From: Bolinopsis microptera
Lineage: Eukaryota > Ctenophora > Tentaculata > Lobata > Bolinopsidae
Assembly: GCF_026151205.1 (NCBI RefSeq)
Contig: NC_087084.1
Span: forward strand, 14,276,235 to 14,340,234
DNA: 64,000 nt
Direction of reading: 5' to 3'
Positions within the stretch are counted from its first letter, which is position 1. Each line of letters begins with the position of its first letter. The position numbers and the translations under genes are program-made. The notes beneath the pieces were generated by a model that saw only the letters and a program-made list of their open reading frames with translations, was not told the origin of the DNA and did not search any database. Shown piece after piece: positions 1 through 64,000 of the stretch.

Positions 1-2451
1 GGGACGCCAACTAGGGGTATCCGGAGCTTTACTGTTGAAAACCATAAACTTGGTTTTGGATATATTGATTTCCAGTCCCCAGTTATCGCAGTACGTCGTG
101 ATGATCGTGATTAGCTTTTGCAGCGATTCTTGGTCAAGGGCAAGAATAACTAAATCATCAGCCCAGGCTAGATGAGTTACTGAAAGTCCTGCAAGCATGG
201 GGCAGTTGGCTAGGGCTTCGTTGAGGAGATCAGAGAGCTCTTTGAAGTACACCTTGAACAATTCTGGACTAAGAGGGTGACCTTGCTCTGTCCCTTTCAG
301 GATACTGAAGGCTTCACTGATTTTGCCATTGATCTTTATATGTCCTTCCGACTTGCTGTACATGTCTTTGATGATGTTGTAGAACCCACCATTAACACCA
401 TAACATGATAGTTTGAATAGGAGGGCCTGTCGACATACAAGGTCAAAGGCTTTACGAAGGTCAATGAATATAGCAAAGACCTTCTGCTTTACTCTCTTGT
501 ACTTCTCAATGATCGATATCAGAGTGAAAATGTGATCATTACATTGGCTCCCTTTGGTGAATCCAGCTTGATTGGGCGGATCTGAATGTGTCGTTTGCCG
601 GTGTGTGACAAGTCTCGATAGCAGCATTGTTGACAATAGCTTGCCAATGCAGCTGCAGACTGCAATAGCTCTGTAGTTATCGGGATTTCTAATGCAGCCT
701 TTCTTGTGTAACGGCGTTATCACGCTTTTACTCCAAAGATACACACCTGTGGTCAAACAGAGATTGAAAAGTTTAAGAAGTAGATTTCTCATGTTCTCGT
801 TTAGGCTTTTGATCATCTCGTTACTGACATGGTCAAAGGATGACGCTTTGCCAGTCTTCAGACTGTTGATGGCACCGTTCAGCTCTTCAATGGTAAAAGG
901 GCTGTTTAAAGCTTCGTTTGGCACGGATCCTTTAGCAAATGTGTCAGCTTCTTCAAGAAGGGCTTTCTTAGTAAGACTGTCAACAGTTGGGTGGGAGTCG
1001 GAGTAAAGATTAGCATAAAAATTCTGAAAAGTTTGGAGCTGTTCGGGATCGGTTTGAACCTCATCTTTCTTAAAGTTCTTTAATTTCTTGAAATCCCGCC
1101 AAGAGATAGCTTTACCATTCTTGATTTTTTTGTTCAGTCTTTTGAAAAAGTCATCCTTCTTTTTATTGATGATCTTCCTGTAACTTTTCGAGTTGGCACG
1201 GTGTCGGGCTTTGATCCTTTGACTGTCGGGGTTTTGGTCGACAACTTTGATTGACCGCTTGAAGAGTCGCCTGGCTGCATGGCAATTACCATCAAACCAA
1301 GAATCGAACTTTGGTTTAGGATGCTTTGCTTGCTTAGAGACACCGAGTTCTCTTTTTGCCAGGCAATTGATGAGATCAGTTATCTTGTCACTCAGTTCCT
1401 TCACCCCTTGCTGGGTAGTCGGGATAGCGTCAGCAGCATTGTGCAAGTTCGAGATTCTGTTGACTATATCTGGCTCCTCGAACGACTGGGCGAAGTTGAG
1501 TAAACTGTTTTCTGAGACCTTGTATCGGAATGGAGCGTCATCATAACGGAGGGTGGAATCTCCAGGTGTTTGAGTGTTCATCACCGAATGCTGCTTCCGC
1601 AAGCTGAGAAGAACTGGGTTGTGGTCCGAATACAAGGTGTGCTCACCGACTGTCAGACTTCTCACTCTATGAAGGAAGTTGGAAGATGCTATGAAATAGT
1701 CCACTACGCTGTTGCCATTCCACTTGAAACAGGTGTACTTTCCAGTGGAATCCCCAATGGTACGTCCATTCAGGATGAGTAGGTTTTCTGATCCGCAGAG
1801 GTCAAGAAGTTGCTTCTTATGACTATTAGTGCACTTGTCTTCACTCCATCTGCTCTTTGATATTGGGACAGAATCAGGAACTATCATGGCCTGGGAAGTT
1901 CGGCCTGTTTCTGGGAATAGCTCAAATTCTTCAGCTCTGTCGTACAACAGCAGCTTGGTTGACAAGCCTATTCTGGCGTTGAGATCACCAACAAGAAGAA
2001 TTTCATCCTCGGGGGTCTCGCGGAGATTGCTAATTTCTGCTTGGAGAGCTTCAAAATTGGCCTCCGAGTTGCTAAACCGACTGTTCTTCGAGCTGTTTGC
2101 TGGTGGTATGTAACTATTCACCAGAAAGGTGTTAGTTTTAGTTCCTGGGTTCGTGAATTTGACAATAGTCATATTCATAGAGAGATCTTTAGTTAGATTG
2201 ATGTCAACAGCTGAGCAGTACTTCAATATCGAGTTTTTCACCAATGTGGTGACACCACCACCTCTCCCAGTCTTGCGTGTGTTGTTGTATGATTTATATC
2301 CTTTCAGAGACACTTCACATCCAGTTTCTTGGAGGCAGATAACGTCGTGAGGTGTGATAAAATTGAGAAAGTCTGGATCTTCTGTCTTGTTACCAAGCAG
2401 GCCATGGATGTTTGCTACGTTCCAGGAGATAATAGAGTTAGCAAAGTCCAT
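1..2451 (-). CDS. LINE ORF2: AP endonuclease + reverse transcriptase (partial, 3' end outside window)
   Basis: Reading the minus strand from ATG at 2451 gives 817 codons without a stop up to the window edge. The N-terminus is an AP-type endonuclease: ISWNVANIHG at the start, LQETG near residue 40, GDLNARIG near residue 135, and the catalytic SDHNPV near residue 255. The reverse transcriptase follows: LHKKG...NYRAI, NQAGFTKGSQ, FIDLRKAFD (first catalytic Asp), GTEQGHPLSP, and WADDLVIL (the YADD box with W for Y) near residue 770. The enzyme would nick target DNA and copy the element RNA by target-primed reverse transcription. ATG 2451 is the first start after the ORF1 stop. The thumb and the C-terminal part lie beyond position 1. 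Confidence 0.93.
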   Translation of the reverse strand, partial: MDFANSIISWNVANIHGLLGNKTEDPDFLNFITPHDVICLQETGCEVSLKGYKSYNNTRKTGRGGGVTTLVKNSILKYCSAVDINLTKDLSMNMTIVKFTNPGTKTNTFLVNSYIPPANSSKNSRFSNSEANFEALQAEISNLRETPEDEILLVGDLNARIGLSTKLLLYDRAEEFELFPETGRTSQAMIVPDSVPISKSRWSEDKCTNSHKKQLLDLCGSENLLILNGRTIGDSTGKYTCFKWNGNSVVDYFIASSNFLHRVRSLTVGEHTLYSDHNPVLLSLRKQHSVMNTQTPGDSTLRYDDAPFRYKVSENSLLNFAQSFEEPDIVNRISNLHNAADAIPTTQQGVKELSDKITDLINCLAKRELGVSKQAKHPKPKFDSWFDGNCHAARRLFKRSIKVVDQNPDSQRIKARHRANSKSYRKIINKKKDDFFKRLNKKIKNGKAISWRDFKKLKNFKKDEVQTDPEQLQTFQNFYANLYSDSHPTVDSLTKKALLEEADTFAKGSVPNEALNSPFTIEELNGAINSLKTGKASSFDHVSNEMIKSLNENMRNLLLKLFNLCLTTGVYLWSKSVITPLHKKGCIRNPDNYRAIAVCSCIGKLLSTMLLSRLVTHRQTTHSDPPNQAGFTKGSQCNDHIFTLISIIEKYKRVKQKVFAIFIDLRKAFDLVCRQALLFKLSCYGVNGGFYNIIKDMYSKSEGHIKINGKISEAFSILKGTEQGHPLSPELFKVYFKELSDLLNEALANCPMLAGLSVTHLAWADDLVILALDQESLQKLITIITTYCDNWGLEINISKTKFMVFNSKAPDTPSWRP

Positions 2452-2523
2452 GATGAGGAAAGGTCAGAGAGGGACCTGGAGAGAAACGAAAAGAAGGTGA
2501 AAAGATGAAGAAACGAAAAAGGA

Positions 2524-5391
2524 CTAACGAGAGCCTCTGGTGAAAGTGTTGTCGAGGCTGGTCCTGAAGTTGCCCATAATGACCCTGATACCCCTGTCGT
2601 TGAGCTGAGATTTGTTTGAGGTCAACATGTAATTGTGAGGAAGTTCCGAATCTTCAGGAAAGAAGTTGGAGTTCTTGTTCTCCCGAGTTCTAGTCCAGAA
2701 GTCTGCTTTGTCTCTATCATCTTTGAGATTGTGAATTGCCTCTGAGATAAGTTGTCTGGCTCTAAGTCCCCCTCCATCGGTTTGATTGCAGATGATTGGA
2801 TGAGAGATGACCACCTTGCACTTTTGTGATGTTTCTCGGAGGATCTTTTCAGTGCTCTGGACAAAGGTGTTGATTAGAGAATCACTCGGTTGGCCATTCG
2901 TGATGTCATGAGCACCAAGGTGGATGTAAACTACGTCTGGGTTTTTGTTTGATATCTCCTCAGCAGTTTCACCCAAACAGGAGCTGAGCTCGTCCCAGCT
3001 GCGTTTGTAGATCATGGAGACATCATATCTCTTGGAGAACTCCTCTGACTTGAAACTCCGCATAGTTGAGTCACAAAGAAGGACCACTTTCTGTTTCTTC
3101 CGTGCTGATGATTTACTCAATCTTTTAGATCGATCAGATGAGTGTGTAGTGTTTCCATTTCTGGAACTGTTCCTGTGATCGGTGTTGATCCTCTCACTCC
3201 TTCTGTATGACTCTCTTTGGCCTCGCTCAGGAGGAAGACCGGGGATATCTCTGTTGGTCCTTGTCTTGCGCGGGGATCTCGGAACATAATTCTCATTCTG
3301 TTCGTGGGTCTCATTACTCGGCCTCTTTTGGTAATTACTCCGATTTGATGATTTTGATGATGTTAGGATGGCTAGAATCTCCTCAATTTTGTTGCTGTCC
3401 TCGCTTTTGAAGAAGCTATCATGCCATGCTTCTAAATCCCTTTTGATAGTCATAGTTTCGTTGAGGGTTCGAGTGAGGCCCTCTAAACTGCTTTGGGACT
3501 TTTCCAGAAGTAAGCTGGTATCTTGATTTGCTTTGGTTAGATTTTTCAAGAGGTCAACTCCGTTTGAACACGTTGTGGCGTTCTTGCAATCTCCCTTAGA
3601 TTTATCAGCGGGCATCTTGGTAAGCTTTAGTTCATCCAGATCTTTTTGCACTTCTCCTAGAGCTGAGCTGATAGAAATATTTGATTTTTCGATCACTGCT
3701 AGTCTGTTATCGATCAGGCTCAGTTGTTCAGAGGACCCAGAGGTAGAAGTCTTGCGGATATACTGAGAGATTCTCTTTCTCCTAGCCTTTGGAGCACCTT
3801 CCGTACTAAGTTTCAGGAATTCAAGTTCTTTCAAGATATCACTGTTAGTTGCTTCGTCAAGGGATTTGATGTAACTTTCAATGCCCTGAAAGCAGCTGTC
3901 CGATGTGATTCTATCCGACTCTCGTATCTTCCTCTTGACGTTAACCTTAGGCCGGGTAGTAGATGCCCTTGACTTGAGAAAGTCCCCAGCGTTGGGCAGA
4001 GAGCTGGTAAAGTGGAAATCTGTCGGAGAAGTGCAGGTTTCTGGAATTGGGGCAGTCTTGGAGAGGTTCTCCTCGGGGGCATTGGTGATGTAAGAAGTTT
4101 CGCTTGCTTCTGTAAGGTATCGACACAACCTTTGCTTACAAATTGCTGCAGCACCGTCAATAGCCTGTTTGCACGCTGTGAGTTCCTCCTTAACTTCTTT
4201 GTGCTTCATTTTGTTGATCAGCACACTCACAGCAGCGTAGTTTGGACTATCATAGGGGTCTTCAAGTAATACTTTTGCTCGGGTCTTCATGTCTTCAAGC
4301 GAGTCCTTGCTGGATGTGTGTTGCTCTAGAGCATCAAGAAGCAATGTGAAGTCAGCCTTGGTGAAGTTATCGAGTGTTTGCTGATAGATATGAACCTGCC
4401 CAATTCTGTATCCAAGCTTGTTGGTAAACTGCGTTGGCCGGATACTGTTGTTGGGTAGATCTTTTCCGTCCCAGGTCAGGGATTGCTCGCGATAATCAGA
4501 GTCCGTAATAGAGCTGAAGAATAGGAGCCTATAGGATGGCTTGACAGCGTTTATTTGTAAGTCAAAACCCACTTCTGACCGTACTTGATAACGTTTCAGA
4601 GTATCGCTTGACAGGAAAATAGCCGCTCCGTGATCAGGTGATAGCCGTCCTACATCTACTTTTCCTAGATATGATCCAGTGTCGGTCCTTGGAATTATGT
4701 CGATTACATTCTGATGTCCAAGGCAGAGAATTGCAAGCGGAGAGTCTTCTTCGATGTAAGAATCGAGATCGGATGGGAATACCGATGTTTCTGGGATCTT
4801 GGAATTCATCTGAATTCTCTCGATGACGCAACTGTTGAGAAGATTTCCATTAATCAGGTTATTCTGTAGGATCTGGTTCATGCATTGGAGTAAGATAGGG
4901 ATTTCCTTGAAGTCCTTAGTATCGTAAGTGTCCCATGGTTGGAAGGGGTAAAATCTGGAGCTGAACAGGGCAAGCTCTCGTTGGTGAGGTCCATACTTCC
5001 GAAATGGGACGTTACTTTCCGTTGACCACTGAAGAATGTCCGCTGGTTCCTTCATAAACAGGGCTTTCTGGTGATATATGTCCCTTCTTGGTTCATCTGC
5101 GTTACTCTTTAGGTCAGTTGAGATGTAACCCGGAGATGACGACAGATTCCTTATTCGCATGCAGGGATCGAGATGGTTTGTGATTATTGGAAGCGAGTTC
5201 AGCTTTTTCACGATTGTGACCTCTTCACAAAAACTGAGACTCTTTTCTGTCGGTGTTAGTCTGCGAAGCAAATCCTCCTCCGGCTCTTCGTCATAATTGA
5301 ACTTCAGATCTAGCTTTTCGACTTCTGGTGTTTCCTCGTATAGCTGTTCCGTATTGTTGTCACCCGGATCCTGTACTTCAGTTGAAGACAC
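2524..5391 (-). CDS. LINE ORF1 protein with C-terminal SGNH/GDSL esterase-like domain
   Basis: This 955-residue protein lies upstream of ORF2 on the same strand. The N-terminal 450 residues match no family I recognise. Residues about 560-700 are polar and helix-prone (likely coiled coil), and 690-765 are rich in Arg, Ser and Asn, a plausible RNA-binding stretch. From about residue 768 the protein looks like the SGNH fold: VVLLCDSTM (block I, C-D-S for G-D-S), VVYIHLGAHDITNG (block III, GxxD), and a terminal SQLNDRGIRVIM resembling block V. The usual block V catalytic His is not obvious, so hydrolase activity is uncertain. Esterase-type ORF1 proteins are known in CR1/L2 LINEs, where they are thought to act in RNP assembly or membrane interaction. 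The ORF1 is long for the group. Confidence 0.88.
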   Translation of the reverse strand: MSSTEVQDPGDNNTEQLYEETPEVEKLDLKFNYDEEPEEDLLRRLTPTEKSLSFCEEVTIVKKLNSLPIITNHLDPCMRIRNLSSSPGYISTDLKSNADEPRRDIYHQKALFMKEPADILQWSTESNVPFRKYGPHQRELALFSSRFYPFQPWDTYDTKDFKEIPILLQCMNQILQNNLINGNLLNSCVIERIQMNSKIPETSVFPSDLDSYIEEDSPLAILCLGHQNVIDIIPRTDTGSYLGKVDVGRLSPDHGAAIFLSSDTLKRYQVRSEVGFDLQINAVKPSYRLLFFSSITDSDYREQSLTWDGKDLPNNSIRPTQFTNKLGYRIGQVHIYQQTLDNFTKADFTLLLDALEQHTSSKDSLEDMKTRAKVLLEDPYDSPNYAAVSVLINKMKHKEVKEELTACKQAIDGAAAICKQRLCRYLTEASETSYITNAPEENLSKTAPIPETCTSPTDFHFTSSLPNAGDFLKSRASTTRPKVNVKRKIRESDRITSDSCFQGIESYIKSLDEATNSDILKELEFLKLSTEGAPKARRKRISQYIRKTSTSGSSEQLSLIDNRLAVIEKSNISISSALGEVQKDLDELKLTKMPADKSKGDCKNATTCSNGVDLLKNLTKANQDTSLLLEKSQSSLEGLTRTLNETMTIKRDLEAWHDSFFKSEDSNKIEEILAILTSSKSSNRSNYQKRPSNETHEQNENYVPRSPRKTRTNRDIPGLPPERGQRESYRRSERINTDHRNSSRNGNTTHSSDRSKRLSKSSARKKQKVVLLCDSTMRSFKSEEFSKRYDVSMIYKRSWDELSSCLGETAEEISNKNPDVVYIHLGAHDITNGQPSDSLINTFVQSTEKILRETSQKCKVVISHPIICNQTDGGGLRARQLISEAIHNLKDDRDKADFWTRTRENKNSNFFPEDSELPHNYMLTSNKSQLNDRGIRVIMGNFRTSLDNTFTRGSR

Positions 5392-5432
5392 AGCGTCTGA
5401 CTAAGCGCACAAGGTCTGACATCTGCCAACAA

Positions 5433-6416
5433 CTCTTCAGAGTCTGATCTATTACAGAGTCTGATCTATTGCAGAGTCGGATATATCGCAGAGTCTGATC
5501 AATCGCAGAGTCTGATCTATTACAGAGTCTGATCTATTACAGAGTCTGATCTATTACAGAGTCTGATCTATTACAGAGTCTGATCTATTACAGAGTCTGA
5601 TCTATTACAGAGTCTGATCTATTACAGAGTTTGATCTATTACAGAGTCTGATCTATAACAGAGTCTGATCTATAACAGAGTCTGATCTATTACAGAGTCT
5701 GATCTATAACAGAGTCTGATCCATTAACGAGTCTGATCTATTGCAGAGTCGGATCTATCGCAGAGTCTGATATATTACAGAGTCTGATCTATTACAGAGT
5801 TTGATCTATTACAGAGTTTGATCTATTACAGAGTCTGATCTATTACAAAGTATGATCTATTACAGAGTCTGATCTATTACAGAGTCTGATCTATTACAGA
5901 GTCTGATCTATAACAGAGTCTGATCCATTAACGAGTCTGATCTATTGCAGAGTCGGATCTATCGTAGAGTCTGATATATTACAGAGTCTGATCTATTACA
6001 GAGTTTGATCTATTACAGAGTTTGATCTATTACAGAGTCTGATCTATTACAAAGTCTGATCTATTACAGAGTCTGATCTATTACAGAGTCTGATCTATTA
6101 CAGAGTCTGATCTATTACAGAGTTTGATCTATTACAGAGTCTGATCTATAACAGAGTCTGATCTATAACAGAGTCTGATCTATTACAGAGTCTGATCTAT
6201 TGCAGAGTCTGATCCATTAACGAGTCTGATCTATTGCAGAGTCGGATCTATCGCAGAGTCTGATATATTACAGAGTCTGATCTATTACAGAGTTTGATCT
6301 ATTACAGAGTTTGATCTATTACAGAGTCTGATCTATTACAAAGTATGATCTATTACAGAGTCTGATCTATTACAGAGTCTGATCTATTGCAGAGTCTGAT
6401 CTATCACAGAGTTTAT
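5433..6416. repeat. 17-bp tandem repeat (about 58 copies) at the LINE 5' end
   Basis: The unit is about cagagtctgatctatta, with variants (ctatgac, ggatctatcg, ttgatc, ccattaacg). Variant blocks recur in the same order (for example near 5715-5830, 5915-6020 and 6205-6310), so the array also grew by larger duplications. It starts about 40 bp before the LINE ORF1 ATG. It could be a monomer-type 5' UTR or an unrelated satellite at the insertion site. Confidence 0.9.
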
Positions 6417-8747
6417 GTTATGCTCCAAACTACACATCAAACACACTACATGACACAGCTGCAACACGGCATAGAGTTCTACTTTATAGTAGATTACAGT
6501 AAAAGTAAGAGTACTTTCTTGACGAAAGTCAAATACAAGGAAATACTTTCGAGAAAACCATAGTATATAGCTAACTTTAGCAGGGTAATGTTGGTTATGT
6601 GCCTAACCTGGTGAGCACAGTGGATATCCTTGTTGTACGGCTATTTAAACAAGGAATTGAAACTGTGAGGCTCCGTGCAGACCAACCTACCTGTGGCTAA
6701 AGCTCTAATATACAAAAACAATACATTACAGATACGTGCTGATAAAAGGAACGACTAGATAAGAGATTAAAGTACAGATAAAAGAAAAGAAGAGATATCA
6801 CAAGAATCTGCTAACACGTGATAACAGAAGCTCATGGAAGACTGACTCTTCTATTGCACAAAACCTCATGAGATGTGTATATATTCACTTATTATCAATA
6901 TGTAGCAGGATCATACGACATACATACATGTTACATGGCGAGATCTCCATCCAAAAGGATTAGTCTGCGTCAACTGCGTCATTACTTTGTATTATACAAC
7001 TTCGGCAGGTAACATTTCTCCATCCCTTTCGATATGCAGCTTATCTTCTCATACAATCAATCGTGAGTCCAATCCGATCCAATCTCTGCTCAGCATCCTC
7101 AATAAATACATAATTTAAGATCTTCCTAGGCCTGCCTCTTGATCTCTTCACATGCTTGGGCTGATGCAACTTCAGTGAAAGAGCTGATGAAATTGTGAAA
7201 GTGCTGGTGACGATGAGAAAGACCATAAACCAGGGATTCCTTTGGGAGCATGTAAGATTATATCCAAAGTTTGTTCGCCAATGGGGTGTGTCTGGGTGTC
7301 AAAGATCTTCAAAGTGGGTGCTACTTGTGATGAACTCTAGAAGGATGGGATGGTAATACTCGGTCTGGCCGTCTGGAAACCCATAGAATTCCAGTTCAGA
7401 AACCGAGTAAGGAGGTGCGGCTACTGATGAGAAGCCTCCTTAAAGTTTATTTGGGTTAGAAACGACATTTGGTTCCCTACCCTCGCGCACAAAATTATTT
7501 TCAATTTTCTTGTTGTGTTCCACAACTTCGCTGGGACTCGTTTTTTTGTTTGTTTGGGGACTGGTTTATTGATTACATAATTATAAATGTATATCATAAA
7601 TAGATCAAATCTTAAACAGAATATTTGCACGCAATTGATAAATAAAAATGAAAAGGATGTTTTATTGATTAAAACAAAAGATAAAGCACAGACTCCAGAG
7701 TCCAGCTTAGTTTGTTTGGGACTGAGTTAGGATATCGTAGATATTGCTATGCCATTAGTTTGGATATGTTGTTATGTTAAAATCAATTATTATCAAAAGC
7801 ATTTGTTACGTATTGATATAACTAGCAGGAACCCGTATAATATAATATATTACGGGTTATGCGGAAATTCGCGTTAAAGTTGATGCCGTGGTGTCAGTAA
7901 AATGGCACAGATATATATAAATATATATATATCGTCTCGCTTTATATATAGTAAGATAGTAGGTGTAATTTAAGTTATACAAGTTATTAAGACTAAATAT
8001 CGATTACAACCGGAGAGGTCAAGGTTATTTAAACATAAACTAATTTGTCACTAATTTAACCCTAATGGCTTAATATAAGAGAAAGGTAATACACTTGTAG
8101 CATTGGCCAACGGTAATGAATTCAGATAAATATAATATATTTATATATAAGATAAAGATAATCAATTTATTCAATATCCTCAACTAGCTCTGATGGAACT
8201 CACATCAATTTGCTCTGTTGTGGGTAATTTAAGTTTATTTGTAGTGAAGAAACTAGACATAAATATTAAATATCACTTCGACTGATTGCTGATCAAAGAA
8301 GAATTGAAAATGTCGTTTTATTTTTTATGAAAAGTAAAGTGGTTACCTCTTCCATGTGATTCGAGGAGAATATTTGCACGGTAAATCGAGTTAAGATTTC
8401 CAGTAGTTGACCACTACTAATTGGTGAAGATTAAAAGCCCGGTAAAGTTAATGCTCGATAAACTGAAGCCTGTTTAACTTTAATAGACGTTTGTATCTTC
8501 CCAATCCTGGACAACTCTTGTTTAACACACATCGTGTCTTAAGTTTAACCTCAATAAAAGTTAGAAGCTAGTTAAACACAACATGTGGTACAATAGCAGC
8601 ATAGTGAGCAGACGCCAACAATCGGGGGACGGAAGTGAATGTCTGCTACAACTGTACACGCTCCGCATTAAGAGTGAGAATTGTGGTAGAAGTAGGGAAA
8701 AGAGCAATCAACTCACTCAGCCACCGCAAACCGGTTTAATTGTGGGA
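6417..8747. other. Intergenic, no convincing gene
   Basis: AT-rich sequence with (TA)n near 7910-7935. A minus-strand frame at 7041-7226 contains RSRGRPRK, then EDAEQRLDRIGL. This weakly resembles the C-terminal tail seen at the end of many LINE ORF2 proteins and may be a decayed LINE fragment. Nothing else is supportable. Confidence 0.4.
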
Positions 8748-9232
8748 CGTTATACGGCATTACACGGCATTACACGGCATTACACGGCATTACACGGCAT
8801 TACACGGCATTACACGGCATTACACGGCATTATACGGCATTACACGGCATTACACGGATTTACACGGCATTACACGGCATTACACGGCATTACACGGATT
8901 TACACGGCATTACACGGATTTACACGGCATTACACGGCATTACACGGCATTACACGGCATTACACGGCATTACACGGCATTATACGGCATTACACGGCAT
9001 TACACGGATTTACACGGCATTACACGGCATAACACGGCATTACACGGCATTACACGGCATTATACGGCATTACACGGCATTATACGGCATTATACGGCAT
9101 TACACGGCATTATCCGGCATTACACGGCATTACACGGCATTATACGGCATTACACGGCATGATACGGCATTATACGGCATTACACGGCATTACACGGCAT
9201 TACATAGCATTATACGGCATTATACGGCATTA
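8748..9232. repeat. 10-bp tandem repeat (tacacggcat), about 48 copies
   Basis: Near-perfect decamer array, with variants tatacggcat and tacacggatt. All six frames stay open over long stretches simply because the unit lacks stops. The predicted peptides (ITRHYTALHG repeats) are therefore not evidence of a gene. Confidence 0.97.
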
Positions 9233-9343
9233 CGAGGCAAAGAACCTCCAAGTTCAATTTTCAGTTATTAAGCAGCAGGATTTGTTTTATTCGGTATAAT
9301 AATATAATACTCGAGACAATAAAGCTGAGTAACTAAACAAAGC

Positions 9344-9442
9344 GGTTCTTTTGCGATATTTTAAACGCGCTAGCTAGTGTTAAGTGGCGCTAACAAGCGC
9401 TGGTTGGCGCTAGCTATTGCGTTTCACTATCGCAAAAGAACC
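9344..9442. mobile_element. 99-bp foldback/MITE-like inverted repeat
   Basis: The left end ggttcttttgcgata is an exact inverted copy of the right end tatcgcaaaagaacc (15 bp). The interior holds several gcgctagct / ggcgctaac inverted and direct motifs, so the unit can fold further. No clear target duplication is visible, and the family is unknown. Confidence 0.6.
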
Positions 9443-10558
9443 AAAAAAGCGGCACAATGTTACAGAGGCTCGTATTATATTCAATATAAAGGATGCAGAC
9501 TAAGTGTATGCTGACCGCTTTGAGCCAATAAATGCATTAATTTGTTGAATGCCAAAGATCGTCAAATGCAGCGCTGAAAAATGGATAGTAATAATCATGC
9601 GGTTACGAATAAAAAAACGAGCTACCCGACTAAGGATTTTCACACACTCGCAGTACATTAGCCGTAAGATTAGATTAAAATTTTGTGTGTCCCAGTGATT
9701 CTGTTGTCACAAGTGCGATGTACATTGTACATATACCTAATATAACCACACCACGTTCCAAATTACGTATTATAGTTCTATAAAATCTTCACTTCAACCG
9801 TCCCTAGCTGAAGTGAAGATTAACACAAGTTATATGAAAGATTGTGTAACAAAGAGCTGTCAATTATATAATGAAAATTAAATTATATGTTTCCTTTTCA
9901 ACTATATGTAATAGTTTGACTCACAAATATCAACAAAAAAGCACGACTTATAAGCTATGGATAGCAGAACTAAGAACACAATACGCACCATATACTCCTT
10001 ACAGAATACAACGCCATTATTTACATATTTATATATATGTTCGAGCTGTCAAGGTTAATTGAGTAATTACTTAATAATCGCAAACAATATCTTACATAAC
10101 GTATGAATATATATTATTATATATTATTATTGACGTGGTGTGCATACTTTAGTTCTGTGATGGGGGTTCTTACGTTGACGTTTTCTTTATACTTATACAT
10201 TCTACTCTTTATAGTTATACATTCTACTCTTCTGTATCATTTTGTAACTGATGCTGAGAAATGGCAGAGTTTATATTTAAACATTCTACTCTTCTGTATC
10301 ATTTTGTAACTGATGCTGAGAAATGGCAGAGTTTATATTTTAACATTCTACTCTTCTATATTAACAAGTGAAAGGCTTAACTGAGGTCCACAAACTTTAG
10401 ATTGTAACTGATGCTGAGAAATGGCAGAGGTAAAATAAATAGAGAAAATCTTTTGATCAAGTTAATTCAATCCATTAATTTTAAGTCACCAGTTACTTCT
10501 CTATTATGTTATTTATAAACTCTTGTATACTGTAGCTAGATTTCATATCTTAAATATA
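9443..10558. repeat. AT-rich intergenic DNA with a 62-bp tandem repeat (10219-10360)
   Basis: A 62-bp unit beginning acattctactcttctg starts at 10219, 10281 and 10343 (the third is partial). A displaced piece with gtaactgatgctgagaaatg is at 10402-10430. The rest shows no gene-like frame. Confidence 0.7.
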
Positions 10559-10736
10559 CAGTGAAACTTCGAATTCTGGACCTCGGAACTCCGGACCAAT
10601 TAAAACTTGAACCATCAAAGTTTCGGATTTTTTCGGATCTTTTAAATAACGGCCCATTTAAATATCGGACTTTTATAACCTTGAAACAATAGCATTTTAA
10701 CGGTTCCTTTCTGGTTCGGTTTTCGAAGTTTCGCTG
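10559..10736. mobile_element. 178-bp pogo/Tigger-like MITE
   Basis: The termini CAGTGAAACTTCGAA and (inverted) CAGCGAAACTTCGAA match at 14 of 15 positions. The element is flanked by TA on both sides (10557-10558 and 10737-10738), the target duplication of Tc1/mariner elements. The CAGTGAAACTTCGAA end type and interior pieces such as ggacctcgg and cggatcttttaa are typical of pogo/Tigger-derived MITEs. No transposase is present. Confidence 0.75.
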
Positions 10737-12393
10737 TATAGTGTAAATTCAAAGTTTTCATTTTATCTTTTGTAGCTTCCTGATATACTTGTTTTTATTT
10801 AAGTCATTAGGAATCTAACACAATTTAGTGGAATAGCGTTGTTGAAATTGAATCGAAAGTATTTGTTTTCGAGATGTCATCGCTATTTTTGGATAGAATA
10901 GAATATTGCAAATATTTAACAGATATCATTGATATTTCTAGCAAAATGTTGTTATGAAAAACTCTTGAAAATATGTTTATTTATACTGTATTTCACAAGA
11001 AAAATAATCAAACGAAAACATGTAAAAAATTAAACGCTTTCGTTGAAAAAGAGAAATTTAAAACAAAAAATATGTGCAAAAAAAGATGTGCAACTACAAA
11101 AACACATACAGACAATAAAATATCGGATATTTGTCCGGAGAAGAATTAGCACCTTTAGGACTGGTAATCAAAAGAGTGACGGAAATAAAATAGTTACAAA
11201 GAGGAATGAATCTCGGTTAAAAATATGTCTGAAGATATGCCTACTGTTAAATCTAGCTGATAACTCTCAATACAGGAGAAAAGGAGACTGGGCACACTGA
11301 CACAGTGCAGCAATTTCGTGCCGGGGGTAATTCAGCGTAATTATAAAGTTTCGGGAAGAAAACTTGTTTAGTGTTTAAAGCATGAGTTAAACGCAAAAGT
11401 ATTCACAATTTGGGGAGTGAAATTTTATGTTTTATGGGTGCCGAAAAGCTAAAAAATCTTTCACGAGGTCTGCATATAAAGATATAAGTGCCGAAACACG
11501 TGTTATACGAGACAAATATCTTTTCCGAAGAAGTTACAGCGCAGAGCATGTTATTAAATAAATGACGCGCCCTGAAGCGGAAAAACGATCACTGTTTTAA
11601 AACAGCATCTAAAGTTAACAAACTTCAGCTCGAAACGTGGATTTTCCGATTGCGGAGTAAATGTTACAATATCTAACATTTGTGACTTTTAAACTGATAT
11701 ATTTCTAAAGTTAGACTTATAGCGTACGCAGGATTCCCTACAAGTCCCAACAAAGTGCCAAGGAGAAGCTGCGAATCATTCCGCTTGTATGCTCCTTTAT
11801 AAAACTAATATATAAAGATCACAATACTTGCCTTTGTTTTGAAGTAACGTGTCTAAACCGGTTCAGGATTCGGACCGTATATCTGTACGTATTTCACAGG
11901 GACGATACGTGGAGTTCCGGGAATGATCAACTATTTGAAGTATCTGTGAAGATATGGGAGTTGGAAAGCGGCATTCTAACCGGACATAGCATTAGCTGGG
12001 GGTGCGGTGAGATTGTAATTATTTTAGCAAGTTTTAAAAGTTTCTAGTCTGTTCTTTAATTAGTGAAAGAGGCGGCGCTAGTTCAGTTGACGAAATCAAA
12101 AAGGAATATACAGTGAATTGACGGTGTTTCGTTTGAAGAGAAACTGAGAAATTATATTTCGAAGATCATCTCGATACGAAGAGCAGCAAAGTTTTAAAAA
12201 CCCGGTAAAAAAACTTTACAATGTTTTGTCAGCTATTTGGCCCACAATTTGGACCTCACGAACATACCCGTAAACATTACAAAGCCTTAGTGCCTTACAG
12301 CCCTTTACTAGAATGAGAATCATCACAGCAATACCAACTACTTTAGCAACCCCCGCTTAAAGTTGTACTTAAGACTTGGTGTGGAGGTTAACA
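10737..12393. other. Intergenic, nothing recognised
   Basis: AT-rich sequence without a convincing coding frame, RNA gene or repeat. The open frame at 11043-11300 is Lys/Arg-rich, low-complexity, and without homology that I can recognise. Confidence 0.5.
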
Positions 12394-13425
12394 CCACGTG
12401 ACCCTGTACCAGTCACGTGACCCTGTACCAGTCACGTGACCCTGTACCAGTCACGTGACCCTGTACCAGTCACGTGACCCTGTACCAGTCACGTGACCCT
12501 GTACCAGTCACGTGACCCTATACCAGTCACGTGACCCTGTACCAGTCACGTGACCCTGTACCAGTCACGTGACCCTATACCAGTCACGTGGCCCTATACC
12601 AGTCACGTGACCCATACCAGTCACGTGACCCTATACCAGTCACGTGACCCTATACCAGTCACGTGACCCTGTACCAGTCACGTGACCCTGTACCAGTCAC
12701 GTGACCCATACCAGTCACGTGACCCTATACCAGACACGTGACCCTGTACCAGTCACGTGACCCATACCAGTCACGTGACCCATACCAGTCACGTGACCCT
12801 GGACCAGTCACGTGACCCTATACCAGTCACGTGACCCTGTACCAGTCACGTGACCCTGTACCAGACACGTGACCCTATACCAGACACGTGACCCTGTACC
12901 AGTCACGTGACCCTGTACCAGTCACGTGACCCATACCAGTCACGTGACCCATACCAGACACGTGACCCATACCAGACACGTGACCCATACCAGTCACGTG
13001 ACCCTGTACCAGTCACGTGACCCATACCAGTCACGTGACCCTGTACCAGTCACGTGACCCATACCAGTCACGTGACCCTGTACCAGTCACGTGACCCATA
13101 CCAGTCACGTGACCCTGTACCAGTCACGTGACCCATACCAGTCACGTGACCCTGGACCAGTCACGTGACCCATACCAGTCACGTGACCCTGTACCAGTCA
13201 TGTGGCCCTGTACCAGTCACGTGATCCTATACCAGACACGTGACCCATACCAGTCACGTGACCCATACCAGTCACGTGACCCTGTACCAGTCACGTGACC
13301 CTGTACCAGTCACGTGACCCTATACCAGTCACGTGACCCATACCAGTCACGTGACCCTATACCAGTCACGTGACCCATACCAGTCACGTGACCCTGTACC
13401 AGACACGTGGCCTATACCAGCCACT
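12394..13425. repeat. 18-19-bp E-box satellite (about 55 copies)
   Basis: The unit is about cacgtgaccctgtaccagt. Almost every copy contains the palindrome CACGTG, usually as tCACGTGa. Variants have accca, accctata or accctgga spacers. The local flanks are not duplicated, unlike the 20-bp CRE satellite elsewhere in this window. Confidence 0.97.
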
Positions 13426-13727
13426 GTCATCTTTATACAGCCAATAACAACTCAGGTATTTTTAGGCATTACTCATTACTGACTGTTTCTAAGTAATTCT
13501 GGAGCTAACAGGAGATATGTAGCCCGACAAATTATCGATAAAACTTTAAAAGCGAGGGTTTACCAGGATTGTTGGTGTAATTTGATGAGCTGAAGAGTTT
13601 TGAAAATAGTTGCACTTGCAGTAACTAGCTCCTGAGGAGGTTGGCAGGATTATTATACTCAACAACCCAATTCCAAACTTCAACACCTCCTTCTGTCACT
13701 TTTCTATTTCTCTACTTCTCACCTCTA

Positions 13728-13971
13728 CATACCAAGGTTAGAAACTACACTAGTAACCTAGCAACCATACGCGCATACCAAGGTTAGAAACTACACTAGT
13801 AACCTAGCAACCATACGCGCATACCAAGGTTAGAAACTACACTAGTAACCTAGCAACCATACGCGCATACCAAGGTTAGAAACTACACTAGTAACCTAGC
13901 AACCATACGCGCATACCAAGGTTAGAAACTACACTAGTAACCTAGCAACCATACGCGCATACCAAAGTTAG
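13728..13971. repeat. 46-bp tandem repeat, five copies plus a partial one
   Basis: The unit starts cataccaaggttagaaacta and contains agtaacctagcaacc, an imperfect palindrome resembling an RFX X-box. The copies are nearly identical, so the array is young. Confidence 0.95.
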
Positions 13972-14189
13972 GCCTCTAAAGATAGTAGTGGTGCTACTTT
14001 TAAATACCTTTACACTCTCTGAAAAAGCTTCTGATGGATATGATTTATAAATCGACATCTGCATTGAATTGCTTAAATACATACAATGCACACAAATACA
14101 ATACAACTGCATTGTATAATTGAGGTTTTATGAGCTGAAGTTCATGTGTATGGTCGAACGGTTAACCTTCCGTTTCAGTATGTTGTGAT

Positions 14190-15267
14190 CAAGGTTGTTA
14201 AATACGTATTAGGAGGGAATACGTATTGGAATACGAATACGTATTAATCCTCGAAAATTGACGTATTACGAAAAGGTGTGTGCGCAAAAAATTGTTTGTT
14301 TATCGGATTATCCATGAAATTTGACTACAAATCACAATGCTGGCAAGCATTACCGTCGCCCTTATATTCACAATACTATTTACCCCCTATACTATTATAT
14401 CCCCTTTATTGTTTTCCAGGCATTAAGACTCACCGAAAGTAGTTCAGCAGGTTCATTTAAGTTCAAAACATTCTAATTCAATGTTAAAGATGACAGGAAT
14501 AAGAAATAGTTATATGGAGGTTTTTAAGAAATTTGCGCAAAATACGCGCCAGCATGTTATACGAAATTAGGTAAAAAACCCAAAATCGCCATATTCAGGT
14601 GCCTTAAAAACCATGTTAAAATTGAGTTAGAGATCTGAAACTTTGCAGGGCGTCTAGACCTTGTCCAAATCGACTGTAAAAAAAATTTCATGTTTCAGGA
14701 GTATCGTGTAGTGGGTTTTCTGGAACCCCTGTTTTACAACAGATTGTCGTGAAGATATATAATATGTATAGACGCTTTTTGCAGTAAATTGTAGCCTACA
14801 TTTAAGTGTCCTTAGATTCAAAAGTATAAACGATACAGTCATCTCGAACCACAGGTTTTAAAGATAATCGTTTAAGCTTTAGTTTACATTGTATCGAGCG
14901 ACCGATTTATTCTCGGTATCAATTTGCATTAGCGGACGGTTCCTCAAATTAATATCATTTCCTTTTGTTTCGAAAAGAGAAACACTGGCAGCGGTACACT
15001 CTACCCATGATTATGGGTTTTGGTCAAATTTAAGTTATCATGTATAACTGCACTCCTTTAATGCATGATCAATGATGAGGGTGGCGCGCAGCTGTAATGT
15101 TTAATTTTGACAAATCAGCGTATTACGGCGTAGGTATTATGGCGTATTCGTGGACGTATTTAACAATCCATAGAAATTACCGTATTACGGCGTATTACGA
15201 CGTATTCTTTATTAAAACCGAATACGTCGTATTATTTCAAGAAAATTTGACGTATTTAACAACCTTG
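14190..15267. mobile_element. 1078-bp non-autonomous hAT-like transposon
   Basis: The inverted ends read CAAGGTTGTTAAATACGT on both sides (18 bp identical). They are flanked by the 8-bp direct repeat gttgtgat (14182-14189) / gttgtgac (15268-15275), one mismatch. An 8-bp target duplication and a CAAGG/CAGGG-type end are hAT characteristics. Subterminal DNA on both sides is packed with cgtatt / aatacg motifs, likely transposase-binding repeats. No transposase frame is visible; small frames inside (14654-14842, 15097-15288) are not gene-like. Confidence 0.85.
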
Positions 15268-15387
15268 GTTGTGACGACAAAGTATTAAAGTAAGTATTAA
15301 ATTAAGAACCTGTTTATTAATCAACTGGTTACCTGACCCCTAATTCTCCTTTCTTATTCAAAATAGTTAAATAGAGTTTGGTTATCT

Positions 15388-15463
15388 TGGACCTTTACCG
15401 ATTGTTGAAATTCGCAATCCAGCGCTAGATAGCGTCATCTATACTAGCGTCATCTAGTCGCAC
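15388..15463. mobile_element. Truncated copy of the 124-bp MITE family found at 26144
   Basis: It begins ggacctttaccg and contains two copies of tagcgtcatcta, as in the complete element at 26144-26267. The other end is missing, and no target duplication can be assigned. Confidence 0.5.
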
Positions 15464-17136
15464 AACAAGGTTTCTATACTGGGTTTAGATAATATTTGAT
15501 CAACAACACTTACAATAAAATGGGAAAGCTTTGGAAGAACTTTCCTTGTGTTTTGAATTTTGTGACACATTGATTTTTATTTTATGTAATTTTTAAGATT
15601 TCGTTGACGGCCTGCAAATTGCAACGCATCGTTAGTGCCGAATACTGCTAGCTGCATCTCTTCATCAATTGTGTATGAATGGGAAAAGCGAGCGACCAAT
15701 TTCATTATCAGTATCATTTTGTTTTTGGGTACGGGATTTTACGGGAATTTAAATTAAAATCATTTCCTTTTGTTTGGAAAAAGATGACACTGGCGACGGT
15801 CACTCAAATGATTACACACTAAATATCAAAAATAGCATACATCCTTGATGGTAACGTCTGATCAGCAAGAATCTATGCTTACAATTGCCTGAAAGAATTA
15901 AATATGGAAAATTCTGTTTCAGTGAAAGCTCACTTTCAACATATCGTACAGCAGATCACAAACACTATCAATACTTCGAATAGCAACAGCAAAAAACGCA
16001 AAATCTCAAGCTATTCCATTTCAAAACAACATTTCCTTCAATTAAACGTTTACACAACGTCACAAACATTCCATCACGTGCAACTAAACAAATAGAATTG
16101 TCTCTGTCTCTATCCTTATTCATAAACTGTTAAGCACAACATCTAATTTCTCGACAAAGCATTAAAAATATAGTACTAGTAGTCAGGAAGTAGGTAATGC
16201 AATCGGGAATAGACTTCAATGTTATTGGGTGATGGGTGATGGAACTTAAATAGTAAAATCAAAAATGATGAAAAAGGGCGGTAGCGCGAGCTAACTCGAT
16301 TTGCTGGTAATTGCGAGCAGATAAGCTGTACTTGACAAACAAAAGTTTAGTTAGCAACTATATCCTAGTTTTATAGCGGTAATGTGATTATCAGCACAGT
16401 TTTAGGATGCCTATCAATTAAATGACAAAAGACATCAGCTGAAACATGTGCTGCTTCTACAGCAATCATGCATTAGATACAACGAACAATAAAGTTAAAT
16501 AGTTTAAATAAAGTTTAAATGAAGAGAAAGAAAAATAGTAAAAAAAGTAAAAACAACAACTATCATTTTCACATTATTGTAGCTATGAAAACAATATTCG
16601 AAACATAATAAACTGGAGACGCGTACAATAAACTAACAAACATTTGCCTCAAGATGTAAAACTCACTTTTCAGTTCTCTAATTCCATGAACAAATAAATA
16701 ATAAGTAAAAACAACAACTATCGTTCTCACATTATTGTAGCTATGAAAATAATATTCGAAACATAATAAACTGGAGACGCGTACAATAAACAAATAAAAA
16801 TTTGCCTATAGATGTAAAGCTCACTTTTCATGAGATCAATTAATGGATTGATGGACAATGCAGTTTGATCATTATAGTGTTATTCTGATATTGTATTCTA
16901 TGAGAAGCAGAAGGAGCTTAAAATTCTACCGATTAGATCTAAGTTCATCCATAATTCAATTACGCTCTTCTATGAAATAGTAAATAATATTCTAAACAAA
17001 TTAAACATTTGCCTCAAGATGTAAAGCTCCCTTTTCATTTTCAGCCCTCTAATTTTATAAACAGCCCAACCTTCCGCTCTTTGCTGAACAATTGATTATA
17101 TTTACTGTGTTCGTATTTACTGTGCAGTGTAAGTGT
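15464..17136. repeat. AT-rich intergenic DNA with a 158-bp direct duplication (16546-16833)
   Basis: Segments beginning agtaaaaacaacaactatc at 16546 and 16704 repeat about 130 bp, including ctggagacgcgtacaataaa. A third partial echo (aaacatttgcctcaagatgt) lies near 17005. No gene is recognised in this stretch. Confidence 0.65.
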
Positions 17137-17597
17137 TTACTGTGTTAACGGGCGCATTGCAAAAAAAATAATGCTATTTATAATGTCCACGTGTTCATCA
17201 TAGTTGAGTGTCTTGATTAATTGATTCTTAAAAATTATCCCCTGATCCACCACACTTGTGGCAGTCGTGTCTGCAGCTGGAACGTTACCTGAGGACGTCA
17301 CGTTTTGTTGATTCGGCTGAGAAATATGAGAGATATGAGAAATATGCTGACGACACCCAGTTACTGGTATAACGCCTTCAGAATTAGTAGTAGAATTACC
17401 TATTCTACCGGTACTCCCACAAAATATAATTCTCCTTGTTAGATTTTTAACGTACTCCCCAAATCTTCTATTCGTTATGGTGTACAATATTGGGTTGCCG
17501 CAGACATTAAGATATATGAAGTGAAGAGCCACGCGTTCCATAACAGGGGATACTTTGATTCCTAGGGAACTATCGCATGATAGGTACTCAGTGGTTC
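17137..17597 (-). CDS. Class A GPCR, last exon (TM7 and C-terminal tail)
   Basis: The minus-strand frame contains a seventh transmembrane helix, ERVALHFIYLNVCGNPILY. Its NPxxY box (NPILY) is followed by TNRRFGEYVKNL, the usual amphipathic helix 8. A polar Ser/Thr/Asn-rich tail of about 100 residues runs to the stop at 17137. The probable 3' splice site is TTTAG before 17597, but the exon start is uncertain. No exon with TM1-TM6 is visible upstream (17.6-18.2 kb on this strand), so the other exons are either lost or too diverged to read. Family assignment rests on TM7 alone; the ligand is unknown. Confidence 0.6.
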
Positions 17598-18207
17598 CTA
17601 AATGATATAAAGAGCTGCACCTCTTTTCAGATTGAGATTTAGACATTTAGGATCCATGCGTGCATCAAGAATAGTTTTCTGTTATAATACTTTATTAGAT
17701 TGACTGGGTATCCATGTAGACTGTTTCTGTATGCGGTTTCTAACCAATATTCCCATAAAAACATTAAACAGGTTTCGTCTCAGAAGGTAGACCAATAACA
17801 CCAGTTTACCTTTGTCGGATTAACATACCGGAAACAACAAACTACATTACACTTGCAGGATCCTTCAAGCAGACTGGCTCTGTTAACTTGTGTTTCTTAG
17901 TACGCCGCATTGCAAACTACAGTTACAAGGCACAAATGATAGGTACTTTGTCCCGCAGCTAGATCTCCTGTACAAAGAAGGACAGAGGACGTCATCTCTG
18001 GAGCTTGTCACCAACCGAGCCCTGCTATTGTTTTAAAGACGTCTAGGGTGATATCTTAACGGGTGATACTCGTAAAATATCTGTTCTGAACTCGGCGCGC
18101 GTCCTGGTAGGTTGTAAACCTACAAGTGATATCTTGTGGTAGTTTTAGTAAAGTGGCCGCCAAAACATCTTTTATATTATTATAGGTCCTGTGAATATAC
18201 ACATTGC

Positions 18208-18608
18208 ATGGATATCGTCATCGATATCACACAGTTCATCGAACAATTTGCAAACCAAAATGAGGATTCGTCTGATCGCTGGCAATTGGAACTGATTACA
18301 GTGAAGAAATTAGGTGATTATAACAATTACACAATAGGTCACAGTATTAAACAGGAATTAAACAGGAATTAAACAGGAATTAAACAGGAATTAAACAGGA
18401 ATTAAACAGCATCCTGGCTTCCCAGTATGCGCTAATTGAGCATTCTGCAGAAGATTTATATGAAACAGTTTTTGAGACTTTTTTGGGAAGCAGATCTCAT
18501 GGCCGTTTCTTTTATCTTTTCTTTCTGAGTTTTACGAGACACAATTCTGTCTTTTGGGAAACCTTAGAAGGTTGTTTTACGATTTTTGAGCGAAGAATTA
18601 CTCTTTAA
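18208..18608 (+). CDS. Tentative two-exon small gene with weak Bcl-2 BH1/BH2-like motifs
   Basis: Exon 1 is 18208-18313 (from ATG 18208; GAAATTAG|GTGATT donor). Exon 2 is 18451-18608 (CTGCAG| acceptor; TAA at 18606-18608). The join keeps frame and gives about 87 residues. Exon 2 reads LYETVFETFLGSRSHGRFFY, then LFFLSF and FWETLEGCFTIF. These resemble the Bcl-2 BH1 core (xxxGR followed by aromatics) and a BH2-like W....G.F..F. However, the spacing between the two is about 25 residues shorter than in real Bcl-2 proteins, and no BH3 is obvious. The intron holds a six-copy 11-bp repeat (aattaaacagg, 18350-18409), each copy ending in an AG acceptor. It may be a broken or divergent gene. Confidence 0.3.
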
Positions 18609-19436
18609 TATATAAGCCTTTGTGAAGAATCCTATTGCAGGACCCTAGCTTCTCGATGTTTTTTAAATACGTCCGCAATTAATACCTTTTCATACTCCTA
18701 GATCAGTTGACAAAATATGAATGGTTATTTGCTAATAAACTTACCTACAGTTATTAACACTTCGCAAGAAATATGGTTTAGTGGTGTTGATTAACTTAGT
18801 CAGTGCGAACTTGGTTACAACTCTTCAGAAGTTTTAAGATAACCGCCCTTTACATTCGGAAGCGACAGTGTTTTTTTTCCTTTCTACTTAGCTACTAGTT
18901 AAACTAGTTTTCATATTGGTATCTGAATTATAAAAATGATGAAATTCAAATTCAAATACCTTTTGTGGTCACTCACCAGTCACCTTTGCTAGTTTGCTTG
19001 GAGCAGTGCGTTTTTCCAAACACCAACTCGGTAACTTAACTTAATAAATATTTCAAATATTTGCTACAGTACATTGACCACATCCTCCACTCTCTCTCCC
19101 CAGCAGCGAGATGTACAGCACATAATTAAGTTTTATACTGAAGTGTCTAGCCCTGCAGGTTGTATTTAATTAGCTTATAAATTAGCTTGTTAGTTGTAAC
19201 ATTCTGCTGCGTGACAGGTTAGTAACTGGTTGTTGTGGCTGAACACTAAACAGCACTGTATAACTTGGTAGCGAACCTTGGTTGATGGTTATTCTTATAT
19301 AAATTGTGTTTTCCTTAAAATTGTTTAAATTTCTACATTTTGTTCGTTGAATAAAATCACAATACCCATAATAACTCACGTGGCATATTCAGCATGGCAA
19401 GACCAGTAACCTAACAATAAGACCGGTAACCTAACA
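18609..19436 (+). promoter_or_regulatory. Upstream region of the Kelch gene; short direct repeat before the ATG
   Basis: AT-rich, without a gene. Immediately before ATG 19437, about aagaccRgtaacctaacaa occurs twice in tandem (19398-19436). No TATA box or other promoter element could be identified with confidence. Confidence 0.35.
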
Positions 19437-20282
19437 ATGGAATTCAGAGAAGAACTATACAACACTCGAGGATTCAGCTCCTTTCTCCAATACAGAAACG
19501 AACGAAAGTTCTGCGATGTCACCTTGAAAACCAATGATAAACTCCTACACGCCCACAAAATTGTTCTAGCATCCCAGAGTCCTTACTTTAACGACAAACT
19601 ATTCAGCACAGAGGAGCCCATCACCCAGTTAGAGCTACCAAGTGATGTTACCACCTCAACTGTTGAATTGGTCCTGAATTTTATCTACACCGGCTCTATT
19701 GTCGTGGATTCCTTCAACTACCGGGAGATCATGATCCTGCAGAACCTGCTGGAGATTACTGATCTGTCTGACATGCTTTATAAATCGTTGAGAAAATTCG
19801 TCACCCCTCAGAATCTTAGAACGTTTATCAAATCATATTCAGACTTAACTTATATACCAAGTTTACGGGAACATTTTGATCATGTCTTCTTGCACTCGTT
19901 TGAGGGAATGGCTCAGGATTTGTTGAGTGTGGGTGCGGAACTTTTGGACGTGATCAGTTTGTTGGGTAGATCGGAGCTGAATGTGGAACAAGAATCATCA
20001 GTTCATGCATTCCTTGACAGTTGGTTATCCATCCACCAAGCTGAGGTATGTTCTGAATTGGTATCATGGACTACAAATAGAACGCTAAGTTTTGTAATAA
20101 AATAAAACGATTATTAAAGGATTATGTTGATTCATATAATGTCACTCCCTAGTCGCATTCAAAAGATCACCAGTATTACCAAACCGGAATTTGTTCACTA
20201 TCACTAACCCCTAATAACGTCCGGACAGTTAACCAGTACGGATATGAATGAGGTAATGAAGTTGGTGTGGTGGCAAGATCTT

Positions 20283-20313
<31 letters not shown>

Positions 20314-20381
20314 ATCTCTATCTGCAGTTAACCAGTACGGATATGAAGGAGGTAATGAAGTTGGTGTGGTGGCAAGATCTT

Positions 20382-20412
<31 letters not shown>

Positions 20413-21406
20413 ATCTCTATCTGCAGTTAACCAGTACGGATATGAAGGAGGTAATGAAGTTGGTGTGGTGGCAAGATCTGGAGATGCAGTGCCTCAGCTC
20501 CATTTATTTTAACAATGGTAACGAAACTGCTGAGGTACAGAAACCACTGGCTTTGAACGCTCTTCAGCAAAATACCAAGTCAGTTTTAATACACAGGCAT
20601 TCACTTTCCATAGATCAAACCTTACTTCTGATGTAATATGAATGAGACTTATACTAGTACTATCTCGGAACTAAGTCCGATCTACGCCAGATAACCCCCT
20701 CCATATATCCCTGTCCCGCATCAGGGTCCGCAGTTCTTCTTTAGAGTTTGTCCCAACTTCCTTCAGTAACATAGACAAGTAGCTTTGTTTTGGTCGGCCT
20801 TGCTGTGCTCTACCATGATACTTATACTGTTTAATGAATCAGGGATACGAAGGAGGAGACTATTGATGTAGCATGAATGATACTTATATTCCTAATCCAG
20901 TTTAATGAATCAGGGATACGAAGGAGGAAACTATTGATGTAGCATGAATGATACTTATATTCCTAATCCAGTTTAATGAATCAGGGATACGAAGGAAACC
21001 AGATATAAGAGAGCAGGACAGTACCTCAGAGCAATGTTCGCTGTTGCTAGTTACGAAGGGTCCCATATCTGGGAACTTCTCAGAGCAGACACTGTAGATC
21101 TAGAGGTTCGTCAGATGCTTATAGTAATTGTATTCCGATATTTAACATAATCACAACTTGTTCAAAACTTTCGTGAATTTCTTAAAGATACACAAACGTG
21201 AGAAATCAAAGACGATTTTTGTTTCAAAACTGAAACAAAACCTTTCAGTGGTTTGATTTGGGAGAATGTCCATTGATGAACACCGAAAAAGCAACATGTT
21301 GTTTTCTTGACGGATGGCTTTATGTTCTGGGTAACAATGGTGACCTAATCAGATACTCAGTTTACGTAAAGGTGAGATTGTAGTTCTTCAATATGTACGG
21401 TGGTTT

Positions 21407-21449
<43 letters not shown>

Positions 21450-23494
21450 CTCTCTTTCTGCAGAAGTGGGAGGAGTGTAGGCGGACCCCGTACTCTTTTG
21501 TTCGATGTTACGTGATGTGTACAGCAGAAAATCAGGTGGTTGTGGTTGGAGGGGACCACTCTACAGGTGACCACTTATTTTGTTTAGACCACTGACAATT
21601 TATAAATATTTTAAAATATCTTGTTGAGACTTCAGCTGCTTTTTACCACATTTTAAAAAGTGGCGTGTGATACATTTTGTACTGGTTGATCGATCATGAC
21701 GTCATAAGTTCCACAATGAATGATTGATGAAGTGCCAAACCACTTTGTTTGTACCACAATTCTGGTGCACTGCACAGCTGAAACAGTGAGCATTAACGAC
21801 CGACCAAACAACTGCTTTTTTTTGCGGTGAACTGTTATCAATTTTATTCAAGCAGTGAACTGATATCGAATTTATTTAAGCAGTGACACCAATATGATGC
21901 CTTGCCGAGATAGCAATTTAAATTTTAAACACCCCGCACAAGACTGGTGCAAATTTAGCCATGCTCCCAAGTCCCAACCCAAGGCTCTTATCATTCCTAG
22001 AAATATGTATACTTTCCTTTTCATGGAATGGTTCTTAAACCCTGAAACCTTCTCCGTCAGGCAGATCTGTGATACGGTACGATCAGCTGGAGGATACTTG
22101 GTACACTGGCACAGCATTACCCAGATTCTGTGATAGGTTCAGCGGTGTTCACATCAAGGATACACTCTATATCGGTAGGATACTATACAGGATTCAGTTG
22201 TTGCACTTTGAACCTAAACAAATGGCAACCAATTACTTGTCGGATGAACCAAATGATTTGATTCGTCTGGTCAACCGGATTTTTTATTGCTGATCGGTAA
22301 GGAATTTTTCACCCGTTCAACTCTTAGTCTCCACCACAGAAACCAAAACCCCTCTGACCGTAAAAGTCAGTGATTTTGACAAATAATAAACCTACTTTTC
22401 AGTGGGACAAAGCCAAAAAGAGGATATAATAGTACAGTACTACACAATAGAGACGAATACCTGGGAAGTGATAGAGGAGCCTGACCAGGGACCCTATGAT
22501 GTCCCTGTCTCCGCTGCTAATAATAACAATATGGTTTATATACTGGGGGGCCAGGCTCCAACTGAAGACAGGTGGGCAACATTCCTTTGTTTTGAGGGAG
22601 AATCATGTCTTGCTCTCTTCCTCCTAATGTTTAGTTTTCGAAATGAGTAACAATTTTTATTGCAGGCCAGAAGAAGGATCCATATTGTTTAGGTTTAATC
22701 CTAGTTTTGAGAACGCAACCGTTCTCCACCCACTCCCCAGCTGCTGTATCAGTTAGTTTCTCTTTTTACTTTCACTTTCGCTTTCATTTTCACTAACCCC
22801 TAATATGAAGCTGCTGTATCAGTATTTTGTTTTTTCTTTCTTACGTTTTTATTTTGTTCTTAGTTACAGCTTCTACTTAATAATATCATCAAGTCCCTAC
22901 CCCAACACTAACAACACTAACAACACTAACAACACTAACAACACTAACAACACTAACAACACTAACAACACTAGAACAACACTAACAACACTAACAACAC
23001 TAACAACACTAACAACACTAACAACACTAACAACACTAACAACACTAACAACACTAACAACACTAACAACACTAACAACACTAACAACACTAACAACACT
23101 AACAACACTAACAACACTAACAACACTAACAACACTAACAACACTAACAACACTAACAACACTAACAACACTAACAACACTAACAACACTAACAACACTA
23201 ACAACACTAACAACACTAACAGCACTAACAACACTAACAACACTAACAACACTAACAACACTAACAACACTAACAACACTAACAACACTAACAACACTAA
23301 CAACACTAACAACAACCCACCCAGATGCAAAGCTTGTATCAGTGCAAGACAAGTTGTACAGTGTAGGAGGTATAGAGAAAGGTCTGGTTCTAGACGTGAT
23401 AAACAAATACTGTCCTCTCACGGATTCCTGGTCCGTATTGGAGTGGAAGTTTCCCTGGCACACCAAAAGATTTTCTGTCACCACTCTCTCATGA
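19437..23494 (+). CDS. BTB-BACK-Kelch protein (nine exons)
   Basis: Exons by frame and GT-AG: 19437-20045, 20427-20534, about 21022-21105, 21249-21371, 21464-21566, 22061-22296, 22403-22571, 22666-22751, 23325-23494. The product is about 562 residues, normal for the family. Exon 1 is a BTB domain (FCDVTLKTNDKLLHAHKIVL, FIYTGSIVVDSFNY) followed by BACK. Exons 3-9 give Kelch blades: WFDLGECPLM, VVVVGGDHSTG, VIRYDQLEDTW, YYTIETNTWEVI, MVYILGG, KLYSVGGIEKG. Such proteins are usually Cullin-3 substrate adaptors (BTB binds Cul3, Kelch binds substrate); this role is inferred. The third exon's start is least certain. Exon 22061-22296 is one base short: a T6 run at 22280-22285 needs one more T to keep frame. 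Introns carry splice-signal minisatellites. Confidence 0.85.
20229..20479 (+). repeat. 99-bp tandem repeat spanning the acceptor and start of Kelch exon 2
   Basis: Copies begin after AG at 20229, 20328 and 20427 (the last is the real exon start). Each holds the first about 52 nt of exon 2 (ttaaccagtacggatatg...), and the first two then run into (tttcac)n, tatctctatctgcag and the next copy. 99 is divisible by 3, and the unit has no stop in the exon frame. Using an upstream acceptor would therefore insert 33 or 66 residues in frame. Confidence 0.9.
20656..20819 (-). mobile_element. 5'-truncated LINE 3' end inserted in Kelch intron 2
   Basis: The minus strand encodes a typical LINE ORF2 tail (GRPKQSYLSMLLKEVGTNSK, LRTLMRDRDIW, RGLSGVDRT, then a stop). 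The insertion is flanked by the 9-bp direct repeat acttatact (20647-20655 and 20820-20828), as expected for target-primed insertion. A related fragment in the opposite orientation is at 62042-62135. The sequence differs from the visible part of the LINE at the left edge, so identity with it cannot be judged. Confidence 0.7.
20830..20996 (+). repeat. 71-bp tandem repeat upstream of Kelch exon 3
   Basis: Copies of tttaatgaatcagggatac start at 20830, 20901 and 20972. Each complete unit ends in ttcctaatccag, a branch-point-like CTAAT followed by an AG acceptor. The third copy leads into exon 3. Confidence 0.85.
22904..23313 (+). repeat. 9-bp repeat (aacactaac)n directly before the last Kelch exon
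   Basis: About 45 nearly perfect copies end 11 bp before the exon at 23325, whose acceptor is aacccacccag. Each unit contains CTAAC, the preferred branch-point core. Upstream, at 22806-22822, is a second copy of the end of exon 8 (agctgctgtatcag). Confidence 0.95.
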
Positions 23495-23905
23495 TGATTA
23501 ATTACTATACACTCGACTGTCACGTGAATTTTTCAACTCGTTCTCTAGCTGGCCCTGAACGACTATTCGGGGGCTCTTTTAGAAAAATCTCGGAGATCGA
23601 CTGTAGAGCGATTTAGCACGCTCGACCACTCTCTCATGAGACTATTTCAAGAAAATTTCTGATTTCTGATTTTTTCTGAATAGACTCAGTGATGAAAATG
23701 TTTAAATGGAGGTTGATAGGTAAATCACGTATTGATACGTATCTCTCATGAGACTGCCACAGAAATCGGGAAACTTGTTTTGTTGTTTGATTATTTGTTT
23801 GGTGGTAGAGAAACTATTTTTTCTTTTATTGATTGTTTCCTCATCTTTCAGTGAACAGCACTTAATCTACTTGTCAATCAATTGGTATATATACCAATGT
23901 TTATA
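23495..23905. other. Kelch 3' flank with echoes of the last exon end
   Basis: The end of the coding region (accactctctcatga) recurs at 23626 and, shorter, near 23742. No gene is seen. Confidence 0.4.
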
Positions 23906-24672
23906 CAGGGTGGGCCAAAAGTCAGTGTGCAAACGTTGTGTCTTATACCTCCGCCGTGTTTTATATTTGAGAGCTGTTGCTTTGCAGATGGCATACTGTA
24001 CTTACTGGTTCGAGGATTCCGTCGTCAAAATTTGAAAATTCGAATATTTTAGACCACGCCCATTCAATATTAAAACACCTATATTGTTTTCTCTGAACAT
24101 GCTGAACGCCTAATTTTTTCAGAGACCGTAGATTACCAAATGTTGCATATGATCTGAAAACATGAGGCAAAACGGATTAGAAATGACGAAGTTATCAAGC
24201 ATTTTGTGTATCTCGTTAACAAAATTGACTGGGTGATTATGTGACACCGTGACACGACACCTTAATTGGGCACCCTTAACAATTCCCATAATGTTTAACG
24301 GGGTAGTTAACGGGGTCACCTTATCACGTGATTAGGTAAACCAATCACCTGATCACACGTAATGAATAAACTCGTTATGCTTCATATCTCGGTCATCTGA
24401 GAAGCTACAGTTCTAATTCTTTCAGGACAAACGTAATTCGAATGGCCAAACACAATTCAATAACATTTAGCTTGATCCGACTATCCAAACTATCAAATAA
24501 ATGTGAAAATGAACCTCCATTTGAAAAAAATGAACGCGAATATTTTTCGAGTTGACAAATTCCTCGAACCAGTGGTGGTACTAAGTCATACCAGAAGGAA
24601 GTATTTCAATTGGGCACTCAGTGACTGAGCAATTAAGGCCAACGTTTGCACACTGACTTTTGGCCCACCCTG
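23906..24672. mobile_element. 767-bp Tc1/mariner-type non-autonomous element
   Basis: Inverted ends of about 33 bp start CAGGGTGGGCCAAAAGTCAG on both sides. They are flanked by TA (23904-23905 and 24673-24674). The CAGGGTG..CCAAAA end and TA target are mariner-type. There is no transposase frame, so it is an internally deleted or MITE-like derivative. Confidence 0.85.
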
Positions 24673-24674
24673 TA

Positions 24675-25327
24675 TATAAACAAAATAAGGGCACGAATGA
24701 ATTGTTGATGGTTTTTATTGATTCATAATAAATTGAAATGACACAATTCAAAATGTTCGATTTATAAAAAGTCATGCTGTGAACAAATCTTTTAAATTTC
24801 CATTCCATTCCAAACGGCTGTCACCATAGGCTCAATATTATGAAACAAAATTAGGATTGCAAAGGCAGCGCCAGTCACATTTAAGCATGACATGCATTAC
24901 AGTGCATACACGAGCTTATGATCAAATTATTCGAGGATCGTTTTCTGAACAGCACCTGTGGGGGGCTCATTAATGCACTAAATACCATCACCATTCCTAG
25001 CACGTTTCAATATGAACAGTAGTCCTGTAGTCACGTGGGGTGCATGCTTGTGTCTCCATGATCCATTTAATAGTTCAGTATCTCCAAAATGGTAATAAAA
25101 TGGAAAAACGTCTGAAAAATGTCTATTTAACATTATGAAAACTAATTATATGATAACTGCATCTGCTTCGACTTTGTTAAAAACTCGATGCTTGTAAAAT
25201 TCAATTGCACTGCTTGATGGTCGAGGAATGTATATGATTTTGTTCTTTCTTTTGAGCTGTTCAATGTACGAATTACTTTGTGAAATCATGAGTTTTTGCG
25301 TTGTTTGATTGAGCCGAAGATCCCAAA
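24675..25327 (+). promoter_or_regulatory. Region upstream of the 25328 gene, no specific element recognised
   Basis: Non-coding, AT-rich sequence between the mariner-like element and the coiled-coil gene. No firm promoter motif is seen. Confidence 0.3.
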
Positions 25328-26869
25328 ATGACGAAGATAAACTACCGGACGGAGTACAAGGCAGCAAAGCACCAAATATCCGAGCTACAGACTCAGATAG
25401 CTACACTCCGGGATCGGCTTGATGTTCTACGGAAAGCTAAAAATCAGACCATCCTAAAAACAGAAATCGTCAACAGGAACATCGCTGAACCAGTTTTCGG
25501 GCAGGCTCCAAACAGTAACGATGATGTCCTGCCGGTTGCACCAACGATTCTCACGAGAGACGTGGCTCTGAATACAGATCCGATGAAGCCACCAACCCCA
25601 CCACCAGCAGCACCTCCACCCACCTCACCTACGAGAATGCAGAGAAAGCGAGTTAAAGACAACTGGTCACAATGTAAGATTTTCACTGCGACTAAAGTTT
25701 GTCAGGTCGCATTTGTACAGACGTGTCACTGTGAAGGTGTTAACGACCCAGACTCCCCAGTCCCCAAAGCAAAAACCCCGGTCAGTCTCCCCAAGATCCC
25801 CCACCCCAGTAACCACGTGGGTGTGAGGTCAGCTGTCTCCACCCCAGTCCCGGAGCTTAGAACAATCAGCAGGATGAAGACCATGGACTTTATCTCCTCC
25901 GAGAGTCATGCTGCGGAGATAGCAGCACTGGAAGCAGCTTTCAAAGCAGAAAGGGAAAAACAGATGAGCATTCACTCCCGGGAAGCAGCAGCATTGAGGA
26001 ATACTATTCAAAGTATGACATCTTCTCTGAAAGCAGCGGTGGAGGAGAATGTGAAACAAACAATCAACGCACCCAATGGAGCCTCTGTGTTCCATCTGTA
26101 TGCTGAGGAGAAGAAACGGATGGAAGAACAAGTAAGTGATTTCGGACCTTTACCGTTAGTCAAAATTAATTCGACATTTAGCGTCATCTAGCGTCATCTA
26201 GCGTGAAATGACGCCTGATGATGATAGATGACGCTAGATGTCGAATTTCAACTAACGGTAAAGGTCCGTGATTTCATCCTCTGCAAATTTATTTCATGTT
26301 CTGATCCGTATAGCAAAGTTATTCAATGTCATAGCAAAAGTTACTAATTTTAAAGTAATTCTTGCGTACTGATATCTAAAATTCAGGTGAGACATATCAA
26401 TTTAGAGAACAACAAGTTAAAAGTCAAAGTGAAGAAGCTTACACAGGTACGTGTAGATGTAAATTTTAAATCAGTACTTTTCTTCGACTGATGGTTTTAT
26501 TGTCGACTGTTGGAATTGAAAATCACATTATTGTATCATTTTTATGGCTGCATTGATTGCGGAAAGCATTGAAATAGGGTCAGATCTTATTTGTCAACGT
26601 TATGATATGTACTATCACAGGAACTAAAGGACCAGGAAGAAGAGATGGAAGTGAACGAAGAAAGCTTCAAGAAACACTACGTAGAAACTTGGGACTCCCA
26701 ATACCGGTCCTGGATGACGAAGACTGAAGCAAAGATGAACTTCCTAAGAAGCTCAAATGAGAACATGCAGACATTTCTGATGAAGAATGCCAGACATCTG
26801 CCGTTTGCAGCATCTGAAGAGTTGAAGATATATAACGAGTACGGAGAGAAAGTTTCTGTTTTCCAGTGA
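25328..26869 (+). CDS. Uncharacterised coiled-coil protein (three exons, 370 aa)
   Basis: Exons: 25328-26131 (ends GAACAA|GTAAGT), 26387-26446 and 26621-26869. All joins are phase 0. The product begins MTKINYRTEYKAAKHQISEL, with a heptad-like segment at residues about 5-45. A Pro-rich stretch follows (PPTPPPAAPPPTSPTR, residues about 87-102), then a Cys/His patch CHCEGVNDPDSP near 138. Long coiled-coil segments run from about residue 190 to 330 (AAEIAALEAAFKAEREKQ; LENNKLKVKVKKLTQELKDQ). I do not recognise the family. The Cys pattern might bind metal, but there is no full finger motif. It is tail-to-tail with the GalNAc-transferase gene, 254 bp apart. A 124-bp MITE sits in intron 1, immediately after the donor. 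Confidence 0.75.
26144..26267. mobile_element. 124-bp MITE with 8-bp target duplication, inside intron 1
   Basis: The ends GGACCTTTACCGTTAG are exact inverted copies, with inner tagcgtcatcta / tagatgacgcta also inverted. It is flanked by a perfect 8-bp duplication gtgatttc (26136-26143 and 26268-26275). The 8-bp duplication suggests a hAT-type transposase, although the GGACC end is not classic. The first duplication copy begins at base 5 of the GTAAGT donor, so the insertion left the donor intact. Confidence 0.88.
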
Positions 26870-27123
26870 AGTGATTTTTATATAGCAACCAATTTGTTGA
26901 GATCTCTCTTAAATTTGGGAATTTCTGAATCAAGCACGATTTGCGTATACACTATACAGACAATGAATTATTCGAGTTTTACTGAAAAATGTGTTTACTT
27001 ATCATTAAAAATTGGGCGAAGTTAAATCATTGACCTTCAAACTATTCATCTTATTCTGTTAAGTAATCTTACATAAATACATTCAACATTGATCATCAAG
27101 CTCTTTCATTCATTATAGAGTCT

Positions 27124-30100
27124 TCAAAAATCAAAATCGTCCTGGCTGTAGATATTAGTGAATGAGAAGATCTGACGAGCAGAGCCGTCACATTTGTCAA
27201 GGAATAGTTTGGGTTTGGAAGGGTCTCCTACGGAGAGACACAGCTGCGATTCAGCGTGTATAATCTGCTGGGTCTGTAAAAAGAGTTTTTAGTGGAGGAA
27301 TTCGTGGTAACCCTGGTAACCAGCACAAAATTCGTGAGTTAATACGCATGATTTCTGTAGGAACGGCAAGACATGCTTCAGATAAGAGCTAAATGTATTT
27401 GAATTAAACAAATCATCTTAATTTGGTTATTCAGATAGTTGTTTGTTCCAATGCGAATCGATATTGAATGTTGATACATGGATATTATGATTACTTACTG
27501 AACTATAATGCCACTTCTGATTTCCACCAAGGCCATGACAAGGCCACAAAGAAACTCTCTTCAAGGTTTTAGCATTAGCATCCGGGATTGAGGCGTCCAG
27601 ACAGTTCTCTAGAGAAATAACCTCATACTTCTTAGAATACATCCACACCTGGCGTATTATCATTCATTATGTTTCTACAAAACGATATTCATCGAAACAA
27701 ATTTCATACCTAGAACAATTTGATAATGTCAAATTAAACTACATTTGTAATCAGACAAATTCAGCTACTTTTCCTAAATGATACAGCTACTCTCTAACTC
27801 TCTGAAGAGATATCGGTCAGACAATTTATAACTGAAATGTAAAGAAAATGTGAAATAAAACAAGTGTCAGCGCTCACAAACCTGGTTGGTATATCCTGAA
27901 AAAGTGAAATAAAACAAGTGTCAGCGCTAACAAACCTGGTTGGTATATCCTGAAAAAGTGAAATAAAACAAGTGTCAGCGCTAACAAACCTGGTTGGTAT
28001 ATCCTGAAAAAGTGAAATAAAACAAGTGTCAGCGCTAACAAACCTGGTTGGTATATCCTGAAAAAGTGAGATAAAACAAGTTGCAAGTGTCAGCGCTAAC
28101 AAACCTGGTTGGTGTATCCTGAAAAAGTGAAATAAAACAAGTGTCAGTGCTAACAAACCTGGTTGGTGTACCCGGGTTCTCGTTTAGGAAGACATCTATA
28201 GTGACTAACTGTATCATTAGCTTTCCTTTTACCAAGTGTATCTACACACTGTCCTATTTTATTGTTACGTATCTGGGGAGAGGTTGTAATTGTATCTACT
28301 AAACATTCCAAAACTTTGTCTTTTTCTCGATAATGTGGTAACTTGTTATTATATCTAGTGAAAACTGAAATTTCAATCATTGGTGGCTGCAGTATTTTTA
28401 TTTTCAAGACCACCTCAGTTAATACAATTATGTAAGAACAACTTTCATATATGGAAAGAACATTGCCTCACCTGGCCTGAAGCCAGCAACTTTTTCTCAG
28501 TGGGTAACATAGGCAACAAGTTCTCCAGATACCAATCAAAGGATTTGCAGTTCAGTCTTTTCCGGAGGTTCACTCTGGAGGAGATATCTCCGATGTCTAG
28601 ATCTTTAGCGAGGGGTACAAACCGATAGAACAGGTCCTTGTGGCCATCCAACCATACCTGATCAAGCAAACAGGTTATGTTGTTTGCTTGGACCGCAAAA
28701 CTGTCATTTAAACCTAGAATTATCATCGTACTACCCACTATCTTATTAAAAACGTGTGCTTCTCATTACCCTAATACGTATTATACTCAAAGTAAAACGA
28801 CACTTAATATTCTTATTCTTCACTGACCTCGACAGCTCTGGCATAATTCCTGTAAAGGGTTAGTATCTGGCTCTCGCCTCCAAAACTGTAAGGGGCTCTG
28901 TCCCTGAAGATGTGCCCAACTCGTGAGCACGGCATTGATAACAGACGTCCACCACACATCCAAATCTGAGGAAGATAATATGATCAATATATTGAAACAC
29001 AAGGATATATTTTGAAGCTAAACCAATTGTTATGTTCGAGCAAAAGGAAAGGTTCGTAAAAAGCTAAAATTTGACATAACTCACTAGCTGAAGTAGCTCT
29101 GATACATCGGATTAGAACCTGTAAGACTGGCTTCCAGCTCGCCATTTTTGAGATTCAAGCAAATCGAGGATGTTCAAAGGGTGCAAGATGTTAAGGTCGA
29201 CAAAATACCAGTGGAAACTATTTCGTAGGAACATAACTCAATTATAGCTGAAGTAGCCCTGATACATCATATTAGAACCTGTAAGACTGGCCTCCAGCTC
29301 GCCATTTTTGAGATTCCAGCAAATCGAGGATGTTCAAACGGTGCAAGATGTTCAGCTCGACAAAATACCGGTGGAAACTATTTCGTAGGCCCTAAAATGA
29401 GTCCTCCAGATCCAGTCATAGCCTCTAAAGGTTAAATATCTACATGAGTGGTCGAACAAAAAGATATGTAATATTTAATGTTAAAAATTCTCCTCAGAAT
29501 TCATCTCACCCGGAAGCTCATCTCCATGTTCTCGCCACCCCAGATGTTCATGTCAGTATCATATGTTCCTATCTCCTCAAAGTAGGACCTGTCTATTGCA
29601 AACAATCCTCCTGCCATAACGGGAGCACTGAAATCAAGACGTAGTCAGAGATTTTTAAATGAGGTTACTGACTAGCTACTGATTCCAGCGGTCTTATCGT
29701 CCGGTGACGGATATATTCATTTAAGGTTTAAAAATCTGCTTTATTTTGTATTATTTTAGTATCCGAATATTAAAAGAAGATAAATGTCTTACATGAGGGG
29801 TTCTGTGAAGTTCTTTTGTTCTACTTGCTGCCAGTAGAACGTGAAACTCCAGTCAAATGCACCAACCTGAAAATTAACAGATCAGACTAACTTACAACTT
29901 ATTGAGAAAAAAATTAAGTCAGTCCTGCTAATGTGAATGTTGCAAAATTTTCAACTTTGAGTGTCCTTCAAATAAAAGAGTGGAAAGAGAATTGATCGGA
30001 AAAATATCCATGTTTTAATATTTATTATCCGTAAAACTGTGAAGATCAAAAAATCCTCAAAACAGATTTCAAAACGAACCTGGGGATTTGCTTGTCTGTA

Positions 30101-33100
30101 CTCGAAAGTATCGAACATTATTACATCTATGATAGGACTAGGTACTGTTGTTTTATCTTTCTTCACTTCGTACAGCAGCGGTTCTACCCACCCACTGTTA
30201 CACTAAGAGTACGTGTTATTTTCGAAGTGAGATAATGCGAAGAAGATTGCGCATTCTATGGAACTTTTTACGATCTAATGACCGAACAAGTAAATATGCT
30301 CAATGCTACAGTTAATCCTATCCAAATCATTAAAAATCGATACCCATACAACTGATCAACTATAAACTCCACTCCAAGCTTTGAAACCCCATTAATAAAG
30401 CAACCACTCTTATCCCTGTCTCACCTCACAGTGACTGTCCAGGAATATCATAACCTCCCCCGTAGCTCTAGCTGCTCCGAACAGTCTAGCCTTTATCAAG
30501 CCACTCCTCTTTGGGAGTCGGACATGGCTCGTCTTTATCAGCTTGCTTAGCTCGTAGTCTAGCGTTTTTAGTTCACCTGGGTTAGGGTTAGGCTTAGCTC
30601 GTAGTCTAGCGTTTTTAGTTCACCTGGGTTAGGGTTAGGCTTAGCTCGTAGTCTAGCGTTTTTAGTTCACCTGGGTTAGGGTTAGGCTTAGCTCGTAGTC
30701 TAGCGTTTTTAGTTCACCTGGGTTAGGGTTAGGCTTAGCTCGTAGTCTAGCGTTTTTAGTTCACCTGGGTTAGGGTTAGGCTTAGCTCGTAGTCTAGCGT
30801 TTTTAGTTCACCTGGGTTAGGGTTAGGCTTAGCTAGCTCGTAGTCTAGCGTTTTTTAGTTCACCTGGGTTAGGGTTAGGCTTAGCTCGTAGTTTAGCGTT
30901 TTTAGTTCACCTGGGTTAGGGTTAGGCTTAGCTCGTAGTCTAGCGTTTTTAGTTCACCTGGGTTAGGGTTAGGCTTAGCTCGTAGTCTAGCGTTTTTAGT
31001 TCACCTGGGTTAGGGTTAGGCTTAGCTCGTAGTCTAGCGTTTTTAGTTCACCTGGGTTAGGGTTAGGCTTAGCTCGTAGTCTAGCGTTTTTAGTTCACCT
31101 GGGTTAGGGTTAGGCTTAGCTCGTAGTCTAGCGTTTTTAGTTCACCTGGGTTAGGGTTAGGCTTAGCTCGTAGTCTAGCGTTTTTAGTTCACCTGGGTTA
31201 GGGTTAGGCTTAGCTCGTAGTCTAGCGTTTTTAGTTCACCTGGGTTAGGGTTAGGCTTAGCTCGTAGTCTAGCGTTTTTAGTTCACCTGGGTTAGGGTTA
31301 GGCTTAGGCTTAGCTCGTAGTCTAGCGTTTTTAGTTCACCTGGGTTAGACTTAGGCTTAGCTCGTAGTCTAGCGTTTTTAGTTCACCTGGGTTAGGGTTA
31401 GGCTTAGCTCGTAGTCTAGCGTTTTTAGTTCACCTGGGTTAGGGTTAGGCTTAGGCTTAGCTCGTAGTCTAGCGTTTTTAGTTCACCTGGGTTAGGGTTA
31501 GGCTTAGCTCGTAGTCTAGCGTTTTTAGTTCACCTGGGCTAGGGTTAGGCTTAGCTCGTAGTCTAGCGTTTTTAGTTCACCTGGGTTAGGGATAGGCTTA
31601 GCTCGCAGTCTAGCGTTTTTAGTTCACCTGGGTTAGGGATAGGCTTAGCTCGTAGTCTAGCGTTTTTAGTTCACCTGGGTTAGGCCTAGGGTTAGGCTTA
31701 GCTCGTAGTCTAGCGTTTTTAGTTCACCTGGGTTAGGGATAGGCTTAGCTCGTAGTCTAGCGTTTTTAGTTCACCTGGGTTAGGGTTAGGCTTAGCTCGT
31801 AGTCTAGCGTTTTTAGTTCACCTGGGTTAGGGTTAGGCTTAGCTCGTAGTCTAGCGTTTTTAGTTCACCTGGGTTAGGGTTAGGCTTAGCTCGTAGTCTA
31901 GCGTTTTTAGTTCACCTGGGTTAGGCTTAGGCTTAGCTCGTAGTCTAGCGTTTTTAGTTCACCTGGGTTAGGGTTAGGCTTAGCTCGTAGTCTAGCGTTT
32001 TTAGTTCACCTGGGTTAGGGTTAGGCTTAGGCTTAGCTCGTAGTCTAGCGTTTTTAGTTCACCTGGGTTTCAGCAGATCAGTAGTGTTGTTAAAAGGACA
32101 ATAAAGCATGCTTAGAACTTATGAAAAGGAAGCTAACACTAGTGGTAACTCCATAACTTTAGGAATTATAAAAAACTGTTTTACGAACCTGCATCACTAA
32201 AATCATCAACAAGTAAAATCTCTTTCAGTAGATGGGGAGGTGTTTTATCCAGTACGCTGTGTACAGTACGTAATAGAACCGTAAGAGCCTCGTTATGGAA
32301 CACTATTATTACACTCGCTACAGGTAAGTTGTGGGGGTACATTAGATCCGCACATCTGAGGGGAGGAGAGGGGTTATGGAACTTTCTCGAAAGATAGTAC
32401 ATGTCTTTTACCTGTTTTTACGATAGAGGCCGTGAAAATAACATGAGTATAAATTCCGAATAAAGAAAAATAAATTCTTCATGTCGCACGGTGACTATGC
32501 AATATACATGTAACCTTAATGTAAGGTTCAACTCACCCTTCAGACCGCGTGTCAGGTATCTCTCTATTAAGCGGAGTCTGATCGCTCTTAAAGGAGTTAA
32601 ACCGATGTTTCTTCATCGCCAGATCCGTCAGACTCTTTCTCTCTTTCAAAGCAACATGACGCTTATAAAACGGACCATACACAGGAGTAGCATCAGATAC
32701 CCCCATATACGACAGCTCAAAATAGTCAAAGTTAAACAGGCTGACATATAGCACGTAGAACACTGCCCACGTGGAGATAACGTAGCCTACACCCCACAAC
32801 AACTTACCATGAGTCTTAACAAGGGGCTTCAAGTGAGCTGAATAATGTTTGGTTAATATCCCGTATTGTTTCTTTACAAGTACTCGCACAGGTCTCAACT
32901 GATCGTTGTTGGTGTGCTTTATAAGCAGTCTCCATAGAAACTGCCAGAGGATGGAACACTGCATGACTAGGATCACTCGGAGAGCCCTACAGATCACTGT
33001 TAGATCCCCCACCGCCTTCTTAGCTTCTTCCAGCTGCTTCCCATCCAGAACATTAGATACGTGATCAGTAAGCTCATCTGATCCTGCGGGTTTTGTTCTG

Positions 33101-33303
33101 ATTTCCTGGTCCTCACGCTCTGTTCCTCTTTGCTCCTGGTATTGTTCTTGGTACTGTTCTTCAGAGGGCATCTGAGCGGGTATTTGCGCGGGTTCGGCTG
33201 CATCCTCTGCTGTGATGATCTCTATGCTGTCCGGGGAGTCAGGTGAGAGTTCGTCTCCGTGCGATGAGAGCTCCTCATCAGGAACATCTGATCCTTCTAA
33301 CAT
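27124..33303 (-). CDS. Polypeptide N-acetylgalactosaminyltransferase (eleven exons, 750 aa)
   Basis: Exons on the minus strand: 32537-33303, 32189-32355, 30425-30576, 30080-30202, 29793-29866, 29510-29627, 28828-28965, 28472-28657, 28159-28386, 27499-27648, 27124-27273. All phases agree and there is no internal stop. The enzyme starts mucin-type O-glycosylation by moving GalNAc from UDP-GalNAc to Ser/Thr in the Golgi. GT-A domain: [24 protein letters not shown], the Mn-binding DSH in FLDSHCE (358-360), [66 protein letters not shown]. The C-terminal ricin-type lectin has three repeats: [38 protein letters not shown]. The N-terminus is odd: about 165 residues, acidic and with an extra hydrophobic segment (103-125), precede the expected signal anchor (about 168-192). 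The usual tail is short. Confidence 0.95.
27850..28158 (-). repeat. 54-bp repeat carrying both a 3' and a 5' splice site (GALNT intron 9)
   Basis: About six copies. Read on the minus strand, each is ctttttcag | GATATACCAACCAG | gtttgttag, that is, a potential 14-nt microexon flanked by AG and GT. The 14 nt copy the end of exon 9 (GGTACACCAACCAG) including its donor. Inclusion of one copy would shift the frame. The array lies directly downstream of the genuine exon 9 donor. Confidence 0.9.
29074..29389. repeat. 157-bp direct duplication in GALNT intron 6
   Basis: Two copies start acataactca at 29074 and 29231 and end tttcgtagg. They differ at about ten positions. The unit is non-coding. Confidence 0.85.
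30577..32068 (-). repeat. 47-bp minisatellite (about 31 copies) built on the GALNT exon 3 acceptor; telomere-like motif
   Basis: On the minus strand each unit is ccctaaccctaacccag | GTGAACTAAAAACGCTAGAC plus tacgagctaag. This is the 3' splice site of exon 3 with its first about 31 coding bases. The genuine exon starts at 30576, at the low-coordinate end of the array, so about 31 decoy acceptors precede it in the transcript. On the plus strand the tract reads gggttagggttagg, which mimics TTAGGG telomere repeats. As CTAAC it also matches the branch-point consensus. Copies are highly homogeneous. Confidence 0.95.
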
Positions 33304-34658
33304 GAGGAGCTGTGAGGGGCACTGTGGTGTGGGTCTTAGAGACTAGGAGACTAGGAGAGCTGTGCTGGTTACCAGGGTTTCAGAGTCTGTCGTCCCTACT
33401 GTGTTCTTTTAGCTCTCGACCCTAGCTAAGCCTGGTAGTGAAGGTATTGAACAGGACAATTCACATATGTATGAAAAAGTATCACAATTAGCAGAAATAC
33501 AGGATGGTCGATGTGATAGAACACAATATCTAAACCACGTCAACAGAGCGATCAATCCTGACTAAGTGATCACGTGTCAAATATAACAATTTTAAGGGCT
33601 ACCGTGCCAAAAATTCTATTGTATCAAAAATAACTGAAAACCTAAAAAATACAAAAATCTGAGCTACTCCCATCTTAAATATCAAGAAGTCCACATATCA
33701 CCGAGTACAATACATTCTAAAGCTGTAATAGTTCCCTCCCTCGCCAGGTCGGTACGTCGTTCCATGATGGTGATGTGGGGTCCGCAACGTATAATAATGT
33801 ACGCTGTGTACATGTGGTGTGTTGCTAGGTAACCTGTACATGATCACGTGGTTACCTGTACATGGTCACGTGTGTTGCTGGGTTGTATCGTCAGGTTTGG
33901 GTGTACATTCGGTGTGGTGGTATGATTATCAAGGTTAGAGTTTTATTTTGAATTAGAGTTAATCGAGCAATTTCCAATAGTAGAGTTTAGACAATAATTA
34001 TTGATTGATGACTCATTCGTGGCTGAACATTTGACTGATCACTGAGACTGAAGATTTTTTCTAGAGGTTGAATAATGCTGATTGCATCGGTGATTGCTTG
34101 ACAGCCCTTTGATGAGCGAATTCGAATAGAATTATTTTGCTCTGAATTACCTCACAGTAAGAGATACTGTTGTAATTCAGAGTGGTGCATCTTCAATGGA
34201 CGCCATTAGATGCCCGTCTCTGTTTCAGTTGACAAAAATAATTATTCTTTAATTCTTTGAGAAGGACGTAAGAAATCTGTACTATTTGGAGCTGAAGAAA
34301 CTGCTAGAGAAGATGTGGAAGCGATTGCTTCAGGATGTTTAGAAATTTGTTCAATATTCGAATTTTCCGACAAATTTTGTTTTTTTAAGCATCACTATCG
34401 CTATCATTTAGTTTCAGTTCTTGCAAACGATAAAATCGAAAAGGCGATTATTTTAAAGAAAGAGAACATAGTCACATAGTCACAAAAATCATCAAAAACC
34501 GCATCACCAATCTCAACTTTAATTAAAAAACAATGGTAACAGTCCATAACCACAGTATCAGTTCAGAACATTAGAAATAGAGTGATTCTCTATGTGATTC
34601 TCTATGTGATTACCAGGTGATTACCAGGTGATTACCATGTGATTACCTCCCCACAGTA
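33304..34658. promoter_or_regulatory. Intergenic region between the GALNT start and the GPCR stop
   Basis: No coding frame. 33815-33880 holds tgttgctaggtaacctgtac (X-box-like) and several CACGTG boxes (near 33847 and 33868). These could serve the GALNT promoter, whose ATG is at 33303. Short direct repeats (ctatgtgattaccaggtgat type) lie at 34585-34645. Confidence 0.35.
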
Positions 34659-37156
34659 TCAGTTCAGAACATTAGAAATAGACACATTCTCTATGACCCC
34701 GCTCCTCGAATTAGACCTCCTCCTATTATACGTCACCAGAGTCTCCGACACAGCCTTCTCCCTACAAAACCACACGCCACAACACAGGATCTTAGCGTTG
34801 TGGTGAAGCGTGTACACCAGCGGATCAAACACCAGGTTCAAGTAGAACATAACAAAGGTGAAGTACCTGACGTAGATATCAACAGTAACCCCTGTAACGC
34901 CAGGGTGGATGAGGACCTGGGTTACCAGCTGGGGAACCAGGAGATGAAATACAGGCTGACTAGCAGGCTGATGTTTATGAAGATCCGCTTCCTGCTCGGA
35001 GTCTTGGTGGTGGACATGTTGTTGTGGGATTGGGTGCTTTTCATTCTGGTGCGGATTTCTTTGAGGATTTTAACGTACAGACAGGCTGTTACCTGAAGCA
35101 GAGTGGAGTATATTACTGATATTACTAATATTACTAATATTAGTAATATTAGTTCGGTTTTTTAATAATGATATGACAACGGAGATTTACTAAGTATGTT
35201 CTGAGATGAGCACTTGCTGTCTTATGAAGTAAAATTGAATTACAAAGATTTTGACATCCCTTATAATTGGAGAATCAGGTGTTGTCTCCAATGGCAGTAA
35301 GTGACGAAATTGTAAACTTACGAGAAAAGGCAGGACGAAGAAAATGGCATTAGTCGCCAATATGTAAGTTTAAACTTACGAGAAAAGGTAGGACGAAGAA
35401 AATGGCATTAGTCGCCAATATGTAAGTTTAAACTTACGAGAAAAGGTAGGACGAAGAAGATGGCATTAGTCGCCAATATGTAAGTTTAAACTCACGAGAA
35501 AAGGTAGGACGAAGAAGATGGCATTAGTCGCCAATATGTAAGTTTCCCCAAAATCCGTCGTCGAAAGAGAGCATCTACCAGCTAGGATATAACTTTTATC
35601 ACTTTTAATTGTTTAAAATAAAGACCTTACAGTCTTCATGATAAAGGACTTTATTACTTCAAAGCATCTTAATTTAATTATGCGAAAAGGATCCGAACTA
35701 AAAGATTGAATTGCATAGAATTATTGGTCACCAAAGCCTGAAAATTGCATTTATGTCAATATTTGTATTAATCTCTGAAGGGTTACCTCTGTTATCAAAT
35801 CTTAAGTCGATGACGTCAGAGAAGGCTGACAGGCAGGATGTTATCACTATGAAAGCAATACATGTCACCCAAACGAATATGACCTGAAATTTGCATGCTG
35901 TGCTAAACACAGTTTGAAACATTTCCTTGTGATTATAATTTCTTAATTAATCAGTCAATAAATGTTTGGAAAATTACTTACTACGGATATTCTTTCTGGA
36001 TATGTTCCATTGAATCCTAAGATAAACACCCCCCTCAGGCCTGAATATCTCCCCACAAACCATGATAACACTCATCCTAAAGGTCATCTTGCTCCTGTAG
36101 TTGTGAGGTGATATAATAGCCACGTGGTGTGAAGTCATGACACGTGGTGTGACGTCATGACACGTGGTGTGACGTCATGACACGTGGTGTGACGTCATGA
36201 CACGTGGTGTGACGTCATGACACGTGGTATGACGTCATGACACGTGGTGTGACGTCATGACACGTGGTGTGGCGTCATGACACGTGGTGTGACGTCATGA
36301 CACGTGGTGTGACGTCATGACACGTGGTGTGAACACCCCCCCCCCCCCCCCCCCTCAGGCCCGAATATCTCCCCACAAACCATAATAACACTCATCCTAA
36401 AGGTCATCTTGCTCCTGTAGTTGTGAGGCGATATAATGGCAGCTGCTCTGTTAACCGTTATCATTGCTACTGTGAGGGAGGAGGCGTAGGAGAGCCCAGG
36501 GATCAACAAGGCAACAACCTGATGATTAGGGTAATTAGGGTTATTAGGGTAATTAGGGGGATTAGTGAGGCGACACATCTGTGGCAGGGAGAATTAGAGT
36601 TTGTTAGTATTGCGTGAAGGTTGTGAATTTTAAAATCATTAGAATTATCAAGTATCAACAGTCTGTGTCCCGGAAGTGCATATATTTACAACTTGACAAT
36701 TTTGAAGAGACCATACCTTACCTTGTTGCTAGGTAACCTGTACATACCTTGCACAGTCCTTCCAGTAGAGGATCGAGCTGGAAGAAGCCAGTAACAACCA
36801 TGGCGGGACCCCTGAGGGACACCCCAACTATGGCTAACAGTAGGTCAAACACTGCTAGGTTTAGAACCAGGACATTGAACGAACCTGGGGAGGGGTAGGT
36901 TATACAAGGGGAGGGGTTTTAATGTTTAATTCTTTAGCTTTTTGGATTTTCCGTTTTTTGATATATTTTTGATATATTACTAGGTTTTGTACTAACTGTT
37001 TTTATATTTATAAATTAAAAGGACCTATTTAAAGAAACACAAACCTTCTCGTTTAAGACTCCTTGTAACAATAACAATAACAAGTAAGTTGAGCACGACT
37101 GCAGCGGCAGATAGGGATATCAAAATCCATCCCGCCACTATACCAATGTTGTTCAT
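34659..37156 (-). CDS. Class A (rhodopsin-like) G-protein coupled receptor, six exons, with a frame break in the last exon
   Basis: Exons: 37045-37156, 36748-36884, 36381-36518, 35787-35883, 35496-35581, 34659-35092. The first five joins are in phase. Landmarks: TM1 VVLNLLVIVIVT; TM2 LNLAVFDLLLAIVG (Asp 2.50); LEGLCK with the TM3 Cys; TM3 end MITVNRAAAIISP (NRA for DRY); TM4 VWVTCIAFIVITSC; a second-loop Cys (GRCSLSTTD); TM5 FFVLPFL; TM6 FISWFPS (CWxP variant); TM7 NLVFDPLVY (NPxxY variant). The receptor is about 334 aa if the frame is kept. At about 34922-34931 the frame runs into TAA; one missing base there would restore TM6-loop-TM7. A 59-nt intron with the same TG|GTAACC donor is possible but would delete the outer half of TM6. 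Ligand unknown. Confidence 0.82.
35313..35545 (-). repeat. 58-bp tandem repeat of the GPCR TM5 exon end and its donor, four copies
   Basis: Each unit encodes LATNAIFFVLPFL and then GTAAGT (GTGAGT in the copy used by the exon ending at 35496). The other three copies lie downstream in intron 5, each with an intact donor. They have no acceptor of their own. Confidence 0.92.
36025..36440. repeat. CRE/E-box 20-bp satellite, locus A, flanked by a 96/108-bp direct duplication
   Basis: The satellite (about 10.6 copies of GACACGTGGTGTGACGTCAT) fills 36121-36332. On both sides is the same sequence: 36025-36120 and 36333-36440 (the second is longer through a C homopolymer). The duplicated DNA is the 3' part of GPCR exon 3 with its GTTTGT donor and the first bases of intron 3. 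The copy at 36333-36440 belongs to the intact exon; the copy at 36025-36120 is a partial pseudo-exon. Confidence 0.93.
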
Positions 37157-37181
37157 GTTTATCTGTGTGCGTTAGTGCAAA

Positions 37182-39231
37182 TGTTTAGAAATATGTGAAG
37201 AATAATGTTAAGGATGCAGTTCTTCTGGCTTTATCAGAGGGGAAAATCACAGAAAAAGACAAGAAACTCATTACTGGACTTAATGAAAATAATAACCAAA
37301 TGCATGCACATGTATTCAAACCAGTAGTCCCTTGTGTGTACCCTTTATTTAAGCTGCATAAATTAAGTCCACAACAGATTGAGGGTAAAATAGTTCCCCC
37401 TACCAGGCTTGTCCATGCCACTAAGGAAGGCCCCCTTTACAGGCTAGAAAAGTGGGTTAGCCCATACCTAACAGATGTAAGTAGGATTTATTGCCAACAG
37501 GAGTTTCTCCTGGATACACCAGACCTTCTCAGTAACATAAAAAACCTTAATGAATCTGCAGACATGTCAAAATATAGCACCATCAACTTGTTTACTTTAG
37601 ACGTGATCAGTCTGTATCCAAGCATAAAACCTGAAATAGCTATGTCTGCATTGGAACATGCCCTGAACGGTAGTACTATGATTGATAAACGAAAGGCTAT
37701 TCTGAAAACATTCACGGAGACTATCTTCACAAACTCCTTTGTCACTTTTCAAGAAAATGTGTACACAGGCAAAAAGGGTATCCCAACTGGAAATTGTATT
37801 TCGCGTCAAGTCGCTGATATCATGCTTCATTGGGTGCTATTCATCAACATCTGGCCTGAAATGATACAGCTATGGAGTCTTATTTTATTCTGGCGACGCT
37901 TCATCGACGATGTCTTTGGAATTTGGAAGGGCTCCAGGAGGCAATTTGATCTTTTTGTGTCGAAACTAAATGAAGCCGCAAAACGATTTGGAATTCAGTT
38001 CGGTGATTGTCAGTTTGGCAAATCAGTTAACTACTTGGATGTAGAACCCTCCCTGGGGGAGAACAACAACATCGACTACAGACTATTTAAGAAAGAGACT
38101 GATGCCAGGCTTTACCTTAATACTGATAGTTTCCACCCAAACCACGTCTTTAAATCAGTAGTATTCTCACAGATGATCCGAGTGATCAAGCGAAATTCGC
38201 AGGATCACACCTGTGTGGAGGACCTGGAGGAACTTAAAGAAGACCTAATGAAAAGTGGACACAAGGAGGGGACCTTAACGGAAACAGAGCCTGAAGCAGT
38301 CTTGAGGTCAATAGAACACGATTTGTATGAGAGGGAAGAAAAGAAGCCAATCACTGACAAAGTTGTCTTTTCAGTGAAATTTTTCAAAGAGGTCACTGAA
38401 CTTAGGAAGTTGGTACACTCTACTAGTGAGGACATCAAACAATTATGCGGAGACGTACAGATATTGTTTGCACTACGTAAACAGCCATCTATAGGCAACA
38501 CAGTAGTGCGCAATAGAAAACTCAGTTCGTGCTCCGAAACGGATTCTTTCACCGTAAGCCAAAACTGTGGGGGGAGAGGCTGTGCAACCTGTCCCCAACT
38601 GTTCAACTCCAACGAAGTTATCACTGTCAATGGTTTGGATTTAACTCTGGATTTCCGGTTGACATGTAAGGACAGCAATATAATTTATGTCGCCCAATGC
38701 CAAATTTGTAATAAACTTCCCCAGAGCCTAAAAGACGATACCTATTTCGGCCAAACGGTTTCTCCATTTCATATCAGAATGAATGGACACAGAAACAAGT
38801 TTAAAATTGATAATGAATTGTCATTTGAGAAGTCGGCACTTTCCATGCATTGTTTTCTAGCGCATAAATCTGATTTCACTATGGGAGTTTTTAAATTAGG
38901 TGTAGTAAGAAAAGTCCGACCAACAGAACTTGATAGAGAAGAGAGCATTCTTATTTCAAAATTTAGAACTAATATTTTTGGGTTAAATAGGATTGTAGTT
39001 ACTCGCTGAATAATCTGTTATGCTCTGTTGTCCATTCTACCTAGCACATTGAGCTCTTTAGTAAAGTTTCAGATTAAAATCTGTTTTGAATTTTCAAGTT
39101 GTTAACTTTTAAATTGCTTTCATTAGTCTAACCTAATTTTATTTTTATAGGCTAGAGATGTAAATATACGAAGAATTCACCTATATTTGTGCTGTCTTAC
39201 TATGTGTCCAAACCAAATTGTTTAGAAATAT
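37182..39231 (+). mobile_element. Penelope-like element, 5'-truncated, with 13-bp target duplication
   Basis: The insertion occupies 37195-39218, between two copies of tgtttagaaatat (37182-37194 and 39219-39231). The open frame starts at the very first base after the left duplication, which shows the element was truncated at its 5' end during insertion. It lies head to head with the GPCR, whose ATG is only 38 bp away, and interrupts a 'gtgcaaatatttagata' minisatellite that continues on the right side. About 210 bp of 3' UTR follow the stop. Confidence 0.88.
37195..39009 (+). CDS. Penelope-like reverse transcriptase with GIY-YIG endonuclease (N-terminally truncated)
   Basis: About 604 codons without a stop, with no initiating ATG of its own (upstream frame closed by TAG). 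RT motifs: PLFKLHKLS, FTLDVISLYPSI, GIPTGNCIS, RRFIDDVFGIW (catalytic DD), LDVEPSLG. A Cys-rich segment CGGRGCATCP at residues about 461-470 follows, then the GIY-YIG nuclease: NIIYVAQCQICN, YFGQTVSPFHIRMNGHR, and a downstream Glu (LDREES). This domain order (RT, zinc-like knuckle, GIY-YIG) is that of Penelope/Neptune-group elements. Family members are usually near 800 aa, so roughly 200 N-terminal residues are missing. The visible frame is intact, pointing to a recent insertion. Confidence 0.93.
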   Translation: MKNNVKDAVLLALSEGKITEKDKKLITGLNENNNQMHAHVFKPVVPCVYPLFKLHKLSPQQIEGKIVPPTRLVHATKEGPLYRLEKWVSPYLTDVSRIYCQQEFLLDTPDLLSNIKNLNESADMSKYSTINLFTLDVISLYPSIKPEIAMSALEHALNGSTMIDKRKAILKTFTETIFTNSFVTFQENVYTGKKGIPTGNCISRQVADIMLHWVLFINIWPEMIQLWSLILFWRRFIDDVFGIWKGSRRQFDLFVSKLNEAAKRFGIQFGDCQFGKSVNYLDVEPSLGENNNIDYRLFKKETDARLYLNTDSFHPNHVFKSVVFSQMIRVIKRNSQDHTCVEDLEELKEDLMKSGHKEGTLTETEPEAVLRSIEHDLYEREEKKPITDKVVFSVKFFKEVTELRKLVHSTSEDIKQLCGDVQILFALRKQPSIGNTVVRNRKLSSCSETDSFTVSQNCGGRGCATCPQLFNSNEVITVNGLDLTLDFRLTCKDSNIIYVAQCQICNKLPQSLKDDTYFGQTVSPFHIRMNGHRNKFKIDNELSFEKSALSMHCFLAHKSDFTMGVFKLGVVRKVRPTELDREESILISKFRTNIFGLNRIVVTR

Positions 39232-39490
39232 AGTGCAAATATAGTGCAAATGTTTAGATATAGTGCAAATGTTTAGATATAGTGCAAATATAGAGATATT
39301 GTGCAAATATAGTGCAAATGTTTAGATATAGTGCAAATGTTTAGATATAGTGCAAATATAGAGATATAGTGCAAATATTTAGATATAGTGCAAAAAGTGC
39401 AAATATAGTGCAAATATAGTGCAAATATTTAGATATAGTGCAAATATTTAGATATAGAGCAAATATTTAGATATAGAGCAAATATAGAGT
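39232..39490. repeat. Degenerate 'agtgcaaatatttagata' minisatellite
   Basis: Mixtures of agtgcaaat and gtttagatat of about 11-19 bp. It was split by the Penelope-like insertion: the sequence left of the element (37175-37194) belongs to the same array. Confidence 0.85.
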
Positions 39491-39728
39491 ACGTAGCAAT
39501 CAAAATACACATTAATACACAAATATAAAACTCGGGATAAATTCCAAATCGTCATCGTAACACATGCATGTGGTGTGTTGCTGGGTAACCTGTGCACGAA
39601 CACATGCATTAGACATTAAAAATGGGCCGGTAATTCAACTGTAGATTTACAAACAATCGTACGTGCTGGGAATCGTAACTGCTGGGAACTAACAATGCAT
39701 GGTCATTTAAAAACTCGCAGCAAAACTA

Positions 39729-39890
39729 ATCTTCAGGGGGGCTAAATGAATAAGATGGCGTGGACACTGGACAGGGCACGTGGTGTGACGTCATGACACG
39801 TGGTGTGACGTCATGACACGTGGTGTGACGTCATCTTCAGGGGGGCTAAATGAATAAGATGGCGTGGGCCGTGGACACTGGACAGGGCAT
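39729..39890. repeat. CRE/E-box 20-bp satellite, locus B, flanked by a 50/57-bp direct duplication
   Basis: About 2.75 satellite units (39779-39833) lie between two copies of a local sequence that begins atcttcaggggggctaaatg and ends acactggacagggca. The copies are 39729-39778 and about 39834-39890, differing by a 7-bp indel (gccgtgg). Confidence 0.9.
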
Positions 39891-40245
39891 AGCAGTTATG
39901 CTGAATTAATAACGTACTGAAATAATAACGTACTGTGTGAATCGAGTTACAGGATAAATAATGGCGAAATTTGATTTGGACCAGATGGTCCCTCATTGTT
40001 ATCAAGGATTCTAGAAAAAATAACCTCGATGTTTTGGCATGGAAGTTGATCGTACGCTGAAGTGAAGAAGGAACTTAGGGAGTGATCTGCTGGAGTGATT
40101 TGCTGGAACAAATAAACTTTAAAAACACTTTGCATTCATATCAGGACAGAGGGCAACATTGCAGCGAAGAGGACAGAGGGCAACATTGCAGCGAAGAGGA
40201 CAGATGTATAATATATATATTAGAGGGTATTTATGAAGGCTGATA

Positions 40246-42526
40246 AATCACGTGATAAATTAGGAGTCTGTTGTTATATCATTATACTACATGGACACGT
40301 TCATTTGAGTTTGAGGACATTGGTAAATATAAGAGACCCTATTAAAGGGCACAGTGTAGTTGACTTTGTCACACTATTGAATAACTTAAACCCTTGATGG
40401 TTAGGATAATCGTCTCATCCTCTAGGCTAACTTTGTCACATAACGATATCTTAATCAGGTGATAAGATATCGCTTAAATACGGCCGGCACGGAAATGGTT
40501 ACATTGTCACACTATAAACATGTGACGGAGTAAATATGGACCCCTTGCTGCCGTTTTTGACCAAATTTTTGAGTGTCCAGTTGATTGGATGGGTACATAT
40601 GACCATTACCTACATATTTGACGACTTTTTTCGTTATATGGTGCATTCAGGTTTACTCTGTCACACATTAAAGAAAATATGTGATGAATGTTTAGGGCAC
40701 CCTGATAAGCAATGCTGAGTAGTGTAAGTTTATTTGATGGCCTGGAAGTGCTGGGAATTGTTATTATATCATATAGTCGTAAGGAATTAAAACACAGAAG
40801 GCACAACCAAGCTTATTTTGTCACATAATCTTGATGATATCTGAACATGTGTGAAATTGAACAAATAATGATATACCAGCTTAAACCCCTTATATTATAC
40901 GTACTATGGATCAAACAACACTGCTAGTACCATGCACCAGTCACATAAATCATTATCAGGTGGTAATATGTTAACAGTGTCACAATTAAACTACCGCTAC
41001 ATGGTCAAAAATAGGGTAATTTCGTCACAAAAAAGTATTATAACTCTGTTAGCTCCTTGCTGGCAAAATAACTAGTTTATCGAAATTTTTTTGATGATAA
41101 GGTTACATAGTATTCTAATAGAGGTATAGTTCTTCAAAATAGGGGCAAGACATGTTTACTTTGTCACATCAGTTATTATAAGAGTTAGGTAATCGTCATC
41201 AGATTAAAAGATATTTTTCGTAGTTTGGATCGATTAATACTTTAATATACCTGTAATAAATCCTATGCCAATTTTAACACACTATCTTGATACTGTTGGG
41301 GCAGAAAAAGTTAATTTTGTCACATTTTCAATGTCTTTGACAAATTAATCTAAATTTTTTAAATTGAGCTCTTATGTTCTGGACAATATTCTTCCAATCG
41401 TTTCTGAAAGAATATTGAATTCTAATAGAGTTATAGATCTTCAAAATAGGGGCAAGACATGTTTAATTTGTCACATCAGTTATTATAAGAGTTAGGTAAT
41501 CTCCATCACATTAACATATATTTTTTTGTAGTTTGGATTGATTTATATAGGTAATAAAGCAGCCTATGCTAATTTTTACACACTATCTTGAAATTTTTGG
41601 GGCATGAAAAGTTAATTTTGTCACATTTTTAGTGACTTTGACAAATTTAACCTAAAATTGTTAAACTTAAGCTCTGATGATCTGGACAATATTCTAATAG
41701 AGGTATAGAATATAGATCTTCAAAATAGGGGCAAGACATGTTTACTTTGTCACATCAGTTATTATAAGAGTTATTATTAGAGACTATTTCATTCTATAAT
41801 CATTGTTTTTAATCTATTTACGATTTCGTATAATTTTTTGTGACAATGTAAACATCAACTGATCTTAACTTGCATCAACTACATTGTCATCATATAAAAT
41901 TTTCCCGCCTTTCAAACCAAAATCAGATATAAATAATTCGCCCAAAATTTTATATTTAATATATTGTGACAGAATTAACCTCATTTCCCAATAACCAAGT
42001 GCCTGTATTAGCTAACTATTCAAAACAACATATTTTAGGGCTATGATTGGTAGAGCAACCATCAAATAATGAGTAGAAAGGGTTTTTAGGACACCTCACA
42101 GTAGAATAGAGGTATGGTATCATGAGTGTGACAAAGTTACCTAAATATTGCCTTGTAACCGTTCGATCCGTGCCCATTAACCAATGTTGTATCATAATTG
42201 TTAGATTGACCTAATTTACTATATTTCAGACCAAGGAATGATAATTAGACAAATGCAGTTAACTAAGTCACACAAAATGTGACATTTGAAACATTATAGT
42301 GCCTTACAACAATAGATTTTCTTTCTGAGCGGTGCATATGGGAGTATGGGTTACGTGGCTAATGTTCAGAACTTCTGAACGTGCTAGGTTAATAGATGTC
42401 AAAATTAAGCCACTATCGTCAAAAACGCTATTATTTTTGTTTACCAATATCCTCAAACTCAAATGAACGTGTCCACATATAATATTAGAGGACCGGAAAG
42501 GCAAACTCCTAATTTGTTATCAGTAC
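40246..42526. mobile_element. 2.28-kb inverted-repeat-bounded block rich in TTTGTCACA motifs
   Basis: A 36-bp segment starting tggacacgttcatttgagtt (40292-40327) recurs inverted at 42440-42475 with one mismatch. Outside it, tgata(ac)aaattaggag is also inverted at both ends (40254-40266 / about 42506-42522). Inside, TTTGTCACA-like motifs occur about 13 times on the plus strand up to about 41760, then in inverted orientation (TGTGACAA) from about 41840 on. A roughly 300-bp imperfect repeat (aggggcaagacatgttta...) appears near 41146, 41450 and 41727. There is no coding frame. It is probably a non-autonomous DNA transposon of unknown superfamily. Confidence 0.6.
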
Positions 42527-42747
42527 AAAGTATTGCCTCCCAGGGAGACACCACGTGTCATGACGTCACACCACGTGTCATGACGTCACACCACGTGTCA
42601 TGACGTCACACCACGTGTCATGACGTCACACCACGTGTCATGACGTCACACCACGTGTCATGACGTCACACCACGTGTCATGACGTCACACAAACTCCTA
42701 ATTTGTTATCAGTACCACGGAACAACAGAAGGTGCATTGCCTCCCAG
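42502..42747. repeat. CRE/E-box 20-bp satellite, locus C (opposite orientation), flanked by direct duplication
   Basis: About 7 units (42548-42690) in inverse orientation lie between 42502-42543 and 42691-42747. Both flanks contain caaactcctaatttgttatc plus agtac, and later attgcctcccag; they differ by an internal indel. The duplicated DNA includes the right terminus of the inverted-repeat block at 40246-42526. Confidence 0.88.
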
Positions 42748-42989
42748 CCAGTAGTTATCGATTCTTATAGGGAGATGAGGTGTAGGGGAGATAATCAAAC
42801 CCCAGAATCACTGACACGTGCCAGCTCACCAGGATTCACATCTAGACAGACAGGTGCCGAAACAATAATATTCATTATAAGTAAGTATTAGTAAGTACCC
42901 TACAATTCCACCTAAATGAAGCAATCCGCCAATAGCAATATGGACGGTAGAGGCTGTTCTGATAGAGAGAGATTAGGAGATTTGTAGGA

Positions 42990-44818
42990 GCATCCGTTAA
43001 AGTTCCTAACATTAGTCAATAACGGAGGGGATCTGTGACGGTGGGAGTATGTGATTAACATTAGTCAATAACAGAGGGGATCTGTAACGTTGGGAGTATG
43101 TGATTAACATTAGTCAATAACGGAGGGGATCTGTAACGTTGGGAGTATGTGATTAACATTAGTCAATAACGGAGGGGATCTGTAACGTTGGGAGTATGTG
43201 ATTAACATTAGTCAATAACGGAGGGGATCTGTGACGGTGGGAGTATGTGATTAACATTAGTCAATAACAGAGGGGATCTGTGACGGTGGGAGTATGTGAT
43301 TAACATTAGTCAATAACAGAGGGGATCTGTGACGGTGGGAGTATGTGATTAACATTAGTTAATAACGGAGGGGATCTGTGACGGTGGGAGTATGTGATTA
43401 ACATTAGTCAATAACAGAGGGGATCTGTAACGGTGGGAGTATGTGATTAACATTAGTCAATAACAGAGGGGATCTGTGACGGTGGGAGTATGTGATTAAC
43501 ATTAGTCAATAACAGAGGGGATCTGTGACGGTAGGAGTATGTGATTAACATTAGTCAATAACGGAGGGGATCTGTGACGGTAGGAGTATGTGATTAACAT
43601 TAGTCAATAACAGAGGGGATCTGTGACGGTGGGAGTATGTGATTAACATTAGTCAATAACAGAGGGGATCTGTAACGTTGGGAGTATGTGATTAACATTA
43701 GTCAATAACAGAGGGGATCTGTGACGGTGGGAGTATGTGATTAACATTAGTCAATAACAGAGGGGATCTGTGACGGTGGGAGTATGTGATTAACATTAGT
43801 CAATAACAGAGGGGATCTGTGACGGTGGGAGTATGTGATTAACATTAGTCAATAACAGAGGGGATCTGTAACGTTGGGAGTATGTGATTAACATTAGTCA
43901 ATAACAGAGGGGATCTGTGACGTTGGGAGTATGTGATTAACATTAGTCAATAACAGAGGGGATCTGTGACGGTGGGAGTATGTGATTAACATTAGTCAAT
44001 AACAGAGGGGATCTGTGACGGTGGGAGTATGTGATTAACATTAGTCAATAACGGAGGGGATCTGTGACGTTGGGAGTATGTGATTAACATTAGTCAATAA
44101 CAGAGGGGATCTGTGACGGTGGGAGTATGTGATTAACATTAGTCAATAACAGAGGGGATCTGTGACGGTGGGAGTATGTGATTAACATTAGTCAATAGCG
44201 GAGGGATCTGTAACGGTGGGAGTATGTGATTAACATTAGTCAATAACAGAGGGGATCTGTGACGGTGGGAGTATGTGATTAACATTAGTCAATAACAGAG
44301 GGGATCTGTGACGGTGGGAGTATGAGATTAACATTAGTCAATAGCGGAGGGATCTGTAACGGTGGGAGTATGTGATTAACATTAGTCAATAACGGAGGGG
44401 ATCTGTGACGGTAGGAGTATGTGATTAACATTAGTCAATAACAGAGGGGATCTGTGACGGTGGGAGTATGTGATTAACATTAGTCAATAACGGAGGGGAT
44501 CTGTAACGGTGGGAGTATGTGATTAACATTAGTCAATAACAGAGGGGATCTGTGACGGTGGGAGTATGTGATTAACATTAGTCAATAACAGAGGGGATCT
44601 GTGACGGTGGGAGTATGTGATTAACATTAGTCAATAACAGAGGGGATCTGTGACGGTGGGAGTATGTGATTAACATTAGTCAATAACGGAGGGGATCTGT
44701 GACGGTGGGAGTATGTGATTAACATTAGTCAATAACAGAGGGGATCTGTGACGGTGGGAGTATGTGATTAACATTAGTCAATAACAGAGGGGATCTGTGA
44801 CGGTGGGAGTATGTGATT
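42990..44818. repeat. 49-bp satellite (about 37 copies)
   Basis: The unit begins gtgattaacattagtcaata and ends gacggtgggagtat. Variants (aacRgagg, gacggt/aacgtt) recur in blocks. The copies are highly similar, so the array is young or homogenised. No coding potential. Confidence 0.97.
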
Positions 44819-46840
44819 ATTGACGGTTCACGTGTCCAGTGGTAATATTATCATATCAATATTAATATTTGACGTAAGCACGCATACAGAAGTCCACTTT
44901 TACCAACATATCTGTAACGTACCTTAACGTAACTGTAACAAATTACTACACCCAACTCTACTACGACCAACAGGCAACGAGTGAACCAGGGTGGAATAGT
45001 AATACTTCCACGTTAAAAGAGCAACTTTATAATTCTACTTGCCAAACAGTAGGTATCTATTAAATAAGAACAACTTTGTAATAATTCTACCTGTTAATGC
45101 AGCTGCTCACCTCTCTACGTCACAGTCTGATACTAAGATTGTACTTCTCCCTGAGATCTGATATCAAAGCAACAAGCTCTCAGAAAGCACAATTATAGAG
45201 GAACTAATGACATAAGAGGTCGTTCAGAAGAAATGGAGTAGAACAGGTGCTTACCTTGGTTCTATAATGGCCCTATATTCAGCGGCTACCATCTGACGTG
45301 ATTTTAACATGCTTATAACAAACTTTCTAAAAATACAACCCGGTTCGTTTCAAGATTAACGATGGTAAGAGACAAATATTGTAGTAAAAAGTAATGAGCG
45401 TCTCATCTCTGGTAGTTCACCACATAGAAATCTAAAACTTCAATCCCATAAACCTATCAGAACATTTCAATGAAATGCAAGTTTTGTCTCTCGTGGACCA
45501 CCTGTTAAGAATAGAAACTTCTACACAACAGCGACAACACACAAATTACCTGCCGAGCTCTGACTACTATACTGTACTATTGATACTGCTCTGAGTAGTA
45601 TCAATAACAAAACACCCTTCAGTGCAAGCATCCAACATGATCAGTAGCACAAAGGTAGCCATGCTCTGCTACGCCCTATAAACCTATACTAGGTAGGCAT
45701 ACTCTGCTACGCCCTATACTAGGCCCTGTAGAGTGTAGCTCCACTAGGTCCTGTTCTTTAACAAAGCTACAAATAAACAAAATGTGGTTCCGAGACTCGG
45801 GTGTAAAAGAGGGTGGGTTACAAGTTAAGAGAACAAACCAGGGCGTCACCCTCACCCCTCGCCCCTCGCCCCCTCAGACCTCACCCACAGCTCCCTAGTC
45901 AGCTGTCACCTGCTGTTACCAGGGTACAGTGAAGTTGTGGAGCACAAATAGAATAGTTTATATAAGTGTTCCGGAGAGTAGTTGTACGCGGGAGATGATG
46001 CGTGCAGGGACAGGTGTTATCTTGTTCACAGGATAATGGTTCGGGGGAGATTGGTGGCCGGGAGAATTATCGGGTTAGTTCAGTGGGGGTCGGTGCAGCT
46101 GTTTGGTGGGTATAGGGTAGGCAACAGTAAACACTGACAAAGTGTTTTGATTGATCATTGAGATTTAGGGAAGGTTAGTAAAAAGATATGATGGAAAAGT
46201 AGTCATGATTTTAAATATTTAAATGCATACAAATTTTGTTAAAAGTAATAAAGCGACAAATATGTTGTTCGGTAAAAATTAGTAAAGTGAAATGAACTAA
46301 TGTTTTGTGTACAAAGATCAGACCTTTTCAATAATATGGAACTGTAAGTCAGTAAGTGCAGTGTGTAGAGCTATGAACCTTCAGAATCCATGCATGATCA
46401 CATAGTTCTTTAAAAAGGTCAAGAGCCGGGATACCAATTGGATTTATTTTCAGCCAAACGCAATTTTAAATGCTTTTAAGTGGTCAGTAGTCAGTGGAAA
46501 ACAAGGGCCGCTCAACTTAGCGTTGATTAGGTAGTCTTATCTTATTAAAATTTATTGTTAGAATCGATAGTGATCGTACGTGGTAACGTCTAAAACATTA
46601 AACTGGACACCACGACACCTCCAACATCTAAACAAAAACCATCGGAGCAGCTCATAATTACTTTTTGATCTCATCAAAGTACTCGAGCTCTGCCACCTGT
46701 TACTGACTGCTGATGATCCGGCGCAACTGTGAGTCTCAGTTATATTGACCCACTCTCCCAAACCAGGTTAACAGGGTGGGGGTGCCAACTGCCAAGTAGC
46801 TAAGTAGCTGTTAGTTGCTGCATATCGCTACATATCGCTA
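44819..46840. other. Intergenic, no supportable gene
   Basis: Non-coding sequence with a short duplication at 45660-45725 (gctctgctacgccctata type). A possible tiny minus-strand exon with a GTAAGC donor near 45252 cannot be supported alone. Confidence 0.4.
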
Positions 46841-47455
46841 CATTGTTAGGTGTCACCATGCTGGTAAGTCAAGTACGGTCACCGTGAATGTGTCCCTGAA
46901 ATACGTCATGACACGTGGTGTGACGTCATGACACGTGGTGTGACGTCATGACACGTGGTGTGACGTCATGACACGTGGTGTGACGTCATGACACGTGGTG
47001 TGACGTCATGACACGTGGTGTGACGTCATGACACGTGGTGTGACGTCATGACACGTGGTGTGACGTCATGACACGTGGTGTGACGTCATGACATGTGGTG
47101 TGACGTCATGACACGTGGTGTGACGTCATGACATGTGGTGTGACGTCATGACACGTGGTGTGACGTCATGACACGTGGTGTGACGTCATGACACGTGGTG
47201 TGACGTCATGACACGTGGTGTGACGTCATGACATGTGGTGTGACGTCATGACACGTGGTGTGACGTCATGACATGTGGTGTGACGTCATGACACGTGGTG
47301 TGACGTCATGACACGTGGTGTGACGTCATGACACGTGGTGTGACGTCATGACACGTGGTGTGACGTCATGACACGTGGTGTGACGTCATGACATTGTTAG
47401 GTGTCACCGTGCTGGTAAGTCAAGTACGGTCACCCTGAATGTGTCCCTGAAGTAC
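46841..47455. repeat. CRE/E-box 20-bp satellite, locus D, flanked by a 64-bp direct duplication
   Basis: About 24 units of GACACGTGGTGTGACGTCAT (46905-47391) lie exactly between two 64-bp copies of local DNA: 46841-46904 and 47392-47455. These start cattgttaggtgtcacc and end tgtccctgaaRtac, with three mismatches between copies. This is the clearest of the four loci. Confidence 0.96.
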
Positions 47456-48477
47456 TTTGAGTATTTCAGGTATAAGTTCTTATTGATAGAAGCTGGCTCA
47501 ATATTTATATTCGAGCTTTTCAACTGGAATTTAGACAAATTATTCATATTATGGAGCCAGGGTGTGAACTGGCTACACCTGGTTAAAACGCTTTTATCCC
47601 ATTACTTAAAACTCAATAAATGTAATAGTTTTGTAGTGTTGTATGTAATTGGTTTTAAAATATGCTCAGCGAAGGTTTAGCAAATCTTTATAATTAACAG
47701 CCATTCTTGCTGATGCAGCCGTGAATTGTCATTGAGTTCGATCGAGTTAAACATTTTTGTTGTTACTGGATAATAAAAACGCCATACCTTATCGGATATT
47801 ATTTGGCCGGACATTGCGTGAACGGACATAATTTTGAATGGACATTAAAATGAACGTTCGAAGGCGTTCAAAACCATTAAAAATCCGAAATATTTTCATC
47901 TGACTTCATAAAATAATTCACCATCTCACATTTTATCGTACTGTTCAGTGATTATCATGTATAATTATAACTTTACCGGTTCCTTCAGCTTAGCAAGAGG
48001 TAAACTAAATATTTAGTAAAATGGTTAATTTACCGTTTTTTAGTAGATCTCAATTAATTAAATTATCTAATGAGATTTATATCTCATAATATTAAATTGA
48101 TATAATTTCCGGAACGATTATCAAAAAATTAAATGGGATTGAAAAATTATGTTTCTATTCTAATTAAGGAATTTAAATTAATTGCAGGTGAAATATAAGA
48201 AGCTACGAATGGGGATAAGATGACTACCCTTAATGAATCAATTAATTTTCGTAAGTATAAATACTTGTGTTAGAAACCATAAACACATAATCCGTTCTAG
48301 TCTGTTTCTTAAAGAACTAAAAAGGTTTTCTCAGCTCTTTATATTCTGTTTTTGTGATTTAATTTGCATCGACTAGCTTTTAGCCAATTATATTTTTGAA
48401 CTTTTATAAACTTCAGATTGATACGTCATTTTGGAAACTAACCCTTATTCTGTAGGTACCACTTTCATCGCACCAAC
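47456..48477. other. Intergenic; upstream region of the 48478 gene
   Basis: AT-rich, no repeat of note. A possible acceptor (ttattctgtag, 48445-48455) just before the ATG suggests there may be an untranslated upstream exon. Confidence 0.35.
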
Positions 48478-49194
48478 ATGAACATGTCTTGCGAACTTGA
48501 CCAACTGAAAGCAACTCACGAAACGCTCAGATTGCAGAAGAGAGCTATCGACCGAGAAACCGAGGATACCAGAACCAAAACAATCGAAGAAAAACGAGTA
48601 GCTGAGGCTGAGATCGAGAAGCTACAGCTGGACCTGGAATCTCTAAAGGAGGAAACAGCAGCTTTAAGTGAGAAGAACAAGACCTTGGAAACCACCGTCA
48701 CCAGTCTTAAAGAGGAACATGCGCTGAAGAGGAAGAGACAAGAAGAGGATTACGACGTTCAGAGACGCTCCAAACAGAAGTAGCAGTTCCAAGAAGCCAA
48801 ACTGTGCACTAAGAAAGTGAACATTGAGAAGAAGTGTGATCCAGTGGAGGTACACAGACTCCAGATCCAGGAGCTTGAGAAGGAAGTGCAGAATAACACG
48901 AGTGAACGAGAGGAGGTCAAGGAGATATATAAAACTGAGATGAACAAAGTTGACAACATTCTTGCTAAATTAAAATTCCAAAAAAAGACTTGGGAGAAGA
49001 AAGTTCAGGCAGGAAGAGAACAGCTACTGAAACTGAACGCTAACTGTATCAATGTCAGGGAATCCTCTAGAAAGGAACTATTCGAGAAAGACCTGCTGCT
49101 TCAACGATTAGTTCTGGATACTGATAGGTGCCTGAAGTCTATCCCTGAACTAGAGGCGAGTATGGCAATTCTTGAGAAAATGGCCAAAGAATAG
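48478..49194 (+). CDS. Coiled-coil protein interrupted by one in-frame TAG
   Basis: One reading frame runs from ATG 48478 to TAG 49192-49194 (238 codons plus stop), broken only by an in-frame TAG at 48781-48783. Both sides are charged, heptad-rich coiled coil (EKRVAEAEIEKLQLDLESLK before, VHRLQIQELEKEVQNN after), so the stop splits one protein. The codon context is AAG TAG CAG TTC. It could be a nonsense mutation (from CAG), a sequencing error, or programmed read-through, since TAG CAR YY- resembles the known TMV-type read-through signal (the canonical last base is A or G). There is no intron and no recognised family. If the first stop is used the product is 101 aa. Confidence 0.6.
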
Positions 49195-51196
49195 ACGTTA
49201 TTTATTATATCGAAACAGTTGTTATTTAAAGATATAATGTAAATTTTATGAGCTAACAGGATTTACATTTTATGACATATTTTCAATAGTCTGTTTTATG
49301 TTTTACAGTTTCAGCTTTGGTCTTCACGATTATATATAATATATATTCAATTTTGTTGTGATCTATGTCCCTGATGATTGATTGATGATTCATTCATAAA
49401 ACTCCGAGTTAGATAAATACATTTGCTTTGTACAAAATAACAAATTATATGCATCAAAATCAAATTGTCCTTATTATCGGAGACAATTAAAATAATAATC
49501 AATAATTTGATGGGGTTAACTGGTACGATTCCACAATTCGTATCGTGCGACAGAATAATCTTAACATGACTAAACTGCAAGGAACATTGAGGAGGATAAG
49601 TGATCTGAGAAACTGATTGGAGTTTTGAATTATCGCGACTGACTAAGTGATAATTTTATTAATGTAGTGTTATAATTATTGATTACTATAGTGTCATAAT
49701 TACTGGTAACTTGTATGAGGTTGCCCGTTACTAAGCAACGCTTTGTACGGCACACAATCAGGGACTGGACTATATAAATATTAAACGTGACACGTATAGA
49801 GGGAGATTAGCGGATTAAAGAATAATTTGAATTAAACGTGGATGAGTTAGTGATAATTCCATTATTATTAGCAGCTTTCATAGCAGCTGGTAGCCACTGG
49901 AAGCTAGCAGTTGTTTAAGAGTTGGTAATCTGTTTAAAATAACTTCGCATGGTCTCATGGCCACGCGATTGTGACGTCATGACACGTGGTGTGATTGCAG
50001 ATTTTCCAGTTATTAAATAAAAACCGCCCATTTAATTTAAAGAGGTCATTTAGTTGGAAAATTTAACAGTCGGGTAATTACCAATTAACGAGCGGAGACA
50101 ACCTACCAATTATCTTTCCTTAGCTTTTGGGATATCATAATATTATGGTTATTAAATAGCATTAAACAGGATAAAAGTTGATAAATGTGCATTTAGGAAG
50201 GTTCGACAGAATCAATTATCTCGAGTCTCGACCTGACCACCTGTTTTCATTTAAAGATTCTACTTTAGGACGATTCGCTTGGTTGGCAAATAATTAGATA
50301 GTCACAAATAAAACTCTGATTTCGTTATCTTCTAAAACAATGCAGCGAGAAACTGATAAAAATATTTTTGAAATATGTTGAAAACTTTGAACATAAAACG
50401 TTTGGGAACACAGTTTTTCTAATAAATATGCGGACTAGTTATTGGAAACAACTCTTAGTTTAAAATTCAACTGAAAGTTTTACTACGGCGCATATCATAA
50501 GCTTAATGGTGATAATTCAAAGCAATAATAAAGTTCGTAGAAGCATTTCAACTGTTCTGAGCATTTTTTAACGAACGGATGTAATAATCGTCAAAATGGC
50601 TCAGTTTGCTGATATAGATAACTGATTACTGACTAAGCTTATTAAGATAACTCCGACAGTCAGAACTTCTTTAAGAAAATCTGTGAAGAAATGATTGTAC
50701 AATATAGGAAAAATACTGGCGAGTGTCCGACAAGATGATGAGTTAGCTTGGCAACCTTTAGAGCCCTTTTTAAAATCAAAATCTTAAAATAGCAGCTGGT
50801 TAAAAATGTTCCAAAACCAATGCACACCTTGTTTATTAGTTTCTTTATGCGGGTGAAATATTAAAATATCTATTCGGCATATTCTGATTCAATAAATGTC
50901 CATCACATGCGACAATTAAGATACATTACATTTTAAACAAGGGAAAATAATTTCAAACTGATCAAAATTAGGTCACTGTTTGAGTAATTAATCTTTTTTT
51001 TTAAATGACCCACGTCACATGATATTTTCAAATGTAAAGATTGTCAATCTCTTTCACCTTAACAACACTATCAATGTTTACTAGTTCTGCGCGCGCGTCA
51101 CCATGGTGACACAGAAACTGCGTCACCATGACGACACACTTTGGCAGTCAGTGACGTCATGTTGATGTAGGATGACGTCACGTGATGAAACACTTT
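49195..51196. other. Intergenic; single CRE/E-box satellite unit at 49973-49995
   Basis: AT-rich without a gene. At 49973-49995 stands one isolated copy of the 20-bp satellite unit (gacgtcatgacacgtggtgt), with gattg on both sides. Near 51100-51185, cgtcaccatg and gtgacgtca motifs cluster upstream of the peptide gene's 3' end. Confidence 0.5.
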
Positions 51197-51929
51197 TTAC
51201 TTTCTCCAGGCGTGATTTGACTTGATACCGTGTCCAACCAACTCTTCTTCGTCGCTCATAGAATCTGTCTCAGAACTGAAATAATTAAATTTATTTATTT
51301 TTAAATTTATTTATAGAACACAAGTTTTTTACGGTTGTTGGCGTCAATTGTGGAAAATGTCAGATAGTGGAATGGATTCAATATAAGCTGGTAAAATAAT
51401 CATCACTCAATTTTTGTGAAAAGTAGTCGAGGTCGTATAAAATTGTATCAAGCTAGATCACTCATTTTATAATGTGAATCAAGAACATTATTCAGAATAA
51501 ATGATTATTGAAATATAATTTTAATTGAAATAAGAACATTATTCAGGATTTCTTCAGTCTCACCTGTCTGCACTCCGTTTGTCTAAAGTCAGACCATGTC
51601 CAATATCTTCACTGTTATCCATCCTAAGACCATGTCCGATCTCCTCCGAGTCTTCAATACTGAAAAAAAAGGATATACTTTCAATTAATTATTTCACTTT
51701 TGTTTAAAATATATTTAAAATTATTTAACTTGTCTTTAAAATATTCTTACGATTACATAACTTTTCTATAAAATATACATACGATAATTAAATAATTACA
51801 TAATTACAAAATAACGTAATTTTTGTGTTAACTTACGATTACATAACTTCTGTTTAAAATATATTTACGTTCTGGTGAAAGTGGCGACGGCAAGGGTCAG
51901 AAGAATAAGCACGGAAGTAAGTTTGAACA
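51197..51929 (-). CDS. Small secreted peptide precursor with GHG repeats (three exons, about 78 aa), one frame break
   Basis: Exons: 51869-51929 (ATG at 51929), 51564-51659, 51197-51275 (TAA at 51197-51199). Exon 1 encodes MFKLTSVLIL, then LTLAVATFTR: a signal peptide, but the frame breaks once at about 51898-51900 (TGA in frame, one base missing). Exons 2 and 3 join cleanly and carry three related units, SEEIGHGLR, SEDIGHGLT..DKR and EEELVGHGIK, in an acidic background (SETDSMSDEEE). The protein ends NHAWRK. A signal peptide, repeated short motifs, acidic spacers and basic sites (LDKR) are the marks of a neuropeptide or other processed-peptide precursor. I do not recognise the family. The frame break may be an assembly error or a real mutation. 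Confidence 0.6.
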
Positions 51930-52189
51930 TTGTCGGAGGTTGAACTGAGTGTGGAACTTGAGCTAGATCTGTGGTATTGGGTTTAGGATTCGGAAATAAA
52001 ATTGCGATAAAATTGCAGAACCGACATGTTGAATACATTTAGCAAAATCTTAAATAATGTTAAATATCCTATTAAATTCAAGTATAAATGGTATCAGGTC
52101 TAGCCAATGTTAAAATTGGCTGACGATTTGTGGCGGAATTGTATTTTGCGTGTGGATCAATATTTCAATAACCGGAAATGAATCTTATA

Positions 52190-53930
52190 TTAAAAGGAGC
52201 GGTATCATAAAGAGTAGACATCGAAAACAAATAAACTAGACAACTGGTGAGTTGTCCCCCTATATTTATGAGTTATGAATAGATTGGTACTCAAATTTGT
52301 TGGCCGTTATCGAAATATTTCCATCAGTTTCGTTCGACAATATAATTTACTAAACTGATTAATAGCAATCTTTACCAATATTGCTCCTTTATAATATTTA
52401 CCAATGAACTTTGCATAACCAATCGATAATGCTATGGTAAATAAAACTCGTCGGCTCAAATCAAAACGGATTTCAATTACAATAGCGCAACAGATCACGC
52501 GATTGGACAACCAGGCACTAGATTTTCTGAAATAATGCATATTCCATTATAATTTATATCACATACAATAACATGCCACACACAATAGTGCCTAAATTCA
52601 TATATCTCTCGAACACATTATAAATGGATCAATGTATCATTGTATCAGCATTACAAAGACGAAGAACCCCAAACAAGCAGCTGGTTGTCGAATGTCGGCT
52701 ATTGCTATGGTTACGTACCTGTTGCTATGATTATTGCTATAAGTATAACACTGAAATATAAAAATTCGGTCATATAATGCAAGTAATTATAGTCATGCAG
52801 CTAAAATATTAATCTCCATATTATTCAGATAGACGTATATACAGATTACAGATAGACCTTATGTCTCGTTTACGTTGTGTTGGCGTTGCCGATTACAATG
52901 ATCTATTGACATATGATATTCACTAAAAACTTGACTTGAAAGAGATTAATCGAGTAAGGTTATTAAGTTATTAGTATCAGTAAAAGCATAGGTTTATATT
53001 AACTGCAGAGAAGGTCGGAATCGTTATTAAATTACAGCTGTTAAGTTATTAGGAAAGGCAAAGGTATAGGTTTATATTTCACTCTAGTGAGTTATAAGTA
53101 GCATGAAACAAAAAACAGACAACTGGTATTTTCCATAATTATGGTTATAAATAGAATTGTATAAATTGCCTTATCGAAATATTCCATCGTTTGTCGCAAT
53201 ATAATATATAAAGGATTTCACAGCAAAATTACAATTGCTGCTTTATAAATTACAATGAACTTTGCAATAACCACATCGATAATTATGAAATAAATCTCGC
53301 TCAATCAAGGATTTAATTACAATAAGCGCAAGATCACGCGATGGACAAATCAAGGACCTTTTCAGAAATAAGCATATCCATTAAAGTTCATCACATACAA
53401 AACAGAATAATGCCACACAATAGTCTTATTTATAATACTCTCGAACACATTATAAATGGACAATGTACATTGTATCAGCATTAAAACAAGAACCAACAAG
53501 CAGTGTTGTCCGATGTCGCTATTGCTATGGTTACAGTACCTTCTTACTATGGTTATCATAAGTATAATTCACTGAAAATAATATTACGAGATCATATATG
53601 CAAGTATAAGCATGCAGCTAAAATTATAATCTCCTCCATTATGTCAGATAGACGTATATACAGATTACAGATGACTTTGTCTCGTTTACTTGATGTGCGT
53701 TGCGATTACAAGATCTATTGACTATGATATTGCACTAAAAACTTGCTTGAAAGAGATGTAATCGCATGTAAGGTTATTATGTATTAGTATCAGTAAATGC
53801 ATAGGTTTATTAACTCAGAGAGGTCGAATCTATTAAATACAGCTGTTAAATATTAGCAAAGGCAAAGTATATGGTATTATATTTACTCTAGTAATAAATT
53901 TGAATCAAAACAAAGTTCTATATTTTAAAC
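52190..53930. repeat. Degenerate direct duplication of about 870 bp
   Basis: The segment about 52200-53065 recurs at about 53095-53930 in the same order. For example, agacgtatatacagattaca occurs at about 52832 and 53650, and ccatcg/ttgtcgcaatataat and tcacatacaa are shared. The copies differ mainly by one-base insertions and deletions rather than substitutions. No coding frame is present. Confidence 0.8.
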
Positions 53931-55321
53931 AGAATCTATTGATGAATTGTACGAATGTCAATAGTGATTGGATCAAATAAAGCAACCGTCTGCGTATGAA
54001 AATTCTGCAGATAAGCTGTAATTATCATTTAATCTTATGAATTAAGTACAATAATAACTCGAGGCTACAAAAATTAAGACCTTGCAGAAATAAAACCTAC
54101 CTACAAAGGTTCACGGATACCAAAACAGTAACATCATCAGTTAAGCTTAGATATTGGATAGGCATTGCTGTAAAGATTGGCAAACTTTCACAATAAAGAC
54201 AGATATTTCGTCCCCCTTCTTTCTTTAGCCAGACCTATCTTACATTTTACAAAATTCTCTTTTCAGCGAACAAAGATCCAAGCTGATACCAGAACACTAA
54301 TCACAGTTCAAGCTCATGAATAATTGATCAGGGGGATTGCGCCCTTGCTGTAAAGATTGACAAACTTTCACAATAAAAGCAGATATTTCGTCTCCACCTA
54401 TTATTTACAAAATGCGTTGTGTTATTCCTAATATGCATCTGAACAAGACAGGTCGGTGCAGATTGTGTTGGGAGTCTGCCTGATACAACCACCTTGGACA
54501 TCATATGTCACTGCATATTAAACTAGTCTAACATTTGGGAATATCATATTTGCAGATTTAAACTGCATCAACATTGGGACACATAATTCATGCATATTAA
54601 AAGCTTAACATTGGGGACATATACTCATGCATATTAAATAGCTTAATTTTGGGACAATATACTTCATGATAATTAATAGCTCAACATTTGGGGACATCAT
54701 ACTAGCATTTAACTAACTCGTTTGAGTGTTCTATGTTAAGTGATCTGGGATATAGGGATTTAGAGAACGCTAATAGTATGCTATTACTGGAACAGATAAA
54801 AATTTGCCGGATTGAAAAGATAAATAGACAAAGATAAATAGAGAAAGGAAGCAGACAATATAGATATTGGCTGCTACTCGCGGGGGTCTGGAAACCTATC
54901 ATGATACGACAGGTAATTTGTTTCTGGAGCTTTCAAATAACTTGTTTTAAACGTATTTACTCTTTAGTTAGGTGGAACTTCAAGACTAACTGTCTGAGCA
55001 AAACAATAAATACCATTTAATGATCGAGATTAAAATGATGAAATGCCAACACTAAAACTTTAGAATAGTGGTTACCTAAAAAAGGTGTGTCGGCCTCTCC
55101 TAAGGAGCTATTACAGTAATTAAGATCAGATTGCGTGCGGAGATCTGCCTAAAACCTCATTGAACCTCTCTTATGTGCCAGCTTTTAACGTTATTATCAT
55201 GTGTCATATATATTATATATGTGTCAAGATTTTAACTGCAGGCGAAAGATGGTAGCAAGTAAGAGTTAGGTGCAAGTAAAGTTTGATACATGTACAAAAT
55301 GAATACATAAGAAATGAAAGA
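53931..55321. repeat. Intergenic DNA with indel-rich short repeats
   Basis: A 55-bp segment (ttgctgtaaagattg, then caaactttcacaata) occurs near 54166 and 54346. A roughly 55-60-bp degenerate unit (agcttaacattggggacat) recurs four to five times at 54520-54715. No gene. Confidence 0.6.
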
Positions 55322-56214
55322 GCTGATGCAGATATTGATGCCTTTTGGATGCAGATAAGAAATTGATGCCGGATAGAGTTGGATGCAGATAAGAAATTGA
55401 TGCCGGATAGAGCTGGATGCAGATAAGAAATTGATGCCGGATAGAGCTGGATGCAGATAAGAAATTGATGCTGGATAGAGTTGGATGCAGATAAGAAATT
55501 GATGCCGGATAGAGTTGGATGCAGATAAGAAATTGATGCCGGATAGAGCTGGATGCAGATAAGAAATTGATGCTGGATAGAGTTGGATGCAGATAAGAAA
55601 TTGATGCCGGATAGAGTTGGATGCAGATAAGAAATTGATGCCGGATAGAGCTGGATGCAGATAAGAAATTGATGCTGGAAAGAGCTGGATGCAGATAAGA
55701 AATTGATGCCGGATAGAGTTGGATGCAGATAAGAAATTGATGCCGGATAGAGCTGGATGCAGATAAGAAATTGATGCCAGAAAGAGTTGGATGCAGATAA
55801 GAAATTGATACCGGAAAAAGTTGGATGCAGATAAGAAATTGATGCCGGATAGAGTTGGATGCAGATAAGAAATTGATACCGGAAAAAGTTGGATGCAGAT
55901 AAGAAATTGATGCCGGATAGAGCTGGATGCAGATAAGAAATTGATGCCAGAAAGAGTTGGATGTAGATAAGAAATTGATGCCGGATAGAGCTGGATGCAG
56001 ATAAGAAATTGATGCCAGAAAGAGTTGGATGCAGATAAGAAATTGATACCGGAAAAAGTTGGATGCAGATAAGAAATTGATGCCGGATAGAGTTGGATGC
56101 AGATAAGAAATTGATGCCGGAAAAAGTTGGATGCAGATAAGAAATTGATGCCGGATAGAGCTGGATGCAGATAAGAAATTGATGCCGGAAAAAGTTGGAC
56201 GCAGATAAGAAATG
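55322..56214. repeat. 34-bp minisatellite (about 26 copies)
   Basis: The unit starts ggatgcagataagaaattga and ends tgccggatagagYt. The minus strand has a 335-codon open frame across it (motif HQFLICIQL). Because 34 is not a multiple of 3, the frame rotates through all three phases of the unit, and openness follows from the unit lacking stops. Confidence 0.95.
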
Positions 56215-57590
56215 AATGCAGGCAAGATCATGGATGCACCACCTCTGGAAACGACAAAGGAGAGAACCAGCACTGAGGAACTACCCCTCCCCTCCTCAGT
56301 AACCTAGCAACCACTCAGTCCTCACAACACACCACACCCCCCTTAACAATGCCAGTCCAGGTAAACAAGACCCGTTATAATTAACAATTAGCATTTTAAT
56401 TGACTGCTAGCCAATAACCAGGGCAGGGTTCCCCGGAAAACTTTGACAAGAGCTATCACCCATGGTGGATGACCATGTCAATAAACGATGAATGACAGGA
56501 CACTGACAGTAATATTTGGTGATATTCGTGCATACTTATCAGCTCACCATTTCGTCAGATAACAAGGACATGATGCGTTGCCCAGATAACAATATCAGTC
56601 ACTACCATGACAAATCACAACTATAATAGAGGCAAACACACTATATGCAGCTTTATAGCAGCACAATTCTTATTCAGTATATGAGAATTTTACTGATAAT
56701 TAACATATTCATGGCTGACAGCAGGATTTATAAGTTTGTTAGGTAACGGTGCTATAATAATACTAATAATAGGGTTACCATGGTGACTATAGGATATGCT
56801 CACGCCATTTAACAAACCCGGCTAGGATCAGCGTGTTGGATGATTAGAAAATATAAGCAGGGTGTATTATACAGGTATACTGTATAATTGTTCAATATAA
56901 TGGCACTGGGGTGAGTGTTAGGGTACGCGATATAATGAGAGGACAATACTAAAACCAGCAGCTGGGCAACCTACTGGTTACCTAGTTACCTGATCTCATC
57001 CCAGCCAATTCCATGGAAACTGACCAAGCAGCAGCGGCCTGATCAACCGTGTCAGTGAATGATCAGTGAATCTTACTATAATGCCACCTTACTGATCAAC
57101 TCCGGTATTACATCAGAAGGAGTGTATTGTGACGTAACTAACAACCAGGGATCTGTGCAGTATTAGCAGGTCCCCAGCCTGCTAGTTCCACACGTTGAGG
57201 GGTGGTTTAAAGATCCCGACCAGGCTAAGGGTGATAATTATAATTAATATATAATTATAATTACTATTAGCGGCAATAGATCACATTGGGTGTGATGATT
57301 GATACTGACGAGCGGCGTTTTAGATTAAATACCGTTCTGAATGGTGTTGATCCGACCTGGAGAATTTATAACACGGATACCGCATTACCAGGATAACAGG
57401 ATTTTTCACAGATTTACGATTACAGATTATACAGGATACCGAGAATACCGATATTTAACAGGATTTAGACCGCGATACTTCTCACAGGTACACAGGCACT
57501 AACAGATACCGACTATACCACGATAACACGATTAACAGTTCTACACTAGTATGAATAAATCGTAACGTCCACTATCTTAACACGCATATT
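56215..57590. other. Intergenic, nothing recognised
   Basis: Non-coding. It contains cagtaacctagcaacc (56297-56312, X-box-like) and Mb-like short repeats of acaggatacc type at 57340-57540. No gene. Confidence 0.4.
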
Positions 57591-58505
57591 CTGGTATACG
57601 ATTGCTAGGTAAATAAATTATTAAAACTTCTCCAGCGTTGTTGAAACATGTTGGCACACAGCTACCTTGTATTTCGCCAAAATTACTGTTTATTATTTTG
57701 CCTTGCTTTCCTTCCACTTGTTCGGCTGAACCCCGCAGAACCGCAATAGTTAGGTACCACATAAATTTTCGTTTACCGAACATAGACAGATGATCAATCA
57801 TCAATACGGTGTGGAAAGTGAGCCTTCGGCACGACAACACGACCTAACAGCATATTATTGCACCTGCATTACAGAGATAAAAGTGAGGAATTTGCGATAT
57901 GACGATATTGAAAGACATTATAGAGCAAAGCTCTCCATGTCGCTCTTCTAAGTAAAATCGGTAGTCGATCACCCGATTGCACGATGCACAATGATCCATA
58001 GTAACGAATTCTTACGGCTTTAGACGCATTAACGAAGTCCCGTACAGCATGCCACGGGTTCAAATCTCATCATTAGCCATCAAATTGACTTGAGGTCAGG
58101 ACCGAAGCTCTCAGTAGTTCATCAACAGGTCCATCAATTAGCGCGGATCAAATTGATTAGGTCAATCAAATAGAACTCAATTTAGTGGTGAGCGTCGGTT
58201 AGTATGATATTTACGAAATTTAAGCCCTAAATTCAAGATACAATTGTGTGCTCTAAATATTGCATCTAAATGGGGATATAGGAGGTAGTTTGGGTGCCTT
58301 GAATCTGGTTATAAATGAGACCGCATGTGTTAGGGACAAAGGACGGATTTTTGGCCAAAAACGGATTGAAATTAAATTATAGGTCCACTATCGTGAACCG
58401 TCATAATTGTTTACAGAATTGGGTAGGTAAACAGTGGCGAAACTTTGCTTGTTGGCGCCCCCCCCGCTCAGTGACGAAAAGCGCCCCCCTAAAATTTTGT
58501 GTCCC

Positions 58506-58536
<31 letters not shown>

Positions 58537-59460
58537 TCGGGTACTTTTTTAATTTTTTACGCTAAATTGGACAGGGAAATACACAAACAAGGCGTTTTTT
58601 CAGTAAAAGGGCCTAAAATTCAGGAAAATTGCGCCCCCCTTATACGGCGCCCCCCGCACAGCGGGGTCTGCGGGGCCCTAAGTTACGCCACTGTAGGTAA
58701 ATGAATTATTAAAAACATTCTCAGCTTTGTTTGAAATCAGGGAGGTGAACCATATTGGACACGTGGTAGCCTTTATTTCCAATTATTTTACTGTTTTTAT
58801 ACTTATTAATATTCAACATTTCGGTCTGAACCCCGCAGATAGATTTAAGGTACACAGATATATATTTTCTCTAACCCAGAACAAAGACAGATGATCAAGT
58901 CACAATATATTGCACAATATATCACAATAGATACTGGTTGGGAGAATCAGAAAGTGAGCCTTCCGGCACGCGACTACGACAACCAACCAGGACTGATCAT
59001 TGCACCTCGCCATTTACAAGAAGATAACAGTAAGGAAAACTGACGATAGGAAGGCCATAGGAAGGTTAGCTCTCCAAATGTCGCTAATCTAACGTAAAAT
59101 CGAGTAGCCGATGCACGAATGACCTAGCAACGATAATTGACTTTATACGGACTTTAGACCGACTTCAGACCGAAGTCCAGTATACGCATGCCAACAGGGT
59201 CCAAATCTCAATCAATTAGGCCCGATCAAATTGATTTGAGGTCAGAGACCGAAGTCCAGTACGCATGCCAACAGGACCCAATCAATTAGGCCTGATCAAA
59301 TTGATTTGAGGTCAAATCAAAATAGAACTTCATAGTATTCAGTGGTGAAGCTGTCGGTTAGTTGATATCTTACAGAAATTCAAAATAAAATTGTGTGCAT
59401 CTAAATAGTTCGCATCTAAATGGCGATAGTATCGAGGTAGCTAATTGGGTGCCTTGAGTC
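57591..59460. repeat. Degenerate direct duplication (about 57600-58320 and 58700-59460) around a hAT MITE
   Basis: Shared blocks in the same order include agtgagccttc(c)ggcacg, catgtcgct / aatgtcgct, gaagtccRgtac...catgcca and caaattgattt. The copies differ largely by short indels. No coding frame survives in either copy. Confidence 0.7.
58432..58693. mobile_element. 262-bp hAT MITE
   Basis: The ends are CAGTGGCGaAACTT and (inverted) CAGTGGCGtAACTT. The perfect 8-bp target duplication taggtaaa is at 58424-58431 and 58694-58701. The interior has C-rich arms (gcgccccccc) that can pair with the G-rich strand, and an A-run at 58507-58533. It is the same family as 62833-62897. Confidence 0.9.
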
Positions 59461-59585
59461 TGGTACTAAAGATGGAATTGGACCCGGCAGTGCGTAACGA
59501 GGGACCCCGCTGTACTAAAGATGGAATTGGACCCGGCAGTGCGTAACGAAGCTGACCCCGCTGTACTAAAGATGGAAGTCCGGTT
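59461..59585. repeat. 63-bp duplication
   Basis: tactaaagatggaattggac, then ccggcagtgcgtaacg, occurs twice (from 59464 and 59514), with a third start at 59564. Confidence 0.8.
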
Positions 59586-59680
59586 GTAACATATTCGCTG
59601 ATAATCACTGAAACTATTCGATTATCATGTGTCAATAACCAGTTATAATATAAGTTAATATATATTTATATATAATAAGT

Positions 59681-59728
59681 TACAAATAAAACGGCGATTC
59701 AATTAAATAAATCGCCGTTTTATTTGTA
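59681..59728. repeat. Perfect 19-bp stem, 10-nt loop hairpin
   Basis: tacaaataaaacggcgatt (59681-59699) is an exact inverted copy of 59710-59728. It could be a tiny foldback element or a cruciform. There is no T-run to suggest a terminator. Confidence 0.85.
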
Positions 59729-60673
59729 CTAACTGGATTTATCCAAATAAACATCATATAATATAAGTTACATGTAATGTTCAACAAGGTGTGCGGATAG
59801 TCATGCTAAACGAATAGTAAATTTTCTTGGTCACCACTTCGACACTTTCACAGATCAGTGAGACGGGTATTCCCAGGATCACTATTCAATGTCCGTCCTC
59901 TATATAATTATATAGTCCTCTATTTAGAGACTATAGGAGTCATGGATTTCTTAATGAGATAGCTTCTGAGAAGCTGATTTTCTTTTCTCAGTAGCCTCCT
60001 CTCGAGTTTCACAAAGCAATCTTTGTCAGATATTTTGATCAAATATCATTAACATTTTTAATACTTTCAACACTACTATATATAGTAATGTTGAAAGTAT
60101 ATATAACAAATGATTTGAGATCATGAATACGATGTTGTCACATAGAAATGTTGAATAATTCCTTGTCGCATCAAACGGGATCAATAGAAATTTACCCAAG
60201 AAAACATCATTAAAAGGTAACACAGACAATTAATATTTGTAGTTCGTACGACTAGAAAATTCAAAATATTGTTGGCGATTAAAATTAATTAGACAGCAGA
60301 AATAGAAAACAAAATATATGCCCGTTCGCGTTGTGCACAATAATTTTGGTGCTTATGTGTTAGGGTTTCTTTATTCTTACTATCTTCTTCTTAAGAAAAG
60401 TCGGTGGAAATAATAAAACGGCAAAATTCAGATTGATCAGAAGCGTCCTAATCATCGGTACTTGAGAGGCTTTCAAAGATTTCAATAAGTTTCCAACTCC
60501 TCCCCAGAGGATCCCAAGTTGCAATGATAAATATCAAACTTATACTCCAAATATAAACGACAGCTCATAGTCATATGGCGTATACGAATCCAACTATAGG
60601 CACGCTGATTTATTGATAAAGGAGCAAACGCTATCAGCCATTAATTAATCACGTAATCAAGCCCTCTCCCAAG
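59729..60673. other. Intergenic, small palindrome at 60060-60100
   Basis: atactttcaacactac is followed by its near-complement gtaatgttgaaagtat around a TA core. No gene. Confidence 0.4.
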
Positions 60674-60981
60674 CTATGCACGTGCAATTATGCTACTCGC
60701 ACGTGCAATTATGCTACAGCTCCTATTCACAATTAACTTTCTATTATCACCGATAAAAAGGTCCCACTCATCTTTGGTTGGAGTCCACGTGGCTTTGATC
60801 CCGAAAATATAGGTCGTTAGGGGGAGGGGCAGCTGTAAATTAGGAATGACTGCGGAGTGATACAGTGCGATGTGACGATAATAGTCGGTATAAAATGGAG
60901 TGTTCGTCGCACGTGCAAAAACGGTAAATTGGTGACTAGTGAGCGGGTTTTCTGGTAATAGAAATGAAAAAATACATACGT
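60674..60981 (-). CDS. Possible orphan exon (unknown protein)
   Basis: After a plausible acceptor (TTCTATTACCAG| at about 60952, minus strand), an open frame reads LTSHQFTVFARATNTPFYTD, then YYRHIALYHSAVIPNL and TYIFGIKATWTPTKDEWDLF. Composition looks protein-like, but I recognise no family and no partner exon. It may be an old transposon fragment. The tail SSIIARA comes from a short tandem repeat (cacgtgcaattatgctac). Confidence 0.25.
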
Positions 60982-61011
60982 TAATATTGATAGTTATAAT
61001 TGCAATTGAAT

Positions 61012-61208
61012 CGGTAGAAGATGAATGAAACTGCAATTCTACATGAACGAAACTATTATTCGGTAGAAGATGAATGAAACTGCTATTCTACATGAATGAA
61101 ACTATTATTCGGTAGAAGATGAATGAAACTGCAATTCTACATGAATGAAACTATTATTCGGTAGAAGATGAATGAAACTGCTATTCTACATGAACGAAAC
61201 TATTATTC
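61012..61208. repeat. 49-bp tandem repeat, four copies
   Basis: Units start cggtagaagatgaatgaaac at 61012, 61061, 61110 and 61159, differing by few substitutions (gcaatt / gctatt, aacg / aatg). Confidence 0.92.
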
Positions 61209-62041
61209 GGCAATAAAGATGACTAAGGCTCAGTACCTGGATTGACAGATTCTGCCCAGGAGGGTTTGATGATATAGTATGCACTCTTAGTCTTAACCTG
61301 ACTATATTACAATGGGGAGACACTGCGTTCAAGTAACTGGCACTCCGTTATAAAGTCAATAAAATAATGAATGATAGAATAACAATAGAATTGATTTAAC
61401 CTAATATTCATCAGGCGAAAATATATTCTTTTTGGACTCAAAAGTGAAAAGTTGAAAATGTTTTTAAACCTTTAAGGTTTAAACTAATAGTAATTGTATA
61501 CTTATCCAAAAAAAAATGGGTCCAAGAATCAACAGCCCTGATGTCCTAACCTGAAAGCAATAACTACATTTCTCAAGCTAATGGCTGATGGAAGTAAGGC
61601 ACAACAGGAAGGGTTTAGGGGCCTTATCCACCGCAAGGTAGCTAAAAGTGCAGGCTAACCATTTACCTCCAGGCCATTTCACAGTGTATTTAAGTGGGCT
61701 TGTAGGAAAACATGTTTACCCCGCTGTACTTCTTTGGGGGGATACGTGTGTTGCTAGATTCTTTCATCGATTAAACATAAATGTTGGTTTTGAAGGCAGT
61801 TTCAAAAGGGCTGGGGTTACCAGGGTAACCAATGATCAGTGGGACATGACTTTTTAAATGGATTTTCCGGTAACATTGGGCGGGATGCGGGGTGGACTAG
61901 GGGACTTTGCTCGGTAATTGCAACAGATGAGTCGGGTCTGGATGACTGCAGCCTACAACAGCCTACTTCCAGCTTACTGGATCACTTCCAGCCTACACTA
62001 GTAAGTCTTTCCGGACAGTAAACAGTAAGTTTTAGTGTAAT
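61209..62041. other. Intergenic, nothing recognised
   Basis: No convincing gene. gggttaccagggtaacc at 61815-61831 is a palindrome (X-box-like). Confidence 0.35.
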
Positions 62042-62135
62042 CGAGGAACTGAGAACCCTGATGCGGGATATGGATATATAATGGAGGGGGTTATCTGGCG
62101 TAGATCGGACTTAGTTCCGACATAGTATGATAGTA
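62042..62135 (+). mobile_element. LINE 3'-end fragment
   Basis: The plus strand repeats in opposite orientation the LINE tail found at 20656-20819 (ctgatgcgggatatggatat, then gggggttatctggcgtagat and cggacttagttccg). It encodes LRTLMRDMDI, then after an in-frame stop WRGLSGVDRT. It is a decayed fragment. Confidence 0.7.
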
Positions 62136-62832
62136 GTAGTACTCAAGTAGTAATCGATCGCATTGCTTGTGGTAGGCACCACGCCTCTACTTATCCCAAA
62201 ATGCCCTGGTCGTATCCAAACTCTCAGAGTTTTAGAGTTTAGAGGCAGTTCAGCTTCTGTTTACTGTTCTCCAGAAGAATTTGCGCGCATACCCACAGAG
62301 TCTGCAACCGTTGCTAAGGAACCTGCACTCTGCAACCCCTTCATCTGCCCTTATTAGGGGGGACTTACAATTCAATGCAGGTAATTGATACAACTTTACA
62401 TGAAAATCTGATGACATTGAGGGCTGCACCCCAGCCGCGAAAGGCTGGCCGCATACGGCATAAAGCTCGTCAATACTGACAGTTATTGATAACAATAGAA
62501 TCATGCAAAAAGCTACAAATTTAAAGGCCAACCATTCGTGGCCGGAGTAAGGCAGGCGTGCAATTAAACGATTTTATATGTGTTACTTATTTAAGCTCTG
62601 GTTAATTATTTAATTATATAAGCATGAAGACCTTATAGTCTTCTGTAAAGACTGCAATCACCTTCGGATTGCAGGTTGCATGTCTAGGTTTTTTCTTCCA
62701 TGTCGAGGCGGAAAAGGTGCAGGAGACCACCTACTCCACGATGGCATCTCATACAATACAATTTTTAAGCAGGTTAATTATATAACCACGGATAGGTTCG
62801 GTAATAGGCAGTACCAATCATTAAGTTAATTA
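62136..62832 (-). CDS. Intergenic; weak candidate secreted-protein exon at 62250-62531 (minus)
   Basis: From ATG 62531 the minus strand reads MAFKFVAFCMILLLSITVSI, then DELYAVCGQPFAAG, a plausible signal peptide. A possible donor follows (TTTTCAT|GTAAAG, about 62389). The open frame of 93 codons contains no known domain. It could be a first exon of a secreted protein or chance. The rest of this stretch holds nothing recognised. Confidence 0.2.
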
Positions 62833-62897
62833 CAGTGGCGTAACGTTGCCTGTTGGCGCCCCCACCCCTCCCCTTTTGGCCCTTCGTTACGCCACTG
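62833..62897. mobile_element. 65-bp hAT MITE
   Basis: The ends are CAGTGGCGTAACG and its exact inverted copy CGTTACGCCACTG. The perfect 8-bp target duplication gttaatta is at 62825-62832 and 62898-62905. The interior tgttggcgccccc matches the 262-bp element at 58432. It is extremely short for a mobile unit. Confidence 0.92.
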
Positions 62898-64000
62898 GTT
62901 AATTATATAACCACGGATAGGTCCGGTAATAGGAACCGTGCGGATATCTGTCCGGTAATAGACAGTACCAATCATCATTTCACAATAAAGTATTGTGGTC
63001 ATAGTAACACAATATTATGCGCATAATTACACAATATTATGCGCATCCTGTGTATTCAACACGCACAGTCTACGATATTTTGATACAAAGATAAACACCA
63101 GTAGTTAGACAAGAGCTCACAACCTTTTGAGGCCCTGCAAATCAATGATCTCAGTATACGTAACCCAGGAATCGTGGCCAGGAATCCTGAAGCCTCTGCA
63201 TGTTTGCATTGTGCATTCTTGTGGAATAGTCTAAAATCTAGACGTTGAAACGATCCCTAGTTTCATCCGCAGACAGTAAACTTTGCCTTTATCAGAACAA
63301 CTCATATCCGGTAAACTTATTTACATATCTTCAGTGGAACTTGGTGGCTTGGTACCGTTCAAAACATGAGATGATGATTGAGGAAGACTACATATTATCT
63401 TAACAAGGTTCAACTTAAAATGGAAATAGTTGAAAACTCTCACATGTTGAGGTGCTGCCAGAGGGCTAAGGAGGAACCAACGAAATGGCAATGAAAAAGC
63501 AAAGAACAGATCCTGATCTTTTATTCTGAATGCATCTCCCCCTTTCCACACTGCGTCAATCCCCCCTCTTATAAAGACTAACTATCTTCCTCCCCTCTCT
63601 TATATCATCTTTTATGGTATGGTCTAGCCTCAGGACTCATGCGAATGGGTGTACTTGGAAATCTGCATTAACAAGGGAACCCTGCAGTAGAAATTGTATA
63701 CCTACATGATCATTGATTACTGGTGATAAGTTCTTTAGTCGGTGCCACTAAATCACTCGCCGAGGGTTTTTAATTCGTTACAGAAGGGTCCTGAACATAA
63801 TATGAAAGTAACACCGATCGAATGTATTTTTTAATGTTTAGATGAGACCATTTCTTTTGGACCATTACCCAGAACTGTAAAAACCCAAGTCACTTGATAG
63901 CGCGCTGGCGAATGAATTAGTAAAAGCCTTCTCCAGCACCCACCAGTACCCACCATCACCCACCAGTACCCAATAACGCCCTCCAGTACCCACTAACGAC
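62898..64000. other. Intergenic; new minisatellite starts at the window edge
   Basis: A duplicated piece, ggttaattatataaccacgg, brackets the 65-bp MITE (62771 and 62897). acacaatattatgcgcat occurs twice at 63006-63045. From about 63935 a (ccaccagtac)-type 10-20-bp repeat begins and runs off the window. No gene is supportable. Confidence 0.4.

Follow-up and report, generated by a model that had tools for sequence, protein, structure and literature searches.

In the ctenophore Bolinopsis microptera, arrays of a 20-bp satellite lie between two direct copies of the local flanking DNA at many unrelated sites, giving an X-F-A-F-Y structure in which A is the array and F the duplicated flank. On balance, satellite copies were probably inserted during microhomology-guided repair of breaks or forks, which duplicated 13-92 bp of the break flank. 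The structure was predicted from a window of 64,000 nucleotides (NC_087084.1, positions 14,276,235 to 14,340,234) and followed through the 264.65 Mb assembly. To our knowledge, breakpoints are seldom at hand when the spread of satellites to new positions is reconstructed; the Bolinopsis loci are a series of such insertions that differ in age, from a single animal genome, and both of their junctions can be read.

The four arrays of the window share the 20-bp unit GACACGTGGTGTGACGTCAT. They are located at 36121..36332 (10.6 units), 39777..39834 (2.9 units) and 46903..47393 (24.5 units) on the forward strand, and at 42548..42691 (7.2 units) in inverse orientation on the reverse strand. A lone forward-strand unit (49970..49994, 1.25 copies) has no flank duplication. 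These coordinates are nearly identical to those of the original prediction, and the CRE and E-box letters, read in the unit as putative binding sites, are present. The unit also holds overlapping palindromes. TTAGGG-type repeats occur in the window, separate from the 20-bp arrays. Genome-wide, the exact dimer was found 168 times versus 0 for its reversed control, and arrays occupy dozens of sites. Three strings taken from the unit had no match in the literature text searched.

Direct duplications had been claimed beside all four window arrays and were recovered at 4/4, with lengths that agree within about 16 bases, the predicted 96/108 taking in the side of a C-run. At array 1, the copies (36029..36120 and 36349..36440) are identical at 88/92 positions and the C-run separates the right copy from the array. 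At array 2, the left copy (39731..39776, 46 identical) is 7 bp shorter than the right one (39835..39887), with which it aligns across a 7-bp gap. Similarly, the left copy at array 3 (42503..42543, 40 identical and one mismatch) is short of 15 bp that are present on the right (42692..42747), which leaves a 15-bp gap in the alignment, while the copies at array 4 (46843..46900 and 47394..47451) are identical at 56/58 positions. For comparison, 24 of the window's other tandem arrays were chosen from the TRF list and put through the same test; a single one (34606, score 37.5) had an adjacent duplication.

Across the genome, flank duplication is common but not universal among clusters of the satellite. 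When single-array checks are counted, 34/62 clusters (5 in the window) carry an adjacent duplication and 28/62 do not. Hence the prediction of long flank duplications holds at many unrelated sites, but not at every array. The clusters without F include arrays of 18 and 46 units (L033, L035) as well as the short arrays L073, L075 and L079, and L074 is borderline (14/17 bp). A flank test of the kind that had been proposed was made at one threshold and gave F-A-F at 29/62 satellite clusters (27 at a score of 18 or more, with L031 and L051 added from single-array tests; flank length 300) versus 3/74 other tandem arrays drawn from the window and 29 loci (flank length 400), p 2e-9. The 62 clusters take in the five of the window and the paralogous pairs L052/L053, L057/L058, L059/L060 and L076/L077; the higher-order arrays L040-L043 and L047 were omitted, as were clusters shorter than 30 bp or with less than 60 bp of flanking sequence (e.g., L066), and L039's first two arrays entered the count once, via L070. 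As had been claimed for the four window arrays, the duplicated sequences are unrelated among loci: mismatched flanks matched in 2/1203 comparisons, both between the paralogues L076 and L077. A shifted-geometry control (900 bp) gave 5/80. Controls at random positions hit tandem arrays, with scores reaching 288 and 379.5, and were replaced by these other controls. F has a median length of 51 bp, and even a small insert of 1.75 units (L054) is bordered by a perfect F of 47/47. Nine direct flank pairs around other inserts were found in 194,929 bases of the same sequence; the outcome is therefore not confined to the satellite.

The junctions carry an excess of microhomology. In 31 gap-free junctions from 27 loci, the mean was 2.10 nt versus 0.76 with permuted phase, and 0/5000 permutations reached the observed value (L058, L076, L077 and the second L053 array, which are paralogues or repeats, were left out). 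No microhomology was found at 5/31 junctions, and extra bases occur at one junction of 8/27 loci and at the other junction of 9/27. The 27 array starts are spread over 14 of the 20 phase positions, with a maximum of 6 at one, and the 27 ends over 18. A DNA transposon would have ends at a set position and a short target duplication of uniform length; the scattered ends here and an F of 13-92 bp are unlike this. Masked flanks from L031-L059 and from a portion of the window were compared all-versus-all; among the 91 matches listed, neither a body or tail common to the arrays nor a constant end was found beside them. These matches include a 148-bp repeat common to L032 and L055 and otherwise involve few loci and mostly tandem- or simple-repeat-looking sequence.

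Flank duplication accompanying an insert, with microhomology at the junctions, is the combination expected of filler capture or template switching and is what the Bolinopsis loci show; the junction microhomology supports the mechanism of break repair or template switching that had been put forward. Where a break is staggered or a fork has stalled, one end of F would pair through as many as 7 nt with satellite DNA located elsewhere and would copy about two or more units, or capture a fragment; rejoining on the other side of F would then leave F made twice, and the inserts could later expand through slippage or unequal exchange. A filled-in staggered break with capture and a template switch yield the same product and are indistinguishable here. 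Ordinary repair does not predict a single favoured donor, which counts against the repair reading, as do the 28/62 clusters without F, the lack of an empty site among the candidates scored and the junctions that have no microhomology or hold extra bases.

The statement that no element of this kind has been described needs to be tempered, since telomeric-repeat insertion at breaks and staggered-break intron gain are close precedents. In mammals, telomeric repeats were inserted at double-strand breaks, sometimes with flank duplication (PMC2246262, PMC7215372). The microhomology between target and repeat that characterizes these interstitial telomeric sequences is also found for the Bolinopsis satellite, but its unit is not of telomere type, telomerase is no obvious source for it and its F of 13-92 bp is a further difference. 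In addition, the flank is duplicated at about half of the Bolinopsis clusters, whereas the horse sequences showed duplication alone at 3/66 and deletion, addition and duplication at 2/66 (PMC2246262, PMC7215372). Intron gain at staggered breaks in Daphnia (PMC4202315) likewise involves insertions flanked by direct repeats in exons, in repeated bouts, but the exon-intron repeats measure 4-12 bp and, in the sections drawn on, that paper describes no single repeated insert family. Introners (PMC9860276) are also many related inserts in genes, some families having target duplications; these are 3-9 bp long, unlike F, and the Bolinopsis unit has no AG acceptor. Repair-mediated duplications in vertebrates (PMC2671141) are similarly local, left by break repair, and include exons and splice sites, with the difference that the captured DNA is mostly nearby sequence and not one dispersed satellite. 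The Helentrons of oysters (PMC7492417) disperse short satellite arrays through the genome as well; those arrays are carried by a mobile element, whereas no element body accompanies the Bolinopsis arrays among the matches listed. A loop-anchor motif of Mnemiopsis (PMC12221973) has two CpGs, as does the 20-bp unit, a likeness from which no link is claimed.

The duplicated flanks are rich in sequence resembling 5′ splice sites, their mean score exceeding all 200 random draws; the matrices used were not trained on the B. microptera genome, and the test left out L058, L077 and the second L053 array while adding L031, L051 and L055. Several duplicated flanks abut recognizable exons. The right copy at array 1 lies inside a reverse-strand open frame resembling a 7TM receptor (stop-to-stop 36315-36593; Pfam 7tm_1, E 4.9e-4, under the curated cut-off). 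The site duplicated at array 4 holds CTG|GTAAGT, a strong match to a 5′ splice site, but no exon was recognized there. A Pfam search returned nothing for 7/8 peptides of one set tested. The consensus unit, read directly, contains no AG dinucleotide on either strand and hence cannot supply its own acceptor, so that the arrays differ from introners, which bring their own splice signals. In a by-eye tally too small to use, array orientation at 5′ versus 3′ splice sites was 8/11 versus 0/3 (p 0.055).

An open reading frame between arrays 1 and 2 (37193-39220) appears Penelope-like from reading of its protein, while a Pfam search of it returned nothing. Eight further copies share 98-100% identity over 581-604 residues. 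Target duplications of 11, 12 and 13 bp were found at 3/4 copies examined; the fourth (L081) had none at its ends. Penelope was ruled out as the agent of satellite insertion by duplication length (11-13 bp versus a median F of 51), and its endonuclease does not explain 50-bp duplications, although four loci with an F of 13 bp fall within its range.

These copies bear on the possibility that a LINE- or Penelope-type enzyme, acting in trans, reverse-transcribed satellite transcripts where the target had been nicked, F being a target-site duplication. Target-primed synthesis would also produce duplications of variable length and junction microhomology, and a Penelope-like element with near-identical relatives lies between two of the window arrays; the short duplications of that family and the lack of a common body, tail or constant end among the matches listed make such an RNA-based route doubtful. 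Also unlikely, and a little more so, is a dedicated sequence-specific activity that mobilizes the satellite as a non-coding element through long-stagger cuts favouring exon edges. It would account for one satellite family standing out against the other tandem arrays, for the non-random, 5′ splice-site-like targets and for the palindromes in the unit; however, the array ends are not fixed, F length is highly variable, no target consensus was seen by eye and the junctions carry microhomology. A broader version, in which a dedicated or hijacked activity makes the satellite a protein-free mobile element, opening the ends of exons through cuts staggered by about 50 bp and duplicating splice sites and small exons, so that exon repeats, new introns and higher-order satellites are seeded, is speculative and hardly likely.

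It is improbable that the arrays were there first and that unequal exchange, or a local tandem duplication at a break-prone array, doubled their flanks afterwards. Expansion to (F-A)n clearly occurs (L045, L051, L057 and C5 690-728 kb), and an exon-like spacer of 209 bp was copied together with the arrays of L047. However, this order of events should leave one outer end of the locus occupied by an array (F-A-F-A or A-F-A-F), whereas single-array loci end in F on both sides; the F-A-F order is unlike the product of tandem duplication of a pre-existing array, and another route would be needed to carry the array to all sites. An assembly artefact is very improbable: the F copies differ by substitutions and by the 7- and 15-bp gaps, the F-bearing loci are spread over nine chromosome-sized contigs (C1, C4, C5, C6, C9-C13) and few other tandem arrays show the pattern.

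Under insertion by repair, the reading preferred here, the fact that F at some loci lies within or next to a reading frame with a conserved domain suggests that a single F was present before insertion. A search with the joined flanks of 21 loci (26 prepared) found no empty site among the candidates scored (40 of 787 and 40 of 622). It recovered the loci themselves and the relatives already known (L057/L058). Two flanks, those of window array 3 and of L061 (where the repeat also covers the first 14 bp of F), matched the ends of dispersed repeats. Also recovered were a diverged L053 relative with degenerate units in the L052 stretch and an L068 paralogue in which the intervals between F copies suggest arrays there too, two of the three inter-F distances being altered, by 57 and 60 bp.

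Some loci have grown to (flank-array)n. One was turned into a 141-bp higher-order satellite, and the process that inserts the satellite may also build higher-order satellites (C5). At L057, the arrays have the same ends and differ by whole units (2.15, 3.15 and 4.15), and a 48-nt segment, exon-like by reading of its sequence, occurs seven times between them. Since many duplicated flanks resemble the edges of exons, this process may copy small exons as well, as perhaps at L057.

The four satellite arrays of the window (36121-36332, 39777-39834, 42548-42691 on the minus strand and 46903-47393) and their flank pairs were found to be real by array listing and flank comparison, nearly at the positions of the original prediction. 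Across 62 array clusters, 5 of them within the window and some representing paralogues, a duplicated flank (F) lies against the array on both sides in 31 (score of at least 13, gaps of at most 20). Inspection of single arrays added three clusters elsewhere in the assembly (L031, L051 and L055), with F at L055 separated from the array by a 159-bp stretch that includes a 148-bp repeat. At a common threshold, F was present at 29 of the 62 satellite clusters and at 3 of 74 tandem arrays of other kinds (p 2e-9), while duplications were seen in 2 of 1203 controls with mismatched flanks and in 5 of 80 with the same geometry moved by 900 bp. Over the 31 clusters, F measures 13-92 bp (median 51). Because its identity varies from perfect (47/47 at locus L054, 33/33 at L045) to a low of about 85% (L046, L069), the insertion events seem to be of different ages; when gaps are counted, identity falls further (40/56 at window array 3). 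The window also holds a large 19-bp minisatellite (12395-13424) with CACGTG likewise in its unit and without flank duplication.

In the assembly of 264,652,675 bases in 232 contigs, the exact unit, dimer and trimer of the satellite occur 352, 168 and 72 times, and their reversed controls not at all. All trimer matches were listed, dimer and unit loci were taken from among the matches listed, and 40 of 196 candidate places from a mismatch-tolerant search were scored, the locus sample being incomplete; 29 stretches and 20 shorter ones were fetched for flank analysis. The per-locus unit consensus departs from the master mainly at the first two bases, and near-exact searching hides divergent families. 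Of 33 satellite clusters more than 200 kb apart, 29 fall within the outer 45% of their chromosomes, a cut-off picked post hoc; the loci are biased towards the outer parts of the chromosome-sized contigs C4, C5, C10 and C13. GC content within the window is 31-48% in 2-kb steps.

Satellite dispersal, break-repair duplications and the insertion of telomeric repeats at breaks are already known. In the part of the literature covered, an exact-string search on the unit found no published report of the 20-bp satellite, and no report was found in ctenophores of the X-F-A-F-Y pattern, in which X and Y are the outer flanks and A the array. The satellite has been inserted on both strands, its end phases are spread over the unit, and inserts bearing a clear F go down to 1.75 units in size (L054). 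Microhomology, taken as the in-register match of the intact target to the satellite, averages 2.10 nt at 31 gap-free junctions of 27 loci versus 0.76 nt for random phases, with 0 of 5000 permutations reaching 2.10; it is at least 3 nt at 9 of the 31 junctions and absent at 5. Together with the variable F, this microhomology suggests that breaks were processed by template switching or alternative end joining. Other inserts likewise sit between direct flank pairs, of which 194,929 bases held 9 (one of them at 62772-62933), so the satellite seems to be a preferred donor within a broader process. The endonuclease of a Penelope-like element was considered as the inserting agent. A 5′-truncated element with an open 606-codon frame lies between arrays 1 and 2 (37193-39220), bounded by 11-bp direct repeats (37184-37194 and 39221-39231), and near-identical copies elsewhere (98-100% identity) suggest recent activity of the family. 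Target duplications of 11-13 bp at 3 of 4 copies examined (none was seen at the fourth, L081) count against this enzyme. The sequence beside the window element has expanded into a tandem array (39223-39487).

Judged from their structure, the loci show two steps, insertion coupled to flank duplication and then expansion. Loci L045, L051, L057 and L068 have an (F-A)n F structure with three to six arrays, which share identical ends and differ in length by whole units. On C5, at ~692-726 kb, blocks of a repeat mostly of 141 bp are made up of an 80-bp spacer plus 40-80 bp of satellite, and at L047 (2017-4170) a 209-bp spacer was copied along with long satellite arrays. Read by eye, this 209-bp spacer resembles a single complete exon, rich in cysteine codons and with its splice sites. 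The higher-order satellite of C5 (L040-L043, ~690-728 kb) lies in separate blocks with 2-4 units per 80-bp spacer, and this spacer carries a donor-like site, GAG/GTGAGT, on the minus strand.

The best 5′ splice-site-like match in the 31 F averages 5.74 bits versus 3.50 (s.d. 0.52) in windows of equal length from the same loci, a mean that 0 of 200 draws reach. Strong sites number 8 versus 2.8 expected, the largest single draw also giving 8, and the 3′ effect is weak (p 0.025 for the mean; 3 strong sites versus 2.4). GC content is 43.7% in F versus 38.5% in its flanks and is higher in F at 22 of 31 (p 0.010). Ten open frames adjoining F were searched against Pfam, followed by a second set of eight, which gave one weak match. 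Four of the ten exceeded the curated cut-off, namely GIPC1_GH1 (L046), Ets (L053, where the stop codon of the frame lies inside F), DIX (L063) and Ras (L078); four matched weakly below it, FERM_M (L034), 7tm_1 (window array 1), CAP (L045) and MOR2-PAG1_C (L055), and two had no match. At L034, L063 and L078 the profile runs well beyond the matched part, as expected if the exon ends there, the peptides having been cut at the putative donor, so that the stopping point is not independent. These data are sequence-based evidence for a bias of F towards exon edges, and not a census. Selection could add to this bias, because an insertion may be tolerated when it duplicates a splice site but not when it falls inside an exon.

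On the minus strand of the window, 35974-36918 contains open frames resembling pieces of a rhodopsin-type receptor gene, with array 1 among them. At 62772-62933, a 37-bp direct duplication encloses a short palindromic repeat, and part of the insert has a match farther downstream, resembling the outcome of a local template switch.
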